Below are positions 1-64,000 of a stretch of DNA of 64,000 nucleotides, piece by piece. Made by a program: the position numbers and the translations under genes. The stretch covers positions 248,001 to 312,000 of the forward strand of contig JAWBQJ010000001.1 of assembly GCA_038845865.1 (NCBI GenBank). The letters are read 5' to 3'. The DNA is from Desulfurococcaceae archaeon. GTDB taxonomy: Archaea; Thermoproteota; Thermoprotei_A; Sulfolobales; Desulfurococcaceae. Numbering within the stretch: position 1 is the stretch's first letter; each line of letters opens with the position of its first letter. The notes beneath the pieces are model-generated. The model saw nothing but the letters and a program-made list of their open reading frames with translations. It searched no databases and was not told the DNA's origin.

Positions 1-673
1 ACTTCAGTATGTCAAACAGCTGGTCAGAGGTGTACGGTCTAAGCCTTACGACGTGTCTCAGCAAATACCCTTCCGTAGCTGGGTCCAGGAAGGCGAGTTT
101 GGATGCGTCTGAGGCTATGAATATGAAGTTTACGTGCTTTAAACCTTCGTGAGCGTCGTATATTCTAGCAATGAAGTACACGGCATCGTTTTTAGACATG
201 CTTGCAAAGTAGTGAAACTCGTCAAGGGCCACTATTACGTGGAGGTCCATTTCCTCGAGGTGCAAGAGAAGGGCATCGTGCATTTCCTTCGCTGAAAGAC
301 CCCTTGGGGGTAGAGGAATGCTTAATTGCCTGGCAATATCGTGTATCACGTTGTAAAGTGTTCTGTTTCGATGGCAGTTCACGTGAACGTATGCCACGTT
401 ATATCCCTTATCTTGAGCCATGCGAACGAATATTCTACCGAAAAGCTTCGAGAGAGCGGTTTTACCCGTTCCCACACCGCCCATTATGAGGACTCTTTGT
501 GAAATACTACCCGGACTTGTAACTAAGTGCCTGAAGTAGGATACAAGGCTCCTTAGTTCCTCTTCTCGATGAGGTAGCCGGTCTGGCAGGTGTTCTGGCA
601 TGAGGCTTTCTCTACTCTTGAATATAGTCTGTTTACCTAGCTCTTCTTCGACGATTCTCCACATATCCCTCAT
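1..673 (-). CDS. Orc1/Cdc6-family replication initiator ATPase (C-terminus outside window)
   Basis: Reads leftward from ATG at 673 and runs off the window edge after 224 codons. An N-terminal PDRLPHREEEL segment, Walker A GGVGTGKT and Walker B ALDEFHYF mark the AAA+ domain of archaeal Orc1/Cdc6, which loads MCM at origins. The segment after Walker B (FIFIASDAS) fits sensor 1. The start is supported by a GGTGGT Shine-Dalgarno six bases upstream. It lies 32 bases downstream of the THUMP gene on the same strand. I see no ORB repeats in the adjacent spacer, so an origin is not supported. A distant Orc1-like AAA+ ATPase of other function is possible because the winged-helix end is missing. Confidence 0.8.
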   Translation of the reverse strand, partial: MRDMWRIVEEELGKQTIFKSRESLMPEHLPDRLPHREEELRSLVSYFRHLVTSPGSISQRVLIMGGVGTGKTALSKLFGRIFVRMAQDKGYNVAYVHVNCHRNRTLYNVIHDIARQLSIPLPPRGLSAKEMHDALLLHLEEMDLHVIVALDEFHYFASMSKNDAVYFIARIYDAHEGLKHVNFIFIASDASKLAFLDPATEGYLLRHVVRLRPYTSDQLFDILK

Positions 674-705
674 GGTGCTACCACCGTACCAAAACTTTCA
701 CTCAC

Positions 706-1209
706 CTAAATCCTAATGCCCGCCTTAAAAACTGAGCGGCAATCACATGCCCCAATGTAAGTCTTGTTGTCGATGATCTCTACGTAGAGACACACCCTGG
801 TAAGAGGATCGCGAGAGACCTTCATGGTATTCAAGTACTCGGTCACTTTTTTAAAGAGGTCTACGCTAGCTCTTCGAACACCCCTAGACCTCACTTTAAG
901 CTTAATCCTACTGCTTTTCACGACTTTTTCAAGGCATTCCTTGAGCTTAACGGTTTCTGGCGGGTATTCGAGTACACAGTTTACTGGTATGATGTTTTCT
1001 ACAAAACCGTATTCTCTGTGTGACGCGGCTGCATATGCCTTTTCGGGGGTTAGTGCAGTATATACGAGTAGTACTCCAGGATACTTGGTCCTCTCAACCC
1101 TGATATAGGGGTCGCGCGCGAAGATTACGTTGCCAATTTCCTGTTCGCAGAGTTCAACGCTACTGCTTCTACAAGTTACTATAAGTTTCGGTAAGTCGTT
1201 CACAACCAT
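706..1209 (-). CDS. THUMP-domain RNA-binding protein
   Basis: About 167 residues. The C-terminal half carries a THUMP-like pattern (KLKVRSRGVRRASVDLFKKV followed by a strand and an aliphatic segment YVEIIDNKTYIGA). THUMP domains bind the tRNA acceptor end and occur in tRNA acetyltransferase partners (TAN1-like), thiouridine synthases and methylases; no catalytic domain is visible here, so a TAN1-like accessory role in tRNA modification is the best guess. I start at ATG 1209; a GTG at 1245 would add twelve residues that overlap TATA-like DNA. It precedes the Orc1/Cdc6 gene on the same strand. Confidence 0.7.
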   Translation of the reverse strand: MVVNDLPKLIVTCRSSSVELCEQEIGNVIFARDPYIRVERTKYPGVLLVYTALTPEKAYAAASHREYGFVENIIPVNCVLEYPPETVKLKECLEKVVKSSRIKLKVRSRGVRRASVDLFKKVTEYLNTMKVSRDPLTRVCLYVEIIDNKTYIGACDCRSVFKAGIRI

Positions 1210-1218
1210 TCCCGTAAA

Positions 1219-1230
1219 CTTTATATACTT
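1219..1230 (+). promoter_or_regulatory. TATA box for the IMPase-family gene
   Basis: CTTTATATACTT lies about 50 bases before the ATG at 1278, which would put transcription start near 1250. A second AT-rich element (TTTAAG read on the minus strand, near 1237-1243) could serve the divergent THUMP gene. Assigned by eye only. Confidence 0.45.
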
Positions 1231-1277
1231 ACTGCACTTAAACACTAGCAGAGCCGTAAAATGTGATCACCGTGGTA

Positions 1278-2078
1278 ATGGGTACAGAGCTGTGCGGCTT
1301 TTTTAGGAAAGTAGTTGAAGACTTAGCGTCATTTCTACGCCGCCACTTCGGTTCAGAGGAGTACAGCAGGGTCGTTGGAACAGGCGTTAGTGGAGACCAA
1401 TCAAGGTACATTGACGTAATTACGGAAGAGCTCGTCGTTGAGAAGGTCAAGAGCGCAGGACTTTCAGCGTGGGTTGTTAGCGAGGAGAAGGGTCGATGGG
1501 CTTTGAGCGAAAAGCCTGAACTAGTTCTACTCGTAGACCCCCTTGACGGTAGCTTAAACTACTCCCTGAGAATACCTTTTGCATCAGTATCCCTGGCAGT
1601 TTACCCCGGTATTGCAAAGATCACCGAGCCCGTATATGGGGTTGTTTATAACATCTTCACGAGCGACTCTCTTGAGCTCTGTAACGGGAAGGTGTTTCAC
1701 GACGGAATACAAATAACTGAGTACCTAGGTCGAGGTTTCGAGGTAGTATCCATATACACGGAAGACCCGAAACACCTTGAAATTATTTCGAAGGAGTTTA
1801 AAAGGAATAACGTATCCGTTAAGACTAGGACAATGGGTTCTGCATCCTTGGAGGCCGTTTACGCCGCCGTGGGCCTAATTGGGCACTTTGTACACCTAAC
1901 TGGTAGAATAAGAAACACCGATTTGGCGGTAGCGCTGGCCGTTGCAGATAGGCTGAAAACGAGAGTGTATACTGCTCCACCACTAAGTGAGATTGCCGTG
2001 GACCGTGTTCAGGAAATTAAAAAGGTCATAATTGCGTCTAAAAAAAGCCTTATTTGGAAGCTAATAGACGAGCTATAA
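1278..2078 (+). CDS. inositol-1-monophosphatase family sugar phosphatase
   Basis: About 266 residues. Motifs of the lithium-sensitive phosphatase superfamily are in order: SEEKG (metal ligand Glu), DPLDGSLNY (DPxDG core) and a late NTDLAVALAVAD that replaces the usual WDxAA. Archaeal members hydrolyse inositol-1-phosphate and often fructose-1,6-bisphosphate. An inositol-phosphate synthase gene lies at 7845-8993, so a role in inositol for lipid headgroups or di-myo-inositol phosphate is reasonable. The GTG at 1263 belongs to GTGATC, a Shine-Dalgarno match nine bases before ATG 1278, so I prefer ATG. Its stop overlaps the convergent peptidase stop by six bases. Confidence 0.85.
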   Translation: MGTELCGFFRKVVEDLASFLRRHFGSEEYSRVVGTGVSGDQSRYIDVITEELVVEKVKSAGLSAWVVSEEKGRWALSEKPELVLLVDPLDGSLNYSLRIPFASVSLAVYPGIAKITEPVYGVVYNIFTSDSLELCNGKVFHDGIQITEYLGRGFEVVSIYTEDPKHLEIISKEFKRNNVSVKTRTMGSASLEAVYAAVGLIGHFVHLTGRIRNTDLAVALAVADRLKTRVYTAPPLSEIAVDRVQEIKKVIIASKKSLIWKLIDEL

Positions 2079-3176
2079 TGATTGCAGGACTTTTTCGAGC
2101 CTTTTTGAGAGTACATGGGCACCTTTCTTAGTAACCAAAACAACTTCTTCAACTCTAATCCCATATTTCCCAGGAAAATAGACTCCGGGCTCTACTGTAA
2201 ACACCATTCCGGGTTCTAAGACGGTATCGCTTTGCCGTCTTAGGTAAGGCGGTTCGTGCACTACGATCCCTATGCCATGTCCGAGGCCATGTATGAACTT
2301 CTCTCGTAAACCATAGTTTTCGAGGACCTTTACTGCTGTCTCGTACACTTCACCTGCCCTGATTCCAGGCTTAATGGCGTCTATGGCGGTTTCAAGGGCT
2401 TCAACGACCGCTTCTATGCCCCTCCTCTCCTCTCTGCTAGGTCTGCCCCAAAGGATCATCCTGGTAACATCGCTACACCTGCCACCTACCTTGACGCCTA
2501 CGTCGACTAGGACAAGATCTCTACTGCTCAGGCCTCTATTCCCGGGCAGAGTGTGAGGATATGCGTTGTTCGGCTTAAATGCGATAATGGGGTCGAATGC
2601 CGCCCTCTCAACGCCGTGGTCTCTAACGGTCTTTTCAAATACACCTGTAAGTGCCGTCTCCGTCACGCCTTCACGAAGTTCGCTATAAATGGCTAGTATA
2701 CCCTTTAACGTTACCTTGGTGGCTTCTTTTATGCTCTCTAGTTCCCTGTTAGACTTGATCATCCTAACTTTCCATATGTCGTTTGACACGTCTATGACCT
2801 TACCTTCAAGAGTGGCCTGTACGGTTCCCTGTAGGGGGCTCACGTGCGAGATGTCTGCACCGATTTTTTCGACATTCCTGTACCTGGCAATTATGTCTTT
2901 CCAATCAAGATCCGCGATAGGTATGTGCGGCGGTTTGAGAGTTCTTGAAACAGCGTACACGTCAACGTGGGGAGGCACCATATCCCTGTACCTCTGGTAT
3001 TCTAGGAGAGGGACATATAGCGACGCTGTGCCTTGCCTTTTATCGTAGATCATGAGGAGCACGGCGTCCCCGATTGTGGGGACTCCCGTAAAGTACTCAA
3101 TATTGTCGGGAGCACTTAGAACTAGTACGTCTAATCCTCTGCTTTCAGCGATATCCCGTAAAGCTTCGATCAACAC
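2073..3176 (-). CDS. pepQ: Xaa-Pro dipeptidase/aminopeptidase (M24 family)
   Basis: 367 residues. N-terminal creatinase-like domain (to about 130), then the pita-bread metallopeptidase domain. Metal ligands are visible in order: VDVGVK and CSDVTR (two Asp), HGLGHGIG (His), FTVEPGVY (Glu) and IRVEEVV (Glu). The enzyme cleaves dipeptides or N-terminal residues before proline with a dinuclear metal centre in the cytoplasm, which fits growth on peptides together with IorAB and AcdA in this window. PepQ and PepP cannot be separated by motif alone. Confidence 0.9.
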   Translation of the reverse strand: MLIEALRDIAESRGLDVLVLSAPDNIEYFTGVPTIGDAVLLMIYDKRQGTASLYVPLLEYQRYRDMVPPHVDVYAVSRTLKPPHIPIADLDWKDIIARYRNVEKIGADISHVSPLQGTVQATLEGKVIDVSNDIWKVRMIKSNRELESIKEATKVTLKGILAIYSELREGVTETALTGVFEKTVRDHGVERAAFDPIIAFKPNNAYPHTLPGNRGLSSRDLVLVDVGVKVGGRCSDVTRMILWGRPSREERRGIEAVVEALETAIDAIKPGIRAGEVYETAVKVLENYGLREKFIHGLGHGIGIVVHEPPYLRRQSDTVLEPGMVFTVEPGVYFPGKYGIRVEEVVLVTKKGAHVLSKRLEKVLQSL

Positions 3177-3235
3177 GGTACACCAAGGTTTAATAACACG
3201 CTAAGAAATAAAAACAGGTAAACTGAGGTGGAATA

Positions 3236-3439
3236 GTGAGCGAGAAAAACAACATCAAGTGTCCTAAGGACGGCAACGCGCTCGTGTTGATGTACGAGGC
3301 CGAGAAGCTGGGTAACACGGCCAGGGTAATGGTGTACTACAAGTGTCCTGTATGCGGCTACAGAAAAGACGCGGAGAGATTAGAGTTACAGAAAACCGAG
3401 CAAGGCATCCTGGTTAAGAAGTTTCTTTACCCTCCTTAG
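3236..3439 (+). CDS. small zinc-ribbon protein
   Basis: 67 residues from GTG 3236. Two cysteine knuckles, CPKDG (one Cys) near residue 9 and CPVCGY near residue 38, with a strand-rich centre. The fold resembles half of a TFS/RPB9-type zinc ribbon, but the acidic hairpin of TFS is not seen, so transcription is only a guess. It starts 60 bases from the divergent peptidase start, and its 3' end overlaps the convergent gene by 26 bases. Confidence 0.6.
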   Translation: MSEKNNIKCPKDGNALVLMYEAEKLGNTARVMVYYKCPVCGYRKDAERLELQKTEQGILVKKFLYPP

Positions 3440-3788
3440 AGCGCCCTTTCCTCCCGCTGACGATCTCGGAGAGAATCGATTCCACAATTTTGCCCTTTCC
3501 AGGGGGTACTTTAATTACATAGTGACCAACGTTTAGAGGTTCTGCTACGGCCACTGCATTGTCGTCCACGTCGAGCAGCCTTGAGATCACCTTGTTTATG
3601 ATGCTGGCAGGTACTTTAACGAAGTCCCATTCGCTTAGCGAACCTGGAGGGCTGTTAACGGAGATCCCCGCTAAGATGTGCCTGGTCAGTCGTTTTTTAC
3701 CGCCAGATGTCGTAGTTTGTTCTATTTTCTTGGTTATAAGCATCCAAGCTCCACTACGTAACTTCAAGTATATGCGCACCGTGCACAC
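3414..3788 (-). CDS. conserved-type hypothetical protein
   Basis: 124 residues, not recognised. It opens with a strand-rich segment (VRIYLKLRSGAWMLITKK), has a central ILAGISVNSPPGSLSEWDFVK and a basic, low-complexity tail. Codon use resembles its neighbours. The coding 3' end overlaps the opposite-strand zinc-ribbon gene by 26 bases. No function inferred. Confidence 0.5.
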   Translation of the reverse strand: MCTVRIYLKLRSGAWMLITKKIEQTTTSGGKKRLTRHILAGISVNSPPGSLSEWDFVKVPASIINKVISRLLDVDDNAVAVAEPLNVGHYVIKVPPGKGKIVESILSEIVSGRKGRSKEGKETS

Positions 3789-3941
3789 CGGGTGCTAAAG
3801 AATATTAGAAAGCAAGCTACTAATAACCCTGGGATGACCTAGCAGGAACGTGCTGACACATGATGTAAGGTGGAGCGACGGGGACCGTTACTAAAAGTGC
3901 TTAATAGCTTATCCAAATATTGATAGGCAGGGGGAGCCTCT

Positions 3942-5093
3942 ATGCAGTTCCCCGAAGTAGTGAAAGAAATAGAGAAGATACTGTGGCCGAGGCCCCTCAA
4001 GCTGTTCACTGCCGGTCCCGTTGCCTGCTTTCCAGAGGTACTCGAGGTAATGAAGCTCCAAATGCTTAGTCATAGGTCAGCCGAATACCGGGAGCTACAT
4101 AAGGACACCGTTAAAAGGCTTGCAGATTTCCTTGAAGCAGGGAAAGCAACTGTATTGCTAATACCTTCAAGCGGAACGGGCTTCATGGAGGCGAGTATAA
4201 GGAACGCTGTATCCCAGCGAGGAAAGGTACTGGTTACGGTGATTGGGGAGTTCGGTCATAGATACCGGGAAGCCGTCGAGAGAAACGGTAGAACACCAGT
4301 TGTACTAGAGAAGCCCCTTGGCAAGCCCGTCTTACCGGAAGAACTTGACGACGCACTCAAGAATAACAAGGAGGTAGAGGCAGTTACAATAACGTACAAT
4401 GAAACGAGTACAGGCGTCTTAAATCCCCTAAAAGAACTGGCCAAGGTGGCCAAGGAGAGAGATAAGCTGGTATTTGTAGACGCCGTATCCGCGATGGGCG
4501 CGGCTGACATCAAAGTAGATAGCTGGAAACTCGACCTCGTCTTCGCTAGTAGCCAAAAGGCTTTTGGGGTACCTCCCGGTCTCGCAATGGCCGCTATAAG
4601 CGAAGAGGTATTTGAAAGAGCCAAGAGAATTCCTGAACGCGGCCTATACTTTGACCTACTTGAAATCAAGGAGTTCCTACTATCACAGTGGTCTACCCCG
4701 ACTACCCCGCCTGTACCGCAAATAGCCGGGCTAAACGCTGCCCTCAGGATCGTTGAAAAGATGGGCGGTAAAGAGGCTTGGCTTAAAATGTATGCTGAAA
4801 GAGCCGAGAGAATTAGAAAAGGTGCAATGGAGCTCGGATTAAAGCTGTTCGCCGAGCCGGGCTACTATAGCCCGACAATAACGGTGATTTACAACCCGCC
4901 CGGGGTCAGAGGACCAGTAATATACGAGGAAATGAGGAAGAGGGGCATTGAAATAGCTAGGGGGTACGGAGCTGTCAAGGATATAACTTTTAGAATAGGT
5001 CACATGGGCTACATAACAGACGAAGATATAAGCATCCTCTTTGAAACACTCAGGGAAGTGTTAATTAGTATTGGCTATAAGCCTCCTAGCTAG
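3942..5093 (+). CDS. class V aminotransferase (serine/alanine:glyoxylate or phosphoserine type)
   Basis: 383 residues. PLP-dependent fold type I, class V: PSSGTG cofactor-phosphate loop near 76-80, FVDAVSAMG with the PLP-binding Asp near 180, and the Schiff-base Lys at 206 in SSQKAFGVP. Family members convert serine, alanine or phosphoserine with keto acids. It is directly followed by a phosphoglycerate dehydrogenase gene, so in this organism it may serve as the transaminase of serine synthesis. ATG 3942 follows a GGGGGAG Shine-Dalgarno; TATA-like TTAATAG lies near 3901. Confidence 0.88.
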   Translation: MQFPEVVKEIEKILWPRPLKLFTAGPVACFPEVLEVMKLQMLSHRSAEYRELHKDTVKRLADFLEAGKATVLLIPSSGTGFMEASIRNAVSQRGKVLVTVIGEFGHRYREAVERNGRTPVVLEKPLGKPVLPEELDDALKNNKEVEAVTITYNETSTGVLNPLKELAKVAKERDKLVFVDAVSAMGAADIKVDSWKLDLVFASSQKAFGVPPGLAMAAISEEVFERAKRIPERGLYFDLLEIKEFLLSQWSTPTTPPVPQIAGLNAALRIVEKMGGKEAWLKMYAERAERIRKGAMELGLKLFAEPGYYSPTITVIYNPPGVRGPVIYEEMRKRGIEIARGYGAVKDITFRIGHMGYITDEDISILFETLREVLISIGYKPPS

Positions 5094-5102
5094 GTGGGGC
5101 AG

Positions 5103-6038
5103 TTGGTCAAAGTACTCGTTGCAAGCAGAATTCACAAGAACGGTATAGAGGTCCTCAGAAATAGTGGTGTAGAAGTGATAGTGGCCGAGGAGCCCAGCGA
5201 AAGAGAGCTCGTAAACCTAATCAAGGGTGTTCATGGCATAGTCGTGAGGAGCAAGCCGATCGTTACAAGAAAGGTTATAGAAGAAGCTGATCGGCTTCTC
5301 GTAATAGCGAGGGCCGGCGTCGGAGTAGACAACATAGATGTGGAGGCTGCTAAGGCTCGTGGCATAGAGGTCATAACAGTGCCGGAGGCTACAACGCAGA
5401 GCGTTGCAGAGCTAACAATAGGTTTAATGCTAGCCGTGGCGAGAAAGATAACCCTGTGCGATAGAGAAATACGTAGAGGTGAATGGCCTAAAAAACACGC
5501 TATGGGGTTTGAACTAGGCGGCAAAGTACTCGGCATTATAGGTGCAGGTAGAATAGGGTCTACCGTGGCCAAGATCGCGAAGTACGGCTTCGGCATGAAA
5601 ATACTTTACTATGACATAGTACGAAACCCTAAAATAGAGGAGGAGCTCGGAGCCGAGTTCGTATCATTAGAAGAGCTGCTGAGAACTGCCGACTTCATAA
5701 GTGTGCACGTTCCACTAACACCCGAAACAAAGCACCTGATCGGCGAAGATGAGTTGAAATTGATGAAGAAAACAGCAATACTTATTAACACTTCACGTGG
5801 CCCCATAGTGGACACGAGTGCGCTCATAAGGGCCCTCGAAGAAGGCTGGATAGCGGGTGCAGGGCTTGATGTATTTGAAGAAGAGCCGCTACCAAAAGAC
5901 CATGCACTAACCAAACTAGATAACGTAGTATTAACAGCACATGTGGGTGCAAGCACTTGGGAGGCGCAGGAAAGGGCTGGTATAGAAGTCGCCAGAAAAG
6001 TGATAGAATTCTTCAAAGCCAAGGGTTTGCTAAACTAG
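5103..6038 (+). CDS. serA: D-3-phosphoglycerate dehydrogenase (short form without ACT domain)
   Basis: About 311 residues. D-isomer 2-hydroxyacid dehydrogenase: Rossmann motif GIIGAGRIGST near 148, then INTSRGPIVD (Arg), GLDVFEEEP (Glu) and TAHVGAST (His) of the catalytic triad. It oxidises 3-phosphoglycerate to 3-phosphohydroxypyruvate. The protein ends after the nucleotide/substrate domains, so the serine-sensing ACT domain of longer enzymes is absent. GTG 5094 abuts the upstream stop, but GGTGGGG just before TTG 5103 favours TTG. Operon partner of the class V aminotransferase. Confidence 0.88.
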   Translation: MVKVLVASRIHKNGIEVLRNSGVEVIVAEEPSERELVNLIKGVHGIVVRSKPIVTRKVIEEADRLLVIARAGVGVDNIDVEAAKARGIEVITVPEATTQSVAELTIGLMLAVARKITLCDREIRRGEWPKKHAMGFELGGKVLGIIGAGRIGSTVAKIAKYGFGMKILYYDIVRNPKIEEELGAEFVSLEELLRTADFISVHVPLTPETKHLIGEDELKLMKKTAILINTSRGPIVDTSALIRALEEGWIAGAGLDVFEEEPLPKDHALTKLDNVVLTAHVGASTWEAQERAGIEVARKVIEFFKAKGLLN

Positions 6039-6067
6039 AAGGAGACCCGTGAGCACTCGAAGGGGAA

Positions 6068-6079
6068 ACTTTTTAAAGG
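6068..6079 (+). promoter_or_regulatory. TATA box of the initiator tRNA-Met gene
   Basis: ACTTTTTAAAGG with a purine-rich BRE-like stretch (GGGGAA) just upstream. It is about 26 bases before 6100, so the transcript would begin at or near the left arm of the flanking inverted repeat. Confidence 0.55.
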
Positions 6080-6099
6080 GAGGTAGAATCATTGTTAAA

Positions 6100-6332
6100 G
6101 TGGCGGGGCTAAATAGCGGGGTAGGGCAGCCTGGTAGCCCGCGGGAGGCATGGTTACCACCTCTTCGAAGAGGTGGTAACTATCCCGCGAAGCTCATAGG
6201 AGGGTGCCGTACCGCTCTCGGGGATACGCGTAAGGGTCCAGCCCGAGGTCGGTGGTTCAAAGCGGGGTGCCCTGAAGGGCACCCCGAGAGAGTCCACCCC
6301 CCGCTATCCCGCTGCAAGGCGGGCCCCGCCAC
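6100..6332. repeat. 10-bp inverted repeat flanking the tRNA-Met gene
   Basis: GTGGCGGGGC at 6100-6109 is exactly complementary to GCCCCGCCAC at 6323-6332. The arms enclose the whole tRNA gene (6115-6306), with a 5-base gap on the left and a 16-base gap on the right. In the precursor RNA they could form a stem that extends the acceptor end. Within the right gap CCCGC/GCGGG (6308-6312/6319-6323) could form a competing hairpin. Confidence 0.6.
6115..6306 (+). tRNA. initiator tRNA-Met(CAU) with four introns
   Basis: Exons: 6115-6145, 6192-6198, 6226-6227, 6242-6261 and 6293-6306 (31+7+2+20+14 = 74 nt). The spliced product has acceptor AGCGGGG/CCCCGCT with discriminator A, D arm GGGC/GCCC, anticodon stem CGGGG/CCCCG containing the initiator-type GGG:CCC pairs, loop CTCATAA, variable AGGTC and T arm GGTGG/CCACC with loop TTCAAAT. 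Introns: 46 nt at 30/31 (6146-6191), 27 nt at 37/38 (6199-6225), 14 nt at 39/40 (6228-6241), 31 nt at 59/60 (6262-6292). Each gives 3-nt bulges around a central helix; two central helices have one mismatch. CCA is not encoded. Identity is firm; the 39/40 intron is the least certain. Confidence 0.88.
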
Positions 6333-6422
6333 TTCCACTCGCTCTTCCTTACCCCTAGCAAATTTCTGGGCGTGTGCTGCCTGAACGCGCAATTGCTACG
6401 TTGCGTTGTAAGTTTAGAGCAC

Positions 6423-6444
6423 AGGTTCACTGCACGTTGAACCT
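6423..6444 (+). terminator. hairpin followed by T-rich run between tRNA-Met and aspS
   Basis: AGGTTCA (6423-6429) and TGAACCT (6438-6444) are perfect 7-bp arms with an 8-base loop, followed by CTTTAATGTTTTC. Placed after the tRNA gene it could end that transcript, or act as a leader hairpin. The rest of 6333-6515 shows only a possible TATA box (TTTAAAG, 6480-6486) for the next gene. Confidence 0.3.
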
Positions 6445-6515
6445 CTTTAATGTTTTCATGGACTATGAAATAGAGTTGCTTTAAAGTCGGGTAAGCTCTC
6501 TTAAGATAGTTAGGC

Positions 6516-7799
6516 TTGACTACGCAAAAAGGTGCGTGCCACGTGTCAAGGTTTTGCGGGTGGATAATACGTAAGGCCAAGGTTGGTAAAGTAACTATTT
6601 TGGAGATTTGTGGAAATAATACCAAGCCCATAGTGCTCGTGTTGAAAGAGGACCGTGATGGAGAGCTTTACACGCTGGCAGACAAGTTGGATGCGGGCTC
6701 GGCCGTGTGCTTTGAGGGTGAGATAGCGCCAGAGCAGAAGAGCAAGCGTGGGGTCGAGTACGTCGCCAGGAAAATCGAGGTCTATGGCAAGCCTGTAGAG
6801 CCTCTACCGGTGGACGTGTCAGGTAAGGTACCGACACTTCTCGATACGAGGATAAAGTACAGGTGGTTACTTGCTAGAAACCCAGCTGAAAAAGCCCTAT
6901 TTAAAATCAGATCCGGCGTAATTAGCGCCGCTAGGGAATACTTCGAAAAGAACGGCTTCGTGGAAGTGCACACACCTAAAATAGTAGCGGCAGGGGCCGA
7001 AGGGGGTGCCACGCTGTTCAAGGTACAGTACTTCGAAAAAGAGGCGTTTCTGAGTCAAAGTCCACAGCTATATAAGCAAATGCTAATTGCAAGCTTCGAG
7101 AAGATATATGAAATAACACCCTACTTTAGAGCTGAGAAATTCAACACTACGAGACACCTTAACGAGTCCTGGGGCATCGACGCAGAGCAGGGGTTTATTA
7201 GTGGGGTGGAAGATGTGATGCAAACACTTGAAAACCTCATAGTCTACATCCTAGACTACATAGCGCGTCATTACGGAGAGGAGCTCGAAGTACTCGGTGC
7301 TGAATTACCAAGAGTCACTACGCCGTTTAGGAGGTTAAAGTTCACGGAAGCCGTTGACATTCTAAGAGGCGAGGGCGTAGAAGTAAGCGAGACTGAAGAC
7401 TTAAGCGATGCCGCCGAGAAAAAGCTCGGCGAGGTAATGATGGAGAAGAAGCACTACCTGTACTTCATTGTGGGCTTTCCGTGGAAATCAACTGCATTTT
7501 ACTACATGAGAGAAGAAGATGGAATTTACGCTAGAAAATTCGACCTGGATTTCAAGGGGTTAGAACTGGCTAGTGGAGGTCAGCGGGAACATAGGTACGA
7601 AAGACTTATCGAGGCGATGAGAGATAAGGGCCTAAACCCCGTGGACTTCGAGTTCTACTTAGAGTCCTTTAAGTATGCCGTACCCCCGCATGGAGGTTTT
7701 GGACTGGGGTTGGAAAGGCTACTGATGAAGATGCTCAACCTAGAGAACATAAGGGAGGCGATAATGTTTGTTCGTGACAGGACGAGGCTGGTACCTTAA
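6516..7799 (+). CDS. aspS: aspartyl-tRNA synthetase (archaeal type)
   Basis: 427 residues. N-terminal OB-fold anticodon-binding domain, shorter than usual, then a class IIb catalytic core: QSPQLYKQ, motif 2 FRAEKFNTTRHLNE, and motif 3 GFGLGLERLLM with C-terminal REAIMFVRDRTR. Attaches aspartate to tRNA-Asp; archaeal enzymes of this type are sometimes non-discriminating and also charge tRNA-Asn, and the motifs alone do not exclude AsnRS. TTG 6516 is the first start after an in-frame stop at 6507; a GTG at 6540 has a GGTG Shine-Dalgarno but would remove part of the first OB strand. Confidence 0.85.
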   Translation: MTTQKGACHVSRFCGWIIRKAKVGKVTILEICGNNTKPIVLVLKEDRDGELYTLADKLDAGSAVCFEGEIAPEQKSKRGVEYVARKIEVYGKPVEPLPVDVSGKVPTLLDTRIKYRWLLARNPAEKALFKIRSGVISAAREYFEKNGFVEVHTPKIVAAGAEGGATLFKVQYFEKEAFLSQSPQLYKQMLIASFEKIYEITPYFRAEKFNTTRHLNESWGIDAEQGFISGVEDVMQTLENLIVYILDYIARHYGEELEVLGAELPRVTTPFRRLKFTEAVDILRGEGVEVSETEDLSDAAEKKLGEVMMEKKHYLYFIVGFPWKSTAFYYMREEDGIYARKFDLDFKGLELASGGQREHRYERLIEAMRDKGLNPVDFEFYLESFKYAVPPHGGFGLGLERLLMKMLNLENIREAIMFVRDRTRLVP

Positions 7800-7844
7800 G
7801 AGGTTAATTATTAAAGTGAGGAAACGAAGGAACTATACTGTTTC

Positions 7845-8993
7845 TTATACTCTAAAGTCCTTGATGCCAAGCCAGCTTATTAACGCCTCGAAGGCCTTAA
7901 ACTTAGATATCACCTTCGAAGCCGGGGGTCCTGGTTTCTTCATGTAGAACGCGTTTACTTCGTATACCGTACCATAGGCCTCTCTGTCAATGGCTACTCT
8001 TCCTAATCTCACAAGGTCTACTAACAGCCCTGCAAGCGCGGGGCTGTCATTTATTCTCCACACGATGTAGAGTTCATCTTTAAACTCACCGAAACTATAA
8101 TATTCGATTACCATGGATACGAACTTCTTGTCTCCCAGGGGCTCTAGGTAGCCTGTTGGCCTGATGTAGTTTGGCGCCTCGTAACCCAGTATGTCGGCTA
8201 CAAGAGCACTTTTGGTTTTCTTCTTCATTATGTTTCTCTCCGGGTAATTCAACGCCAGGAAGTCCGTGTTCCCGCCAATGTTAAACTGCGCGATATCAAT
8301 AACTTTCCTATTTCTCTCGTACATGTGTTCGAGTAGATCCGCCGTTAGCGGGGTAGCTCCCGTTGCCCCGTCGTCTCCAAATATAACGGCTTTACTGGAC
8401 TTATAGAAGCTGATAAAGGCCATATCATTAGCTATAGGTGAAGGGATAGCGTTTATGAATGCTGCACTCTTGAACTTGGAGGAGTAAAGCGCAGTCATAT
8501 AAGCATACGTCTGTGAAGCAGTAAGCCCGGCTGTCTTAAATCTTTCGTGTAGCTCATTAACGTCTTCAACGGGTTCAACGGGCTCAGTAGTCATTACGTT
8601 TACTATTACATCCACGCCGAGGCTCTTCCACTCATCAATAATCTCCCACGCCGCTACTCCAAGACCTACTAGCTCTTCGCGTCCACGAGCTTTAAATGGT
8701 AAGCCCTTGAGGCTGTTGAGGTGTATACCCCTCCTTACAACGAGGTCTTTTAAGGTACCTGGTATGGGTCCGGGACCTTCATAGTATTGCCTGGCGAGCT
8801 CGTATACAGTTTTACCTACTTTTGACTCGTCTACGTCGTACGCGACAACGATTTCTACATCATCGTACTTGTATGGAAGCCAGTGCCTTAACGGAATGCC
8901 GTAATCGGATATTTCATTGCGTTTTAGCTTCTCCAACCCGACCTCGAAGTGTAGTGCGACGAGGCCCTGACCGACTATTCCAACCCGGATCAC
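7845..8993 (-). CDS. ino1: myo-inositol-1(3)-phosphate synthase
   Basis: 382 residues. Opens with the NAD-binding IRVGIVGQGLVA; carries the family's NTDFLALNYPERN and KTKSALVADILGY segments with catalytic lysines, and EYYSFGEFKDELY near the C-terminus. Converts glucose-6-phosphate to inositol phosphate, precursor of archaeal inositol lipids and of di-myo-inositol phosphate, a hyperthermophile solute. I choose GTG 8993: GGTGG sits five bases upstream, and this removes the 20-base overlap with the upstream PadR-like gene that the longer reading (start 9023) has. Confidence 0.88.
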   Translation of the reverse strand: MIRVGIVGQGLVALHFEVGLEKLKRNEISDYGIPLRHWLPYKYDDVEIVVAYDVDESKVGKTVYELARQYYEGPGPIPGTLKDLVVRRGIHLNSLKGLPFKARGREELVGLGVAAWEIIDEWKSLGVDVIVNVMTTEPVEPVEDVNELHERFKTAGLTASQTYAYMTALYSSKFKSAAFINAIPSPIANDMAFISFYKSSKAVIFGDDGATGATPLTADLLEHMYERNRKVIDIAQFNIGGNTDFLALNYPERNIMKKKTKSALVADILGYEAPNYIRPTGYLEPLGDKKFVSMVIEYYSFGEFKDELYIVWRINDSPALAGLLVDLVRLGRVAIDREAYGTVYEVNAFYMKKPGPPASKVISKFKAFEALISWLGIKDFRV

Positions 8994-9003
8994 GCCTTCC
9001 ACC

Positions 9004-9336
9004 CTAAAGCTTAAGTTTAGCAACCAGTTCTTCGAGGAATAACAACGCGGTACGGAATGCTTCTACACCTCTTTCTGTCGGCTGGTACTTTAGGCCTTCA
9101 CCATCTCTAATCCGTGCTAACAACCCGTCTAACCCCATCCTGTAGATCACGGTGTAAACCGTTACGGCAGGTGGGTCTATTTCAAACCTGTCACGTAGCC
9201 TTACTTTGATATCATACGCTCTTAGAGGCCTTTTTTCGTCTAATAGAGCCTTTATTACGTATAACCACAGGTTCTCTATGGTGAGCTTTCTCTGCAACCT
9301 AAGTAAAGCTCTTGGAGGCCTTTCCAAAGCTCTCAC
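9004..9336 (-). CDS. PadR-like winged-helix regulator
   Basis: 110 residues. Pattern of a PadR/MarR-type winged helix: a helical start, PLRAYDIKVRLRDRF (turn into helix 2), VTVYTVIYRMGLDGLLAR (recognition helix and turn), a wing and a long C-terminal helix. It sits ten bases upstream of the ino1 start on the same strand, so the two are probably co-transcribed and the protein may control inositol phosphate synthesis. Ligand unknown. Confidence 0.65.
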   Translation of the reverse strand: MRALERPPRALLRLQRKLTIENLWLYVIKALLDEKRPLRAYDIKVRLRDRFEIDPPAVTVYTVIYRMGLDGLLARIRDGEGLKYQPTERGVEAFRTALLFLEELVAKLKL

Positions 9337-9458
9337 TACCTTTCTAAAATATTTGTGATCGTGAATATAAACCTTTCCTACTAGGAAGCATGCTCTGAAT
9401 TTAATAAATGCTCGTTAGTACAATTAGGTAATAATAGAGAGGGAGGAGGCGATATTGC

Positions 9459-10139
9459 TTGCGGGCTGTTCTGATAGGAGCGCCAGGAGCTGGTAAAGGC
9501 GTGTACGCACAGTACTTTAAGGAGAAGTACTGTATTCCGCACATTAGTACAGGTGACATCTTTAGAGAGGAAATAGCGCAAGGTACTGAACTAGGCGCAA
9601 AAGTTAGATACTACGTTGAGCGAGGGCTACTTGTCCCGGATGAAATAGTAATAGAAGTCGTAAGGAAACGGCTTAATCAACCTGACGCCATGAGCGGGTT
9701 TATGCTGGATGGGTACCCGAGGACACTAAACCAAGCGAGGGCGCTCGACGGGTTTGCCACCATAGACGCAGCAATACACCTCGTGGTATCAGAAGACGTG
9801 GCCGTAAAGAGGCTTAGTGGTAGGGTGGTCTGCCCTATATGCGGTAGGATATACAACCTGTACTATGAACCAAAACCCAAGTTCAACGAGGTCTGCGATC
9901 ACGACGGCGCTAAGCTCGTCAGAAGGAAAGACGACGAACCAGCGGTCGTAAGACAGCGCTATAGAGTGTTTTACGAGACTTTCAAGCCGATCATTGAGTA
10001 CTACATGAGTGTTGGGAAGCTGATAGAAGTCAATGCTGATAAGCCGCTGGGAGAGGTGCTACCCGTCCTGGAGAGAGTACTTATTGAAACCAGGGTACTA
10101 AAATTAAAGCCTTGCAGAGAGACGAGTAGTTCCTTGTAG
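9459..10139 (+). CDS. adk: adenylate kinase with zinc-type LID
   Basis: 226 residues. P-loop GAPGAGKG near 8, STGDIFREE (AMP site), DGYPRTLNQA (catalytic Arg), LID CPICG...CDHDG with three Cys and an Asp to hold zinc, and a C-terminal RQRYRVFYE with an Arg pair. Interconverts ATP + AMP and 2 ADP in the cytoplasm. TTG 9459 follows a strong GGGAGGAGG Shine-Dalgarno; TATA-like TTTAATAAA lies near 9398. It is divergent from the PadR/ino1 operon. The tail of about 12 residues is Ser/Arg-rich and extra. Confidence 0.93.
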   Translation: MRAVLIGAPGAGKGVYAQYFKEKYCIPHISTGDIFREEIAQGTELGAKVRYYVERGLLVPDEIVIEVVRKRLNQPDAMSGFMLDGYPRTLNQARALDGFATIDAAIHLVVSEDVAVKRLSGRVVCPICGRIYNLYYEPKPKFNEVCDHDGAKLVRRKDDEPAVVRQRYRVFYETFKPIIEYYMSVGKLIEVNADKPLGEVLPVLERVLIETRVLKLKPCRETSSSL

Positions 10140-10194
10140 GGGCTTGTACTAGTGGCCCCGGGTTTCCGAGATCCACGGTTGTCTGTGAGGAGGG

Positions 10195-10419
10195 GTGTGG
10201 AGGAACCGCGGTGAACCGCCTAGACTAAATTACAAAGCCTGGAGCGGAGAACAATTAACTAGGGCCCAAGCATTTAGCGTTGCTTTTTTCTTTAACTTAG
10301 CTCTCGAAGTACAGCGGGCATTCGCAAAGCGTGCTATCCATTACACGTTAAAGCATTTCCTCAAGTCCACTATCGTTGAGGGCCTTTCGGATGAGCGTGT
10401 GAACTGCTTGCTACTCTGA
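10195..10419 (+). CDS. possible small helical protein
   Basis: 74 residues from GTG 10195, preceded by GAGGAGGGG. Predicted mostly helical (LTRAQAFSVAFFFNLALEV, FAKRAIHYTLKHFL) with no known motif. The reading frame exactly fills the gap between adk and the convergent Lrp-like gene, with a 9-base overlap, and codon use looks like neighbours. An untranslated RNA in the GC-rich stretch 10140-10230 is an alternative. Confidence 0.4.
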   Translation: MWRNRGEPPRLNYKAWSGEQLTRAQAFSVAFFFNLALEVQRAFAKRAIHYTLKHFLKSTIVEGLSDERVNCLLL

Positions 10420-10929
10420 GAGGAGCTTTGGCGCCGCGTTCACGGATCCGAGCCAGCATCTCTCGCAACTACTGGGTGGTTTGCACTTTAAGTAGTTGTT
10501 TTTAAGTGGAATCATGTACCTCTCTGGCAGTATTCCATAGTCCATTGAAACCTCGCTTATATGACCTATTTTTGACTTCAGTGTTTCTACAATGCTTGCA
10601 ATTTCGTGCTTATCCTTACCGTATACCACCATGAATACCTCATTACTGTTAGCCCTAAACGTTACTATGATCCTGTTGCAGTTTAAGAGGTTGTCTATGA
10701 ACTGCTCTAGGTTCTGGCTTTTGATCTTGACAGCTGCTACTTCTTTGCCGGCTACCTCTGAAGATATTGTGACGCTGAGGGATAAGAGCTCCTTTGAATA
10801 AAGTGTATTGAGCTTTCTCCAGACGTACGTGTAGCTTAAACCTGTTTTAGCGGCGAGTTCTCGGATGCTCATTCTTGGATTGGACGCTAACGTTTCCAGT
10901 AACTGCACTAACTTCTCATCACTATGCAA
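10411..10929 (-). CDS. Lrp/AsnC-like transcription regulator with C-terminal Cys cluster
   Basis: 172 residues. N-terminal helix-turn-helix (NPRMSIRELAAKTGLSYTYV then KLNTLYSKELL, residues 16-50) followed by a strand-helix-strand region like the RAM ligand-binding domain of Lrp/AsnC proteins. The tail CKPPSSCERC (near 150-160) adds three cysteines, a possible metal site. Likely a DNA-binding, effector-sensing regulator; target genes unknown. It faces the small ORF 10195-10419 and is divergent from the radical SAM gene. Confidence 0.65.
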   Translation of the reverse strand: MHSDEKLVQLLETLASNPRMSIRELAAKTGLSYTYVWRKLNTLYSKELLSLSVTISSEVAGKEVAAVKIKSQNLEQFIDNLLNCNRIIVTFRANSNEVFMVVYGKDKHEIASIVETLKSKIGHISEVSMDYGILPERYMIPLKNNYLKCKPPSSCERCWLGSVNAAPKLLSE

Positions 10930-11046
10930 TCAAAGTTCACCATGGTAGAGACTTTCATAGCCCTTTTAATAGCTTACGAGTAGCACGTGAGCCGCGAATG
11001 ACGTGGAGATAAGGGGTTAGTTGGTAATAGGCTATAAGGGGCTGAA

Positions 11047-12174
11047 ATGGGCAAGTGCAAGTCGTGTGGGCGGGTGTCCGTGACGATCAGCGACATTATC
11101 GGCGTCTGTGCCAACTGTCTTAGGAAAGGCACTGTTCCCACCAGTGATCTGCATAGGGAATCGCGCAAGAGGTTTGGCTTGTCTACTATTCCTCTAAAGG
11201 AGGGCAGTGAAGAGGGGTTAAAGTGTATCGTGTGTGGGAGAGGGTGCTTCGTGGCAATAGGTGGCCGAGGTTATTGTAATTATAGGTTTGAAAGTGAAGG
11301 CGCATTGGCGACCTCTACAGGTAGCATCTACGAAGCTGTAGGGATGTACTACTATGATCCGCACCCAACCAACTGCGTTGCCTCCCCCGTGTGCCCGGCA
11401 ACGACGGGCCTGGGCTACCCCCAATATGCACTTTCACCTAGTGGCGAGCACGGCTACTACAACATCGCTGTGTTCTACGGTGGTTGCAACTTCGACTGCA
11501 TCTACTGCCAAAACTGGGAATACCGCGAAATGGCCTACAAGGCCAAACCCGCACTGAGCATTGATGTACTGGTCAACGCCGTTAACAAGAGAACAACGTG
11601 TGTTTGCTATTTTGGCGGGGACCCTGGACCCTTCGCGCCGCACGCAGTATTTGCGTCTAAGAAGATGGTTGAAAGAGCAAGGTCTATAGGGTTGCCCGTG
11701 TTCAGGGTGTGCTGGGAGACGAATGGGCTTTGGAATCCACTAATGCTGGAGGAGGCTACGAAGCTCAGCTTAAACACAGGAGGCATAGTTAAAATAGACT
11801 TCAAGGCGTGGAGCCCCGAGGTATATAGGGCTCTCTGCGATGTTGAGGAGAAGCACGTTAATTTAATCAGGGAAAACATTAAGTTGGTGGCCAAGTACGC
11901 ACCTGCGAGAAAAGAACCACCCCTCCTTGTTGTATCGACACTTCTCGTACCGGGATACCTCGACGAGTATGAAATAGACCAGTTGACGAAGTACATTGCC
12001 GGCATAAATACCGAGATACCCTACGTGTTCCTGGGCTTCCACCCAGACTACATGCTAGTAGACCTTCCAGTAACTAGTTGGAACCACGCCGAAAAGGCGG
12101 TAAAAATCGCCAAGGAAAACGGCTTGAAACACGTGTATGTCGGAAACGTATTCCTACTTGGACACTCGTACTAG
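11047..12174 (+). CDS. radical SAM enzyme of PflA-like/AmmeMemoRadiSam type
   Basis: 375 residues. An N-terminal zinc knuckle (C4, C7, C21, C24) and further Cys at 60, 63, 67 and 77 precede the radical SAM signature CNFDCIYC (C147, C151, C154), which binds the 4Fe-4S cluster that cleaves SAM. FGGDPGPF follows as the GGE-like SAM motif. Most like the COG1180 group of pyruvate-formate-lyase-activase homologues, substrates of which are unknown. No AMMECR1 or Memo gene is in the window. Monocistronic. Confidence 0.75.
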   Translation: MGKCKSCGRVSVTISDIIGVCANCLRKGTVPTSDLHRESRKRFGLSTIPLKEGSEEGLKCIVCGRGCFVAIGGRGYCNYRFESEGALATSTGSIYEAVGMYYYDPHPTNCVASPVCPATTGLGYPQYALSPSGEHGYYNIAVFYGGCNFDCIYCQNWEYREMAYKAKPALSIDVLVNAVNKRTTCVCYFGGDPGPFAPHAVFASKKMVERARSIGLPVFRVCWETNGLWNPLMLEEATKLSLNTGGIVKIDFKAWSPEVYRALCDVEEKHVNLIRENIKLVAKYAPARKEPPLLVVSTLLVPGYLDEYEIDQLTKYIAGINTEIPYVFLGFHPDYMLVDLPVTSWNHAEKAVKIAKENGLKHVYVGNVFLLGHSY

Positions 12175-12204
12175 TAATAAGCATGGGAGTGCTGGTAACC
12201 GATT

Positions 12205-12224
12205 GGTAGGCGTAGAGGCCTACC
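12205..12224. repeat. short hairpin in spacer after the radical SAM gene
   Basis: GGTAGGC (12205-12211) and GCCTACC (12218-12224) form a 7-bp stem with a 6-base loop about 30 bases after the stop at 12174. It may be a terminator or a processed RNA end; no T-run follows directly. Confidence 0.25.
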
Positions 12225-12287
12225 TCGAAGTGTACTTAGCGTGGTAGAGACCTTAAGCCCGCCTATGCGTGATGAAGAGGAAAGATG

Positions 12288-13103
12288 CTATGCTTTTTTC
12301 TTAATGTAGTTTAAGTCCCCTAAATCAAGTCTCCAGCCCAGCGAGCCTAGTATTTCTTGTACATGTTCCACTTTCTCGGATTTGGGTATTGCGATCACGT
12401 TCTTGTGGCTTATGATGTAGTTTAATGCCACTTGTATAGGGGTTTTACCGTATTTCGAGGCTACGGATACCAGTACGGGGTTTCTTATGACGGAGCCCCG
12501 TTCAAGCGGAGTATACGCTTGTAGTGTGATACCGTTTTGAACACAATACGGTAGGAGCTCTTTTTCAACATAGAGCCTGTTCAGCACACTATAGTGAACC
12601 TGGTTTACGACTATCTCGTGTTTACGAGTAGACTGAATGCTTATTCTAAGCTGTGCTAGATCGAAATTACTTACACCAATATACCTCGTTAGTCCACGCT
12701 CAGCCAGCACTTCGAAGTTTTGAACCTGCTGCTGAATGCTGATCCTTTCATTGGGCCAGTGTATCAGGAACAGATCGACGTAGGGGATTTCGAGCCTTCT
12801 GAGCGAGCCTTCGGCAGCCTTAACTATCTTCTCCTTGTCATCTAATCTATCGGGAAGCATTTTAGTGGTCACGAAAACGGCGTCTCTTCCCACTTCCTTT
12901 ATAATCTTACCTACGAATTCCTCAGCTCTACCTGCATCATACATTTCAGCCGTATCGATTACATTCACCCCGTGAGTTATCGCATATATGAAGGCGTCGA
13001 ACGCCTTATCATAGGACCGGATACCGTAGGTTCCGATGCCGATGGCGCATACCTTATCCGAACCTATATATTTGTAATCTGAGAGGTCGTAGAGCTCGAG
13101 CAT
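12288..13103 (-). CDS. aldo/keto reductase
   Basis: 271 residues with the TIM-barrel AKR tetrad: D50 and Y55 in DTAEMYDAG, K81 in VTTKML and H115 in LIHWP. The signature GVSNFDL and the C-terminal NADPH-site IPKSEKVEHVQE are present. Reduces aldehydes or ketones with NAD(P)H in the cytoplasm; substrate cannot be read from sequence. No operon partner is seen. Confidence 0.88.
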   Translation of the reverse strand: MLELYDLSDYKYIGSDKVCAIGIGTYGIRSYDKAFDAFIYAITHGVNVIDTAEMYDAGRAEEFVGKIIKEVGRDAVFVTTKMLPDRLDDKEKIVKAAEGSLRRLEIPYVDLFLIHWPNERISIQQQVQNFEVLAERGLTRYIGVSNFDLAQLRISIQSTRKHEIVVNQVHYSVLNRLYVEKELLPYCVQNGITLQAYTPLERGSVIRNPVLVSVASKYGKTPIQVALNYIISHKNVIAIPKSEKVEHVQEILGSLGWRLDLGDLNYIKKKA

Positions 13104-13222
13104 GGCTCTAACCCGTTATTACATTGAAGTATACGGGCTAATACTTGTTTTCAGAGAATTGAGGAGGTTATAATAGGTTTCTCTACAAAGTATGAATGCG
13201 GGTATCGGTCTAGGCTGGAAAA

Positions 13223-13375
13223 ATGTACACCGTAAAAAGGGATAAGGCACGTGAAAAAAAGTTTATGGTTCTGACGAACACTGGCATACTGTACTTAAGT
13301 GATGGCGAGCCGGGCCCTTCAAAGAGGCATTCCTGCACCGCGTGCCCATTAAAGGCTATTTGCGGGGTACTTTAA
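13223..13375 (+). CDS. small cysteine protein coupled to YkgJ gene
   Basis: 50 residues from ATG 13223. The C-terminus has SCTACPLKAICGVL, a CxxCPxxxxC pattern like a metal or Fe-S site; the N-terminus is basic (KRDKAREKK) followed by strands (FMVLTNTGILYLSDG). Its TAA shares bases with the ATG of the next gene (TAATG, 13373-13377), so translation is probably coupled. TATA-like GGTTATAATAGG lies near 13166. Family not recognised; the coupling and the cysteines argue that it is real and works with the YkgJ protein. Confidence 0.6.
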   Translation: MYTVKRDKAREKKFMVLTNTGILYLSDGEPGPSKRHSCTACPLKAICGVL

Positions 13376-13902
13376 TGAACCCCATAATACAGCGCGGTGA
13401 AAAGGTAAACTTTACTTGTATAAGGTGTGGTAAGTGCTGTAGTAGCGGGCCAAATGTAGCGCTCACGGTACAGGATGTGTGTAAAATAGCGAAGTACATG
13501 AACACTTCGTGGAGGGATCTTGCGGGTAAGCACTTTTACGCCGTGATAGCCGATCACATCCCCGTGGCCGTGTTGCGTGGCATAGGAGACAAGTGCATTT
13601 TCCTGAAAATACAGGGTGGGCTGGCTACGTGTACTATATACCCGGCTAGACCAATGCGCTGTAGACTCTACCCTTTCATACCGGTGTCCCCCGGCGAGAT
13701 CGGCAGGCTGGAGATATCAACCAAGTGCCCTGGAGTTAAGAGCGGCGAGCCCGTAGAACCCCCATGGAGCGACTTGGAGGAATATTCTAAGCAGGTTCGA
13801 GAACACTACACAAAGCTTTTTGATATGATTTTCAATAGGAACCTCGAACCTCTAAGAGCCTTAGAAGGGCTCCTCAACGATATATGCACCGACACCCGCT
13901 GA
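13375..13902 (+). CDS. YkgJ-family cysteine-cluster protein
   Basis: 175 residues from ATG 13375 (a GTG at 13342 is less likely because of the TAATG junction). Cysteine pattern CIRCGKCCSSG near 16, CIF.. then CTIYPARPMRCRLYPF, typical of the YkgJ / flagellin-lysine-N-methylase-like family, which binds iron or zinc and, in a few members, methylates protein lysines. Exact activity is not known. Co-transcribed with the upstream 50-residue Cys protein. A second, distant YkgJ-type gene lies at 43390-44070. Confidence 0.75.
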   Translation: MNPIIQRGEKVNFTCIRCGKCCSSGPNVALTVQDVCKIAKYMNTSWRDLAGKHFYAVIADHIPVAVLRGIGDKCIFLKIQGGLATCTIYPARPMRCRLYPFIPVSPGEIGRLEISTKCPGVKSGEPVEPPWSDLEEYSKQVREHYTKLFDMIFNRNLEPLRALEGLLNDICTDTR

Positions 13903-13903
13903 A

Positions 13904-14548
13904 CTACTCTACGGTTACAACGTGCCTTAGAGGTACGTTGTCTGGAAATACGCGAATATAGTTGTCAACGTGCATCTCTCTACGGGATATTACTAGTCCA
14001 CCGTGACTGGTCTCAAGCACGCAACTATCATTACTAGTTCTAGCAATATGACGACATACATTTTGTAGAAGGTTGCTTAACCCCTCCCTTAACGCTAACT
14101 GGAGCAGTACCCAGTCTCCTAACTGAGCCTTTTCATAGTTCCTACTCAAACCACCTACTGGGGACACGTAGAAGTAGAAGTACTGCTTATTAACAAAATC
14201 CAGGGATATCGGTACTACCCGGTTATCTAGGACACCATATACACCTAGCCCGCCATAAAACATTAGCGTGGCCTCCACCCTCTCTAACAGGTCGAGGTCA
14301 TTAACGTTCCCTGTGAACACCGCGTAACACACTTCAAGCAGATGATCTACCCACTCTTTGCGCGGTATATTTGACACTACCCGGACATCTCCCTCCCTTG
14401 ATACGAGGATATTGAGCCTTAGATTAGATAAGGGCAGGGCCACGTAACCACGAAGCCCTCCCTGCTCGAATTCGCCTAGTACGAGTGTGAGAGGGCAGCT
14501 AATGAGTTCCTTGTAGTGCCACAAGAGTATACCCGCCTCCCTGCTCAA
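13904..14548 (-). CDS. hypothetical protein
   Basis: 214 residues, not recognised. Mixed alpha/beta without membrane segments; it includes FVNKQYFYFYVSPVGGL and a Cys pair (CRHIARTSNDSC) late. It begins 57 bases from the divergent membrane wHTH gene and ends one base from the YkgJ stop. No function inferred. Confidence 0.6.
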   Translation of the reverse strand: MSREAGILLWHYKELISCPLTLVLGEFEQGGLRGYVALPLSNLRLNILVSREGDVRVVSNIPRKEWVDHLLEVCYAVFTGNVNDLDLLERVEATLMFYGGLGVYGVLDNRVVPISLDFVNKQYFYFYVSPVGGLSRNYEKAQLGDWVLLQLALREGLSNLLQNVCRHIARTSNDSCVLETSHGGLVISRREMHVDNYIRVFPDNVPLRHVVTVE

Positions 14549-14604
14549 ATCCCTACATGTTTTAAGGTAACCTACAAATTATACTCTTCAATGAGGGAGA
14601 AATA

Positions 14605-15576
14605 TTGAAACATGGATTCGCCACTACGGCAGTAATTGTACTATTCTGCGTGCTTACTACTTATAGTGGCATTGGCTTAGTATCAGCACAGGTGCAATTC
14701 ACGGGAATTCATTACCGCGCCATTTACGACCCCCTGGAGAACGAAGGTCTATTAGAAGTAGTAGTGACAATGAACAGTGAGGAGCCTTCATGGCTAAGCA
14801 TGCCGGTCAACATATTCGGTGAGACTGTACAGCTGAGATTTCAAAACTATAGCTATACCGGTGATATAGTACTTGGAGGTGTGAACTACGCTGAGGATCA
14901 GGACCTCGTAGAGGCTTTAACGTATGGTAGAGGAGCGCTTGAACTCTACTTCACCATTAGAGACCTAACCGTAGAAGCGAGCATAGGCGTATTCGAAATA
15001 TACGTTGATACGACGATACTGGCACCTCTTACCAGGAATGTTACAGTAGAAATAGTGATACCTGGTAAGTATGAGCTTGAAAGCACTACTATTCTGGGGG
15101 AAACGAGGCTTTCGGTATCGAAGGAGCAGAAAAGCACTAAGCTGTACATTACGGGAATAGGCGAGCACGTGGTCACACTATACACGTATCTCGAAGAACA
15201 GGGGCCCGCCGCTCAGTACTGGCCAACAGGGCTTACGTATATTGCAATCGCGATCACAGTGGGCTCAGCGTCTACCCTACTAGCTTACTACGTACTTAGG
15301 AGGAAGAAGGTTAGCGTGATAGTGGAGCGGGTGGATTACGCGGATAACGTAACACGCGCAATACTTAAGGCTTTAAAAGAAGCGGGAGATAGAGGTCTTG
15401 TACAATCTGAAATTGTAAGGATAACTGGTCTACCTAAATCGAGCGTCAGTAGGAGAATTAGAAGACTCGAGGAGGAGGGCTTTATTGAGGTTAAGCGCGC
15501 CGGAAAGTACAACGTTATACATCTAACTAGCAAGGGGTTAGAGCTTTCCAAGAAGCTCCTAGATAAGGGGGGGTAA
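14605..15576 (+). CDS. membrane-anchored winged-helix regulator with extracytoplasmic domain
   Basis: 323 residues from TTG 14605 (GAGGGAG upstream). A hydrophobic N-terminal signal segment (5-28), a strand-rich outside domain (30-205), one membrane span near 210-231, RRKK stop-transfer residues, then a cytoplasmic winged helix (252-323: QSEIVRITGLPKSSVSRRIR, wing, LTSKGLELSKKLL). The layout suggests that an external signal is passed to a DNA-bound MarR/IclR-like domain. The outside domain has NxT/S sites as expected for archaeal surface proteins. The next gene abuts it. Confidence 0.75.
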   Translation: MKHGFATTAVIVLFCVLTTYSGIGLVSAQVQFTGIHYRAIYDPLENEGLLEVVVTMNSEEPSWLSMPVNIFGETVQLRFQNYSYTGDIVLGGVNYAEDQDLVEALTYGRGALELYFTIRDLTVEASIGVFEIYVDTTILAPLTRNVTVEIVIPGKYELESTTILGETRLSVSKEQKSTKLYITGIGEHVVTLYTYLEEQGPAAQYWPTGLTYIAIAITVGSASTLLAYYVLRRKKVSVIVERVDYADNVTRAILKALKEAGDRGLVQSEIVRITGLPKSSVSRRIRRLEEEGFIEVKRAGKYNVIHLTSKGLELSKKLLDKGG

Positions 15577-16107
15577 ATGAACAGTGAAGTCGTACCAATA
15601 TATGGACTTGGACTTTTCTTCGTAAGGGAGAGCGGTCTCGTGGAGCAGGTGGTTATATTTGATTACTACGATCCTCTTGAAGAGTATAAGGCAATCATGC
15701 TGGAGAGGAGAAGGCTCAAGGAGGAGAAGGCCCGCCTAGCTCAAAACATGCAGTACTTCTTAGACCTAGAAGAAGTTAAAATAAATGATAAGCGAACGTA
15801 TCCAAGAGTGCGGGATGTCGAAATAGGTTTCCGAGGGGACTATAACCATCCCTATATAACCTTCTTCATAACTTTTACTGGCGAGCTCAGAGCGGGCTTA
15901 AACATCTATGAAGACTCCTACGAACCCGAAATAGCGGAGTACGACTACAAAGTGTACTGGGTCCTTCCTACAAAGGCGAGGATCGTGAGGGCTGATCTCG
16001 GAGTCCTGTACGAAGTCCGGGAAAACGGGAGGATTTTAGAGTTCTCCGTGGAGAAGGGAATGGAGATCCGGGGTTATGAGAGGATAGAGTTTGAACTAAG
16101 CCCGTAA
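15577..16107 (+). CDS. hypothetical protein, partner of membrane wHTH gene
   Basis: 176 residues, start ATG directly after the upstream stop (TAA ATG), so translation is probably coupled. A charged helix (MLERRRLKEEKARLAQ, about 46-62) lies between strand-rich segments; acidic and Tyr-rich overall (YDYKVYWVLPTK). No signal peptide or membrane span. Family not recognised; the tight arrangement suggests a cytoplasmic partner of the preceding membrane regulator. Confidence 0.6.
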   Translation: MNSEVVPIYGLGLFFVRESGLVEQVVIFDYYDPLEEYKAIMLERRRLKEEKARLAQNMQYFLDLEEVKINDKRTYPRVRDVEIGFRGDYNHPYITFFITFTGELRAGLNIYEDSYEPEIAEYDYKVYWVLPTKARIVRADLGVLYEVRENGRILEFSVEKGMEIRGYERIEFELSP

Positions 16108-16118
16108 GCAGCTTAAAG

Positions 16119-16130
16119 GGCTTTTAAAGG
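16119..16130 (+). promoter_or_regulatory. TATA box for tandem C/D sRNA genes
   Basis: GGGCTTTTAAAG lies about 30 bases before the first C box, correctly spaced for transcription start near 16150. Confidence 0.5.
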
Positions 16131-16149
16131 GCTCATGCAGTTAACTTAT

Positions 16150-16215
16150 AGTAGATGATGTAAGGGGACCTCTAAAGACCCCTGATCAGTGATGTGGGGC
16201 CAAAGCGCTGACCAC
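16150..16215 (+). ncRNA. C/D box sRNA 1 (2'-O-methylation guide)
   Basis: C box ATGATGT (16155-16161), D' box CTGA (16182-16185), 3-base spacer, C' box GTGATGT (16189-16195), 12-base guide GGGGCCAAAGCG (16196-16207), D box CTGA (16208-16211). The C'-to-D spacing is the classic 12; the C-to-D' interval is 20, longer than usual. Such RNAs assemble with L7Ae, Nop5 and fibrillarin and direct methylation at the base paired to the fifth guide nucleotide before D or D'. Target not assigned. Confidence 0.65.
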
Positions 16216-16222
16216 TACCCGG

Positions 16223-16281
16223 TCCTGTTGATGACTACGCCATCGAGTGAACGATGATCGAGCCTGACAGCGCTGAGGGGC
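16223..16281 (+). ncRNA. C/D box sRNA 2 (2'-O-methylation guide)
   Basis: C box TTGATGA (16228-16234), 12-base guide CTACGCCATCGA, D' box GTGA (16247-16250), 3-base spacer, C' box ATGATCG (16254-16260), 12-base guide AGCCTGACAGCG (16261-16272), D box CTGA (16273-16276). Both guide intervals are exactly 12, which outweighs the variant D' and C' boxes. It follows sRNA 1 by about ten bases and its 3' end runs into the primase leader. Target not assigned. Confidence 0.6.
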
Positions 16282-16287
16282 GAGCTC

Positions 16288-17400
16288 ATGCCGGTTAGGT
16301 TAAACTACATGTATTATCCATTTGCAGCGTCGCCACGCGATTACCCTAAGCTATTCATTGAAAAACCAAGCATTGTAGTCTTGAGCAGTGACCTTAAAGA
16401 AAAGCTACTTCATGTGTTAAAAAGCATCATTGAAAGAGGAGATGTACCCGTTGAAGCCTTCAGCAACCCGGAGGAATGCGTGCTGGTGTATAATGCCCTT
16501 CTAGACGTGGCTAAGTTCCTGGGCGAACACAGACTAATTAACAGAATAGCCTTAGCGTATTCTAAATCGGCTTCGAGGAAGCTAGATAGAGAAAAGGATG
16601 AAGTATTAGTAGCGGTTGCGAACAAGTTAGAGGTGTATGCCAGGCTAGAACGGATGAGCCCTCCATGCCTTCCCGTAGTTATGAGGCGTGGACGGAGGTC
16701 TAGAGTAGGTTTTACTCCCCATATGTTTACGATGCCCGTGGCCGAGTATCTGAACATTGTTTCTCGTAGATTAGTACACGATCCCGCATACTTGCTCGTG
16801 AACAACATTGTAAACGAGGGTTACGTGTTCTTGAACAGGCAGAAGTTCAAGCGAATCCTGGAAGAGCTAATCTTCCAAGCCGTTGTAAGGCAGATCGATC
16901 TTCAAGTGCCCCCTGTTACGGAAGAGTTCAAAAAACTGATCGAAGAGGTAAAGCCGCTTATAGCAGGTTTATACAATCACATCCACGGGAAACGGGCTAT
17001 TCCAAGCTACGATGTAGATGTACCCAGGGAAGTCGTAGAAGGCCTTTTTCCGCCTTGCATTAGGAGGATCGTTGACATAATTGATAGTGGAGGTAACCCG
17101 AGTCACTTCGAAAGATTTAACTTAGCTGCATTCCTCGGAAGTGTAGGATTAGACGTAGACGGTATATTAGAATACTTTAAGAGAACGGCTGATTTTAACG
17201 AAAGAGTAGCGAGGTACCAAGTGGAACATATCCTAGGTCTAAGGGGTGGCAAGAAAAAGTATAAGCCATATAATTGTGACCGAATGAAGGCGACTGGCAT
17301 GTGCCCCGTTAATGAGCATTGTCCTGGAGGTAAAAACCCTCTAGCTGTATATAAGCACAACCTCAAGGAGGCAAGGAAAACTAGTAGCAAGAGTACGTGA
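16288..17400 (+). CDS. priL: DNA primase large subunit
   Basis: 370 residues. C-terminal Fe-S domain with the four expected cysteines: C257 (FPPC), C330 (YNC), C339 and C345 (CPVNEHC). PriL partners the catalytic PriS to make primers for DNA replication; PriS is not in the window. The N-terminal helical domain (to about 230) shows the conserved YPFA near residue 10. ATG 16288 follows GAGGGG, part of which overlaps the end of C/D sRNA 2. The stop overlaps the last base of the opposite-strand tRNA-Thr. Confidence 0.9.
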   Translation: MPVRLNYMYYPFAASPRDYPKLFIEKPSIVVLSSDLKEKLLHVLKSIIERGDVPVEAFSNPEECVLVYNALLDVAKFLGEHRLINRIALAYSKSASRKLDREKDEVLVAVANKLEVYARLERMSPPCLPVVMRRGRRSRVGFTPHMFTMPVAEYLNIVSRRLVHDPAYLLVNNIVNEGYVFLNRQKFKRILEELIFQAVVRQIDLQVPPVTEEFKKLIEEVKPLIAGLYNHIHGKRAIPSYDVDVPREVVEGLFPPCIRRIVDIIDSGGNPSHFERFNLAAFLGSVGLDVDGILEYFKRTADFNERVARYQVEHILGLRGGKKKYKPYNCDRMKATGMCPVNEHCPGGKNPLAVYKHNLKEARKTSSKST

Positions 17401-17501
17401 GCCGCCGGCGGGATTTGAACCCGCGTCCACCGGCTACCTTAACGGACCTAAGTGAACTCCGCTTACAAGGCCGGCGCTCCACCAGGCTGAGCTACGGCGG
17501 C
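17400..17501 (-). tRNA. tRNA-Thr(UGU) with one intron at 37/38
   Basis: Acceptor GCCGCCG/CGGCGGC with discriminator U (complement of 17400), D stem GCTC/GAGC, anticodon stem CCGGC/GCCGG, loop CTTGTA-A, variable TGGAC, T stem GCGGG/CCCGC with loop TTCAAAT. U73 is normal for archaeal tRNA-Thr. The intron is 28 nt (17436-17463) and fits the canonical motif perfectly: outer anticodon stem, bulge TA|A, 4-bp helix CTTG/TAAG, bulge GT|A and inner helix GCGGA/TCCGT. CCA not encoded. Confidence 0.95.
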
Positions 17502-17512
17502 TTCGGGTATTA

Positions 17513-17809
17513 CTATAAGGAGGAGGGGTTTAAATCGCTGCCCCCGGATACGGGCGGTATTAAGACAATGATGTCACCGTCTTTTAAGGTTGTTGAAAGG
17601 CCTTGGAGCGGGGTCTTAGAGTTATGAAGTACTATGACTTCTGACTTCCCTCGTAGCACTTCTTCGAGCACCTTTGAAACTCCTTGCTTAGTCTTAGCGA
17701 GTTTTTCGAGTAGACCGGCTATTGTAGTATTTTCCGGGATTTCTACGAGTTCTTCGCTAGTACCGGCTTTTTGGGCGAGCCATAATAGGTACTTAACGTG
17801 GACTTTCAA
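17513..17809 (-). CDS. MoaD/ThiS-like ubiquitin-fold sulfur carrier with C-terminal tail
   Basis: 98 residues with a beta-grasp pattern: MKVHVKYLLWLAQKAG start, TTIAGLLEKL helix, LKDGDIIVLIPPVSGG end. In this family the terminal GG (89-90) is adenylated and thiolated for molybdopterin, thiamine or tRNA thiolation, or conjugated to proteins (SAMP-like). Here eight residues (SDLNPSSL) follow the GG, so a protease would have to expose it. It starts inside the stop of the GNAT gene (ATGA overlap), implying coupling. Confidence 0.75.
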   Translation of the reverse strand: MKVHVKYLLWLAQKAGTSEELVEIPENTTIAGLLEKLAKTKQGVSKVLEEVLRGKSEVIVLHNSKTPLQGLSTTLKDGDIIVLIPPVSGGSDLNPSSL

Positions 17810-18180
17810 GGCGCGCTTCCCGATTCTTTGTTTTTCTCTCTAATTCTAGCGCTTTCAAACAATTGCTTCCAATCCTCCTCCTTTAAGTTTCTATATCTTT
17901 CAACCAAAATACCTCTTTTCTCGCGATTCTTCATGAAGTAGTAAACAGTATAGCTACATATGGGTTCAATCAGCCAGTTATTTCTTTGTGCAAGATTAAT
18001 GGCATAATCTACCAGCTGAGTTGCTATTCCCCTGCCCCTGAACTCAGAGGGGGTGTAGGTCTCGATCAATTTCATTACGTTGCCTTCAACCTGGTACTTC
18101 AAGTAAGCTTTACTTCCGCTTGGCAGTACTGCGTAGATGACTTGGCTGGTGTGTTTAATTACGTATCCATCTCCGTGCAC
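17806..18180 (-). CDS. GNAT-like N-acetyltransferase (short)
   Basis: 124 residues. Acetyl-CoA loop FRGRGIATQLVDYAI near 46-60, preceded by a strand LIETYTPS and followed by LIEPICSYTVYYFM. Resembles the small NATD1/YjdJ-type GNAT proteins. Transfers an acetyl group to an unknown substrate. Upstream partner of the MoaD-like gene (4-base overlap). The last 20 residues are highly charged. Confidence 0.65.
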   Translation of the reverse strand: MHGDGYVIKHTSQVIYAVLPSGSKAYLKYQVEGNVMKLIETYTPSEFRGRGIATQLVDYAINLAQRNNWLIEPICSYTVYYFMKNREKRGILVERYRNLKEEDWKQLFESARIREKNKESGSAP

Positions 18181-18251
18181 TTCTCACACCTACTATGTAT
18201 CCATGTAGCTTTAAATAAAAAATTTAAATAATTAACCGTGCATCATATATA

Positions 18252-19418
18252 GTGCGAGGAGTAATGACGATGATTACTGGAATTGTTCTGCTAGCACTAC
18301 TGGTTCTTTCTAGCGCCTTCCCAATTCCAGTAGCTAGCAATCAGGCGAGCTTTACTATACAGGCCGTTTACGCGGGAACACTAATGCTTGATCTATCGGG
18401 ACCCCTCTATGTAAGTTGGTTTTTAGGAGACCTCAGCGCCTATTGCGATGGGAAGGTAGATTCCGTGTCCTTAAGTGTTAGGTACGATTTAAACATTACC
18501 TTCGAACTCGTGCCCGGTGAAGGCATAACCAGCATATTGGGAGTAAACCTACTCGTCGAATCCTTGCAAGTAACGCCGGAGTGCGTCAGGGAGAAGGTAA
18601 ACAGCGCATTCTCCGATTTCACCGTCAGTGAGAACAACGATATACCCCTACAACCTGAACTATGGAATAGCACGCTGACCCTGAAGGCACCGAGAAAAAC
18701 AGGTGTCATAGTCGGTGTTGTGAGGCTTGACGTAGACCTTATTCACGTATCGAATCTTACCACCGAGGAAGGGATTTCTACGTCGGAATACACGAGGTAC
18801 GATCTATACTACGAGCCTTTAACCGGCCTACCAGTCCACTATGTCGTGACACGTGTAAAGTCCTCGATTAATGGGCGCATCATCTATGTTTCATATACTC
18901 TACTTGATAGCGATCTAGAGGTCTTTAGGAGTATTCGGAGAAAGGTATTCGAGATAGCCGTTTCAAGCCCTAATGGCAACAGCACGGTTACCCTGATATT
19001 ATTGTACCTACCCGAAGACCATGGAGGGCAGGCCGATCTAGACCCTTACATCGTGTCGGAGAACAATACCATCAAGGTGTCTTTTGCAACACCGCAGCTG
19101 TGCTTTATGCAATTAGGAGTGTTACTAGAAGAGGTTAGCGCCAATGTACCCCTTCAGGCCTACACAATCCCTGGAGGAGTCATTTACTACACCCCTAAGA
19201 CGCTGAAGTGTAGTAGTATACAAGTATTTATCCCTGTAAAGCATGTTGCCGGGTTGAAAGAGCAAGTTGACTTCCCCGAAAAGGGATTACCCCCTCAAAT
19301 GCCCTTGGAGGCACCTAGCGACTTACTAGTATCGGTGCCTATTGTAGCGCTTATCCTAGTGGCTGTTTACCAGCTTAGCGTAAGGATATCAGATCGGCTG
19401 GTGAAGGGGGAAGAATAA
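18252..19418 (+). CDS. secreted/membrane-anchored surface protein, unknown
   Basis: Up to 388 residues. A signal sequence (ITGIVLLALLVLSSAFPIPV) at the start, a strand-rich outer domain with several NxT/S sites (NIT, NST, NLT), then a C-terminal membrane span (LLVSVPIVALILVAVYQLSV) and a short charged tail. Thus tethered outside the cell by its C-terminus. GTG 18252 is the longest start; ATG 18270 is better spaced from GCGAGGAG. No enzyme motif recognised. Confidence 0.6.
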   Translation: MRGVMTMITGIVLLALLVLSSAFPIPVASNQASFTIQAVYAGTLMLDLSGPLYVSWFLGDLSAYCDGKVDSVSLSVRYDLNITFELVPGEGITSILGVNLLVESLQVTPECVREKVNSAFSDFTVSENNDIPLQPELWNSTLTLKAPRKTGVIVGVVRLDVDLIHVSNLTTEEGISTSEYTRYDLYYEPLTGLPVHYVVTRVKSSINGRIIYVSYTLLDSDLEVFRSIRRKVFEIAVSSPNGNSTVTLILLYLPEDHGGQADLDPYIVSENNTIKVSFATPQLCFMQLGVLLEEVSANVPLQAYTIPGGVIYYTPKTLKCSSIQVFIPVKHVAGLKEQVDFPEKGLPPQMPLEAPSDLLVSVPIVALILVAVYQLSVRISDRLVKGEE

Positions 19419-19475
19419 AATAATTACCGCTTCACATAATTTAATTCTAGATAAGGTGCTAGAGGAGTAGCCGTT

Positions 19476-20516
19476 ATGCCCAAAGGCGGTTTAAGCATGA
19501 TACCCGCAGTAAGTACCAATGGAGATTTACTAACTGTATTTAAACCCGTAGAAGAAACCCTCAGCAGCTACAACTCCAAAATACTGATGCCGATCAACCT
19601 TTTCAATAGAGGAAGTAGGAGGGTCAGTTACGCCATCTTAGAGCTCCTGGTAGAGTCGAGAAGGCCTGTTCCCGAGTGGAGATTGAAGCTCGATAACATA
19701 AGCATAACTAGACAATTCAAGCCAGCGTACTCGATAATGGCCGACGACGGCGAACGCGGAATGCACAAGTTCATCTACGACGTAACGAGCATACTAAATG
19801 CCCACGAAATAGTAGACAAGGAGTGGGTTAACATTCTCATCAAGTATGAAGGGGGAAACCCCTTCGCCGTCAAGTACATACTCCTAGACGCAATATACGA
19901 AGACCAAGACGCATACACCACATACAAACATTCATCGGGGTTAATGCTACTCGAGAACAGCGAAAAGGTCAGTTTCGCCACCAGAGAGTTTTGCGGTAAA
20001 CCCGCTGTTCTAAGGCTAATTGCTTACACACCTAAACATGTTAAAGTTGAAATAACCGCAAACAACTACAAAACCGCCGCCCAAATCCCCCAGGAACGCG
20101 TAGAGGAATACACGTTAACCCTCGATAGAGGTACGGAATTCGTAGAGGTGGGGCCAAGCCCCGAAAAGTCTTCACCCTTGGTCATTTCCAGTTTAACGGT
20201 TTACAGTAGTGTGGTTAAGCAACCATTACTTGAGCTGTGCGGTGTAGATCACTCACTAGAAGGAAACAAGCTTAAATTCAAATTGCAGATCTGTAACAAA
20301 GGCGAGTCTCCGCCGGACAAGCTAATAGTGTCCTTGATGAAAAGGGGCAACGTACTGTGCTCTCTACAGGATTCTCGGGTAAATATTCCACCAGGTAGTA
20401 CATTAGAGCGCGTAATTGAAGTACCGGGTAGCCGGCTCGATGAAATTAACATTAGGCTAGTGTGGTTTAAGTTGACAAGGAGGTGGGTGAGGGACGAGGT
20501 TGTCAAGTTAAGGTAA
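19476..20516 (+). CDS. hypothetical beta-sandwich protein
   Basis: 346 residues, no signal peptide. Strand-rich throughout; two apparent repeats of a DUF/CARDB-like layout (EWRLKLDNISITRQF in the first, LKFKLQICNKGESPPDKL near 280 in the second, with the CARDB-style 'KGESPP' turn). Located 57 bases after the surface-protein gene on the same strand. ATG at 19476; ATG 19497 is an alternative. Function unknown. Confidence 0.55.
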   Translation: MPKGGLSMIPAVSTNGDLLTVFKPVEETLSSYNSKILMPINLFNRGSRRVSYAILELLVESRRPVPEWRLKLDNISITRQFKPAYSIMADDGERGMHKFIYDVTSILNAHEIVDKEWVNILIKYEGGNPFAVKYILLDAIYEDQDAYTTYKHSSGLMLLENSEKVSFATREFCGKPAVLRLIAYTPKHVKVEITANNYKTAAQIPQERVEEYTLTLDRGTEFVEVGPSPEKSSPLVISSLTVYSSVVKQPLLELCGVDHSLEGNKLKFKLQICNKGESPPDKLIVSLMKRGNVLCSLQDSRVNIPPGSTLERVIEVPGSRLDEINIRLVWFKLTRRWVRDEVVKLR

Positions 20517-20526
20517 CTTAAAGCGT

Positions 20527-21357
20527 TCAGATGTACTTCAAGTTAATACCTACTTCTTTCGAAAAGCCCTCCACGAGTAACCGGTGCTCGTACCTCGTAC
20601 TCTTCTTCTCTACGACGACGCCATCAATGCGTTCACGGGTTCTTTTGATCATTGCGTATAATAGCTCTATGTCCAGGTAATTCAGTGCGTGTTTCGATGC
20701 TATGTGCCCATAGCATAAATTCTCTCTAAGAGATACCTCGGTATGTTTTCTCGGGTAATGCCCTCCTCCAATGCCAATAACAGGTGTACAGTGTATTGAA
20801 GGCGGGTAGGCTGATATAAGGGACTTCACGGCCTCTCCTACCACCGCGTGATTCACAGGATCAGCCCACTCGTTAATACTACTACCAATTTCAACGAAGA
20901 ATACAGGTTTTGCTAGACTTGTGGGACCGTGATGCGTTGCCTCGTAGCTAACCTCATACTCATCTCTTCGTTTAAAGTCTAGCGATAGGCTGTTCAGCGA
21001 TCTAAGTATAAACCACTCGGCGCTCGGAAAGGCTATGCCTAGCTCGCGGGGGCGCCCTCCATGAGATGTATCACTAGAGAAGTTCCCCGTAGCGTGAACG
21101 GTATAGCTTCTTACCCCAGCTTCGCTGGAGTGGCGTGACAGTACTATATAGAAGTCAATATCGCTCGGTAGCCTACTCTCTAGGAAGTCGAAGTATATTA
21201 CATCTTCGTTAAAGCCCGCGAGCACGATGAGGTCTCCTTCTAAACACGCTTCCGAACATCTACAGACGCTCGACTTGCGTAGTTTAAGCTCTTTGACAAG
21301 GTACTCTGCTATGCCCTTTCCTGCAGGATCCCTAACGCTATATGCTAGCCCTATCAC
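20527..21357 (-). CDS. dtdA: D-aminoacyl-tRNA deacylase (archaeal DTD2)
   Basis: 276 residues. Family landmarks: YEATHHGPTSL near 155, FFVEIGSS, and the histidine-rich GIGGGHYPRKHTE near 215 that binds zinc. Removes D-amino acids wrongly attached to tRNA. Ends ten bases from the convergent beta-sandwich gene. Length equals the usual 270-280. Confidence 0.9.
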   Translation of the reverse strand: MIGLAYSVRDPAGKGIAEYLVKELKLRKSSVCRCSEACLEGDLIVLAGFNEDVIYFDFLESRLPSDIDFYIVLSRHSSEAGVRSYTVHATGNFSSDTSHGGRPRELGIAFPSAEWFILRSLNSLSLDFKRRDEYEVSYEATHHGPTSLAKPVFFVEIGSSINEWADPVNHAVVGEAVKSLISAYPPSIHCTPVIGIGGGHYPRKHTEVSLRENLCYGHIASKHALNYLDIELLYAMIKRTRERIDGVVVEKKSTRYEHRLLVEGFSKEVGINLKYI

Positions 21358-21451
21358 GGCCTAACCCCCTTCTTGCCCTAAAGAGAAGGGCTTTCAGCTA
21401 TAAACCTAAACGCTGCTTCTGACATGTTGATTAGAGTGGTGCTAGGTTAAT

Positions 21452-22162
21452 ATGCGAATTAACCTCGCGAAGTGGAAGTCGAGAAAGGAGTACATGTGGA
21501 GGCGTATCTGGGAAGACCTGGAGATAGGTTACCTTGACAGGGACCTATTACCACTTTTAGTACTCGTAAATACCGATAGCGAACTCTATACGACGAGCAG
21601 TTGTAGTGGGAGAATAGTCGTCATGGACTCGGATTACCCTTGGTCAAGAGATGAAACGGGGATCGTGTTCAAAGCGCATATACCTGTAAAGCCCGAGGAG
21701 CTCGTGTTCGTGTACAGATTCGAACCTCACAAGCGAATATGGATAAACGTGACGGGCCCCATAGTACACATCTATTCCTCAACCATGAAAAAAGCCACAC
21801 AAATACTCGAGGTAGCCAGGAAATCCGGTTTTAAACATAGTGGGATAATGCACTTAAGTAAGGCACGGGGCGTTTTCTTAGAGCTCGTGACGGGGATATT
21901 TGTGTCGCAACTCGTTAGAACGAGGGATAGAGTGTTTATTAAGTACGAGGACCTTGAAGCATTCATTAAGCTGCTTAACGCAGCACTTCTCGAAGGAAAG
22001 AAGAGGTTACAGAGGCTGTATGAAGGGTTTTTAAAGGTCCTCCCAGAAGAGGTTGATGAAGCGGTAAAGAAAGATCTCGACGCCCACCAGCTTCTTGCCG
22101 GTAAAACTCCCATTGAAATATTTCATGAAATGTGTAAAGAAGGAGGTGCTGAGTGTATGTGA
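21452..22162 (+). CDS. taw3: tRNA wybutosine-synthesis methylase-like Taw3
   Basis: 236 residues. The TYW3 signature is present: LDRDLLPLLVLVN, SSCSGRIVVMDS (about 49-61) and the W..D..DP-like SDYPWSRDE. TYW3 methylates N4 of the wyosine intermediate at G37 of tRNA-Phe; archaeal forms may act at the same step. Start ATG 21452 follows GGTG and lies divergent from dtdA. MetRS beta follows 53 bases later. Confidence 0.85.
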   Translation: MRINLAKWKSRKEYMWRRIWEDLEIGYLDRDLLPLLVLVNTDSELYTTSSCSGRIVVMDSDYPWSRDETGIVFKAHIPVKPEELVFVYRFEPHKRIWINVTGPIVHIYSSTMKKATQILEVARKSGFKHSGIMHLSKARGVFLELVTGIFVSQLVRTRDRVFIKYEDLEAFIKLLNAALLEGKKRLQRLYEGFLKVLPEEVDEAVKKDLDAHQLLAGKTPIEIFHEMCKEGGAECM

Positions 22163-22214
22163 ACTTTATTAGGACCGGGGCTCTAAGTGGTCGTGTGAAT
22201 GGTGTGATGCGGTT

Positions 22215-22550
22215 ATGCTGGGTAGCGAACATATAAGCATAGATGAGTTTAAAAAAGTGGATCTTAGAGTGGGCCTCGTAAAGTCGGCGGAACGCGTGAC
22301 GGGGAGCGATAGGCTGATCAGGCTATCTGTGGACCTAGGTGATCTGGGCGAAAGGCAGGTAATTGTGGGGCTGGCTAAGTGGTATCCCCCAGAGCATTTT
22401 ATCGGTAAGTATGTGGTTATAGTCGCGAATTTAAAGCCAAAAAGAATAATGGGGTTAGAAAGCCAAGGCATGCTACTTGCTACAGATACGGACCCGCCGG
22501 TCATAATAACTGCTGAGAGGCCTGTTAAGCCTGGATCGCGACTTGTCTAA
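22215..22550 (+). CDS. methionyl-tRNA synthetase beta subunit-like tRNA-binding protein
   Basis: 111 residues of EMAPII/Trbp111 OB fold: FKKVDLRVGLVKSAERV, then LSVDLG, RQVIVGLAKWY and LKPKRIMGLESQGMLLA. Such free-standing proteins dimerise and aid tRNA charging by MetRS. Ends with a 26-base overlap with the convergent acdA end. Confidence 0.85.
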   Translation: MLGSEHISIDEFKKVDLRVGLVKSAERVTGSDRLIRLSVDLGDLGERQVIVGLAKWYPPEHFIGKYVVIVANLKPKRIMGLESQGMLLATDTDPPVIITAERPVKPGSRLV

Positions 22551-23934
22551 CTACCTCCCGCTGTTTAGCTTTTTTATCTAAATACTCTTTGTACCACAAC
22601 ATCTTGCCAAGGGCGTTTATGGCCCTTTCAGGAGACGGGTAGGCGGGTATGTTATGCCTATTTAGATACTGCATCGCCTCGTAGGTGTCAGCCCCGCCAA
22701 CAAACGATGTCACCGTTGTCTTCTCCACGTGGTTTGCTTCGTAAAATTCTACGATAGCCTTAGCGAGCTCCCTCGGCTCCAGTATAGCCGTTCTACAGTA
22801 AAGAACCACGATATTGTCTATTTCCGGCGATTCCACGGCCACTTTGAGAGCCTTAACGTAGTTATCTATCCCAGCCTGCCCCGTCAAGTCAACGGGGTTT
22901 TTAGGGCTTCCAAACCACGGCATTGCTTCTTTGAAGGCCTCGATGAGCTCTGAGCTCGGTTCAACGAGCTTTACACCACTCAATTCCGCCGCATCGGTAG
23001 CTAGCACTCCTACTCCACCGCCGTTTGTTATTATGATAGTGTTTTCTCCGCGTGGTAATGGCTGCTGCGCGAATGCCCGCGCGATATCGAACATCTCTTC
23101 AACGGTGTAGGCCCTAATAACTCCCGCTTGCTTGAATGCTGCGTCATATAAGATGTCGCTCCCTGCGAGGCTTCCCGTGTGGCTTGCCACGGCTTTCATG
23201 CCCTTACTGGTCCTACCCGCCTTGATCACAATTACCGGCTTCTTCTCCGTTACCTTGGACATTTTTTTAACGAATTCCTGACCTTTGCCCGGTCTAATGC
23301 CCTCTAAGTATATTGCTATGACCCGTGTGTGGGGGTCATCCGCTAAGAGCTCTGAGAGCTCGACTGCATCTATATCCGCCATGTTCCCTATACTGAACAG
23401 GGCTGATAAACCAATCTCGTTCATTATCGTCCAGCCCATTAGGGCTATTCCAAGGGCCCCACTCTGCGATATGAACGCTATATTTCCTTTTTGTATTTCG
23501 AGCGGGCCGAAAGTCGCGTTAACGTTGCTCGGCGTGTATGCGTAGCCAAAGATGTTGGGGCCCAGAATCCTAGTACCGTATTCCTCGGCGATCTTGACTA
23601 TCCTCTCTTCCAGTTCAACGTTGCCTACCTCCGCAAAGCCAGACGTTATAACAACAGCTACTTTAATACCCTTCTTTCCGCATTCTTCAATGGCTTTCGG
23701 TACTTCCGGCGCTGGAATAGTAACTACTGCTACGTCTATCTCCTCGGGCACGCTGAGAACGCTAGGATATGCTTTCACCCCCAGTATTTCACTTGCGTGC
23801 GGGTTTATCGGGTATATCTTGCCTTTAAATCCGTATTCAATGATGTTTTTCAAGATAACGTAGCCTATTTTGCCAGGACTTCTACTGGCACCTATTACGG
23901 CTATGCTTTTTGGTTCAAGCAAAGCCCTAAGCAA
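22525..23934 (-). CDS. acdA: acetyl-CoA (acyl-CoA) synthetase, ADP-forming, alpha subunit
   Basis: 469 residues. CoA-binding domain (KSIAVIGASRSPGKIG), two succinyl-CoA ligase-like domains (SQSGALGIALMGW; NGGGVGVLATDAA), and the phosphorylated H252 in ASHTGSLAGSD. Converts acyl-CoA + ADP + Pi to acid + ATP + CoA, the energy-yielding last step of peptide and sugar fermentation in archaea. The beta subunit is not nearby. GPNIFGY replaces the more usual GPNCLG. It would accept the acyl-CoA made by IorAB (60449-62868). Confidence 0.93.
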   Translation of the reverse strand: MLRALLEPKSIAVIGASRSPGKIGYVILKNIIEYGFKGKIYPINPHASEILGVKAYPSVLSVPEEIDVAVVTIPAPEVPKAIEECGKKGIKVAVVITSGFAEVGNVELEERIVKIAEEYGTRILGPNIFGYAYTPSNVNATFGPLEIQKGNIAFISQSGALGIALMGWTIMNEIGLSALFSIGNMADIDAVELSELLADDPHTRVIAIYLEGIRPGKGQEFVKKMSKVTEKKPVIVIKAGRTSKGMKAVASHTGSLAGSDILYDAAFKQAGVIRAYTVEEMFDIARAFAQQPLPRGENTIIITNGGGVGVLATDAAELSGVKLVEPSSELIEAFKEAMPWFGSPKNPVDLTGQAGIDNYVKALKVAVESPEIDNIVVLYCRTAILEPRELAKAIVEFYEANHVEKTTVTSFVGGADTYEAMQYLNRHNIPAYPSPERAINALGKMLWYKEYLDKKAKQREVVRQVAIQA

Positions 23935-23980
23935 CTTTGCCCCGACACAAGTTAAATCAAGAAAAGCTTATAAAGGGTTG

Positions 23981-24583
23981 CTACGCCATCCCTTCTCTAG
24001 TGGGATTCATTGCCCACGAAGATACGTGCAGGCCGTGTAAATTTACGGCACGTACATTGTGGTAGAACTCTTCACCGAGTTCGAGCAGACCCATATATCC
24101 CAGTGCAATACTACCCGGTGAAAACACGTTACCCGCTCTACAGGGTTTTCTGCAAGAACCCGTGATGACTAGGCGCGGTTTAAGTAACTCAATGAAGCTA
24201 TCTACAGTGTCCACCTTAGGGTTACAGCATCCATATTTAAAGCCAGGTAAACTTGAAATCACGATATCCGCTTTTTCTCCTTTAATGTTAACGCAACCGC
24301 TCAGCCCGATCCCATAGATCGATACACCCTCGATTTCAAGGCTTTTACATTCAATAAAACCATCGACACTGCTCAGAGCAGCTACAGTGGCTGCATTATC
24401 ATATCTACCGAGTACGCCGAGCACCCTGGCACCGCATACTTCATGGATCCACTTCACGATAGTTGGGGAAATGACGTCGCCGAGCAGGATCAAGGCGTTC
24501 GCGCCGTGGTACTTTAAAGCATAGCAGAGCAGTCGCGATAACGGTTTTGAACCGTACAGGCCATAAACTAGCAGTAACCTCAG
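23981..24583 (-). CDS. degenerate YfcE/MJ0936-like phosphoesterase, CTG start
   Basis: About 200 residues. The first strand reads LRLLLVYGLYGS where active enzymes have SDxHG, and no GHTH motif follows; LILLGDVISP keeps only the GD pair. So the fold is phosphoesterase-like but the metal ligands are largely lost. Downstream TTG 24493 would lack the first strand. CTG 24583 is five bases after GGGTGATC, a full Shine-Dalgarno, and begins the expected strand. It overlaps nothing else and lies eight bases after the stop of the nucleotidyltransferase gene. An active paralogue is at 27950-28477. Confidence 0.65.
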   Translation of the reverse strand: MRLLLVYGLYGSKPLSRLLCYALKYHGANALILLGDVISPTIVKWIHEVCGARVLGVLGRYDNAATVAALSSVDGFIECKSLEIEGVSIYGIGLSGCVNIKGEKADIVISSLPGFKYGCCNPKVDTVDSFIELLKPRLVITGSCRKPCRAGNVFSPGSIALGYMGLLELGEEFYHNVRAVNLHGLHVSSWAMNPTREGMA

Positions 24584-24588
24584 CTTGA

Positions 24589-24596
24589 GATCACCC
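24589..24596 (-). promoter_or_regulatory. Shine-Dalgarno that selects the CTG start at 24583
   Basis: GGGTGATC on the minus strand, five bases before CTG. It overlaps the last codons and TGA of the upstream nucleotidyltransferase gene. Confidence 0.6.
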
Positions 24597-25631
24597 GTAA
24601 TACCTCATAAACCCCTTATACTCGTACGTTCCAAGTATCATTCGACACGTTTCAAGGTGATTACTACACTGCACCAACCCCTCTGCTTCGAACCGACCAC
24701 CCTCGTAGAGTCCCGTCATGTAGACCGCTTCATAGCTCAGTAGGCGTTCTATGTCATACGGTATTCTAGTTAACGACTCAACGAGCCTATAAGAGAGTAT
24801 ACTTGCCTGAGCTGGGTAGTTAAGCGCCATGGGCCCTCCGTAAGCGTCGAGCACGATCCTGGCCACACCAATACTTCTAAACGCTGGCATTAGCATCACG
24901 TTTCTGTAGACACCATCATTATACATGAAGGAGTACTCCTTACCTCGGAAAACACCCCGACGCCAGTTACGGTAAAATTTCAGTATATCTCTAGGTGAGA
25001 GCCCTGTACTCAGAGCGGCGTTTTTAGCCCACATATTTAGCTTCTCGCCATTGAATGCCATGTACGTGTGCTTGTTACTAGCCAAGTACTCGACAACGTG
25101 AATGGACTCTCTTAGTCCGTACACTACGAGGTCGAGGTCGCTGTAGTGAGGGTTGTGAATTCCCGGAAGTAGGGATCCCGTAATGCCGGGTAAGACGCCG
25201 GTACTGACAGAAACATCTAATAACACCTCGACCGCTGTGCTTTCGAGACCATCCGACGCTTTGCGTAAAGCTTCCATGGATCTTTTGAGGGGGTCTAGCA
25301 GTCCGTCCACTTGTGTCAGCGGAATGCAAGGTACGTGAGAATCGAAAAATGGTACGTACGTGGACCAGGACGTATGTTCACGCACAGTATTAGCTCCGTA
25401 GGTCTTAACGAGCCTTTCGTAGAAAACTCCACCTCTACCACTCCACTGCGTCGGCCTGCCGGATGGCCTATACTTTACATAGCCCACTATGCAGTAGTCT
25501 ACGTGCCAATTACCTGTAACAACAGCTAACGATCCATCACGTAGTAGAACGTAGTAGTGGTCAAGTGGCTTGATGCTTGAATACACCGGGATACCCTTAA
25601 CGCTACATGGGCTCTGGTTCTGGGAGCTCAC
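24591..25631 (-). CDS. predicted nucleotidyltransferase (COG1665-like)
   Basis: 346 residues. [21 protein letters not shown] near 155-175 is the GS...DxD metal-binding core of Pol-beta-type nucleotidyltransferases. The N-terminus has [15 protein letters not shown]. Archaeal COG1665 proteins share this core; substrate unknown. It overlaps the upstream NAPRTase by 29 bases if started at ATG 25631; a GTG near 25586 would remove the overlap. Part of a four-gene leftward run with YjbQ, PncB and the CTG-start phosphoesterase. Confidence 0.65.
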
Positions 25632-26784
25632 TTAGTTGCTCGAGGACGTAGTTCCTGATGTCTTCGAGCTTGGGTAGCTCAACAAGCAGTTTGCCGTTTT
25701 CCATGTACTTCTTTAGTAGTGGTTCGTAGTCTTCCGCTACTTTTACCGGTGCATCTAGCAATGTTACCACATCGTTCAATCCCGGTCTTTTTCTGTAAAC
25801 TTGCTTAGCTCCCGGCAACTTACCCCTCTTAGTGATGGGTCTCCATCCGTTGTCTTCGAAGACCTCTACTATGTCGGCGCTAATGTCGATGCTGGGGGGC
25901 ATGGCAATGCTCGTTCCCACCCCGAACGCGTCTACTATATCCCTCAGTTCTACGATTTCTTTCTCATCGATCCCCCCACTGACGACTATTTTTACATGCT
26001 TATACCCGTGAATGTCCAGCGTCCAGCGCACTTCTTCGACTATTTGCCTCATGTTCCCACGCCTACTGCTAGGGGTATCTAGCCTAACGCCGTAAAGCCT
26101 ACTACCGAGCGCTTGGGCGGCCATTAGCGCTTCTAACCTCTCGTCGTAGAAGGTATCTACGAGCATTATTCTCGGTACGTCTTCCTCGATGACCTCGTCG
26201 AAGGCCTTCCAGGCAGTAACCGTGTCGCCAAGGGCTATTATGAGTGCGTGGGGCATTGTGCCCTGAGGCTTTAAGCCGAGGTACTTGGTGCTAGCAACGC
26301 CCGATACCGCATCTACTCCGCCAATGTACGCTGCCCTATCAACCATCGGTGATATTGCAGGGTGTAGTGCACGCAGCCCGAAGAACAGTACTGTTCTGTT
26401 TCCAGCAAGCTTCTTTATTCTCGCGGCCTTGGTAGCTATGCTACTGTAATGGCGTAGTATGCCGAGTAGTGGTGTCTCGTATACTGCGAAGTCATCGAGA
26501 TAGCCTTCCACGATCATCAGAGGTTCCCCCGCTCTAAATATAGTGCCTTCGGGAACGGCGTAAACGGTTACTGGTTTATCCTTGAGTAGGTATAGCGCCT
26601 CTTCAAGGCCCGCGAACACTGCCCATTCGTGGCGTGAAGGAAGCTTCATCACGTGAAATTCCATTCTGACCTTCTTCCTAATACCTTTTGTTCTCAGAAT
26701 TTTAGTGGTCCTGACGAAGTATATGTCTGTGACAACGCCGTTAAGGATGTCCTCTTCCGTCGCAATGTAGAATTTCATGCTCAT
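25603..26784 (-). CDS. pncB: nicotinate phosphoribosyltransferase
   Basis: 393 residues. NAPRTase hallmarks: [21 protein letters not shown] near 140, GTMPHALI (phosphoribosyl loop), [14 protein letters not shown] and [11 protein letters not shown]. Makes nicotinate mononucleotide from nicotinate and PRPP for NAD salvage; NadM at 42826 would act later in the pathway. It shares the ATGAGC overlap with the YjbQ gene upstream, so they are co-transcribed. Confidence 0.88.
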
Positions 26785-27215
26785 TCACCCATTACAACTA
26801 CGCAAACCTCTCTACCAGGTCTTGGACCATCCATTTCGAGGAAGAAGATGTTCTGCCACGTGCCCCTCAACAAGCGCCCGTTAACAACGGGAAACACCCT
26901 TTCAGCACCGAAAAATGCTGACCCTATATGTGCGTGCGCGTTATCGTCGACAGTATTATGCTTCCACTTCGGACTACCGGGTTCCGTTAATTCCTTGACT
27001 TTGTTTAGTATATCGCTAATGAGCCCTGGTTCCCGCTCATTCACTATGATCGCGGCAGTTGCATGCGGCGCGAACACGAGCACCAGTCCATTCGATACAC
27101 CGGAATTCCTCACAACCTCCTCGACCATGCCCGTAATATCAACTAACTGAAACCTTTCACTAGTTTTAACTTTCAATACCTGCGTGTAGACCTTTACCAA
27201 GTCGTAACGCACCAC
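26781..27215 (-). CDS. YjbQ/UPF0047 family protein
   Basis: 144 residues. [26 protein letters not shown] (about 54-70), [13 protein letters not shown] and [18 protein letters not shown] match the family, whose histidines bind a metal. Some members have thiamine-phosphate synthase activity in vitro; physiological role is uncertain. Coding start ATG 27215, first of the leftward operon with pncB. Confidence 0.88.
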
Positions 27216-27321
27216 TTCTCCTCCAAGAATAGTACAGTGAGGCAGGCAAATTAAAAACGTAGAATAGAAAACATTATTAGTAGGTTTAGGTAATCAGTCT
27301 ACACGGATGTGGTGACTCTAG

Positions 27322-27894
27322 ATGGGAGAAGATGAGTACTGGTGGCGTAAGAGGAGACGGGTGAGAGACGAGTTTGATGAGCTATTTGAAAGGATGCTTG
27401 AGGATATGGAAAGGTTCATTAGGGACATCGAAAGGAGATTTATCGGTGAATTAAGCCCCGAGAGAACGAGGGAAAGGGAGTACGAGAAATACGAGTATGG
27501 TCCTTACGTGTACGGATTTAGCGTAACTATAGGCCCTGATGGTAGGCCCATAATTAAGGAGTTTGGCAACGTTAGGAGAATACGCGGTAGACCAACGATA
27601 ATGGAGGAAAGGGAACCGCTGGTTGACGTGTTCGAATCCGATAACGAAGTAACAGTTATAGCGGAAATGCCGGGTGTTGAGAAGGAAAAGATCGAAATAA
27701 AGGTCGCAGAGGACAATAAAACACTGATTATAAGCGCGAGTAATGAGAAGAGGAAGTATTATAAAGAAGTCGAGTTACCGAGCAAAGTAGAGCCTTCATC
27801 TGCGAAGGCCACATATAAGAATGGTGTTTTAGAGGTTAGATTAAAAAAGCTCGGTAAAGAAGAAAGTAAAGGCACGAAGATAAAGGTCGAGTAG
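27322..27894 (+). CDS. Hsp20-family small heat-shock protein
   Basis: 190 residues. Charged N-terminal region (to about 90) then an alpha-crystallin domain: PLVDVFESDNEVTVIAEMPG (about 99-118), ADNKTLIISA, YKEVELPSKVEP and the GVLEVRLKK strand ending in the IKVE C-terminal I-x-V motif. A chaperone that holds unfolding proteins; an Arg-rich N-terminus (WRKRRRVRDEFDELF) is slightly unusual. AT-rich promoter DNA (AAATTAAAAAC) precedes it. Confidence 0.93.
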   Translation: MGEDEYWWRKRRRVRDEFDELFERMLEDMERFIRDIERRFIGELSPERTREREYEKYEYGPYVYGFSVTIGPDGRPIIKEFGNVRRIRGRPTIMEEREPLVDVFESDNEVTVIAEMPGVEKEKIEIKVAEDNKTLIISASNEKRKYYKEVELPSKVEPSSAKATYKNGVLEVRLKKLGKEESKGTKIKVE

Positions 27895-27949
27895 TCCTTA
27901 GCCCCTAGCCCCTTTACGGAGGTCTTTTACGGCCGGGAGGTGCGTGTTT

Positions 27950-28477
27950 TTGATCATAGGTGTTATCAGTGATAGCCATGACAATTTACATGCACTCAAA
28001 CTGGTACTACGAAGACTATTAGAACATCGCGTTGAGCTGGTAGTGCATCTCGGAGATATCATTAGCCCGTTTACAGTTAAACTCATGAAGGAGGTTCTCG
28101 GGGATATTAAGGTAATGGCAGTAAAGGGTAACAATGACGGGGATCTTTACCAGCTGTTAGCCCTCTTTACGCAGTACGGTTGGGTATTCAAGGTGGAGCC
28201 CGGTACTGTAGAGCTTCGTGGAAAAACTGTGTTACTTCTCCATGGGTATGGAAACGTCAATGAAACCGTATCTTTCGTAAACGCTCTTACCAGGTCTTTA
28301 AAGGTTGACATGGTGCTCTACGGACATACCCACAAGGTCTCCGTGGAAAAAATCGATGGAAAGCTCGTTTTAAACCCAGGTGAGGTCTGCGGTTATCTAT
28401 CGGGAAGCGCGTCCTATGCAATAGTAGACCTCAAGTCCCTTAAAGCGGAAATAGCCTTTCTAGAGAAAGAGTGGTAA
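27950..28477 (+). CDS. YfcE/MJ0936-type metallophosphoesterase
   Basis: 175 residues from TTG 27950 (GGGAGGTG seven bases upstream; the longer GTG 27944 adds two residues). Complete motif set: GVISDSHDN, HLGDI, VKGNNDG, LLLHGYG and LYGHTHK. Hydrolyses phosphodiesters or phosphates with two metal ions. The downstream uridine phosphorylase starts two bases after its stop. Confidence 0.9.
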   Translation: MIIGVISDSHDNLHALKLVLRRLLEHRVELVVHLGDIISPFTVKLMKEVLGDIKVMAVKGNNDGDLYQLLALFTQYGWVFKVEPGTVELRGKTVLLLHGYGNVNETVSFVNALTRSLKVDMVLYGHTHKVSVEKIDGKLVLNPGEVCGYLSGSASYAIVDLKSLKAEIAFLEKEW

Positions 28478-28478
28478 C

Positions 28479-29327
28479 ATGGAGAAGCCCAAAAGTGCGA
28501 GTAGGCCCGAAACGGAAAGAGGACTACAGTACCATTTAATGGTTAAACCAGGGGATGTCAGTAGATACGTGCTATTACCAGGTGATCCCGAGAGGGTGCC
28601 GCTGATAGCGAAGTTTTGGGATAAATACTGGCACGTGGCGTCACACCGCGAATTTGTCACCTATAGCGGGTACTACAAGGAGGTGTTTATATCGGCTACT
28701 AGCACCGGTATTGGAGCGCCTTCCACCGCTATAGCGATAGAGGAGCTTGCTAGAGTCGGCGCAGAAGTCTTTATAAGGACGGGGACGACGGGCGCACTCA
28801 GGAGAGGTATTAAAATCGGCGATCTAGTGATATCAAGCGGAGCAGTCAGGCTAGAAGGCACCAGCAAGCACTATATAATGCCAGAATATCCGGCAGTAGC
28901 CAGTTACGATGTCCTGCTGGCATTAGTTGAGGCGGCTGAAACCCTCGGTGTCAGGTATCACGTGGGGTTGACAGCCAGTAGCGATAGCTTTTACGTAGGC
29001 CAAGAAAGGCCGGGCTTTAACGATTACTTGCCTCCCTTCCAGAGGGGCTTACTAGAGCATCTTAGAAGTGCCAATGTTTTAAACCTCGAGATGGAGGCGT
29101 CTACAATATTCGTGCTATCCAACATATACAATCTGCGTGCAGGAGCGGTGTGCGCTGTCATAGCTAACCGGGAAACCGAGGAATTCGTTCCGGGGGCAGG
29201 AGTAGAAGACGCTATTAAGGTAGCTAATGAGGCCGTGAGGATCCTTGCGGGCTGGGATGAAGAGTTACGTAAGCAAGGTAAGAAGTACCTCTCTCCGAGC
29301 ATCATAAAGGAGGTCTCTAGGCAGTAA
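28479..29327 (+). CDS. udp: uridine phosphorylase
   Basis: 282 residues of the PNP/UDP phosphorylase fold. VLLPGDPERV near 30, STGIGAPSTAIAIEEL, RTGTTGALR (phosphate site) and NLEMEASTIFVL near 200. Splits uridine with phosphate to uracil and ribose-1-phosphate. It is followed by a PfkB kinase four bases later, so the two probably process nucleosides together. Confidence 0.9.
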   Translation: MEKPKSASRPETERGLQYHLMVKPGDVSRYVLLPGDPERVPLIAKFWDKYWHVASHREFVTYSGYYKEVFISATSTGIGAPSTAIAIEELARVGAEVFIRTGTTGALRRGIKIGDLVISSGAVRLEGTSKHYIMPEYPAVASYDVLLALVEAAETLGVRYHVGLTASSDSFYVGQERPGFNDYLPPFQRGLLEHLRSANVLNLEMEASTIFVLSNIYNLRAGAVCAVIANRETEEFVPGAGVEDAIKVANEAVRILAGWDEELRKQGKKYLSPSIIKEVSRQ

Positions 29328-29331
29328 AGGC

Positions 29332-30276
29332 ATGAACGGCAAGAATTATACCCACGTAGCCGTGGGCAATCTCAATGTTGACATAGCCATATATGTAGAC
29401 CGCGTGCCGGCTCCCGGAGAAGTACTCACTGCGTTAGGCGTTGACATGAGGCCCGGCGGAGCCGCTACGAACTATGCCGTGGCAGTGGCTCAATACGGGC
29501 ACAAGGTCTACCTCGTAGCCTCAACATCTAATAGCGAGTACGTAAAAACAACACTTACTACCCTGAAAGAGTTAGGTGTTAACATTGATAAGATAAAACT
29601 AGTTGACGAATTTCCCGGACTAGTTGTTATAATAGTCCAGGCAGGCGGCGAGAGGACTATGATAAAATATCCCGGAGCGAATAGAGAGCTCTCAGCCGAT
29701 GACGTTTCCCACGATCTCCTCGAGAACGCGCACTTAGTACACATGGCGTCAATCAGCCCAGACCTGGCCGCCGATATAGGTAAAAAGTGCACTCGGAGAG
29801 CCGTTCTGGTAACCTACGACCCCGGGATTTACGCGGATGCTTTAAGAAACGCTATACCGACATTGATAGAAAACATCGACGTGCTCTTCCTCAATGAAAG
29901 GGAGTTAATGCACATCGCAAAGCACGCTAAGGTGGACGTTCTGTTTAAGCACGGTCTTTCAACACTAGTAGTGAAAATGGGTCAGCGAGGTGCAACTGTT
30001 TTACTACCGAGCGGTACATGTTACCATGGAGTGGCGCAACCGATCAAAAGGCCCGTAGATTCCACGGGAGCAGGAGACGCGTTTAACGCGTTTTTCAACG
30101 CTAAATACCTTGAATCCAAAAACCTCTCGCTAGCACTTGCTTACGGCGTAGCGGCAGGGGCTTTAAAGGTTGGTTTTCGCGGGAGCTTCCTACGCCTAGA
30201 TCATAAGCTATTTAAACTACAACTAAAAAAAGTAGTGGTTGAGAAACCGGCTGAGTGCCCGGCTGAATTCAATTAA
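29332..30276 (+). CDS. PfkB-family sugar/nucleoside kinase (possible ribose-1-phosphate kinase)
   Basis: 314 residues. RPGGAATNYAVA near 43 (signature 1) and DSTGAGDAFNAFF near 244 (signature 2, catalytic Asp). Family members phosphorylate ribose, adenosine, cytidine or ribose-1-phosphate. The uridine phosphorylase just upstream releases ribose-1-phosphate, and an AMP phosphorylase lies in the window, so a ribose-1-phosphate kinase of the archaeal pentose bisphosphate pathway is my inference. Ribokinase or nucleoside kinase remain possible. Confidence 0.8.
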   Translation: MNGKNYTHVAVGNLNVDIAIYVDRVPAPGEVLTALGVDMRPGGAATNYAVAVAQYGHKVYLVASTSNSEYVKTTLTTLKELGVNIDKIKLVDEFPGLVVIIVQAGGERTMIKYPGANRELSADDVSHDLLENAHLVHMASISPDLAADIGKKCTRRAVLVTYDPGIYADALRNAIPTLIENIDVLFLNERELMHIAKHAKVDVLFKHGLSTLVVKMGQRGATVLLPSGTCYHGVAQPIKRPVDSTGAGDAFNAFFNAKYLESKNLSLALAYGVAAGALKVGFRGSFLRLDHKLFKLQLKKVVVEKPAECPAEFN

Positions 30277-30289
30277 ACGGTAAATATCA

Positions 30290-31105
30290 ATGCACACCTA
30301 TAGTTGCTATAATAGGCTTTTCGAGCTCTTAATGGACGGTAAGCCCGCTTGTGATTATAGAACCGTGCACGAGAGTGAAGGTAAACTTAGAATTACAGGC
30401 AAAGCCGTACAGGAAATTTGCGGCGTAGATACAATGGTAATCAACACCGATAAAGTCGTCCTGGCTATTCCGTTCATATTCGCAGATGAAGAGACCGTAG
30501 AGCTCTTTACGAAGTACATGGAAGCGTTGAGAAAGGCTCACGCATTAAACCTACCGGTAATAGTGGTACTCGATGACTGCGATCCCCGGTTAGTGGCGTG
30601 CATTGGCGCTTTGCGCGAGGCGTTAAAACTAGTAGCACCGCAGACAGCCTTCATAGTTGCAACATCTGCTACTTTACTAATAGCGTACGCCGAGTCCACG
30701 AAGACCTACGTTCACGCGGAGAGTAATGAAGACAAGTACTTTGAGTATCAGCAAGCCCTTGAAAAGGTCGCACACTATCTGAACATACTCGTAAAGCTAT
30801 TACCAACGAGCAGGGATGGGGAGGTGCTTTTAGACGTTGTCCGGGAATCCATAAGAGGCGTCGTTAACGTCAAGGAGACATTTAACCAGGTAGTAAGCGA
30901 GATTCTTGGCTTCCAATTAAAGTTCACTGAGATATATTCAATTAAAGGTGAGCTGGTGGAGTGCCCCGGAAACCTACTCGTAGTAGCCAAGGCGCTCCAA
31001 CAACGTATCGAAGCCGAAGGGAAACGGGCGTATATTCTCGTCCCAAGGCAGGTAAAGGCTCTTCTAAAGAATTATCTGCCCGAAGAATTTTTAGTCGGGG
31101 TTTAA
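30290..31105 (+). CDS. hypothetical protein
   Basis: 271 residues, not recognised. N-terminal cysteines (SCYNRLFELLMDGKPACDY), a central VIVVLDDCDPRLVACIGAL and a long helical C-terminal half. No membrane or signal segments. It follows the PfkB gene by 13 bases and ends four bases into the convergent NIP7-like stop. It may belong to the nucleoside operon by position only. Confidence 0.55.
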   Translation: MHTYSCYNRLFELLMDGKPACDYRTVHESEGKLRITGKAVQEICGVDTMVINTDKVVLAIPFIFADEETVELFTKYMEALRKAHALNLPVIVVLDDCDPRLVACIGALREALKLVAPQTAFIVATSATLLIAYAESTKTYVHAESNEDKYFEYQQALEKVAHYLNILVKLLPTSRDGEVLLDVVRESIRGVVNVKETFNQVVSEILGFQLKFTEIYSIKGELVECPGNLLVVAKALQQRIEAEGKRAYILVPRQVKALLKNYLPEEFLVGV

Positions 31106-31617
31106 CCAAGTGCCCTAAGGAAAATACCTGCATCATATATGTTTTCGTAAACTTGCCTTCTACCATCCCACTTGGCGAACCCTATCACCTCCATGTCACT
31201 AGAGTCTATGACAGCGTATAACCCCAGCTCTGGGGGCATTATTTCAACTACGCTTTGCGGTAAGATGTCGTTACCGTACAAGAAGGCCCTTACGCCCTTC
31301 TCGGCGACAACTATGGCCGCTTTCATGCCGTGCTTTTCGTAGATCTCTCTGATAAGGCATAATGATGGCGTGAGCGTGTTCTTGGCATAAAGCGCAATCC
31401 ACGAGTCTTCGTAAAGTACGAACAACTTAGACGGTGAATACCGCGTACCATATATTATGCAAAGATCTCTGCCTAGACAAGTGTACCGTAATCCGCTTGT
31501 GATGTATTCCTCCGGGTTTACGCCATAGAGCTCCCTCAATGTGTTTCTGAGCCTCTCCACTACTCTACCCGGAACAACGCCTACTTTAAACTTAGCTACC
31601 TTTTTCTCAGAAGGCAT
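31102..31617 (-). CDS. NIP7-like PUA-domain protein
   Basis: 171 residues. N-terminal pre-PUA region with a YSPSKLFVLYEDSW strand and C-terminal PUA-like domain (LYGNDILPQSVVEIMP, DMEVIGFAKWDG). NIP7 proteins act in ribosome biogenesis and bind U-rich RNA and rRNA methylases. Directly downstream of the NOL1/NOP2 gene with a 22-base overlap, an arrangement seen in other archaea. Confidence 0.75.
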   Translation of the reverse strand: MPSEKKVAKFKVGVVPGRVVERLRNTLRELYGVNPEEYITSGLRYTCLGRDLCIIYGTRYSPSKLFVLYEDSWIALYAKNTLTPSLCLIREIYEKHGMKAAIVVAEKGVRAFLYGNDILPQSVVEIMPPELGLYAVIDSSDMEVIGFAKWDGRRQVYENIYDAGIFLRALG

Positions 31618-32615
31618 ATAGTGTACCCGAATAATCCATGTACGTGAGGCCAGAGCCTGATGCAGTTTTCCAACTCCCGTGCAAACTTCAGGTTCCGGTA
31701 CTCTGTTAGTCCCTTAGAATAGCTTAGTAATTTAGGAAAGGGTTCCGAGATCTCAACGTCATTTCTATGCTTCAGAATGGTGTCTACGACATATTCGTTT
31801 TCCTCCGGCGCGATGCTACAAGTAACGTACGCTATCATACCGCCCCGCTCGGCTAGGTCTAGTACGCTGTGAAGTAGCTCTATTTCCCTAGCGACCATTA
31901 CTGCTAAGTCTAGTATGCTTGTCCTCGATTTCCGTCCAGGGTCCACGGAAACCCGTCCTTCGCCGCTACAGGGTGCATCGAGAATTATTCTACCGAATCT
32001 GCGGTTAAGTCTGTGTTTGAGTTTACGTGCATCGCTCCATGTGATTATGACATTATCAAGCTTCATCCTCATAAAGTGCCCCATTAATGCCTTCAACCTA
32101 TACAACACTAGGTCATTAGCGTAGATGGTTCCGCCTCTTTTCTTCAGGATCTGCGCTATGTACGTGGCTTTTCCCCCGGGAGCTGCACAGGCATCCAGCA
32201 CATCTCCCTGGTAATCGTGCAACAACAGCAATACCGGGAGGAGGCTTGAAGCATCGCGGTGAACGTAATAGTATCCCTTGAGGTACTCGTGAGTCGCGCC
32301 TATGCTCGGTGAAGCAGGGTGTTCGCATACCCAGAACGATTCGGGCGACCACGGTATTTCGACTAGCTTGAATCCAAGTCGTTCGAGCCTGTGCTTAAGG
32401 CTTTGAGGCTCTATGAGCAACGTGTTTGTTCTAACTACCGGCTTGACGGGCTTTTCAAACGCGCTCAATAACTTGAGCGTGTCCTCGTACCCCAGCATGT
32501 CTATGTACCGCTGTACCATGTAGGGTAAGTAACCGTATTCGAGTGCGAGGTTCCGTGCTTCCTTAGAGGGCTCTACGAAGATTTGCCGGTAGATCTCAGA
32601 TACCTCTACTTTCAC
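31596..32615 (-). CDS. NOL1/NOP2/Sun family RNA m5C methyltransferase
   Basis: 339 residues. SAM loop LDACAAPGGKATYI near 140, DAPCSGEGRV near 210 (one Cys) and YVTCSIAPEENE near 260 (catalytic Cys) are the complete two-cysteine set. VRTNTL near 60 marks the family's N-terminal part. Transfers methyl from SAM to C5 of cytosine in rRNA or tRNA. Overlaps the NIP7-like gene, which may guide it to RNA. Confidence 0.9.
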   Translation of the reverse strand: MKVEVSEIYRQIFVEPSKEARNLALEYGYLPYMVQRYIDMLGYEDTLKLLSAFEKPVKPVVRTNTLLIEPQSLKHRLERLGFKLVEIPWSPESFWVCEHPASPSIGATHEYLKGYYYVHRDASSLLPVLLLLHDYQGDVLDACAAPGGKATYIAQILKKRGGTIYANDLVLYRLKALMGHFMRMKLDNVIITWSDARKLKHRLNRRFGRIILDAPCSGEGRVSVDPGRKSRTSILDLAVMVAREIELLHSVLDLAERGGMIAYVTCSIAPEENEYVVDTILKHRNDVEISEPFPKLLSYSKGLTEYRNLKFARELENCIRLWPHVHGLFGYTICLLRKR

Positions 32616-33356
32616 TTAGAGCCTCTCCTCTAGTATCCTCTTCATCAACCTAGCATTATTGAGCATCCAGTGATTGTTGTTGAAGAAAACGTACACCTTA
32701 CGTGGTGACAACTCTGCAATCCTTTTCGCGATATCCAGTAACTCATCTCTACTGTAGTCGTAACCGTACCAGACCTCTCTACCATGCATTCTGAGGTATA
32801 TGATGTCCTTGACTGAGACGATCCATGAGGCTATAGGGGCATCTATTGACACGGTTACCACACCGTTTTCTCTACTCCAGTCCTCTACTTCCTTGTTAAA
32901 ACAAGAAGAGTGCCTGAACTCCACGGCCATCCTAGTGCTCAACCCTGTCTTATCCTTAAACTCGACAATCTTGCTGAGGTTCTCTTCTTTGCACGAGTAA
33001 TTAGGTGGCAACTGAAATAGGTAGAAGTCCACTAAGCCGTTCATAGCCTTGAATAGGTCATGGAACTTAAACCATATCTCAAGGGCTCTTTCCCTGAACT
33101 TCCTTATATGGGTAATAGACCTGTGAACTTTAATACTCCATCTAAGCTTCTGCCCCTTAACCGACCAGCTTTTAACCTGGTTTCTGAACGGAAATCTGTA
33201 GAAACTAGCATTCAACTCTACCGCGTTCAACCCGCTTTCCTCTACGTACCAGTCAAGAGACGCTCCCTCGTTCCAGTCATACAGCCAACCCGATGTACCC
33301 ACATATATGTCGTACTTCATCGAGCGGGCACGCCTATAACGCTGATATGCCTCCAT
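32616..33356 (-). CDS. DUF72/YecE-like TIM-barrel protein
   Basis: 246 residues. DUF72 pattern: YVGTSGWLYDW near 18, VELNASFYRFP, WSIKVHRSITH, FLFQLPP-like FYLFQLPPN and YLRMHGREVWYG near 190, with a final VYVFFNNNH. Function of the family is unproven. A TATA-like GATTTAAG about 30 bases before ATG 33356 supports a leaderless transcript; ATG 33320 gives a shorter form that starts at the first strand. Confidence 0.8.
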   Translation of the reverse strand: MEAYQRYRRARSMKYDIYVGTSGWLYDWNEGASLDWYVEESGLNAVELNASFYRFPFRNQVKSWSVKGQKLRWSIKVHRSITHIRKFRERALEIWFKFHDLFKAMNGLVDFYLFQLPPNYSCKEENLSKIVEFKDKTGLSTRMAVEFRHSSCFNKEVEDWSRENGVVTVSIDAPIASWIVSVKDIIYLRMHGREVWYGYDYSRDELLDIAKRIAELSPRKVYVFFNNNHWMLNNARLMKRILEERL

Positions 33357-33433
33357 TGATAATTTAATACGCTACACGAACTTAAATCTAGCCGGAGGAG
33401 CCTTGGTGGTTTCTGGCTACGTCTAGTGGGTGT

Positions 33434-34837
33434 ATGCCGTTGAAGCTATTCGGAACAGCGGGTATTAGGATGCGGTATCCTGGCGAGCTGGACCCCTTAT
33501 TAATGCTGAAAATAGGCAATGCCGTGGGTAGGCTTGGATTATCGAGTAAGGCTCATGTAGTTTGCGATACGAGGACAACCAGCCCCGTACTCGCGCTCTC
33601 CTTTGGGGCGGGCTTAATGTCGGCGGGTGTAGATGTTGCGTTTGTAGGTGTAGCACCTACGCCCGTCGCCGCCTTCTCAGCTCGCAAGGAGAAGTCTATT
33701 GGTGTAAGCATTACGGCAAGCCACAACCCACCAGAATATAATGGTGTAAAGCTATACGATCCCGAAGGTTTTGAGTTTACGAGAACTTTGGAAGAGAGGA
33801 TAGAAAGCCTCGTTAAAAGCACTAGCTACGAAGAATGGAGTAGGGCTGGCAACTTCGTGGAGGCCTCCAGCATTCTCAAGGAGTACACTAATAGCCTGTT
33901 GGAATTCACCGGTACGCCGAGGCCTAAGTGGACTCCAAGAGTGGTAATAGACTGCGCTAACGGTGCAGCATATAGCATTGTTCCCAGCGTAGTGCGTAGC
34001 CTTGGCGCCGTACCCGTAACTCTTAACTGTAACCCAGATGGGTTCTTTATGTTTAGACAGCCTGAACCACGTAAAGATGTTTTAGAACGATTTTTACCTC
34101 TGTACAGCGCCGTTGAATCCGCCGTCATTTTCAGCCATGACGGTGATGCGGACAGGGTGGCTGTTCTAGATCCCGTAAAGGGTTTTATCAGGCAGGATAG
34201 GGTCCTAGCCTTCTTTGCAAAAAAGATCTTAGAGAAAAGGAGAGGGCACGTCGTCGTAAGCATAGACACCGGGTTCGTCGTAGACGAGGTGGTTTACAAG
34301 CTCGGAGGTACCGTTGAGAGGTATGTTCTTGGCAAAACGCATGAGAGGGTAAAGGAGCTTGGTTTAAGCTATGTGGTCATGGCCGGTGAGCCCTGGAAGC
34401 TCATTCACACGTCATGGGGGCCGTGGGTGGACGGCGTTCTTCAAGTCGCGCTAATAACTAAAATAGTGCTCGAAACCGGTAAGCCGTTTTCAAGGGTACT
34501 TGATGAAGAGGGCATACCCGAATACCCGTGGGATCGCCGTAGCTACCTTATAGAGTCGGTAGAAGTGAGGGATGGTGTCTACATGGACATTGTAGAAGAC
34601 CTAAAAGGCGCCCTCGGGGAGCCCCTTAAGGTTATCAGTATTGATGGGTCTAGATTTGAGTACGAAGACGGCTCATGGGTACTCGTGCGTAAGAGTGGTA
34701 CAGAGCCCAAGATTCGAATATATGCAGAAGCACGTAGCAGGGAGAGACTGGCCGAGATCGTCAACAAGGTCGAGGGCATTGTGGTCAAAGCAGTTAAAAG
34801 AAGAGGAAGTAAGGTGGTAGAAGTAACTATAGGTTAG
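33434..34837 (+). CDS. phosphohexomutase (phosphoglucomutase/phosphomannomutase/GlmM type)
   Basis: 467 residues. FGTAGIRM at the N-terminus, S96 phosphoserine in TASHNPPEYNG, metal site HDGDADRV near 238, GEPW-type sugar site near 320 and the RKSGTEPKIRIY phosphate site at the C-terminus. Interconverts hexose-1- and -6-phosphates. Sugar specificity cannot be told from motifs; it could supply NDP-sugar genes at 47.5-49.3 kb. Confidence 0.92.
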   Translation: MPLKLFGTAGIRMRYPGELDPLLMLKIGNAVGRLGLSSKAHVVCDTRTTSPVLALSFGAGLMSAGVDVAFVGVAPTPVAAFSARKEKSIGVSITASHNPPEYNGVKLYDPEGFEFTRTLEERIESLVKSTSYEEWSRAGNFVEASSILKEYTNSLLEFTGTPRPKWTPRVVIDCANGAAYSIVPSVVRSLGAVPVTLNCNPDGFFMFRQPEPRKDVLERFLPLYSAVESAVIFSHDGDADRVAVLDPVKGFIRQDRVLAFFAKKILEKRRGHVVVSIDTGFVVDEVVYKLGGTVERYVLGKTHERVKELGLSYVVMAGEPWKLIHTSWGPWVDGVLQVALITKIVLETGKPFSRVLDEEGIPEYPWDRRSYLIESVEVRDGVYMDIVEDLKGALGEPLKVISIDGSRFEYEDGSWVLVRKSGTEPKIRIYAEARSRERLAEIVNKVEGIVVKAVKRRGSKVVEVTIG

Positions 34838-34881
34838 TATATCAGGGCTTAAACGGAGACACTAATGGAGGAGTGGTTGAA

Positions 34882-35073
34882 ATGGCTATTTACAGGCCAT
34901 CAAAAAGTAAGAAGAAGGCAATTGAAGACGTGTTAAGAGACCTGGATCCCGCTACACGTGAACTCGCAAGAACAGTGCTCGAAAATATCCTCAGGGAGGA
35001 GGCATTAGAGGTCAGCGTGGAGGAGTTACGTAAGTACGTTGAGAGCATCAAGAAGAAGCAATTAACACAGTAA
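34882..35073 (+). CDS. small basic helical protein
   Basis: 63 residues from ATG 34882 (GGAG eight bases upstream; GTG 34873 is a longer option). Lysine-rich start (RPSKSKKKAIEDVL) then helices and a basic tail (SIKKKQLTQ). No motif recognised; size and charge would suit a nucleic acid-binding protein, but that is a guess. Lies between the mutase and AMP phosphorylase genes. Confidence 0.5.
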   Translation: MAIYRPSKSKKKAIEDVLRDLDPATRELARTVLENILREEALEVSVEELRKYVESIKKKQLTQ

Positions 35074-35139
35074 AGTTGCTAAAAAGCACTTTTAAGGGAG
35101 TATTGGTAATAATATAGTTCCCGCACACGAGGGATTTTT

Positions 35140-36666
35140 GTGGGATACAGCGTTCAAAGAACATTTAAGCTTAAAGCGGTAGATGTCGAGTTCACGCAAC
35201 CGCTAGCAATACTACATGAGGATGACGCCGGGGAGCTAGGCATTAAACCCGGTAATATAGTGCTCATTACTGCCGGCGGAACGCACCACTCAGTGGTAGT
35301 GGTGACGACAAGAACGGCTGTTCAGCGCGGAGAGTGCGCGGTAGCGCGTAGCCTACTGAGCGTACTCAGGGTTTCTGAAGGAGAAGTTATTGGCATAAAG
35401 CCCTTAGGCTTACCACAAAGTTTTAACGCGTTAAAGAAGAGAATGAGAGGTGAAAAGCTTACAGAAGGAGAGTTCGTTGCCTTGATCAGGGACGTTGTCG
35501 GTGGTGTTTACGGCGAGGCCGAAATAGCCGCGTTTCTCCTTAGTCAGCTCTATAACCCGTTAAGCAACGGTGAACTAGCATATCTAGTGAAGGCGATGGT
35601 TGAGACGGGGGTTAAAGTAAGGTTCGAAGAAACAGTGTACGATATACATAGCATTGGCGGCGTACCAGGTAACAGCAAAGTAGCGCTCTTAGCTGTACCG
35701 ATAGTTGCTGCTACAGGGCTCTTAATACCGAAGACCAGTAGCCGCGCCATTACTAGCCCGGCGGGAACGGCCGATACCATGGAAGTTCTCGCGCGCGTGG
35801 ACCTGGCAGTTGACGAGATCGTGGAGATAGCTCGTAAAGTTAAAGGCCTAATTGCGTGGGGGGGAAGGCTGGGCCTCGCACCAGCGGATGACATCTTTGT
35901 GAACATTGAGCGGAAACTTGCAATCGATCCCGAGCAGCAAATGGTGGCTAGTATACTCTCAAAGAAGCTTGCCATGGGTGTGGAAAAGCTGGTTATAGAT
36001 GTACCCGTTGGCCGTGGAGCTAAAGTACAAGAGCTAAAAGAGGCGGAATCCCTCGCCTCGCTGTTCATCAAGCAGTCCGGGTTACTTGGCGTCGTGGTGA
36101 AGGTCGCTATCACGTATGGTGGACAGCCTATAGGCATGTCCGTGGGGCCCGCGCTCGAAGCGAGGGAAGCTTTAAGAGCACACATAGATAAACGAGGTAG
36201 TAAGAGCCTTATTGACAAAGCGATTATGCTCGCTGGGCTTGTCTTAGAACTGTCAGGCAAAGCGCAGGTCGGCATCGGCGCGGACGTTGCCAGGGAGGTA
36301 TTTCTCGAGGGCAAGGCATATGAGAAGTTCAAGCAGATAATCGAAGCGCAAGGAGGAAACCCCAATATAAAGCCCGACGAAATACCTGTGGGAAGGTATA
36401 ATTATACCCTCAAGTCGCCAATAGAAGGGGCAGTAACACACATAGACAATGCGGCCGTCACGATCATTGCGAGAGCGTGTGGAGCGCCTTACGACAAAGG
36501 TGCTGGAATAGAGTTTCATGCAAAGATCGGTTACCGGGTTAATAGGGGGGACCCTCTCTTAACGCTTTACAGTAACAGTGAGTCAAGACTCGATGAAGCG
36601 GTCTCGCTTCTAAGGGAGTACCAGCCCATACTTGTTGAAGGGATGCTCGTAAAGACCCTCCCCTAG
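35140..36666 (+). CDS. deoA: AMP phosphorylase
   Basis: 508 residues from GTG 35140. An extra N-terminal domain of about 85 residues, then thymidine phosphorylase fold: DIHSIGGVPGNSKVALLAVP near 170, KTSSRAITSPAGTADTMEVL (phosphate site), GGRLGLAPADD and SDEASLLRQ-like tail domain. Archaeal enzymes of this length use NMPs: AMP + Pi to ribose-1,5-bisphosphate + adenine. That feeds R15P isomerase and form III RuBisCO, neither in this window. Fits the nucleoside genes at 28.5-30.3 kb. Confidence 0.9.
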   Translation: MGYSVQRTFKLKAVDVEFTQPLAILHEDDAGELGIKPGNIVLITAGGTHHSVVVVTTRTAVQRGECAVARSLLSVLRVSEGEVIGIKPLGLPQSFNALKKRMRGEKLTEGEFVALIRDVVGGVYGEAEIAAFLLSQLYNPLSNGELAYLVKAMVETGVKVRFEETVYDIHSIGGVPGNSKVALLAVPIVAATGLLIPKTSSRAITSPAGTADTMEVLARVDLAVDEIVEIARKVKGLIAWGGRLGLAPADDIFVNIERKLAIDPEQQMVASILSKKLAMGVEKLVIDVPVGRGAKVQELKEAESLASLFIKQSGLLGVVVKVAITYGGQPIGMSVGPALEAREALRAHIDKRGSKSLIDKAIMLAGLVLELSGKAQVGIGADVAREVFLEGKAYEKFKQIIEAQGGNPNIKPDEIPVGRYNYTLKSPIEGAVTHIDNAAVTIIARACGAPYDKGAGIEFHAKIGYRVNRGDPLLTLYSNSESRLDEAVSLLREYQPILVEGMLVKTLP

Positions 36667-36809
36667 CGTTTCAAATAAGGCCAAGTACGTCTCCACGTTG
36701 CTAGCCACCAGAGCCAGCGGTAAAACGTGAGCTTCTAAGCAAACCACGGGTAGACAGTACTACTTTTTACCCTGATGCGCAATTTACTCACAAAGTGTGG
36801 TGTCAGGGC

Positions 36810-38189
36810 TTGAACAAGGCTTACGATGTAGTGGTCGTAGGGGCGGGTGTCGCTGGGTTATATGCTTCCCTCCGGTTGGCATCGATGGGGTGGAACGTTG
36901 CACTAGTTGAAAGTAAGCCCACCAACGCTATAGGCAGTAAAGTTTGCGGAGATGCCCTGGGAGTACACCACTTAAACGAGCTAGATTTAACCGTGCCTGA
37001 AGCCGTGATAGATCATAAGTACCGGGGCGTGAAGCTCTATAGTCCAAGTAAGAACTACAGCATCATTGTACCGGGGGAGGGAGTTAGTTTAAATAGGTTA
37101 AAGTTCGGGCAATGGCTTTTAAAGCAAGCACTCGATAATGGAGTGGAGCTTCTCGACCGACACGTTGCCTTCGACGTGGTCTTAAAAGAAAACCGTGTAA
37201 AGGGTATCAAGGTTAAGAAAGTAGATAGTGAGGTATTAGAACTCGAGGCGAAGCTATTCATAGATGCCTCGGGATACAGGCCAGCCATTAGGAGTAAGCT
37301 ACCGAGAGAATGGCCGATCTCGGAAAGGCCCTACGTATCCGATTACAATATCGCTTACCGCGAAATAGTGGAGGTGGAGGGGCGTATCATAGACGAGAAT
37401 ACCGCGAATTACGCGTTAATATACCTCGACGTGGAGGCCGCTCCTGGAGGGTATTGGTGGCTTTTCCCAAAGACACCCACGGGTACGGTAGTTAACGTGG
37501 GGCTTGGAGTTGTCAATAGCGGAGAATACAATCCCAAGATACAATATAGTAAGCACGTAAAGCCCTTACTTAAAGGACGGACACTTCACGCCGGCGGAGG
37601 CGTGGTCCCTACCAGGAGGCCTTTATCCACGCTCATTTGGAGAAACGTCGCGGTTGTGGGGGATGCGGCATATGCCGTTAATCCCGTCCATGGCGGTGGT
37701 ATAGGTTCTTCTATGCTATCGGCGCACATCGTGTCCAAGTACGCGAGTTCAGCCCTCGAGGTCGGTGAAATCGGCGAAGACACGATGTGGCAGGCGAATG
37801 TAGACTACATGTACGCGTACGGGGCTAAACAGGCTAGTTTAGATGTGCTTAGAATGTATATGCAGAAGTTAAGTAATAATGACTACGAGTGGATCATGGA
37901 GAACAAGATAGTTGATGGGAGCTCAGTATATGACTTAGGCGTTAAGGGAGACCTGGTGGAGAGAGTAGCGCACTCCATCTCAGTGCTCATAAAACTGCTT
38001 GGAAGGCCCAGCCTGCTAAATCAATTGAGGCTTGTAAAGAGCTATATGGGTAAGGCACGCGAACTCTATAGTACACTGTATCCCAGAAATCCAAAAGACT
38101 TGAGGCGATGGATACCGCTGGTAGAGGGGCTATTCGAGGAGTACGTAAACGTAATTGGGTATAATAGGGGTAGCCTCGTAAAATGGTAA
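36810..38189 (+). CDS. geranylgeranyl reductase family FAD enzyme
   Basis: 459 residues. FAD-binding YDVVVVGAGVAGLYASLRLA at the N-terminus, AIGSKVCGDALG near 48 (family motif with Cys), and NVAVVGDAAYAVNPVHGGGIG near 292. Saturates isoprenoid chains of archaeal lipids. Start TTG 36810 follows GGTGTCAGG; the longer GTG 36795 adds five residues that do not belong to the fold. The 3' end overlaps the DUF429 gene by seven bases. Confidence 0.9.
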   Translation: MNKAYDVVVVGAGVAGLYASLRLASMGWNVALVESKPTNAIGSKVCGDALGVHHLNELDLTVPEAVIDHKYRGVKLYSPSKNYSIIVPGEGVSLNRLKFGQWLLKQALDNGVELLDRHVAFDVVLKENRVKGIKVKKVDSEVLELEAKLFIDASGYRPAIRSKLPREWPISERPYVSDYNIAYREIVEVEGRIIDENTANYALIYLDVEAAPGGYWWLFPKTPTGTVVNVGLGVVNSGEYNPKIQYSKHVKPLLKGRTLHAGGGVVPTRRPLSTLIWRNVAVVGDAAYAVNPVHGGGIGSSMLSAHIVSKYASSALEVGEIGEDTMWQANVDYMYAYGAKQASLDVLRMYMQKLSNNDYEWIMENKIVDGSSVYDLGVKGDLVERVAHSISVLIKLLGRPSLLNQLRLVKSYMGKARELYSTLYPRNPKDLRRWIPLVEGLFEEYVNVIGYNRGSLVKW

Positions 38190-38746
38190 CTTTCTGCTCC
38201 GGAGTAGACCTTGCAGCTAAGGAGAGCAAACCTAGCGGTGTCTCGGTAATATCTGTAAACGAAGACGGGCGCATGGAGCTTGTATTCGTAGGTAGGGTGA
38301 GGAGAGATGAAGAAATAATAAAGCTACTAGTAGATTACCAGGTAAAGGCCGTCGCCCTGGATTCCCCCTTATCCCTGCCCACAAGTGGCTTTTACAGAGA
38401 ACTAGATCTCGAGCTCAAGAAAAGGGGTTTCAATGTTTTGCCACCGGCTTGGGAGGCTATGAAGAAACTAACGTTGAGGGCAGTGAAGCTCGCAACTCTT
38501 CTCCGGGCTCTTAGAGTAGAGGTCCTTGAAACGCACCCTTCTAGTTGTGTGAAATCTAGTCAATGCCGTTCTTTCGATTCCCTTATGAAGGCGCTGGGCT
38601 TAACGGTGCCTGGAACACTAGGCAAGGATGAAAGGGACTCAGTCATTGCGGCAGTCGCGTGCGTTTTTTACCAGCTTGGAAAGGGCTTTTTAATAAGCGC
38701 AAGCGAAGGCTTCATAGTTTTATTGCCGAGGATCTGCCGCGAGTAG
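38183..38746 (+). CDS. DUF429 RNase H-like protein
   Basis: 187 residues. FCSGVDLAAKESKPSGVSVI, ALDSPLSLP and KDERDSVIAAVACVF give the spaced Asp residues of an RNase H-like fold as in DUF429 proteins. No proven reaction; nuclease or scaffold roles are possible. Translationally coupled to the geranylgeranyl reductase and overlapping 27 bases with the convergent DHH gene at its 3' end. Confidence 0.7.
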   Translation: MVTFCSGVDLAAKESKPSGVSVISVNEDGRMELVFVGRVRRDEEIIKLLVDYQVKAVALDSPLSLPTSGFYRELDLELKKRGFNVLPPAWEAMKKLTLRAVKLATLLRALRVEVLETHPSSCVKSSQCRSFDSLMKALGLTVPGTLGKDERDSVIAAVACVFYQLGKGFLISASEGFIVLLPRICRE

Positions 38747-39700
38747 GTTCTGCCTTAGCACTCTACTCACTAATTCGCTAATGTAATTTAGTAGGATCTT
38801 TTCGTGAATTCTCGAGAAGAATTTAACCCACCACGGTATCGAAATCTTCGCGCCGGAAGCATATACGTGCCCACCTCCGCCCAGTCTCAGCGCGATTTCA
38901 CGTACATTAACTCCCCTGCTTCTAAAGCTCAGCTTTCCGTCACCAGATGCCAGTATAGCCATGTCTGCCGAACGCCTACCTAACAGGTAGGCTGCAAGGA
39001 AGCTGTTTTCGACCTTTTCGCTGCTACTAGCAACCACTATTTTCAATCCGTTTATGCTTTTCTCAACCAAGTTTAGCGTACTCGAAAACACTTCAAGCTC
39101 TCTTTCAACGTGCTCCACTACCTTTTCTTCAAATTCGGGAGCCCAGTACCTACCAGACACGAATAAGTTCAATACCCGCCGCCTCCAAGAATCCTTATCC
39201 CGCCGCCTTACAAGCCTTATGTAGTAAGGCCCTAGCCAATGGTCAAACCTCCACAAGTCGCCTGCGCAAATGCCATCCACCAGTTCCCTGACATAGTCCT
39301 CATCTACACTACTGCGCATCGGTTTAGTGTAATTGGCGACGACACCTACTGTGCAGGTCGATTCATCAATGTACAGCTTAACGCCAATGCTTTCTAGGTC
39401 GTGGATCCATGTATTTGCCCACAAGTGGTGGTCGTACCAGGAAACATCTATGTTATGTTTTCTAAGAAGGGAAAGATACTCTAAGACGTCCCTGTATACT
39501 GAAGGATTTATCCCGAGGTCGAGAATTACTACTTTCTCGTAGTAAGCGGATGCTACTTTGTCTAGTGCCCTGTGCAGTAGGAACGGCTCGGTGAAAAATA
39601 CCCTGTACTCAGAGATACCCGTCAAGTACAGGTAAAGAGCGGCTGCGCCGATGCCATCTACATCCGTGTGCGCTACAATTGCTTGTACCATCCCGACCAC
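38720..39700 (-). CDS. DHH-family phosphoesterase
   Basis: 326 residues. AHTDVDGIGAAALY (first metal motif), LDLGINP, WYDHHLWAN (DHH) and the DHHA1-type GGGGHVYASGA near 287. Such proteins act as nanoRNases, c-di-AMP phosphodiesterases, or the RecJ-like GAN nuclease of the archaeal replisome. All metal ligands are intact, so an active enzyme is likely; I cannot choose between roles. Start at ATG 39700 or 39691. Confidence 0.8.
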   Translation of the reverse strand: MVGMVQAIVAHTDVDGIGAAALYLYLTGISEYRVFFTEPFLLHRALDKVASAYYEKVVILDLGINPSVYRDVLEYLSLLRKHNIDVSWYDHHLWANTWIHDLESIGVKLYIDESTCTVGVVANYTKPMRSSVDEDYVRELVDGICAGDLWRFDHWLGPYYIRLVRRRDKDSWRRRVLNLFVSGRYWAPEFEEKVVEHVERELEVFSSTLNLVEKSINGLKIVVASSSEKVENSFLAAYLLGRRSADMAILASGDGKLSFRSRGVNVREIALRLGGGGHVYASGAKISIPWWVKFFSRIHEKILLNYISELVSRVLRQNLLAADPRQ

Positions 39701-39766
39701 TTAAATGTCTTTCAATGAGCTATTAGCATCTAAGCCTAAAAATGTCGACGATGGCGTGAAATACTG

Positions 39767-39776
39767 CTTTATAAAC
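39767..39776 (+). promoter_or_regulatory. TATA box for the small wHTH gene
   Basis: CTTTATAAAC, about 33-42 bases before the GTG at 39809, giving a leader of roughly 10-15 bases. Confidence 0.5.
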
Positions 39777-39808
39777 CCCTTGTCCCTGATCTAACACAGG
39801 GGATCTCC

Positions 39809-39997
39809 GTGAGCGAGGTTAAAACCGTTAAAGAAAAGCTATTGGAGTTCTTAAAGCAGCAAAGTAAGCCGTTAATGCCTAAAGAGATAGCCAAGCTAAC
39901 CGGCCTAAACTACAACACGGTAAGAGCGAGACTTCACGATCTTAGAAAAGAGGGCTTAGTTGAGAGAGTAAAGGAGGGCTGGCTCGCGAAGAAATGA
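39809..39997 (+). CDS. small winged-helix DNA-binding protein
   Basis: 62 residues from GTG. VKEKLLEFLKQQSKPLMPKE (helix 1), IAKLTGLNYNTVRARLHDLR (helices 2-3), GLVERVKEGWLAK (wing). A minimal MarR/ArsR-like domain without effector region. Stand-alone with its own TATA box. Typical of small crenarchaeal regulators; targets unknown. Confidence 0.75.
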   Translation: MSEVKTVKEKLLEFLKQQSKPLMPKEIAKLTGLNYNTVRARLHDLRKEGLVERVKEGWLAKK

Positions 39998-40123
39998 GTT
40001 CTATGTTTAAATTAATAGATCTAGACTCCTTTTTCGTTATTTAAATGTCCTCACCGTAATTACCCCCTAACACAGTCCCATATTTCGAGGGATTCTCGGA
40101 ATATAACCGTTTAGAAGGGCACG

Positions 40124-41668
40124 GTGATAATCGTGGAGAGTTACGGTGTGACACTTACTTGGAAAATGATCAGCGATCCGCTTTACGGGTACGTATACTT
40201 TAACACGGAGATCGAAGAGTCAATAATAAATAGCATGCTACTACAGCGGTTGAGGTACATCATGCAATTACAGACAGCGCACTTTGTGTATCCGGGTGCT
40301 GTTCACACCAGGTTTCAACATAGTATTGGCACGATGCATATAGCTGGGTTAATGGCGGAAGATATGGTTTCGAAAATAATGTCGCTATACGGGCAGGAAG
40401 CTCTAGAAGGATACTCGCCCTTAACACTAGTAGAGGCATCCAGGCTTGCCGGTTTATTGCACGACGTAGGTCACGCTGCCTTTAGCCACGCTTTTGAGCA
40501 CGAGATTCTATGGAAAAAGAACCTGCCGAGAGAGGTTTCAAACCACGAGAGGATAGGGTTATATCTGGTTAGGCAGCTTCTCGAGGAGGAACTCGACAAG
40601 GCGGAGAAACTACTACCTGGGCTGAAAAACGCGCTCTTCTCTCTGCTCGGAGTCGACGAGCCAAAGGGCGTTCTCAGACCCTTCAAGTGGATCGTGAAGG
40701 AAGGTTACTACCCTGCCGACGTCTTGGACTTCTTGAGAAGAGACAGCTATTATGCTGGGACCGTGGAATACGGATCAATACTGTATGAGCGTTTATACAA
40801 AAACACCTACCCGCTAATGAATGGAAGCACGGTAGCGCTTGTGCTCGACAGAACGGCTCTCGGCGAGTTCAAGCGGTACATGTACGCCAAGGCTAACATG
40901 TACGAACACGTGTATTACCACAGCGTGTGCAGGTCTTTCGACAAAATACTTTACGAGCTCCTCAACATATTAGAAGATGAAATGAACTTCACTAAAAGGG
41001 TGCTCTCGATAATAGGTAACAACCCGGAGGACTACTTAGAGCTAACGGATGCTCTCCTTTACACGATAATGATGCAGAAAGCTCTACGCGATGATACGAG
41101 AGTAGGATACCTGTGCCGTAAGATGCTCATAGAGAGGAAGCCCGAGTGGAAGCGCGTGGGTAGGGAGGTCTCAGTATCGGCGAGCAAAGGGCCTGAGAGC
41201 CTGGAAAAAGCGCTCATGCTGATCCTAGACTCCGAGTACAGGGACAAGGTAGTGAAAGTTATAGAAGAGCACCTGGAAGATCGTTTAAGGTCCAGGAGCA
41301 TAGAGGGAAGTGAAATATGGGTTGATGTACTAGATATAACGCCCTTACCAAAAACCCTCATTTACCCCGGGGGCGAAGTACCCAGGAAGATGTTAACGCT
41401 CTACGTCGGCAAGAAGATAGGTAAGAACGTCGTTGTATCGGAAGACATAGGTGTTCTATTAGAAGAATTACCTTTGGAAGTGGTATTTAGAGTGTATACG
41501 CTGAGGAGTAGATATAGCGCGGAGCTGGAGCCCTTGGTGACATCGCTGCTAATGGAGGCCGTGAGCAGCTCCCTAGGCATAGACATAAACGCTACCAAGA
41601 GGGTCTTTGAAAACATATATATGAGCTACGTAAATAGAGACTACTCGAAGTATAGGTTAACTTTATAG
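40124..41668 (+). CDS. HD-domain phosphohydrolase (SAMHD1/dGTPase-like)
   Basis: 514 residues. Motif set of the HD superfamily: HTRFQHSIGTMHIAG (H66), LAGLLHDVGHAAFSH (H113, D114), then DFLRRDSYYAG near 200 (late Asp). The SDPLYGYVYF opening is typical of the SAMHD1-like branch, which removes triphosphate from dNTPs. A large C-terminal region of about 250 residues follows. A GTG at 40133 with GGTGAT upstream is an alternative start. It heads a row of three short unknown genes. Confidence 0.82.
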   Translation: MIIVESYGVTLTWKMISDPLYGYVYFNTEIEESIINSMLLQRLRYIMQLQTAHFVYPGAVHTRFQHSIGTMHIAGLMAEDMVSKIMSLYGQEALEGYSPLTLVEASRLAGLLHDVGHAAFSHAFEHEILWKKNLPREVSNHERIGLYLVRQLLEEELDKAEKLLPGLKNALFSLLGVDEPKGVLRPFKWIVKEGYYPADVLDFLRRDSYYAGTVEYGSILYERLYKNTYPLMNGSTVALVLDRTALGEFKRYMYAKANMYEHVYYHSVCRSFDKILYELLNILEDEMNFTKRVLSIIGNNPEDYLELTDALLYTIMMQKALRDDTRVGYLCRKMLIERKPEWKRVGREVSVSASKGPESLEKALMLILDSEYRDKVVKVIEEHLEDRLRSRSIEGSEIWVDVLDITPLPKTLIYPGGEVPRKMLTLYVGKKIGKNVVVSEDIGVLLEELPLEVVFRVYTLRSRYSAELEPLVTSLLMEAVSSSLGIDINATKRVFENIYMSYVNRDYSKYRLTL

Positions 41669-41684
41669 ATAGGGAGGTTGCTTC

Positions 41685-41930
41685 TTGCCCAAGGTAATAG
41701 TATACGTTAAGCCCAAATTCGAAGAGTACGAGGTAAAGGTCTATACCTACGATGCCGACGGCAAGCTCGTTGATGAAAGGGTTTTTTCGAGCGTGAAGCA
41801 GGTAGTTATAAGAAGCCCCGAAACGAGACTAAGTAAGCAGCTCTTCCACGAATACGTAGCCCTCATAGTAGATGCAGAAAAGCCTAGAATAGAGGTCAGG
41901 AAAGAAGGGGTCCTTTACATACACGGATAG
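41685..41930 (+). CDS. hypothetical small protein (HD operon, gene 2)
   Basis: 81 residues from TTG 41685, preceded by GGGAGG. Alternating strands (KVIVYVKPKFEEYEVKVYTY, ALIVDAEKPRIEVRKEGVLY), probably a small beta-sheet protein. Begins 16 bases after the HD stop. Not recognised. Confidence 0.55.
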   Translation: MPKVIVYVKPKFEEYEVKVYTYDADGKLVDERVFSSVKQVVIRSPETRLSKQLFHEYVALIVDAEKPRIEVRKEGVLYIHG

Positions 41931-41948
41931 GCATGTGGGTGCATTCCA

Positions 41949-42371
41949 TTGCTCCACGAAGTCGGGGGCTTTAGAGTAGAGCGCTCGGTTAGTAGGAGTG
42001 GGAAGCACTTGCTATATAGTACGGTGTTCGTCTACAAGAAGAATGTGGGGCTAGTACCTTACACGAAGTGTGTTATCTCCGAGCAGAAGGCTGAGCCGTT
42101 ATACGCGAAAGGCGATGCGAAGGTTGTTAATTTAAAGACGGAACATGGAGATCTAGTAGTGCACGTCGTCCTCGTCAAGAACCCCATGAATAGAGTTAAA
42201 GGCTACATATCGGTGTACAACTACCGCGGGGAGCTACTATACCGTGCAAAGTACTTAAATGGCTTTATCGTGAAGAGTAAAGGTAACTCCATATATGCGT
42301 GGGTTGTTAGGCTTTTTCTAGAGGTGGCAAAAATACCTGTTACAGGTACTAAATTGGGTGATGAGAAATAA
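41949..42371 (+). CDS. hypothetical protein (HD operon, gene 3)
   Basis: 140 residues from TTG 41949. Strand-rich (GKHLLYSTVFVYKKN, DLVVHVVLVKNPMNR, RGELLYRAKYLNGF) with a helical end. No signal or membrane segments. Begins 18 bases after gene 2. Not recognised. Confidence 0.55.
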   Translation: MLHEVGGFRVERSVSRSGKHLLYSTVFVYKKNVGLVPYTKCVISEQKAEPLYAKGDAKVVNLKTEHGDLVVHVVLVKNPMNRVKGYISVYNYRGELLYRAKYLNGFIVKSKGNSIYAWVVRLFLEVAKIPVTGTKLGDEK

Positions 42372-42385
42372 GCGAATACACGCTC

Positions 42386-42751
42386 TTGGCCGAGAACATG
42401 ATTAAGGCGTTTAAGAGGTTCGGGTGCTTCGTGTTCGAGGCCAAGGAACTGGAAAGAGTTAAAGACCTGGTCGTGAAGGCCGAGATCAGCAAGCACGTTG
42501 AAGTTAGACTCGTCGACGAAAGGTATCCTTACATATATGCCGTAGTGGTGTCAAGGAAAAATATCGACAAAGAGTGCTTATCGAGAATAGAATCGATGCT
42601 TTCGCGCGGCGAGCTACCTCACAATGAGTACAAACGATATAAGAGAGAGCTACTCGAACAGTGTATTCTCAGTATGGAGAAAGAGCGGGTTAAAGAGGTC
42701 ATATCCGTTCTCGAGAAATACGTTGCAAAGATATCGGGGGGTGTAACATAG
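42386..42751 (+). CDS. hypothetical protein (HD operon, gene 4)
   Basis: 121 residues from TTG 42386. Alpha/beta start (MIKAFKRFGCFVFEAKELE, RYPYIYAVVVSRKN) and a long charged C-terminal helix. Begins 14 bases after gene 3. Not recognised. The even spacing of genes 1-4 and common strand argue for one transcript. Confidence 0.55.
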   Translation: MAENMIKAFKRFGCFVFEAKELERVKDLVVKAEISKHVEVRLVDERYPYIYAVVVSRKNIDKECLSRIESMLSRGELPHNEYKRYKRELLEQCILSMEKERVKEVISVLEKYVAKISGGVT

Positions 42752-42825
42752 AGTGCTCGCGTGTGACTATAACCTATCTCATCCAGAATCCTCGAGAAGA
42801 TAGTTACGGCTAGGGGTGTCGGAAA

Positions 42826-43377
42826 GTGCCGGGTATGGAGAGGTGTTTAGTTATTGCCAGGTTCCAGCCATTCCATTATGGACACCTTTACGCAATCGAA
42901 CACTGTTTGTCAATGTTCAACGAAGTAGTCATTATCGTTGGCATGGCTAGTCAAAGCCATACGCCTGAAAACCCGTTTACAGCCGGCGAGCGCATAGAAA
43001 TGATTAGAAGGGCCCTTAAATGGAGATCTCACGACCTTTCAAGGATAGTAACCGTTACGTTACCCACGCTAGAAGTCAGTAAAGTAGCTATACATTACAT
43101 AAAGCTCTACAGCCCGGAGTTCAGCGCTGTGGTGACCCTAAACCCCATTGTTAGGACAATATTTACGGAGGAAGGCTATAAGGTCTTAGAGCCCCCTCCC
43201 CACAACAGGGAACTCTATAGGGGGTCTGTAATAAGGCGGCTGATGGCTCGTGGGGATAATAAGTGGAGAGAGATGGTGCCACCACCGGTAGCGAGCTACA
43301 TTGACGAGATAAATGGAGTCGAAAGGGTTAAGATGCTGTACCGCGAGAGGCTACCAGGCTACTATGCAACAACATAA
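42826..43377 (+). CDS. nadM: nicotinamide-nucleotide adenylyltransferase
   Basis: 183 residues. ARFQPFHYGHLYAIEHCL (HxGH adenylyl site), SQSHTPENPFTAGERIEMI, and RGSVIRRLM near 145 (in place of ISSTxIR). Makes NAD from NMN and ATP. GTG 42826 with GGGGTG upstream; ATG 42835 is an alternative. A separate step from PncB at 25603 in NAD salvage. Confidence 0.92.
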   Translation: MPGMERCLVIARFQPFHYGHLYAIEHCLSMFNEVVIIVGMASQSHTPENPFTAGERIEMIRRALKWRSHDLSRIVTVTLPTLEVSKVAIHYIKLYSPEFSAVVTLNPIVRTIFTEEGYKVLEPPPHNRELYRGSVIRRLMARGDNKWREMVPPPVASYIDEINGVERVKMLYRERLPGYYATT

Positions 43378-43389
43378 CCTGGTGTTTTA

Positions 43390-44070
43390 ATGCAGTTTAC
43401 CGATAATTTACCAGTCTTTGTTTGTGATATGTGCGGTTCCTGTTGCAGAATGTCACCTATTTCTGTACTACCGCACGAGGTGATAGTTTTAGAAGAGCTT
43501 GCAGAAAACCTAGGAGTAGAAGTACGCTTCGTACACGGATATGTGGTTTACGAAGCCGTTAATGACGTTAACCTCGCATTCAGCTACGTAATGCAACTAA
43601 TTAGCGACAAATGCCCGTTCCTTAGGGAGAACAAGTGTAGCATACACTACATTTACAAACCATATATATGTAGAAGTTTCCCTTACATTCCTAGGCACGT
43701 CAAGTACAGTATCGACGACGTCAATAGATACATAATGGCGTCAGCCGACTACGGTTTGAGCTTGGCGTGCCATGTAGTTAAAAAGGATCGCGAAGTACTT
43801 GAAAAACATGCATACTCACCTAATATACTAACGCACTACTTGAAAGGGGAGCGCGCGGCAGCTATAGAGGCCGAGAACGCGAGAGCGATACTGCTACTAG
43901 CACTCTCCAAGCTCTGGAGGGACGGATTAGTAGACATAAAGACTAGTAAACCCGGAGCCCTAGCGATTAACCTGTACGAGTTCCTGAGAAGATTTTACCC
44001 GGACTTACCCAGTGTTCTAGGAATGGATAAAGTTGCAGTGAGGATGAGAAAGTGGTTCAAAGCCTATTAA
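43390..44070 (+). CDS. YkgJ-family cysteine-cluster protein
   Basis: 226 residues. CDMCGSCCRMSPI at the N-terminus and CPFLRENKCSIHYIYKPYICRSFPY near 77-100 give the family's metal-binding Cys pattern; a C-terminal helical region is extra. ATG follows GGTG by five bases. It overlaps the biotin ligase gene by 19 bases, so translation is likely coupled. The link between the two proteins is unknown. Confidence 0.75.
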   Translation: MQFTDNLPVFVCDMCGSCCRMSPISVLPHEVIVLEELAENLGVEVRFVHGYVVYEAVNDVNLAFSYVMQLISDKCPFLRENKCSIHYIYKPYICRSFPYIPRHVKYSIDDVNRYIMASADYGLSLACHVVKKDREVLEKHAYSPNILTHYLKGERAAAIEAENARAILLLALSKLWRDGLVDIKTSKPGALAINLYEFLRRFYPDLPSVLGMDKVAVRMRKWFKAY

Positions 44071-44978
44071 ACCTAGAAAAAAGCCTCTTCATAAAGTTAG
44101 AAATATTGAGAATAATGAGTAGTAGGGAAAGCGTTGATCTATCGGAGCTGGCAGGCGAACTGGGCCTCTATGAGTGGGAACTGGTTGAGTTGGTGAACGA
44201 GCTCAAGAACAACTACATGATCGTCCAAGATAAAAGCCGCGTGCTGTGGTTCGCGGGAGATAACCCGTCTAGAATAAAGCCCTGGGGCTGGAACTACTCT
44301 TACAAGCTCATAACGGGCTCTACAATGATTAGGGCGAAGTATAGCCCGGTGTGGAGCATAATTGTATCGGAGTGGCAGTATGGGGGGTACGGGAGGCATG
44401 GGAGGACGTGGATAAGTAATTTAGGGGGCCTCTGGATGACGTTAAAACTGGAAGTATCACCGCGCACAGCGCAAATACTGCCCATGATCGTGCCAATCGT
44501 GATCTGCCGTTTTCTCCAGGAGAAATTAGGAGTTAAAGCCAGAATTAAGTGGCCTAATGACATCATAGTTCGAAATAGAAAGCTTTCGGGGTTTCTAATA
44601 GAGGGAGAAGTACTGCTGAGTAAGGTAATCGCATACCTGGGCATAGGCATTAATGTAAACAACGAGCCACCCCTTGAAACGGCAACGAGCTTAAAGTATA
44701 TCTTAAACAAACTCGTGCCCCGAAACAGCATCATAGCGTACATAGCAGGCACTTTAAACAAGGTCGAAGGACTGGGGGAGTATACTCAGAAAGTGCAGAT
44801 GGAGTACCTCGAGCTCTTAGAAACCCTTGGTTTAAGGGTTAAAGTAGTGACGCGTAGTGGAACGTACATCGGCATAGCTAAAAGTGTTACCGAGAACGGT
44901 GACCTACTTGTTGAAACTGGTAGCGGTTCGTACAGGTTCAGTAGTGGAGAGGTACTCGAATTGAGGCATATAGAATAG
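44052..44978 (+). CDS. birA: biotin protein ligase with N-terminal helix-turn-helix
   Basis: 308 residues from GTG 44052. Winged helix (IMSSRESVDLSELAGELGLY, 18-60), then ligase domain: GRHGRTWISN near 116 (GRGRxGR-type biotinyl-AMP loop), KWPNDIIV near 175 and LSGFLIEG near 187, and an SH3-like C-terminal part. Attaches biotin to carboxylase or decarboxylase carriers; the HTH suggests it also represses. The spacer after it (44979-45142) holds only a doubtful 43-codon ORF. Confidence 0.88.
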   Translation: MVQSLLNLEKSLFIKLEILRIMSSRESVDLSELAGELGLYEWELVELVNELKNNYMIVQDKSRVLWFAGDNPSRIKPWGWNYSYKLITGSTMIRAKYSPVWSIIVSEWQYGGYGRHGRTWISNLGGLWMTLKLEVSPRTAQILPMIVPIVICRFLQEKLGVKARIKWPNDIIVRNRKLSGFLIEGEVLLSKVIAYLGIGINVNNEPPLETATSLKYILNKLVPRNSIIAYIAGTLNKVEGLGEYTQKVQMEYLELLETLGLRVKVVTRSGTYIGIAKSVTENGDLLVETGSGSYRFSSGEVLELRHIE

Positions 44979-45142
44979 TGTAACCTACGCGTATAGGGCC
45001 CCAAGGACTCAGACATATATGGTTCTCTTGGAAGGGCCTCCTGTACTGCGAAGTCTTGGAGAGGCTACTAGTGTAGGCTGGGCTTGTTCATGCATTAAAG
45101 AGCTCTTTGAGGAGTTAATCACTAATAGTAGGGTAGTGCGGA

Positions 45143-47428
45143 TTGGCTGAAGGATACAAAGACCAGCTTACACTCGACCTGAATAGATACCTTGAGGGGA
45201 AGTATCCTAGATCGGGGGCGAGCGTAATCTACGAGAAGGTAGAGGAAACCGAGGAGCCTGAACCCGGTCCAAGTATTTATGAAATAGGACTACAAGAGCA
45301 ACTAATAAAGGTTCTAGAAAAACGAGGTATTCAGCGGCTCTACAGATTCCAGTATGATGCTTATAGGCACATCTTGGATGGAGATAACGTTGTAATAGTA
45401 GCCGGTACTGGTACGGGAAAGACAGAGGCGTTCTTCATACCCCTCGCTAAAAGGATTCTCGAGGAAAGGGCCCAAAATCCACGTGTACTCTTGCTATACC
45501 CGACCAAGGCGCTTGCGAGAGATCAGGTAAAGAGATTTATGGAGTACAGCATTTACGGTAAGCTCGGCGTGAACATATATGACGGGGATACTCCGGTTAG
45601 CGCTAGGCGCAGAGTAGCTAGTAGTCCGCCTCCAATACTCGTTTCAAACCCTGATATGCTTCACGTGGGGTTAATTTATAGCCCCCACATAGGAAGATTC
45701 ATTAGAACAGCTGATGTTTTTGTGTTCGACGAGCTTCATGTTTACGAAGGTGTTTTGGGGTCGCACCTGCACCACCTAGTTCACAGAATAAAGCTCACAA
45801 GAAACAAGAGTGCACAGTTCTTGGCTTCCTCGGCAACAATTGGTAATCCACGTGAACTGGCAGAGAGCATTTTTGAAGAGAAATTTGAGGAAGTCAAGGG
45901 TAGCCCGGCGAGAAAGGGCACTGCAGTGCATATTCTGATTTCAACTGGTCACACGAGTAGATGGAACGTGGTGTCCTCGGTAGTGAAGTTCCTTGCCAAC
46001 AACGAATTGAGATTCCTAGTTTTTGTTGATAGTCAACAGCTGGCGGAGGTCCTGGCCAGCATAATTGAGTCGAGGTATGACGTGAATGTAGCTGTTCATC
46101 GTGCCGGCCTACCCCCTGACGTGAGAAAGGACATTGAGAGTAAATTGAGAGAAGGGGTACTACAGGGCGTAGTAGCAACGCCGACCCTGGAACTAGGAAT
46201 AGACATTGGAGCCCTAGACGCCGTTCTAATGGCGGCTCCGCCTCCTTCATACGCTAAATACCTACAAAGAGCTGGACGTGCTGGTAGGAGGAGAAAAGGC
46301 TACGTAATAACTGTTCTCGGGGAGGACCCCATAGATTTCTACTACGTCACAAAGCCCTCGACATTCTTCGACCAGGAGTTAACCCCTAGCGTTATAGAGC
46401 CCCTTAACGAAGAAGTAATAAAGCTACACGTCGTTTCATATACTTTACAAGCCGGGAAAGTGCACGTATCAAGGATTCCACTAGAGTGGAGAAAGGTGCT
46501 GGAAAACCTCGTGCAGGATCGCTTAGTTAAGAGAGTTGGGCCATACATTATTCCGGTATATAGAACGGGGCGCGCTTACGTGGCCGAGAAAGGGGGTATA
46601 AGAGCGCATGGAGAAGTCATCGAGGTAGTTGACTTGAATGGAGACCGGGTTATTGCCACTCGGGAATTACCGATAGGGGTTTTAGAGCTCCATCCCGGCG
46701 CAATATACTTTTACATGAAAAGGCCTTACGAGGTGGTAAAGCTCGATATTACGAACAAAAGGGCGTATGTAAGAGAGGCTACTAGCGGGATGGAAGTCTA
46801 CACTAGGCCCCTCTACACTGTCAACGTGATGGACTACGATATAATTGACGAGAAGGCAAGTAATCTTGGTGTGCTCTCGTATGCTAAGGTACTGCAAGAA
46901 GTAATCGTTAGTGGTTACGTTGTTAAGAATGTTTACAGCGGTGAAACATACGTCTCGGAAACTCTCAGCGAGCCCGTGACGTATAGGTACGTCACACGGG
47001 CGACGTTAATCAAGATCCCGCCCCCCGAAGACCTCGATGAGCGTGGCCTAGCAGAGGCGTTCCACGCAATAGAACACGCCTTAATATCAGCGTCGAGGAT
47101 AGCATGCGGAACCGGGCTGACCGATCTCGGCGGTATAAGCTATTCGAGCGGGGACATTGTCATATACGATACAGCTATAGGCGGTTCCGGGGCCGCGAAA
47201 CTACTCTACGCAAAGTTCGAAAGAGCGGTAGAAGTGGTTTACGAGCTGATGAGCAGATGCCCATGCGAAGATGGATGTCCAAGGTGCATATATAGCCCAT
47301 ACTGTGGGAACAACAATAAGGTGCTATCGAAGAAGAAGGCCATACATGTACTCCACGAGGTGCTTTCTGGAAGGGCCGTAGCGGAGGCAGGGCCTCTCAT
47401 AGAAAGAGCTGGTAGGCCTCTAGCATAG
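45143..47428 (+). CDS. MrfA/YprA-like superfamily 2 helicase with DUF1998
   Basis: 761 residues from TTG. Q-motif-like RLYRFQYDAYRHI, Walker A AGTGTGKTEAFF (K93), FDELHVYEG (DELH box), SSATIGNP, TLELGIDIG, and QRAGRAGRRRKG (motif VI). The C-terminal DUF1998 domain keeps four cysteines in CPCEDGCPRC...YC near 706-722. Bacterial and yeast relatives (MrfA, Hrq1) act in DNA crosslink repair. Stand-alone gene. Confidence 0.88.
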   Translation: MAEGYKDQLTLDLNRYLEGKYPRSGASVIYEKVEETEEPEPGPSIYEIGLQEQLIKVLEKRGIQRLYRFQYDAYRHILDGDNVVIVAGTGTGKTEAFFIPLAKRILEERAQNPRVLLLYPTKALARDQVKRFMEYSIYGKLGVNIYDGDTPVSARRRVASSPPPILVSNPDMLHVGLIYSPHIGRFIRTADVFVFDELHVYEGVLGSHLHHLVHRIKLTRNKSAQFLASSATIGNPRELAESIFEEKFEEVKGSPARKGTAVHILISTGHTSRWNVVSSVVKFLANNELRFLVFVDSQQLAEVLASIIESRYDVNVAVHRAGLPPDVRKDIESKLREGVLQGVVATPTLELGIDIGALDAVLMAAPPPSYAKYLQRAGRAGRRRKGYVITVLGEDPIDFYYVTKPSTFFDQELTPSVIEPLNEEVIKLHVVSYTLQAGKVHVSRIPLEWRKVLENLVQDRLVKRVGPYIIPVYRTGRAYVAEKGGIRAHGEVIEVVDLNGDRVIATRELPIGVLELHPGAIYFYMKRPYEVVKLDITNKRAYVREATSGMEVYTRPLYTVNVMDYDIIDEKASNLGVLSYAKVLQEVIVSGYVVKNVYSGETYVSETLSEPVTYRYVTRATLIKIPPPEDLDERGLAEAFHAIEHALISASRIACGTGLTDLGGISYSSGDIVIYDTAIGGSGAAKLLYAKFERAVEVVYELMSRCPCEDGCPRCIYSPYCGNNNKVLSKKKAIHVLHEVLSGRAVAEAGPLIERAGRPLA

Positions 47429-47495
47429 CTGACCAAGGCGCTACCCGTAAAGTAAATTAATTTGCTTTTTCCTAGAGCTTGTTTTAGGGCTGTCC

Positions 47496-48464
47496 ATGGA
47501 TACTGAGGGAATGACAGTACTCGTTACCGGTGGCGCAGGTTTCATAGGTAGCCACCTGGTTGACAAGCTCGTTGGACTGGGCTTGAAAGTAAAGGTCATT
47601 GACAACCTCACTTCGGGACGGCTGGATAACATTAAGAAACACATCGAAGAAGGGTTAATAGAGTTCGTAGAAGGCGACTTAAAACGCCCAGAGATGATAA
47701 AGAAGGTGGTGAGAGGTACCGACGTTGTATTTCATTTCGCTGCAAACCCCGAGGTCAAGGTCAGTACGATAAATCCCGAGGTTCATTTTAACGAAAACAT
47801 CGTCGCGACGTTCAACCTACTCGAGGCCGTAAGGCTTGAAAACGTCAAGACAATAGTGTTCGCGTCGTCGAGTAGCGTGTACGGTGAACCCCCAGAGATA
47901 CCTGTCAATGAAGATGCGCCAGTGAAGCCTGTTTCCGTTTACGGGGCCAGTAAGGCTGCCTGTGAAAACCTGTTACACGCTTACAGCAAGCTGTATGGTT
48001 TAAATGTAATAGCTCTCAGATACGCGAACATCGTTGGTCCGAGGCTGAGGCACGGGGTGATCTACGACCTGCTCGTAAAGCTGTTCAGGGACAGAGAGGT
48101 ACTCGAAGTACTTGGCGATGGAACGCAGGTGAGGAGTTACCTCCACGTGAAGGATGCCGTTGAGGCGACTATACTCACCTGGCTTAAATCCGGCAGGGGC
48201 TTTAGCGTTTACAATGTAGGTAACGTTGACTGGATTTCAGTGAAAGACATTGTAGAGATACTACTGGCGAGGCTCGGCTTAAAGGACATAAAAGTCGTGT
48301 ACAAGCCAGTACTCCACGGAATCGGCTGGCCCGGCGATGTCAAGAGAATAGCACTAGATGTATCTAGACTTCTCACACTCGGTTGGAAGCCTACTATGAG
48401 CTCCAAGGAAGCTGTTTACAGCACTGTTGAAAGCCTCTTAGAGGAGCTTCAACTGCGCTTTTAA
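47496..48464 (+). CDS. NAD-dependent nucleotide-sugar epimerase/dehydratase (GalE-like)
   Basis: 322 residues. Extended SDR: VLVTGGAGFIGSHLVDKL, DNLTSG, HFAANP, Ser/Tyr/Lys triad SSSSVYG with YGASK, and RYANIVGPR. Acts on UDP-sugars for cell-surface glycans or exopolysaccharide; 4-epimerase versus dehydratase not decided. A pyrophosphorylase gene follows. ATG 47496, with ATG 47511 as a shorter option. Confidence 0.88.
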   Translation: MDTEGMTVLVTGGAGFIGSHLVDKLVGLGLKVKVIDNLTSGRLDNIKKHIEEGLIEFVEGDLKRPEMIKKVVRGTDVVFHFAANPEVKVSTINPEVHFNENIVATFNLLEAVRLENVKTIVFASSSSVYGEPPEIPVNEDAPVKPVSVYGASKAACENLLHAYSKLYGLNVIALRYANIVGPRLRHGVIYDLLVKLFRDREVLEVLGDGTQVRSYLHVKDAVEATILTWLKSGRGFSVYNVGNVDWISVKDIVEILLARLGLKDIKVVYKPVLHGIGWPGDVKRIALDVSRLLTLGWKPTMSSKEAVYSTVESLLEELQLRF

Positions 48465-48483
48465 GAGGCACTTAACCTAGTGT

Positions 48484-48507
48484 TAGCGTTAAAGTATTTT
48501 AACGCTA
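48484..48507. promoter_or_regulatory. 24-bp palindrome spanning a TATA box
   Basis: TAGCGTTAAA (48484-48493) and TTTAACGCTA (48498-48507) are perfect complementary arms around GTAT. The centre AAAGTATTTTAA is TATA-like and lies about 45 bases before the start of the sugar-nucleotide gene. It may be a regulator operator over its promoter, or a stem ending the epimerase transcript. Confidence 0.45.
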
Positions 48508-48545
48508 CCACTCCTGATTCTCTAATAACAGGGTGCATTGTAAAG

Positions 48546-49289
48546 TTGGTTCCCGGCGTCAAAGCGTTGATCTTGGCCGGTGGCGTCGGTTCGCGGTTTC
48601 ACCCCTATACCGAGATCATTCCTAAACCCATGTTCCCCATCGGTAAGACGGAGAAACCCGTTCTAGAGCTCATCGTACGTTGGCTTAAACGTCATGGGTT
48701 AAAGGACTTCGTCTTTCTCGTAGACTACAAGTGGAAATACATATACAACTACTTCGAAGACGGATCAAGGTTTGGTGTAAGAGTAGCGTATTCGCTAGAT
48801 GAGCAAGAGGGCTACAAGAACACTGGCGGGGCTATTTTAAAAGCCTATAGAACAGGGCTTGCGAGCTCGCGTGGGCTCATATGGTATGGCGATATATTAG
48901 CGCCATTAAACGTTAAAGAGCTGCTGGACTACCATGCAGATAAGAGAGCGGACCTCACCCTCGTCATTGCTAAGAGGTACCGCGTACCCGTTGGCGTGGT
49001 GGAACTGGACAACAGCTATAGAGTTAAAACCATGTCGGAAAAACCGGAGCTAGACATTTCCGTAACGATTGGAATAGCCGTAGTAGAAGAACATGTATTC
49101 AAGTCGGAAGTCGAAGAAGAACTCGGCAGGAACTTCGACTTCATGGGCGACTTCGTGCCTTGGTTAATAAACAAGGGGTACAGCGTATACGCCTATATCT
49201 ACACCGGGACCTGGTACGATGTAGGGAGCTTGGAGAGGTACAAGAAACTCGATATTAAAAACCTGTCTGTACTCGAGGAATCAATATAG
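48546..49289 (+). CDS. sugar-1-phosphate nucleotidyltransferase
   Basis: 247 residues. ALILAGGVGSRFHPYTEI (nucleotide loop), PKPMFPIG, GGAILKAYR, YGDILAP (metal Asp), and TGTWYDVGSLERY. Joins NTP and a sugar-1-phosphate to NDP-sugar, matching the upstream epimerase and the phosphohexomutase at 33.4 kb. I start at TTG 48546, as the reading from 48480 would include the palindromic TATA element and a non-conserved stretch of 22 residues. Confidence 0.85.
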   Translation: MVPGVKALILAGGVGSRFHPYTEIIPKPMFPIGKTEKPVLELIVRWLKRHGLKDFVFLVDYKWKYIYNYFEDGSRFGVRVAYSLDEQEGYKNTGGAILKAYRTGLASSRGLIWYGDILAPLNVKELLDYHADKRADLTLVIAKRYRVPVGVVELDNSYRVKTMSEKPELDISVTIGIAVVEEHVFKSEVEEELGRNFDFMGDFVPWLINKGYSVYAYIYTGTWYDVGSLERYKKLDIKNLSVLEESI

Positions 49290-49557
49290 TCAATAAGTCT
49301 TTAACGCTATTCCCAGCTCATCAGCTACACTTTCGAGTTCACTTATCGCTAAGGGTATCGTAATGACCGAGGTAATTAGTACTTTTAGCTTCCCCAAACC
49401 TTAGGAAAAACTGTTTACTATGGAGTTTCGAGGTGGCCTCTATTTCGGCCTCCTTTACTTTAACATCAAGTGGCGTTTCAACAACCCGTTCCTCGACATC
49501 GTAGTCCGTTATCTCAAGCCCTAGTATACGGCCAGGCCTGATAAGACCTTCTAACCG
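49290..49557 (-). pseudogene. frameshifted gene remnant
   Basis: The minus strand stays open from 49557 to near 49393 in one frame (GRILGLEITDYDVEERV, then SKLHSKQFFLRFG) and continues to TGA 49290 in the next frame (KLKVLITSVITIPLAISEL, SVADELGIALKTY). The switch is at a run of four G near 49392-49395; removing one G gives a single frame of about 89 residues. No ATG/GTG/TTG start is in frame, and a TAG lies just upstream at 49558. Not recognised. A decayed gene, or one base error in an old gene end, would both explain this. Confidence 0.5.
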
Positions 49558-49574
49558 CTACTGGGAAACTAGGT

Positions 49575-50585
49575 CTAATATTTGTCGTATAGCAGTTCTC
49601 TGTAAATATTCCTATCTGGAAGAACCGGTGCAAACGATGCAACTACGTTTTCAACGTGCTTTTTATGTACACCGTTTACGACATGGTATTCTGAGATCGC
49701 CGTCTTCAGGGTAGACGTAGCTATACCCGTTATGGAGGAATAGTACTCGAGCATCTCATCAGGCTTCCTTTTATACTCTTCAAGCGCGACTACTAGTGAT
49801 CTTCTAATAGTATCTAGCAAGTCTTCGGTAACGGTATTTAAAGTAGCAAGTGTACAGCAAAACTCGATACCGAGGTCTTTATGAGTTAAGATGGTACTAT
49901 AACCCAGTTTTGAGAGCTCTAGGTATACAGGGTGCCAGGTAACAACGTATCCTCCTCTCTTCGCAGCATGCATTAGTTGCGAGGGGTTTTTGTAGTAGTG
50001 CGTATTTGAGGCCTCTATGATGCCCATTTTTAAAGCTAAATAGCGTGCGTAGTCCATCGTGCTGATCATACTCGAATATATGGTTTCACTACCCGGCTTG
50101 TGAAGTACTCTAAAACCTCCCTTAACGCCGCCACCGACCACCTTGTAGGTTCTGTAAGCTGGGTAGAGATATAGCTGACCTACGAACGGCGAAAAGGCCA
50201 TGTCCACTAGCCCCTCTGCGAGTTGCCGCGTTGCTTCAAAACTATCCTTGAACACTTTAACATCAACACTAATGTTGTTTCTTAGCAAGCCCTTAACGAA
50301 GAACCCTAAAAAGAGGTACTCACTCGAGTACACTATCCCCAGCTTGAGCTCCCTCGCCTTTGCCCTCTCAATTGCACCTCGGAATGCTCCTGGCATGATG
50401 TGAACTATATTGACCCGCCCCACAGAGACTCTCTGTATTAAGCCTTCCTTCTCAAGCTCTCTTAGAACCTCTGAAACCCTGCTTTTAGATACTTTGAGTG
50501 ACCTGTGAATGTAAGATTGGGGAATGTATTTACCTTCAAACTCCGAGAGCAGTTCAATAACTCGTTCTCGCACGCGTGATTTCAT
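49575..50585 (-). CDS. winged-helix regulator fused to periplasmic-binding-like domain
   Basis: 336 residues. Residues 1-75 are a winged helix (YIPQSYIHRSLKVSKSRVSE, wing with VNIVHI), and 80-336 resemble NMT1/SsuA-type substrate-binding proteins (KLGIVYSSEYLFLGFFVKG, GLVDMAFSPFVGQLY, GGYVVTWHP). No signal peptide, so the ligand domain works inside the cell, as in one-component sensors. Divergent from a sodium:solute symporter, it probably senses that transporter's substrate. Likely ligand type (thiamine precursor, taurine, pantothenate) is unknown. Confidence 0.75.
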   Translation of the reverse strand: MKSRVRERVIELLSEFEGKYIPQSYIHRSLKVSKSRVSEVLRELEKEGLIQRVSVGRVNIVHIMPGAFRGAIERAKARELKLGIVYSSEYLFLGFFVKGLLRNNISVDVKVFKDSFEATRQLAEGLVDMAFSPFVGQLYLYPAYRTYKVVGGGVKGGFRVLHKPGSETIYSSMISTMDYARYLALKMGIIEASNTHYYKNPSQLMHAAKRGGYVVTWHPVYLELSKLGYSTILTHKDLGIEFCCTLATLNTVTEDLLDTIRRSLVVALEEYKRKPDEMLEYYSSITGIATSTLKTAISEYHVVNGVHKKHVENVVASFAPVLPDRNIYRELLYDKY

Positions 50586-50671
50586 GTTTTACCCGTGCAA
50601 CAAGTAGTACACGGTCTTCCCTATAGTTTTAGCTCCTTAAATGTTTTTAACCCCCAGTTATATAGTTACCG

Positions 50672-50884
50672 GTGAAATCGAACACGTGTTCGGTGATCAT
50701 GGTGAGGTGGGTGTACGTGCTCGTGCAGATCGCGTTGATACTAGCGTGCTATGTTATCCCCTACACGTTGCTTAGACACGCAAAAGACCTGTCACTTTAC
50801 CTGTTCTGGGCCGTTGCAACATCAATTTCAATACTCTTAGCGATAATTAAACTGCATACTAGTAGATCAGGTGATGTAAGATGA
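50672..50884 (+). CDS. small membrane protein, probable symporter partner
   Basis: Up to 70 residues with two membrane spans (VYVLVQIALILACYVIPYTL and LYLFWAVATSISILLAIIKL). ATG 50699 is a plausible start just after GGTGATC. Its stop overlaps the symporter start (ATGA). Bacterial pantothenate symporter PanF is preceded by a similar two-span protein (YhdT/DUF997); sequence identity cannot be judged here. Confidence 0.6.
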   Translation: MKSNTCSVIMVRWVYVLVQIALILACYVIPYTLLRHAKDLSLYLFWAVATSISILLAIIKLHTSRSGDVR

Positions 50885-52311
50885 GGCTAGAATTCATTAT
50901 AGTGCTCGTGACATACGTTTCCATGGGGACGATCATAGCCCTTCTTTCGAGAAGATACGGCATTAGAACTCTTCGAGACTACTACGTTGCCGGAGGCATG
51001 CTTAAAGGACTTATAGCAGCCGGAACCTATGCCGCGACGACTTACAGCGCCTTTATGATGGTCGGTTTAGTGGGTTTAACCTACGCGACGGGCGTGTGTG
51101 CTTTAGGCTTCGAGTTGCTATACCTTGCTGCCACAGTGTTCCTCCTATCTACGGCTGGCTACGAGATCTGGAGAATCAGTAAGCAACGGAACTGGATCAC
51201 GCCGGCTCAAATGCTCGGCGACCTTTACGGCTCTAGACTGACATCACTAACAGCCGCAGCAGTGTACCTTTTCGCCATGATCCCCTACCTAGCCGCCCAA
51301 GTGCAGGGATTGAGAACGGTGTTCAGGTATGGTGGTTTTAGTGAAGACGTCGCTCTCACGATCTCGGCTACAATCACCTATGCGTGGATCGTTATAGCCG
51401 GCGTGTGGAGTGTTGCCCTGACAGACCTATACCAAGGAATACTATCCCTTACCAGCGGGATCGTATACCTCATATGGGCAGTCCTGTATCTCGTGCCTTT
51501 TCTCGGGCTAGATCACGGCACGGTGTTCAAGCTACTCGGCGAGAACGGGTACCTGGGGGTAACAGACTTCTGGAAGGTTCACGTATTCCTCGCGTACACT
51601 ATTCCGTGGATTTTCTTCGCCATTACAAACCCCCAGGTGGTCGTGAGGCTCTACATGCCTAGAGATGAAAAGTCGTACAAGAGAATGGTAATGCTGTTCT
51701 CGCTATACGGTTTCCTATACACCATCGTTGTTGTTACCGTGGGACTCGTTGCGGCCGGAATAGCGCTGACAGGTAGAATGCCCGCGAACTTGAAGTGGGA
51801 TGAGGTGACGCCACTATTGCTCGGCTACATGTACCCTCTGCTAGGGTCCTTAGTAGCGGTCTCGATAATCGCGGCCGCGATATCAACCGCTAATAGCATT
51901 GTACTAGCTGTATCCAGTAGCATTACAAGAGACCTTTTATCCACGGAGAAGCTCATAGTGGCGAGGCTAATTGATGCCTTTCTAGTCTTAGCCGCTACCG
52001 TCATAGCTGCCCAGAACGTCGGGTTTATCGTTGAGATGTCCGTGTTAACGTCCGTAATCTTACTACCCTTAGCACCGGTAACATTGCTCGGCATTTACAG
52101 GAGCAGGCTTATAGGTGGAGCTACAAGGACGTCATGCACGCTATCAATGGCTACGGGCGTGTTGATGAGCACAGTATACTCCATTCTACACGGGCCTAGA
52201 AAGGCCCTTACACAGCCATTCTATGGACTGCCTCTACCCCTCTGGACTCTCTTGATTTCAACGGGCATACTACTAATAGGCCACTTAATAGACATTTTAA
52301 CTAAGCGTTAG
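50881..52311 (+). CDS. sodium:solute symporter family (SSS) permease
   Basis: 476 residues with about 13 membrane spans. GTYAATTYSAFMMVGLVGLTY near 48 is the SSS unwound helix region, and SVALTDLYQGILSLTSGIVY near 180 fits the family signature. Couples uptake of a solute to sodium entry; substrate class not readable. Co-translated with the small membrane protein and divergent from the substrate-sensing regulator. Confidence 0.88.
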   Translation: MRLEFIIVLVTYVSMGTIIALLSRRYGIRTLRDYYVAGGMLKGLIAAGTYAATTYSAFMMVGLVGLTYATGVCALGFELLYLAATVFLLSTAGYEIWRISKQRNWITPAQMLGDLYGSRLTSLTAAAVYLFAMIPYLAAQVQGLRTVFRYGGFSEDVALTISATITYAWIVIAGVWSVALTDLYQGILSLTSGIVYLIWAVLYLVPFLGLDHGTVFKLLGENGYLGVTDFWKVHVFLAYTIPWIFFAITNPQVVVRLYMPRDEKSYKRMVMLFSLYGFLYTIVVVTVGLVAAGIALTGRMPANLKWDEVTPLLLGYMYPLLGSLVAVSIIAAAISTANSIVLAVSSSITRDLLSTEKLIVARLIDAFLVLAATVIAAQNVGFIVEMSVLTSVILLPLAPVTLLGIYRSRLIGGATRTSCTLSMATGVLMSTVYSILHGPRKALTQPFYGLPLPLWTLLISTGILLIGHLIDILTKR

Positions 52312-52346
52312 TAGCATAAGCACATAGAGATTTCGCTTTTACGAAA

Positions 52347-52356
52347 GTTTAAAAAC
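52347..52356 (+). promoter_or_regulatory. TATA box of reverse gyrase
   Basis: GTTTAAAAAC, preceded by purine-rich ACGAAA (BRE-like). It is 34-43 bases upstream of the GTG at 52390, predicting a short leader. Confidence 0.55.
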
Positions 52357-52389
52357 CTTTTTAATGAAGACTGGGAGAACGAGTAATTA

Positions 52390-55300
52390 GTGGTGATGCT
52401 CATTAACGGAAAAGCGTCTGAAGCCGTTGTGGCCGCACCTCGAATAGAGCTCAAAGTGCACGGAATTTACAGGCACGCGTGCCCCAATTGTGGAGGGCCC
52501 ATTAGTGATTTGAGGCTCCTCTACAAGGCTCCCTGCGAGAGGTGCTTGCCCGAAGACCGGTTTAATAGGGTAATTAGCGAGGTTAGCGGTGAAGCCAATA
52601 GGTTAGAGCTATTGAAGAAGTACCGGGAACTCTTAACAGTTGAAGGTAACATCAAGAAGCTGGTCGATGAGGAGGCAGAGCTAAATGAGTTCGAAGAGTT
52701 CTTTAAGAGCGCTACCAGGGGTTTTAAAATGTGGAGCGCTCAAAGGATGTGGGCTAAGAGGCTATTACGAAGGGAATCCTTTTGCATAATTGCACCAACG
52801 GGAACAGGTAAAACCGTCTTTTCACTCGTGGCTACACTATATAGGGCCCTTAAAGTTAAAGGGAAGAACAGGAAATGCTACTTAGCATTCCCTACAACAC
52901 CCTTACTCCTACAGGCATGGAGTAAGCTACTTAAGTTTGCTGAGAACATCGGAGTTAAGGTTTGTACACAGGACGACTGGCATAGCGACTGCCTCAGAGT
53001 AATATGTATCCATGGAAGGCTGAGTAAGAGGGAGAGGGAATTCTACGACGAGAGATTGAGGAACGAGGACTACGACATCTTGCTAACCACAAGTGCTTAC
53101 ATGCATAGGCATGGAGACGTTATACCTAAGGGGGTCTACGACCTGGTAGTGATGGACGATGTAGATGCTGTACTGAGAAGCGGTAAGGCAGTACAGAGGT
53201 TGCTCAACGTGCTCGGTTTAAGTGATGATGCCGTAAATAAGGGGCTTGAACTAGTAAAACTTAAAGCTAGAATGGGCATTCTACCCCCCCAGGAGGCCGA
53301 GAAGACGAGAGCTCTCATAGAAGGCCTCGAAAGAGAATTAGAAGAGGCTAGAAGGGCGGTAAGTGATACTGTATTGATAGTTAACAGCGCTACTGGTAAA
53401 CCACGCGGTGCCTATTCCAAGCTATTCCGCGTGTTTCTAAACTTCGAAGCAGGCGCTAGGCCGGAGGCCATTAGGAACATAGTAGATACATACGTAATAC
53501 CGCCTCGTGATAAAGTCGAAGAGGTATTAATAGACATTTTAAGGAAGCTCCGTGGAGGCGTCCTCGTATTCGTCACCGTGGATAAGGGCATCGAGTACGC
53601 AGAGTACCTCGCAGCGAGGCTTAGGGAGCACGGTCTACGCGCAGAGGCTTTTCACTCGAAGAAGCAGGTAGGACTAGTGGAAAGGTTCGCGGCGGGCGAG
53701 ATAGACGTGATGATCAGCGTTGCAACGTATTATGGGGTTATGGTGCGCGGAATAGACCTACCCGAGAGAGTGAAGTACACCATATTCGTTGGTGTCCCAA
53801 GGCACAAGTTCAGCACGAAGCTTGAGGCCGTGCCACCGGCAGATCTTCTCAGGTTGCTCGTAATAGCGAGAGAGGCCCTTGAAGGCAGAGAAAGGGAGGA
53901 AGCAGATGTTCTCATCGGCCGGATTGCGAGGAGATTAAGAACAATGAGCCAGGGTGCTTTAGCCGTTTTAAGAGAAAAGCTCCTCCAAGCCTTGCAGGGA
54001 AAAGAAGGGGGGGAAATGCCAATACTCAAAGACCTGCTACGGGCATACGAGATTATTAAAAACAATTTGAATAAACCGGGTTTCTTGAACAAGCTTAGTA
54101 GACTAGGAGATGTGGCGTTAATTAGCGAAAACTCAGAAGTGTTCATCTTAGTACCCGATGTTGCAACGTACATTCAAGCAAGTGGTAGATGCTCGAGACT
54201 TTATCCAGGTGGCATCACGAAAGGGCTATCGGTAATAATTGTAGACGACGAAAGGCTCTTAAATGGATTGATTAAGAGGCTACGCTGGATCTTTGAGGGC
54301 TTTAAAATTTCAAAGTTGGAAGAGATTGATCTTGAAAGGCTTATCGAGGAGATCGAGGAAGAACGCGAATTCGTGAAGAAGGTCCTGAGTGGTGAAGTAC
54401 AAGCTGAAAAACAGCTCGAACTCGTTAAAACTGCTTTACTGGTGGTTGAATCGCCTAATAAAGCTCGCACCATAGCGAGCTTCTTTGGAAAGCCCAGTAT
54501 CAGGGTGATCGGCGAAGGCATTAAGGCGTACGAAGTGACAATCGGCAATTATATACTTGATATTGTTGCGAGTGGAGGACACGTATACGACCTGGTGGTA
54601 GACCAGGTATTGCCGGAAGCGCGTGGCTTCAGGCAACTATATGGCGTATTGGTGTCAAATAACGAAGACGAATTCATTCCCGTATACACCGATATAAAGA
54701 AGTGCGTGGATGGGCACCAATTCACCGAGGAAACACTAACGTGTCCTCGATGCGGGCGCCTAGCTGGTAGGAAACTCAATGTAATAGATGCCCTTAGAAA
54801 AATAGCCAGCGAGGTGGACGTAGTGTTCATTGGGACGGATCCCGATGCTGAAGGCGAGAAGATCGCGTGGGATCTCAAGGTGCTCTTAGAGCCGTACTCG
54901 GAAAGGGTATGGAGAGTCGAGTTTCACGAAGTAACGCGGAGAGCCGTCATCAACGCGATACTTAACCCCAGAGAGTTCGACCACCGGCTCGTGGAAGCCC
55001 AGATCGTGAGAAGGGTGGAAGATAGATGGCTTGGGTTTTCTCTCTCAGAGATAGTCCAGAAATATGCGTGGAAAGTATATTGCATAAAGTATTTATGTGG
55101 CAAGCACGTGGAAGACCTCCAAAACTGCTTTAGACCTAATAGAAACCTAAGTGCAGGTAGAGTTCAGACCCCTGTTTTAGAGTACGTGATAGAAGAGTAC
55201 AGAAAACACAAGGATCCAGCGTTCTTCAGCTACGTAGTCAGAGCGTGCCTCGAGGGAGACCGTAGACTTCGAGTAACGTTAAGCCACGAAGACGTGAAGA

Positions 55301-56469
55301 AGCTCGGTTTGCTAGATCGCGACGGCAGGCTGATCGGGTTCGGCAAGAAGGGCAAGGTAACGAGGCAACTGCTAGCGTTAGTAACGGTAGATGTCCTCGA
55401 GGAACGTGAAAACGAGGTCATGCCTCCTCCGCCCTTCACGACTGATACGTTGCTCGAAGAAGCGTCCAGGTTACTGGGCTTTTCCACAACCAAGACCATG
55501 GAGCTCGCACAAGAACTTTTCGAAATGGGCTTCATAACGTACCACAGAACGGATAGTACTCGAATAAGCGATGCAGGAATAGATGTCGCGAGGCAGTACC
55601 TCGAAGAGAGGTACGGACCTGCGAGGTTACTGGAGGTCTTTAAGCCTAGGACGTGGAGCACGAGCGGGGCACACGAGGCGATAAGACCTACTAGGCCTAT
55701 CGATGCCGATCACCTCGCCGAGCTTTTAAGGGAAGGTGCCATTATCACTGTGACCAGGGTGACAAGAGATCACCTTAAGCTCTACGATTTAATTTTTAGA
55801 AGGTTCATTGCGAGCCAGATGAAGCCCGCGAAAGTGCTTAAACAAAAATTAAAAGTGGAGTTACAAGTAAACGGTAACAAGATCGACGTTGAGAAAGACG
55901 TGATAGTGGGTATCTTGGATAAAGGCTACTCGGAAATCTACGAGAATATTCAAATAGAATTGGACCGGTTTGGTGGTGAAGGGGGCAAGATAACCGGCTT
56001 TATCGAGGACGTCAAGAGGCAGAAATACCCGTTACCGAGGTTTCACGATGTAATAAGGTGGATGAAGACGTGCGGCATTGGCAGGCCTAGTACTTATGCC
56101 AAAATAATTCAAACGCTCATAGACAGGAAATACGTCGCTGTCTCCAGGGTACGGAAAGCGTTTATCGTTAAGCGTCGGGGGAAAGAAGTGTTTGAGTTCC
56201 TCAAAGAATTGTACGGAGACCTCGTCAGCGTCAATAAAACAAGTGAGCTCGAAAGAGACATGGACCTGATCGAGAGAGGCGAGGTCAGCTATCAGCAGGT
56301 GTTAGCTAAGATATACAGGGAAGTTACTGAGCGTATCATTGGTAGAGAAGCAGACGCACAAGAACACGTAAAGAAGGAGCTGAAAAAATTCGTAAAAGAG
56401 CTCGAAGAAGGGGCTCACCCGTTACCGAGGGAATGCGTTGAAGGGCTTCTGCCGTGGATATCACCATAG
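52390..56469 (+). CDS. rgy: reverse gyrase
   Basis: 1359 residues. N-terminal zinc finger C31-C34-C49-C52, SF2 helicase Walker A APTGTGKT (K141), DDVD box (VVMDDVDAV), latch region, then topoisomerase IA domain: VVESPNKARTIASFFGKPS near 686, second zinc knuckle C..H..CPRC near 770-785, DPDAEGEKIAW near 816, SAGRVQTPVLEYV, and FITYHRTDSTRIS near 1049 with the catalytic Tyr. Adds positive supercoils, the hallmark of hyperthermophiles. At 1359 residues it is longer than many (about 1050-1250). No intein motifs found. The end overlaps the next gene by 16 bases. Confidence 0.97.
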   Translation: MVMLINGKASEAVVAAPRIELKVHGIYRHACPNCGGPISDLRLLYKAPCERCLPEDRFNRVISEVSGEANRLELLKKYRELLTVEGNIKKLVDEEAELNEFEEFFKSATRGFKMWSAQRMWAKRLLRRESFCIIAPTGTGKTVFSLVATLYRALKVKGKNRKCYLAFPTTPLLLQAWSKLLKFAENIGVKVCTQDDWHSDCLRVICIHGRLSKREREFYDERLRNEDYDILLTTSAYMHRHGDVIPKGVYDLVVMDDVDAVLRSGKAVQRLLNVLGLSDDAVNKGLELVKLKARMGILPPQEAEKTRALIEGLERELEEARRAVSDTVLIVNSATGKPRGAYSKLFRVFLNFEAGARPEAIRNIVDTYVIPPRDKVEEVLIDILRKLRGGVLVFVTVDKGIEYAEYLAARLREHGLRAEAFHSKKQVGLVERFAAGEIDVMISVATYYGVMVRGIDLPERVKYTIFVGVPRHKFSTKLEAVPPADLLRLLVIAREALEGREREEADVLIGRIARRLRTMSQGALAVLREKLLQALQGKEGGEMPILKDLLRAYEIIKNNLNKPGFLNKLSRLGDVALISENSEVFILVPDVATYIQASGRCSRLYPGGITKGLSVIIVDDERLLNGLIKRLRWIFEGFKISKLEEIDLERLIEEIEEEREFVKKVLSGEVQAEKQLELVKTALLVVESPNKARTIASFFGKPSIRVIGEGIKAYEVTIGNYILDIVASGGHVYDLVVDQVLPEARGFRQLYGVLVSNNEDEFIPVYTDIKKCVDGHQFTEETLTCPRCGRLAGRKLNVIDALRKIASEVDVVFIGTDPDAEGEKIAWDLKVLLEPYSERVWRVEFHEVTRRAVINAILNPREFDHRLVEAQIVRRVEDRWLGFSLSEIVQKYAWKVYCIKYLCGKHVEDLQNCFRPNRNLSAGRVQTPVLEYVIEEYRKHKDPAFFSYVVRACLEGDRRLRVTLSHEDVKKLGLLDRDGRLIGFGKKGKVTRQLLALVTVDVLEERENEVMPPPPFTTDTLLEEASRLLGFSTTKTMELAQELFEMGFITYHRTDSTRISDAGIDVARQYLEERYGPARLLEVFKPRTWSTSGAHEAIRPTRPIDADHLAELLREGAIITVTRVTRDHLKLYDLIFRRFIASQMKPAKVLKQKLKVELQVNGNKIDVEKDVIVGILDKGYSEIYENIQIELDRFGGEGGKITGFIEDVKRQKYPLPRFHDVIRWMKTCGIGRPSTYAKIIQTLIDRKYVAVSRVRKAFIVKRRGKEVFEFLKELYGDLVSVNKTSELERDMDLIERGEVSYQQVLAKIYREVTERIIGREADAQEHVKKELKKFVKELEEGAHPLPRECVEGLLPWISP

Positions 56470-57386
56470 GCGGGTTCAAAGTCATAAAGCTCTACGAAGA
56501 GGTGCCCGGTTGGAGACTGGGCGTAGTCCACATGCCGATCATCAAGGCAGCTTTCTCAATGAACATCGACAGCATAAGGCACGTAATACGCTATGCCGGC
56601 AAGATCGGCGTTAAGACCCTTGTACTACCGCCATTTATGCCTTACGGGGTGATCCCTAGAACTCTGAACGACGTATCGGCCATAAATGCCATTAGCGTCA
56701 ACAAGAAGAACCCCTACATCAGGATACTCAGGCGTCTATCCCGCCTAAACCTCCTCTCACTCGTATCCCCGCACGTTTTAGAAAAGTCCCGCATTGGGCC
56801 TTCTATCTCAAACATATTCATCGACGGAGAGACAGGTACCTGTAGGTTCTTCTCGAGAAAAATAGCTCTTTCTGCGAAAGAGCTGGAGCTGGGTATAAGA
56901 CCTGGTAGTAAGCTGGATATCATAAGCGACAACTACTTACGTTACACTGTGCTACTAGAAGAGGATCTTTTAATGCCAGAGCTCGCGAGGTTCCTGGCAT
57001 TTACAGGCGTTGATGTGATTATCACCTCTACGTGTAACGGTGTACTAGAAGGCATGGGGCTGGTGGATCTGCTCCGCTCGCTCCAGGTGTTCGTATTAGC
57101 TCCCATAGTACACGTTGGTTCAGTCGTAGGAGGGGTATCAAGTAGGTTTGTAAGCACGTCGACCCTCATAGCCGTGCCTAACGGTGAACTGTTCGAATAC
57201 AGCGGTAATGAGGGCGGGGCCATAATAACTATTCCGCTTAAAACACTCAAAGAGTCTAGAAAAACCAGTGGTGCTGACAGGTTCGCACTTGCTTTAAAAA
57301 TATTAGCCAGGTACTTGAGAAATATAAATGTCACGGAGACGAAGATGCCGGTAAGGACTGGAAGCGTGATGCCACTTGACCGATGA
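56454..57386 (+). CDS. nitrilase-superfamily-like protein, catalytic residues lost
   Basis: 310 residues from GTG. Layout of carbon-nitrogen hydrolases: RLGVVHMPIIKAAFSMNIDS, an IGVKTLVLPPF strand, and LMPELARFLAFTGVDVIITST. In active enzymes these hold Glu (LPE), Lys and Cys; here the segments read LPPF and EEDLLMPE, so the Glu and Cys of the triad are missing. Probably a non-catalytic member. Overlaps the reverse gyrase end by 16 bases and the next gene by 11, so all three could be one transcript. Confidence 0.55.
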   Translation: MDITIGGFKVIKLYEEVPGWRLGVVHMPIIKAAFSMNIDSIRHVIRYAGKIGVKTLVLPPFMPYGVIPRTLNDVSAINAISVNKKNPYIRILRRLSRLNLLSLVSPHVLEKSRIGPSISNIFIDGETGTCRFFSRKIALSAKELELGIRPGSKLDIISDNYLRYTVLLEEDLLMPELARFLAFTGVDVIITSTCNGVLEGMGLVDLLRSLQVFVLAPIVHVGSVVGGVSSRFVSTSTLIAVPNGELFEYSGNEGGAIITIPLKTLKESRKTSGADRFALALKILARYLRNINVTETKMPVRTGSVMPLDR

Positions 57387-57735
57387 AAAGGTCATATTGC
57401 TTAAAACGGGGAGTTTTGGGGATCTCGTAAGGCTCGCCGCCTCAACCATCATACCACACCAGGTCATGACTTACCTGATAAAATTCAAGCACAGGGATAA
57501 AGTAATAATCGGGTTGCTGGGAGTATTCAGAGACTACTACAAATATTATGGATTACCGATATTCTACTATTATTCTTTCGACTCCAATGACCCTGTAGCA
57601 GTAGATGCGAACTACATTGTTATATATACCGGTGAAGACAGGTACGAACTATCGAAAAACCCGAAGCCTGGAATATCGATTCCGATAGTAACGCTAGCGG
57701 AAAAACCAGCATTTATTCCAGATGAGATATCGTAG
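57376..57735 (+). CDS. hypothetical protein
   Basis: 119 residues from TTG 57376. Strands and aromatic-rich middle (FRDYYKYYGLPIFYYYSF), a GSFGDLVRLAAS helix and a proline-rich end. Coupled to the nitrilase-like gene by an 11-base overlap. Not recognised. Possibly a partner of that gene. Confidence 0.55.
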   Translation: MTDEKVILLKTGSFGDLVRLAASTIIPHQVMTYLIKFKHRDKVIIGLLGVFRDYYKYYGLPIFYYYSFDSNDPVAVDANYIVIYTGEDRYELSKNPKPGISIPIVTLAEKPAFIPDEIS

Positions 57736-57751
57736 AAGCACAGTATGGCCA

Positions 57752-58150
57752 CTACCGTGGCCTTAAAATAATCCTCACGTCCATGACCTGCCAGTACTCT
57801 ACCTCCTGGTCTGGCGTTATCCTGCTACGTATCGTCTCGTCTATGGCATCTTTTGCTATTTCAAAGACCTCGAATGTCTCCACGTCCATTACTTGAACCT
57901 TATCACCAAGATCGGCTATTACCCTTCCAACCCTCTTCTCCACCATGGGGACTTCGACCTGCGTGTCTACGGGCGCTACTAGGACTTTTTTAGATTTCGA
58001 GATGAGGCTCACGGCGATCACAGTAGCCTTGGCACTTCCGTGTTTACCCGTTTTAGCTCTCGATATTTCAATTATTTTACAGGGTTCTCCGTCTATTACT
58101 ACAAAGCTCCCTACCTTTAGGTTACCTAGCGTTTCATACGTCTTGCTCAA
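57752..58150 (-). CDS. translation initiation factor aIF5A
   Basis: 132 residues. K36 in [12 protein letters not shown] is the site of hypusine/deoxyhypusine; an SH3-like domain and C-terminal OB fold follow. Promotes peptide-bond formation at stalling sequences. TTG 58150 has GGTG six bases upstream; the reading from 58159 adds three residues not found in typical aIF5A. Ends close to the convergent hypothetical gene. Confidence 0.93.
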
Positions 58151-58204
58151 ACAGTTCACCTTTCTTGAAATACCGTTTAGGCTTTAATAAGCTGTAACAT
58201 AACC

Positions 58205-59341
58205 TTAAGTGGTTTCGCTAATAACCCTCGCCACGATGAACCTATTGTAGTCAACAAGCACTTTGATGTAACCGGTCAGCTTTGCATCGGTGGACTTATC
58301 TCCGGTGTCCACTAAAAGGGCATTTACATCGCGGATCTTCCTCTCCGTGGATACCACTATGATGTCCTCCTTATTTATCATTGAAAGGACTCGTGGGGAT
58401 ATTTGCTGGTTCCCCCTACCAAACAGAAACCCCTGACCTCCAATTGGGGTAACAACCAACTTAACCTTGCCATACCGTTCAATTACGTCTAGCAGGTCTT
58501 TTTCCCACGCATCTTTTACTAGCAGTTCGCGGTTCAGCACCACGTCAACGCCCAGTAGTGTGCAGTCCAAGCCTAACTTTCTACATACCGCCTTGACGGT
58601 GGAACCGGGTCCGAGTATGTAAGGGGTATTAGGTTCCATGGTCTCTACGATGTATTCTGCAATTGCCTCCTTGGCTAACTCCTCCTCCGTGCCGGAGTAC
58701 AGCGTTTTCGGTGCTTGCACTAGATTTTCATAGCTCGGCACGAGCAGATAGCCAAACAGCCTAACTACGAGCCTGTCTTCCCTGAACGCCTCCTCGTCCA
58801 CATCGAGAACTTCCCTCTCTACGAGCACGGTCATGCCTTTCAAAAACAAATCCAGTAGCCTGGCGGCTACGATGGGACTTACTGCGAACACCGAGCTGTA
58901 CATCTTCACGCCGCTTGGTACGCCTATTACCGGTAATGAGGTGCTTACTGATTCGCATATGTCGCGTGCCGTGCCGTCGCCACCTACAAAGACCAGTATG
59001 TCTACGGAGCTCCTCATCTTGGTAGCGGCCTTTATGGTATCTTCTCTACGTGTAATCTCCTTCCGCTCACCAATGACTTCTACTAACTTGGCACTGTGTT
59101 TACTTGCCTTAACGGCGTCTTCGCCCATTACACCGGCTACACTCACTATTTCAAAGTCCTCGGAGTTGATACCGTTGAGGAACATCAGTGCACGTTGAGG
59201 TGCGACAGGCTTAGCACCGCGCTCTAGGGCCTTAAAGTAAGCTTCTCCATCAGTACCCTTAAGCCCTACGGAACCCCCCATTCCGGCTATCGGGTTAACT
59301 ATGAAGCCCACTCGCTTGGAGGTCAAACTGCTCGCCACCAT
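58205..59341 (-). CDS. ATP-NAD kinase-like protein (COG3199 type)
   Basis: 378 residues. GFIVNPIAGMGG near 12, LVFVGGDGTARDI near 118 (GGDGT phosphate-donor motif), IGVPSGVKM and LGPGSTVKAV near 245. Resembles archaeal COG3199 kinases that phosphorylate NAD or a related substrate. Its ATG abuts the amidotransferase stop, so the two genes are probably co-translated. Confidence 0.8.
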   Translation of the reverse strand: MVASSLTSKRVGFIVNPIAGMGGSVGLKGTDGEAYFKALERGAKPVAPQRALMFLNGINSEDFEIVSVAGVMGEDAVKASKHSAKLVEVIGERKEITRREDTIKAATKMRSSVDILVFVGGDGTARDICESVSTSLPVIGVPSGVKMYSSVFAVSPIVAARLLDLFLKGMTVLVEREVLDVDEEAFREDRLVVRLFGYLLVPSYENLVQAPKTLYSGTEEELAKEAIAEYIVETMEPNTPYILGPGSTVKAVCRKLGLDCTLLGVDVVLNRELLVKDAWEKDLLDVIERYGKVKLVVTPIGGQGFLFGRGNQQISPRVLSMINKEDIIVVSTERKIRDVNALLVDTGDKSTDAKLTGYIKVLVDYNRFIVARVISETT

Positions 59342-60172
59342 TTACAGGCTGGCTATTTTCGTTAGCTTCTCGGGCTTAAGCCTGTAAATGCCCTCTTCGA
59401 GCGCGTACACGCTACCAGACATGTCTCCGGGCAGATATTCCTTTATCGTTATGGAACCAGCGAAAACTGCCCCGTCACCGCTGTACGCTACTATGGTGTA
59501 GTACTCCTTCAAATTATCGTCACGAGGTTCGCGGAGCCAGTGAGTCAGGTACAGGTAAGGGGAGTCTTTGAAGAGCACGAGTAGTACCGTATTGAGGGCG
59601 CTACCGCTTAAGACGTAGTTCTTGGCCTCGCTGTATGCCTCTACGACGCAGGTATCAACGTTTTCTCCCCCTTCCGCGCATGTAAGGACGTAATCCATTA
59701 CGTAGTGGCCGAGTAGTTCCGAGTCTACGCGGATCCAGGGATACACCCCTAGCTTCTCGGCGAGTGCTCTTTTATCTGCACCCCCGTTGTGTACGAACCA
59801 CGCCGCGCCGTTATCGGTTAACCTCATGAATGGATGCACGTAGTCTATGCCGTAAGGCTCTTTCGCGGATGCTTTACGTGCATGGAGTACGAGGTAGAGC
59901 GGCTGGTATTCGCTGATCTTCTTCGAGAAGAGGCTGATCACCCTCCTCGAAGACTCGTAGTATATTGGCTCTAGTGACTTGTGGTGAGCTACAACGGGTT
60001 GTTCCTTCAAAAGCCCCGCCGCGACGAGCCCCCACCCGTCGTCATGCGACTTGTGCTTGCCTCTACTGACCCGCTCCAGGTATGGGTCGTATTCGTTGCT
60101 TAGTACGAACGAGTTCAACACCACATCAAGGAGGTCTTTGTTGGTTTTGGACAGTGCTAGTATCCTACACAT
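59342..60172 (-). CDS. class II glutamine amidotransferase
   Basis: 276 residues. Cys2 (MCRILALS) is the Ntn nucleophile; HDDGWGLVAAG near 43, LVLHARKASA (Arg), and FVHNGG near 125 are the glutaminase site. No synthase domain is attached, so a partner protein or ligand must provide the ammonia acceptor. It is upstream of the ATP-NAD kinase-like gene and the two abut. Confidence 0.85.
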   Translation of the reverse strand: MCRILALSKTNKDLLDVVLNSFVLSNEYDPYLERVSRGKHKSHDDGWGLVAAGLLKEQPVVAHHKSLEPIYYESSRRVISLFSKKISEYQPLYLVLHARKASAKEPYGIDYVHPFMRLTDNGAAWFVHNGGADKRALAEKLGVYPWIRVDSELLGHYVMDYVLTCAEGGENVDTCVVEAYSEAKNYVLSGSALNTVLLVLFKDSPYLYLTHWLREPRDDNLKEYYTIVAYSGDGAVFAGSITIKEYLPGDMSGSVYALEEGIYRLKPEKLTKIASL

Positions 60173-60205
60173 ATTAAGCCCCTTTACCCGTAATGACTTA
60201 GCAGG

Positions 60206-60214
60206 GTATTTAAG
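60206..60214 (+). promoter_or_regulatory. TATA box for C/D sRNA 3
   Basis: GTATTTAAG, 30-38 bases before the C box at 60244, consistent with transcription start near 60238. Confidence 0.45.
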
Positions 60215-60237
60215 AACCGGCTGCTCTGCGTAAATGA

Positions 60238-60300
60238 AACCAGATGATGAGGGATCCGAACTCCGAGTGGACGATGAAGAGCTCTGTAGGCTGAAGAGCG
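60238..60300 (+). ncRNA. C/D box sRNA 3 (2'-O-methylation guide)
   Basis: C box ATGATGA (60244-60250), 12-base guide GGGATCCGAACT, D' box CCGA (60263-60266), C' box CGATGAA (60272-60278), 12-base guide GAGCTCTGTAGG (60279-60290), D box CTGA (60291-60294). Perfect C and D boxes and two 12-base intervals. Sits in the 276-base spacer between the amidotransferase and IorB genes; from 60301 to 60448 I see no further feature. Target not assigned. Confidence 0.7.
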
Positions 60301-60448
60301 TCGTGTCAAGTTAAATTGCCCCTGGCTACAGTACACGGCTACTCTGAGCAACTAAGAGATAAAGCACACTTCAACACTGTGCTGATTGGGGCAAGCGACG
60401 AGCATGGAAGTGTAATTGTAATTTAAGAACGTTATGGATGGGGCTCAT

Positions 60449-61030
60449 TTAAATTAATTCTAGTCCCTTTCTAAACGCTAGTAGCGAGGGCTTAATAGCG
60501 CGCTTCGATATGACTAACCCTATAGCCTCTTCAACGTTGCTCGTTTTCAAAATCCCCGACATCTTTATAAACGCACCAAGAACCACCATGTTTAAGGCCC
60601 TCGGATTTCCCGATTCAACTGCTGTTTTTCTAGCTGGTACTATTAGCGCTCCGGGTGCCAAGGACTTTAACCTTTGAATTACGTCATCTCGGCTACTCTC
60701 CGGGGTGTTGAAGCTCACTGAGTACGGTGGCCTATACTCGTTAGCCGCGATGAGCTTCCCGCCGGGTTTGAGGTAGTGGATGTTCCGCAACGTCTCGTAG
60801 AGTTCTAGGCCGAGTAAGTAGTCCGCGTCTCCTGGGCTAAATATTGGCGAGTAAACCTCTTCACCTATCCTCACATAGCTGACGACGCTCCCATACCTTT
60901 GAGCCATTCCGAGAGTTTCCCCCGTTCTAACCTGTAACCCCTCCAGCGTTGCCGCCACCGCTAGAACCCTGGCGAGGGTTAAACCGCCCTGGCCACCAAC
61001 AGAGGCTATGAGTATATTCGTGATTTTCAT
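60449..61030 (-). CDS. iorB: indolepyruvate ferredoxin oxidoreductase beta subunit
   Basis: 193 residues. IASVGGQGGLTLARVLAV near 9 is the POR gamma-type motif; GETLGMAQRYGSVVSYVR follows. Together with IorA oxidises aromatic 2-oxoacids to aryl-acyl-CoA with reduction of ferredoxin. Starts with a 4-base overlap after iorA (ATGA). Confidence 0.92.
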   Translation of the reverse strand: MKITNILIASVGGQGGLTLARVLAVAATLEGLQVRTGETLGMAQRYGSVVSYVRIGEEVYSPIFSPGDADYLLGLELYETLRNIHYLKPGGKLIAANEYRPPYSVSFNTPESSRDDVIQRLKSLAPGALIVPARKTAVESGNPRALNMVVLGAFIKMSGILKTSNVEEAIGLVISKRAIKPSLLAFRKGLELI

Positions 61031-62868
61031 TCCACCACCTTCACCGGCTTAATCGCTTTAAATGCACAGAACCTGGCGCAAATTCCGCAGCCGTTACAAT
61101 CCTCTTCGATTATCACGGCCTTACCAGCTTCCATGAATATGGCAGGGCAACCCGTAGATGCCAAGCACGCTTTACACCCTCTGCACAGATCTTTTTCAAC
61201 GTAGTACCTGAGAGCGGCGCCCTGCGTTCTAACTTCTAGTAGCGCGCACGGATGCCTAGCTATGACAACGTTTACACCCGGCTTCGATAGCATGTCTTCG
61301 AGGATGCCGATCATCTCGTCGAAGTTGTATGGATCTACTACGACCACGTTATCTGGCCCGATGGCCCTCACTACATCTTCTATTGGAATGGACTTCACCT
61401 CTCTTCCAGTCTCGCTCACTTTCCACGCGGGAGTGGATTGGTGGCCGGTCATCGCGACTACGCCGTTGTCGAGTATGAGGACTAGTAAGTTAACCTTCTT
61501 GTTTACCGCTTCAATTAATGACGGTATTCCAGCGTGGTAAAACGTAGAATCCCCAATAACCGCTACGACAGGCTCTTTGAAGCCGGCGATTTTTATACCT
61601 GCAGCCATTGATATGCTCGCTCCCATACTGTGCTCTGTCCACAACATGTCTATGGGAGGATATACCGAAAGGGCGTAGCAACCTATGTCGCCTATTATGG
61701 GGACGTCACTGAGTTTTAACCTCCTCCTAGAAATCGCGATCTTTAGCGCTAAGAATGAGAATCTGTGGGGGCACCCAGGGCATAGAGGCGGGGGCCTTGG
61801 AGGCACCTGTACTTGGGGTAGTTCGGTGGCCTTTGCGTGTACTCCAAGAGCTCTCTCGACGATATGCTTATTCAGCTCACCTTCCAGCGGCGTGTGGCCT
61901 GTGAGCTTCCCCCTCACTGGGGCATTCAAGCCCATTTCAAAGAGTAGCGCCTTCAAGCCTTCTTCGAGGTAGGGATCCAGCTCCTCGACCACTATTATCT
62001 CCTTGCACCCGGCTAGCGTCTTCGTTAAGAACCTTGCAGGAAGCGGATATAAAAGGCCTAGCTTAACGATTCTCGCGTTTAAACCACGTTCTACTGCAAT
62101 CTCCTTCACGTAGTTATACGCTACACCCTCCGTAACCACACAGACATCGCCGGATCCCTCGACCTTGTTTAGGTCGTACTTTTCCGCCGCTATCTCCACG
62201 CGCGCCAGCTGGTCGTCAAGCCATTTATGCCTTTCAAGGTTCCACTTCATGCCGGCTCTCACAAACCTGGGAGGGTTTTTTGTGAACCTGGGCTCCCGGT
62301 TCAGCCTCCTCACCTCGCCGAGCACTACGTCTCCCACAGCGTGGTTTACCCTCGTGGTAGTCCTCAGTATTACAGGTAAGCTCAACTCTTCGCTTAGATC
62401 AAAGGCTATCTTGGTATAGTCCTTGGCCTCCTGGGGGCTTGATGGCGAGATCATCGGTAACTTAGCCAATTTCGCGTACCACCTACTGTCCTGCTCGGTT
62501 TGCGTGGTGTGGGGTCCCGGATCGTCGGCGACCAGTACTACGAGGCCGCCGTCCACGCCGGAGTATGCCGCGGAAAGAACAGGATCTGACGCCACGTTTA
62601 GGCCCGGTGCTTTCATGGTTGCCATAGCTCGTAGCCCGGTAATTGCAACCCCATAAGCTACCTCGAATGCAACGCGCTCGTTTACTGCCCACTCTACGTA
62701 CATGTCAACAAGGTGACTACTGTACCTTTGAAGAGCCATTATAACTTCGCTAGAAGGCGTACCGGGGTACCCGGTAACAACCTTCGTGCCCGCTTCTATG
62801 ATACCACGCGCAATGGCCTCGTTACCCATTAGGGCGAGCCTGGTTCCCGGGGGCGCCAGGAGGCTCAT
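61027..62868 (-). CDS. iorA: indolepyruvate ferredoxin oxidoreductase alpha subunit
   Basis: 613 residues. N-terminal pyrimidine-binding domain (GYPGTPSSEV), C-terminal TPP domain (CPGCPHRFS, GDIGCYALS, VIGDSTFYHAGIPS), and ferredoxin-like cysteines CRGCKACLASTGCP and CNGCGICARFC at the end for two 4Fe-4S clusters. Acts in amino-acid fermentation; its acyl-CoA products feed AcdA. Confidence 0.95.
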   Translation of the reverse strand: MSLLAPPGTRLALMGNEAIARGIIEAGTKVVTGYPGTPSSEVIMALQRYSSHLVDMYVEWAVNERVAFEVAYGVAITGLRAMATMKAPGLNVASDPVLSAAYSGVDGGLVVLVADDPGPHTTQTEQDSRWYAKLAKLPMISPSSPQEAKDYTKIAFDLSEELSLPVILRTTTRVNHAVGDVVLGEVRRLNREPRFTKNPPRFVRAGMKWNLERHKWLDDQLARVEIAAEKYDLNKVEGSGDVCVVTEGVAYNYVKEIAVERGLNARIVKLGLLYPLPARFLTKTLAGCKEIIVVEELDPYLEEGLKALLFEMGLNAPVRGKLTGHTPLEGELNKHIVERALGVHAKATELPQVQVPPRPPPLCPGCPHRFSFLALKIAISRRRLKLSDVPIIGDIGCYALSVYPPIDMLWTEHSMGASISMAAGIKIAGFKEPVVAVIGDSTFYHAGIPSLIEAVNKKVNLLVLILDNGVVAMTGHQSTPAWKVSETGREVKSIPIEDVVRAIGPDNVVVVDPYNFDEMIGILEDMLSKPGVNVVIARHPCALLEVRTQGAALRYYVEKDLCRGCKACLASTGCPAIFMEAGKAVIIEEDCNGCGICARFCAFKAIKPVKVVE

Positions 62869-62932
62869 TTAGTGAGCACCACTAGCCTATATATGGGCTA
62901 AACCTAAAAACGGTATTTCACGCTATTACGCA

Positions 62933-63229
62933 CTACCGGCTACCCTTAGATGCCTCAGACTGCTTAGCCTCCTCTTCAAGCTTCTTCAACTCTTCCTCGA
63001 TCTCCCTTTCTATTTCTTCAATAGGTTTGGGCGGAGGTGTCGTGGCAAGCGTGTAACCAATCCACCCCAGTATGCCGAAAACGGCGACTACTGCAACTAT
63101 GAGAGTTAACTTCGTTAACCAGACCCAGAAATCGCCAAAGAGCATTAACCACGCGTACGCGACGATCACGACTATGGATATTGCTACGAGCAGCCACCCT
63201 ATCAGCTGATCTCTACTCATAAATGACAT
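62933..63229 (-). CDS. small membrane protein with charged C-terminal helix
   Basis: 98 residues. Two membrane spans (LIGWLLVAISIVVIVAYAWL, LTLIVAVVAVFGILGWIGYT), then PPPKPIEEIEREIEEELKKL, a charged coiled-coil-like helix. No family recognised. Lies between the iorAB operon and rps27e. Confidence 0.6.
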   Translation of the reverse strand: MSFMSRDQLIGWLLVAISIVVIVAYAWLMLFGDFWVWLTKLTLIVAVVAVFGILGWIGYTLATTPPPKPIEEIEREIEEELKKLEEEAKQSEASKGSR

Positions 63230-63293
63230 TCACCTGTGTTCAAGGAAACTCTGAGAACACATGGGCGTAATAAACTTTATAAATGAACGTTTA

Positions 63294-63494
63294 CTAACCG
63301 AGCTCGGCAACGATCTCTGCGTTAACGATCCTCGCCTTACCCCCGGTAGGTTCAACGAGCTGTGTTCCACAAACCTTGCACTTTCCGGGAAAGGTAGCGT
63401 GGTCGAAGACTACATTTTCAGCACCGCAGTTTTTGCAGACTACCTTGTAGAACCTGCTCTTGGGCATTGGTATAAGTAGCTTTCTCTTCTTCAC
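63294..63494 (-). CDS. rps27e: 30S ribosomal protein S27e
   Basis: 66 residues. Zinc ribbon CKNCGAEN and CKVCGTQL; ends ARIVNAEIV. Component of the small subunit. Starts at the stop of rpl44e (one-base overlap), as usual in archaea. Confidence 0.95.
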   Translation of the reverse strand: MKKRKLLIPMPKSRFYKVVCKNCGAENVVFDHATFPGKCKVCGTQLVEPTGGKARIVNAEIVAELG

Positions 63495-63784
63495 TATTTA
63501 GCCACCTCCACGAGCTCGGCCTTCTTCAGCCTAATGCCTCTTCTGTGCACTATGTAACTGCACTTATTGCATTTAAGTTTTAAGACGACTTTCTTGGTTG
63601 TCTTTGCAAACCTCTTCTGCTCGGGCTTTCTCTTGGATCCGTAACCCCTCTTTTTCCTCTCGTACCTTCTCTCACCTTCGGCAATGCCCCTCCTCTTACC
63701 GTGCTTGTATATCGTTACTGAGTGCTCTGTGTGTGCTCGACATCTCGGGCAGTAGGTCACTATAACTTTGGGGTATTTCGCCAC
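63494..63784 (-). CDS. rpl44e: 50S ribosomal protein L44e
   Basis: 96 residues from GTG 63784, which has GGTG six bases upstream. CPRCRAHTEH and CNKCSY zinc cysteines, with the very basic KRRGIAEGERRYERKKRG. Large-subunit protein. Reading from ATG 63799 adds five residues and is less likely. Operon with rps27e. Confidence 0.95.
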   Translation of the reverse strand: MAKYPKVIVTYCPRCRAHTEHSVTIYKHGKRRGIAEGERRYERKKRGYGSKRKPEQKRFAKTTKKVVLKLKCNKCSYIVHRRGIRLKKAELVEVAK

Positions 63785-63823
63785 GGTAAACACCTGCATA
63801 TAGCGCTACTGCACTAGTTTAAG

Positions 63824-64000
63824 CTAGAGTTTTGAGTGTTTTAAACCTAACGCGTAAGCAACCACGTTTGTTAAAACGTGGAGGGCGAGGATCAAGAGTA
63901 GCGTTGTGACCACATAAAGAGGCCTTAACACGACGTCCCCGATGCCCAGTAAGTAGTAATACGCCGTTACAGCAAGCGCGAAATCCCACTGGTCGAGTAG
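63824..64000 (-). CDS. membrane protein, C-terminal 58 residues only
   Basis: Minus-strand frame open from the window end to TAG at 63824-63826. Hydrophobic segments (LAVTAYYYLLGIGDVVL, VVTTLLLILALHVLTNVVAY) indicate the end of a membrane protein. The rest lies outside the window, so no family can be given. Confidence 0.5.
   Translation of the reverse strand, partial: LLDQWDFALAVTAYYYLLGIGDVVLRPLYVVTTLLLILALHVLTNVVAYALGLKHSKL

What the first reader, a model, noticed from the sequence alone, without database searches (positions are those of the whole stretch)
6115..6306. Initiator tRNA-Met gene broken by four introns
192 bp encode a 74-nt tRNA. I can account for every base: introns of 46, 27, 14 and 31 nt at 30/31, 37/38, 39/40 and 59/60 leave a perfect initiator tRNA with GGG:CCC in the anticodon stem. 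Intron 1 has a 4-bp CGCG/CGCG helix with bulges GG|A and AA|G; intron 4 has outer T-stem, bulges AA|G and AG|T and a 10-bp hairpin. Multi-intron tRNAs are known in Thermoproteales; four in one initiator tRNA would be at the extreme of what I know.
Basis: partly seen in the sequence, partly recalled or inferred. Interest (0 to 1): 0.8.

Follow-up and report, generated by a model that had tools for sequence, protein, structure and literature searches.

The report
Initiator tRNA gene with four introns
The only start-codon (initiator) tRNA gene found in this heat-loving archaeon's genome is cut into five pieces by four small introns, one more than the published maximum I could find, and in related archaea the same sites carry large introns with "homing endonuclease" genes, which suggests how this essential gene became so interrupted.

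Summary
Window 6115-6306 encodes a 74-nt initiator tRNA-Met cut by introns of 46, 27, 14 and 31 nt at 30/31, 37/38, 39/40 and 59/60. A splice parser given no junctions returned exactly these. No excision of three or fewer introns yields the mature sequence, and only one four-intron solution has a bulge-helix-bulge (BHB) helix at every junction. Four same-genus genomes carry intronless genes identical to the predicted 74 nt, at the same locus between serA and aspS. I found no second initiator gene in the 99.5% complete genome, which encodes both splicing-endonuclease subunits and the ligase RtcB. Three introns per tRNA is the maximum stated in the papers I could read. Four other genomes in two families also show four. 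Intron 3 is nested: its outer helix pairs exon with intron 2, so it must leave first, and in ten genes the 39/40 intron never occurs without the 37/38 intron. In relatives, introns at 30/31, 37/38 and 59/60 carry three different LAGLIDADG-type ORFs, and one genus has a trans-split version. The window introns are probably endonuclease-free remnants of repeated homing. Splicing and homing are inferred, not shown. The lineage is Desulfurococcaceae-like, not Thermoproteales.

The parts
6070..6077 (+). TATA-box-like TTTTTAAA, about 37 nt upstream of the tRNA; would place the transcript start near the 5' end of the leader stem
   Evidence: sequence; inferred, not tested
6098..6109 (+). 5' strand of leader-trailer stem (AAGTGGCGGGGC)
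   Evidence: 12 bp complementary to 6323-6334; the stem recurs with compensatory changes in relatives
6115..6145 (+). exon 1, tRNA positions 1-30
6146..6191 (+). intron 1 (46 nt, 30/31): full 4-bp central helix CGCG/CGCG, bulges GG|A and AA|G, no outer helix
   Evidence: helix pair probability 0.99-1.0
6192..6198 (+). exon 2 (GCTCATA), positions 31-37, contains the CAU anticodon
6199..6225 (+). intron 2 (27 nt, canonical 37/38): 3 of 4 central pairs, 7-bp inner helix; the anticodon stem would be the outer helix once introns 1 and 3 are gone
   Evidence: not the minimum-energy fold
6226..6227 (+). exon 3, a 2-nt micro-exon (AC), positions 38-39
6228..6241 (+). intron 3 (14 nt, 39/40): central helix GGAT/GTCC, bulges AC|G and AG|C, 6-bp outer helix between intron 2 (CTCTCGG) and exon 4 (CCGAGG), so it must be removed before intron 2
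   Evidence: outer helix in the minimum-energy fold
6242..6261 (+). exon 4, positions 40-59
6262..6292 (+). intron 4 (31 nt, 59/60): T stem as outer helix, 3 of 4 central pairs, 10-bp hairpin
   Evidence: T stem and hairpin in the minimum-energy fold
6293..6306 (+). exon 5, positions 60-73 (CCA not encoded)
6323..6334 (+). 3' strand of leader-trailer stem (GCCCCGCCACTT)
5094..6038 (+). flanking gene: D-3-phosphoglycerate-dehydrogenase-like protein (serA), syntenic anchor
6516..7799 (+). flanking gene: aspartyl-tRNA-synthetase-like protein (aspS), syntenic anchor

Best explanation
This is the single functional initiator tRNA-Met gene of a hyperthermophilic Desulfurococcaceae-like archaeon, transcribed as one precursor of five exons. 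The two-subunit splicing endonuclease cuts four BHB or relaxed-BHB sites, and RtcB joins the exons into the standard 74-nt initiator. Shown by sequence: the unique exact four-intron solution, the orthologous intronless genes, the single copy, and the presence of the enzymes' genes. Inferred: that all four introns are excised in the cell, and the order, with intron 3 (nested, using intron 2 as part of its outer helix) before intron 2. The introns most likely arose by repeated insertion at homing sites in this highly conserved gene and are now endonuclease-free mini-introns; that origin is a separate, weaker claim (see the section on the most novel reading).
For: Independent parse and shuffle control. 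Cloverleaf and ARAGORN call on the spliced form only. Intronless orthologues in G001, G003, G005 and G006 identical to the predicted mature sequence, at the same serA-aspS locus. Other tRNA genes account for the rest of the genome's set and none is a second initiator. Splicing endonuclease: two PF01974 genes, 94 and 34 bits. RtcB present. The same four sites are occupied in G002 and, in another family, G151.
Against: No RNA data. At 37 C the predicted minimum-energy fold does not form the intron-2 BHB in any splicing state, nor the central helix of intron 4, so two sites depend on the endonuclease tolerating relaxed BHBs or on folding in vivo. Intron 2 has an A.G and intron 4 an A.A mismatch in the central helix. 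The heterotetramer type of the endonuclease is inferred from having two subunit genes.
Confidence: 0.94

Rival explanations
1. The gene has three introns: positions 37-41 are interrupted by one 41-nt intron (6199-6239) rather than by two introns flanking a 2-nt micro-exon.
For: A generic aligner without BHB scoring prefers it; it avoids a 2-nt exon.
Against: It leaves G39 opposite G31 and so breaks the GGG:CCC initiator hallmark; only 2 of 4 central-helix pairs form and there is no inner or outer helix; it does not give the sequence of the intronless orthologues. A separate 39/40 intron is seen in nine other genes.
Confidence: 0.03
2. The copy is a decaying pseudogene and another gene supplies the initiator.
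For: Four interruptions look like decay; weak central helices at two sites.
Against: No second initiator found in a genome rated 99.5% complete. All 74 exon bases are intact and identical to those of relatives. Two distinct relatives (G002, G151) keep the same four-site architecture.
Confidence: 0.02
3. The four-intron arrangement is an assembly artefact of a metagenome-type genome.
For: The genome is in 8 contigs and its source is not named; G004, a relative, has an N run exactly in this gene.
Against: Every inserted block has BHB structure with conserved ends; the same four sites are occupied in independent genomes G002 (public record JAGDWI010000001.1) and G151.
Confidence: 0.01
4. The introns were acquired by transposition of generic BHB introns between tRNA genes, as reported for Thermoproteales, not by homing-endonuclease-driven insertion at the initiator locus.
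For: Intron transposition among tRNA genes is reported (Fujishima et al. 2010, as described in PMC4090602 and PMC4033280). About a third of the other tRNA genes of this genome carry introns by ARAGORN. None of the four introns of the window has an ORF.
Against: At three of the four sites relatives carry site-specific LAGLIDADG-type ORFs, and intron ends are shared between ORF-bearing and mini-introns (CTCGGGGAT at 37/38, CCCGCGAA at 30/31). I did not search the genome for copies of these introns.
Confidence: 0.3

Closest known systems
Multi-intron archaeal tRNA genes (tRNA-Glu of Pyrobaculum calidifontis, tRNA-Pro of P. islandicum)
   Same: Several BHB introns at canonical and non-canonical sites in one tRNA; some must be removed before another BHB can form (PMC8450103, PMC4390854).
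   Different: Three introns is the stated maximum there; here four, in the initiator, in a Desulfurococcaceae-like lineage.
Permuted initiator tRNA of Thermofilum pendens (PMC3218864)
   Same: Initiator tRNA disrupted at exactly 59/60 plus a canonical 37/38 intron.
   Different: There the exon order is permuted; in the window all five exons are collinear.
Split tRNAs (Nanoarchaeum iMet at 37/38; Staphylothermus and Nanoarchaeum Lys at 30/31; PMC3218864)
   Same: The break points 30/31 and 37/38 coincide with window introns 1 and 2.
   Different: The window gene is one transcription unit. A trans-split iMet at 30/31 is seen in relative G054.
16S rRNA introns of Thermoproteales (PMC4496867)
   Same: Sites occupied alternatively by LAGLIDADG introns, remnants and hairpin mini-introns; a homing intron (Pog.S1213) co-converts a neighbouring hairpin intron (Pog.S1205), like the 37/38 and 39/40 pair here.
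   Different: rRNA, not tRNA; in the window the mini-introns have no ORF.

Membership tests
Archaeal initiator tRNA-Met | CAU anticodon, A1:U72, three G:C pairs 29-31:39-41 | tested here: met
   spliced sequence and fold
Archaeal initiator tRNA-Met | orthology and exact identity with intact initiator genes of the genus | tested here: met
   G001, G003, G005, G006 identical 74 nt; same serA-aspS locus
Archaeal BHB tRNA introns | 3-nt bulges cut after the second base, about 4-bp central helix | tested here: met
   central pairs 4, 3, 4, 3 for introns 1-4; introns 2 and 4 are relaxed forms
Archaeal BHB tRNA introns | BHB formed in the predicted precursor fold | tested here: inconclusive
   intron 1 helix p about 1.0; outer helix of 3, T stem and hairpin of 4 formed; intron 2 BHB and central helices of 3 and 4 not favoured
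Archaeal BHB tRNA introns | tRNA splicing endonuclease able to cut non-canonical sites (two-subunit type) and RtcB present in the genome | tested here: met
   two PF01974 genes and RtcB; subunit assembly inferred
Archaeal BHB tRNA introns | excision and ligation in vivo | not testable with these tools
   needs RNA
Split or permuted tRNA | exons on separate transcripts or out of order | tested here: not met
   five exons collinear within 192 nt on one strand
Homing-endonuclease intron | ORF for a homing endonuclease inside the intron | tested here: not met
   window introns are 14-46 nt; ORFs occur only in relatives' introns at 30/31, 37/38, 59/60

The most novel reading that the evidence does not exclude
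The initiator tRNA gene of this archaeal order is a landing site for at least three families of LAGLIDADG homing endonucleases (30/31, 37/38 and 59/60), with a nested 39/40 mini-intron carried along by co-conversion with 37/38. Homing introns decay to mini-introns, giving the four-intron gene of the window, or the far exon gains its own promoter and the gene becomes trans-split, as in G054. This would link homing endonucleases to the origin of tRNA introns and split tRNAs.
Probability: 0.55. Interest if true: 0.85.

Novelty: new variant of a known kind. Interest (0 to 1): 0.66.

Why it matters
How archaeal tRNA genes become interrupted, split or permuted is a long-standing question. Here the essential initiator gene exists within one genus with none, one and four introns at the same locus, and across the order also with endonuclease-bearing introns and as trans-split halves. 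That gives a natural series in which gain, loss and splitting can be tested directly, with a defined candidate agent (LAGLIDADG proteins) and a defined DNA target (the intronless iMet gene). The window gene is also a demanding substrate for ordered tRNA splicing, with a 2-nt micro-exon and a nested intron. Standard tools fail on it: both ARAGORN and the Rfam tRNA model miss the unspliced gene.

Tried and rejected
Rfam at gathering threshold and at E up to 10 over the locus found no tRNA, only chance miRNA matches. ARAGORN misses the unspliced gene. A generic intron-tolerant aligner gave a three-intron parse with a G39 mismatch, rejected on BHB and comparative grounds. A single-sequence structure model of the 37/38 ORF was too poor to use (pLDDT 47). 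phmmer of that ORF against the PDB found nothing. The Pfam LAGLIDADG match of the 37/38 ORFs stays below the curated cut-off, so their identity rests on two DG motifs, position in the intron and the stronger matches of the other two families. My parser's internal splits inside introns over 1 kb (L128, L129, L133, L134, L169, L173) are artefacts and were not used for counting; those genes were read by eye. The sigma-70 promoter and terminator scan found nothing and does not apply to archaea.

Full report
What is there. Window 6115-6306 reads as five exons of 31, 7, 2, 20 and 14 nt and four introns of 46, 27, 14 and 31 nt. The exons join to a 74-nt tRNA that folds into a perfect cloverleaf with A1:U72, a GGG:CCC anticodon stem and CAU. 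ARAGORN calls the spliced form tRNA-Met and misses the unspliced form; Rfam also misses it.

Is it more than chance? I wrote a dynamic-programming parser that knows only the mature sequence and a score for bulge-helix-bulge (BHB) geometry. Shuffling the interior 200 times gave at most 83.8 against 141.2. Enumerating all exact excisions gave none with three or fewer introns, three with four introns, and one with at least three central-helix pairs at every intron. No junction can slide by a base. The 41-nt three-intron rival breaks G31:C39 and has no helix to support it.

Comparative proof of the mature sequence. Of eight same-genus genomes, G001, G003, G005 and G006 have intronless initiator genes identical to the predicted 74 nt; G007 has one intron (30/31, 42 nt); G002 has four at the same sites as the window (31, 25, 29 and 187 nt); G004 has an N run in the gene. 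All eight lie beside the same serA-like and aspS-like genes. In protein trees of these neighbours G002 groups with G007, not with G000, so the four-intron state was gained twice, or lost repeatedly, within one genus (support moderate).

Is it the working gene? The own genome (1.45 Mb, 99.5% complete) has one match to the initiator 5' end with up to two mismatches and one copy of the last exon. The Rfam search lists 45 other tRNA places, 44 above the cut-off. The two CAU tRNAs among them start GGGCCCG and GCCGCCG, unlike the initiator. Two tRNA-splicing-endonuclease genes fit the heterotetrameric type, which PMC4090602 describes as lenient in substrate; RtcB is present.

How it probably works. 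Intron 1 has a full 4-bp helix that folds with probability near 1. Intron 3 has a GGAT/GTCC helix, and its 6-bp outer helix pairs the 3' part of intron 2 with exon CCGAGG. Once intron 2 is gone that outer helix is lost, so intron 3 should be removed first; its removal then restores CCCCG and the anticodon stem that serves intron 2. Across the survey the 39/40 intron was found in ten genes of nine genomes (G000, G002, G008, G017, G035 twice, G051, G057, G093, G151), always together with a 37/38 intron. Introns 2 and 4 are relaxed BHBs with three of four central pairs. Folding at 37 C does not favour the intron-2 BHB or the intron-4 central helix; this is the main weakness and needs RNA data.

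How unusual. [quoted passage not shown] PMC4390854 and PMC4033280 also state three as the maximum. A full-text search for 'four introns' with tRNA and archaeal found nothing relevant. So four exceeds the published maximum available to me. GtRNAdb and subscription papers, including the primary Sugahara et al. papers, could not be checked. The window is not alone: G002, G035 (30/31, 37/38, 39/40 and 64/65), G151 (another family, same four sites) and G008 (37/38 intron about 1.2 kb) also have four.

Where the introns may come from. In relatives the same sites hold much larger insertions with ORFs: at 30/31 an ORF of about 375-389 aa on the opposite strand (G011, G023, G036, G107, G037), at 37/38 one of about 340-380 aa on the same strand (G008, G017, G035, G051, G057), and at 59/60 one of about 212-231 aa (G011, G037). 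The 59/60 ORFs match Pfam LAGLIDADG_3 at 31 and 51 bits (cut-off 22.5); one 30/31 ORF matches at 24.1 bits; the 37/38 ORFs stay below cut-off but share GIIDGDG-type motifs. A model of the 30/31 protein (pLDDT 84) has the archaeal intron endonuclease I-DmoI as its best structural matches, but only at E 0.007 and query TM 0.26, so this is support and not proof. Intron ends are shared between ORF-bearing and mini-introns (CTCGGGGAT at 37/38; CCCGCGAA at 30/31), which suggests common descent. PMC4496867 describes the same life cycle for 16S rRNA introns, including co-conversion of a neighbouring hairpin intron, a close analogue of the 37/38 and 39/40 pair. I found no paper reporting homing-endonuclease ORFs in archaeal tRNA introns, but the library is partial.

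Split genes. In G054 the halves lie on opposite strands with ordinary genes between them, so that initiator must be trans-spliced at 30/31 if the assembly is right. In several ORF-bearing loci a TATA-like box precedes the 3' half. Together these suggest a path from intron through endonuclease-bearing intron to split gene. This is inference.

Taxonomy. Public records identical to G002 and G007 are titled Desulfurococcaceae archaeon KUA_Bin13 and Thermoproteota archaeon DRTY-1.bins.32.

Verdict. The gene is a new extreme of a known kind, and the orthologous loci make the origin of such introns testable.

Noticed in passing
L130/L195 (G011), L131 (G023), L132 (G036), L137/L202 (G037), L157 (G107): Initiator tRNA genes with LAGLIDADG-type ORFs at 30/31 and, in G011 and G037, a second one at 59/60; the G011 gene spans 2263 bp. 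The G011 30/31 ORF is frameshifted relative to the one in G023.
   Followed up: partly
L128 (G051), L129 (G017), L133 (G008), L134 (G035), L135 (G057): Initiator tRNA genes with a 340-380-aa LAGLIDADG-like ORF at 37/38, often with a TATA-like box before the 3' half.
   Followed up: partly
L138 (G054); L154/L184 (G114, same genus, 5' half only): In G054 the initiator tRNA is trans-split at 30/31: halves on opposite strands, ordinary genes between. G114 has the matching 5' half; its 3' half was not sought.
   Followed up: partly
L137 (G037): 5' part on the opposite strand to the middle and 3' parts, at the start of a contig: real inversion with trans-splicing, or an assembly artefact.
   Followed up: partly
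L136 (G013): A TnpB-like ORF (four-cysteine motif) lies inside the 37/38 intron region of the initiator tRNA gene, next to a truncated endonuclease-like ORF.
   Followed up: no
window 6098-6109 and 6323-6334: Leader and trailer of the initiator pre-tRNA form a 12-bp stem. It recurs across the order with compensatory changes (e.g. TGGTGGGGC/GCCCCACCA, TGGGGCCGTT/AACGGCCCCA, TGGGAGGC/GCCTCCCA), but is absent in a few genomes. Function unknown.
   Followed up: partly
G000:C3:78693-81377 (L204, L205): RtcB is split by about 1.3 kb inside one 962-aa open frame: probably an intein in the tRNA ligase.
   Followed up: no
window 17400-17501 (-): Second tRNA gene of the window, tRNA-Thr(TGT) with a 28-nt anticodon-loop intron.
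   Followed up: no
L198 (G004): The initiator gene of this relative is collapsed around an N run, so its intron content is unknown.
   Followed up: no
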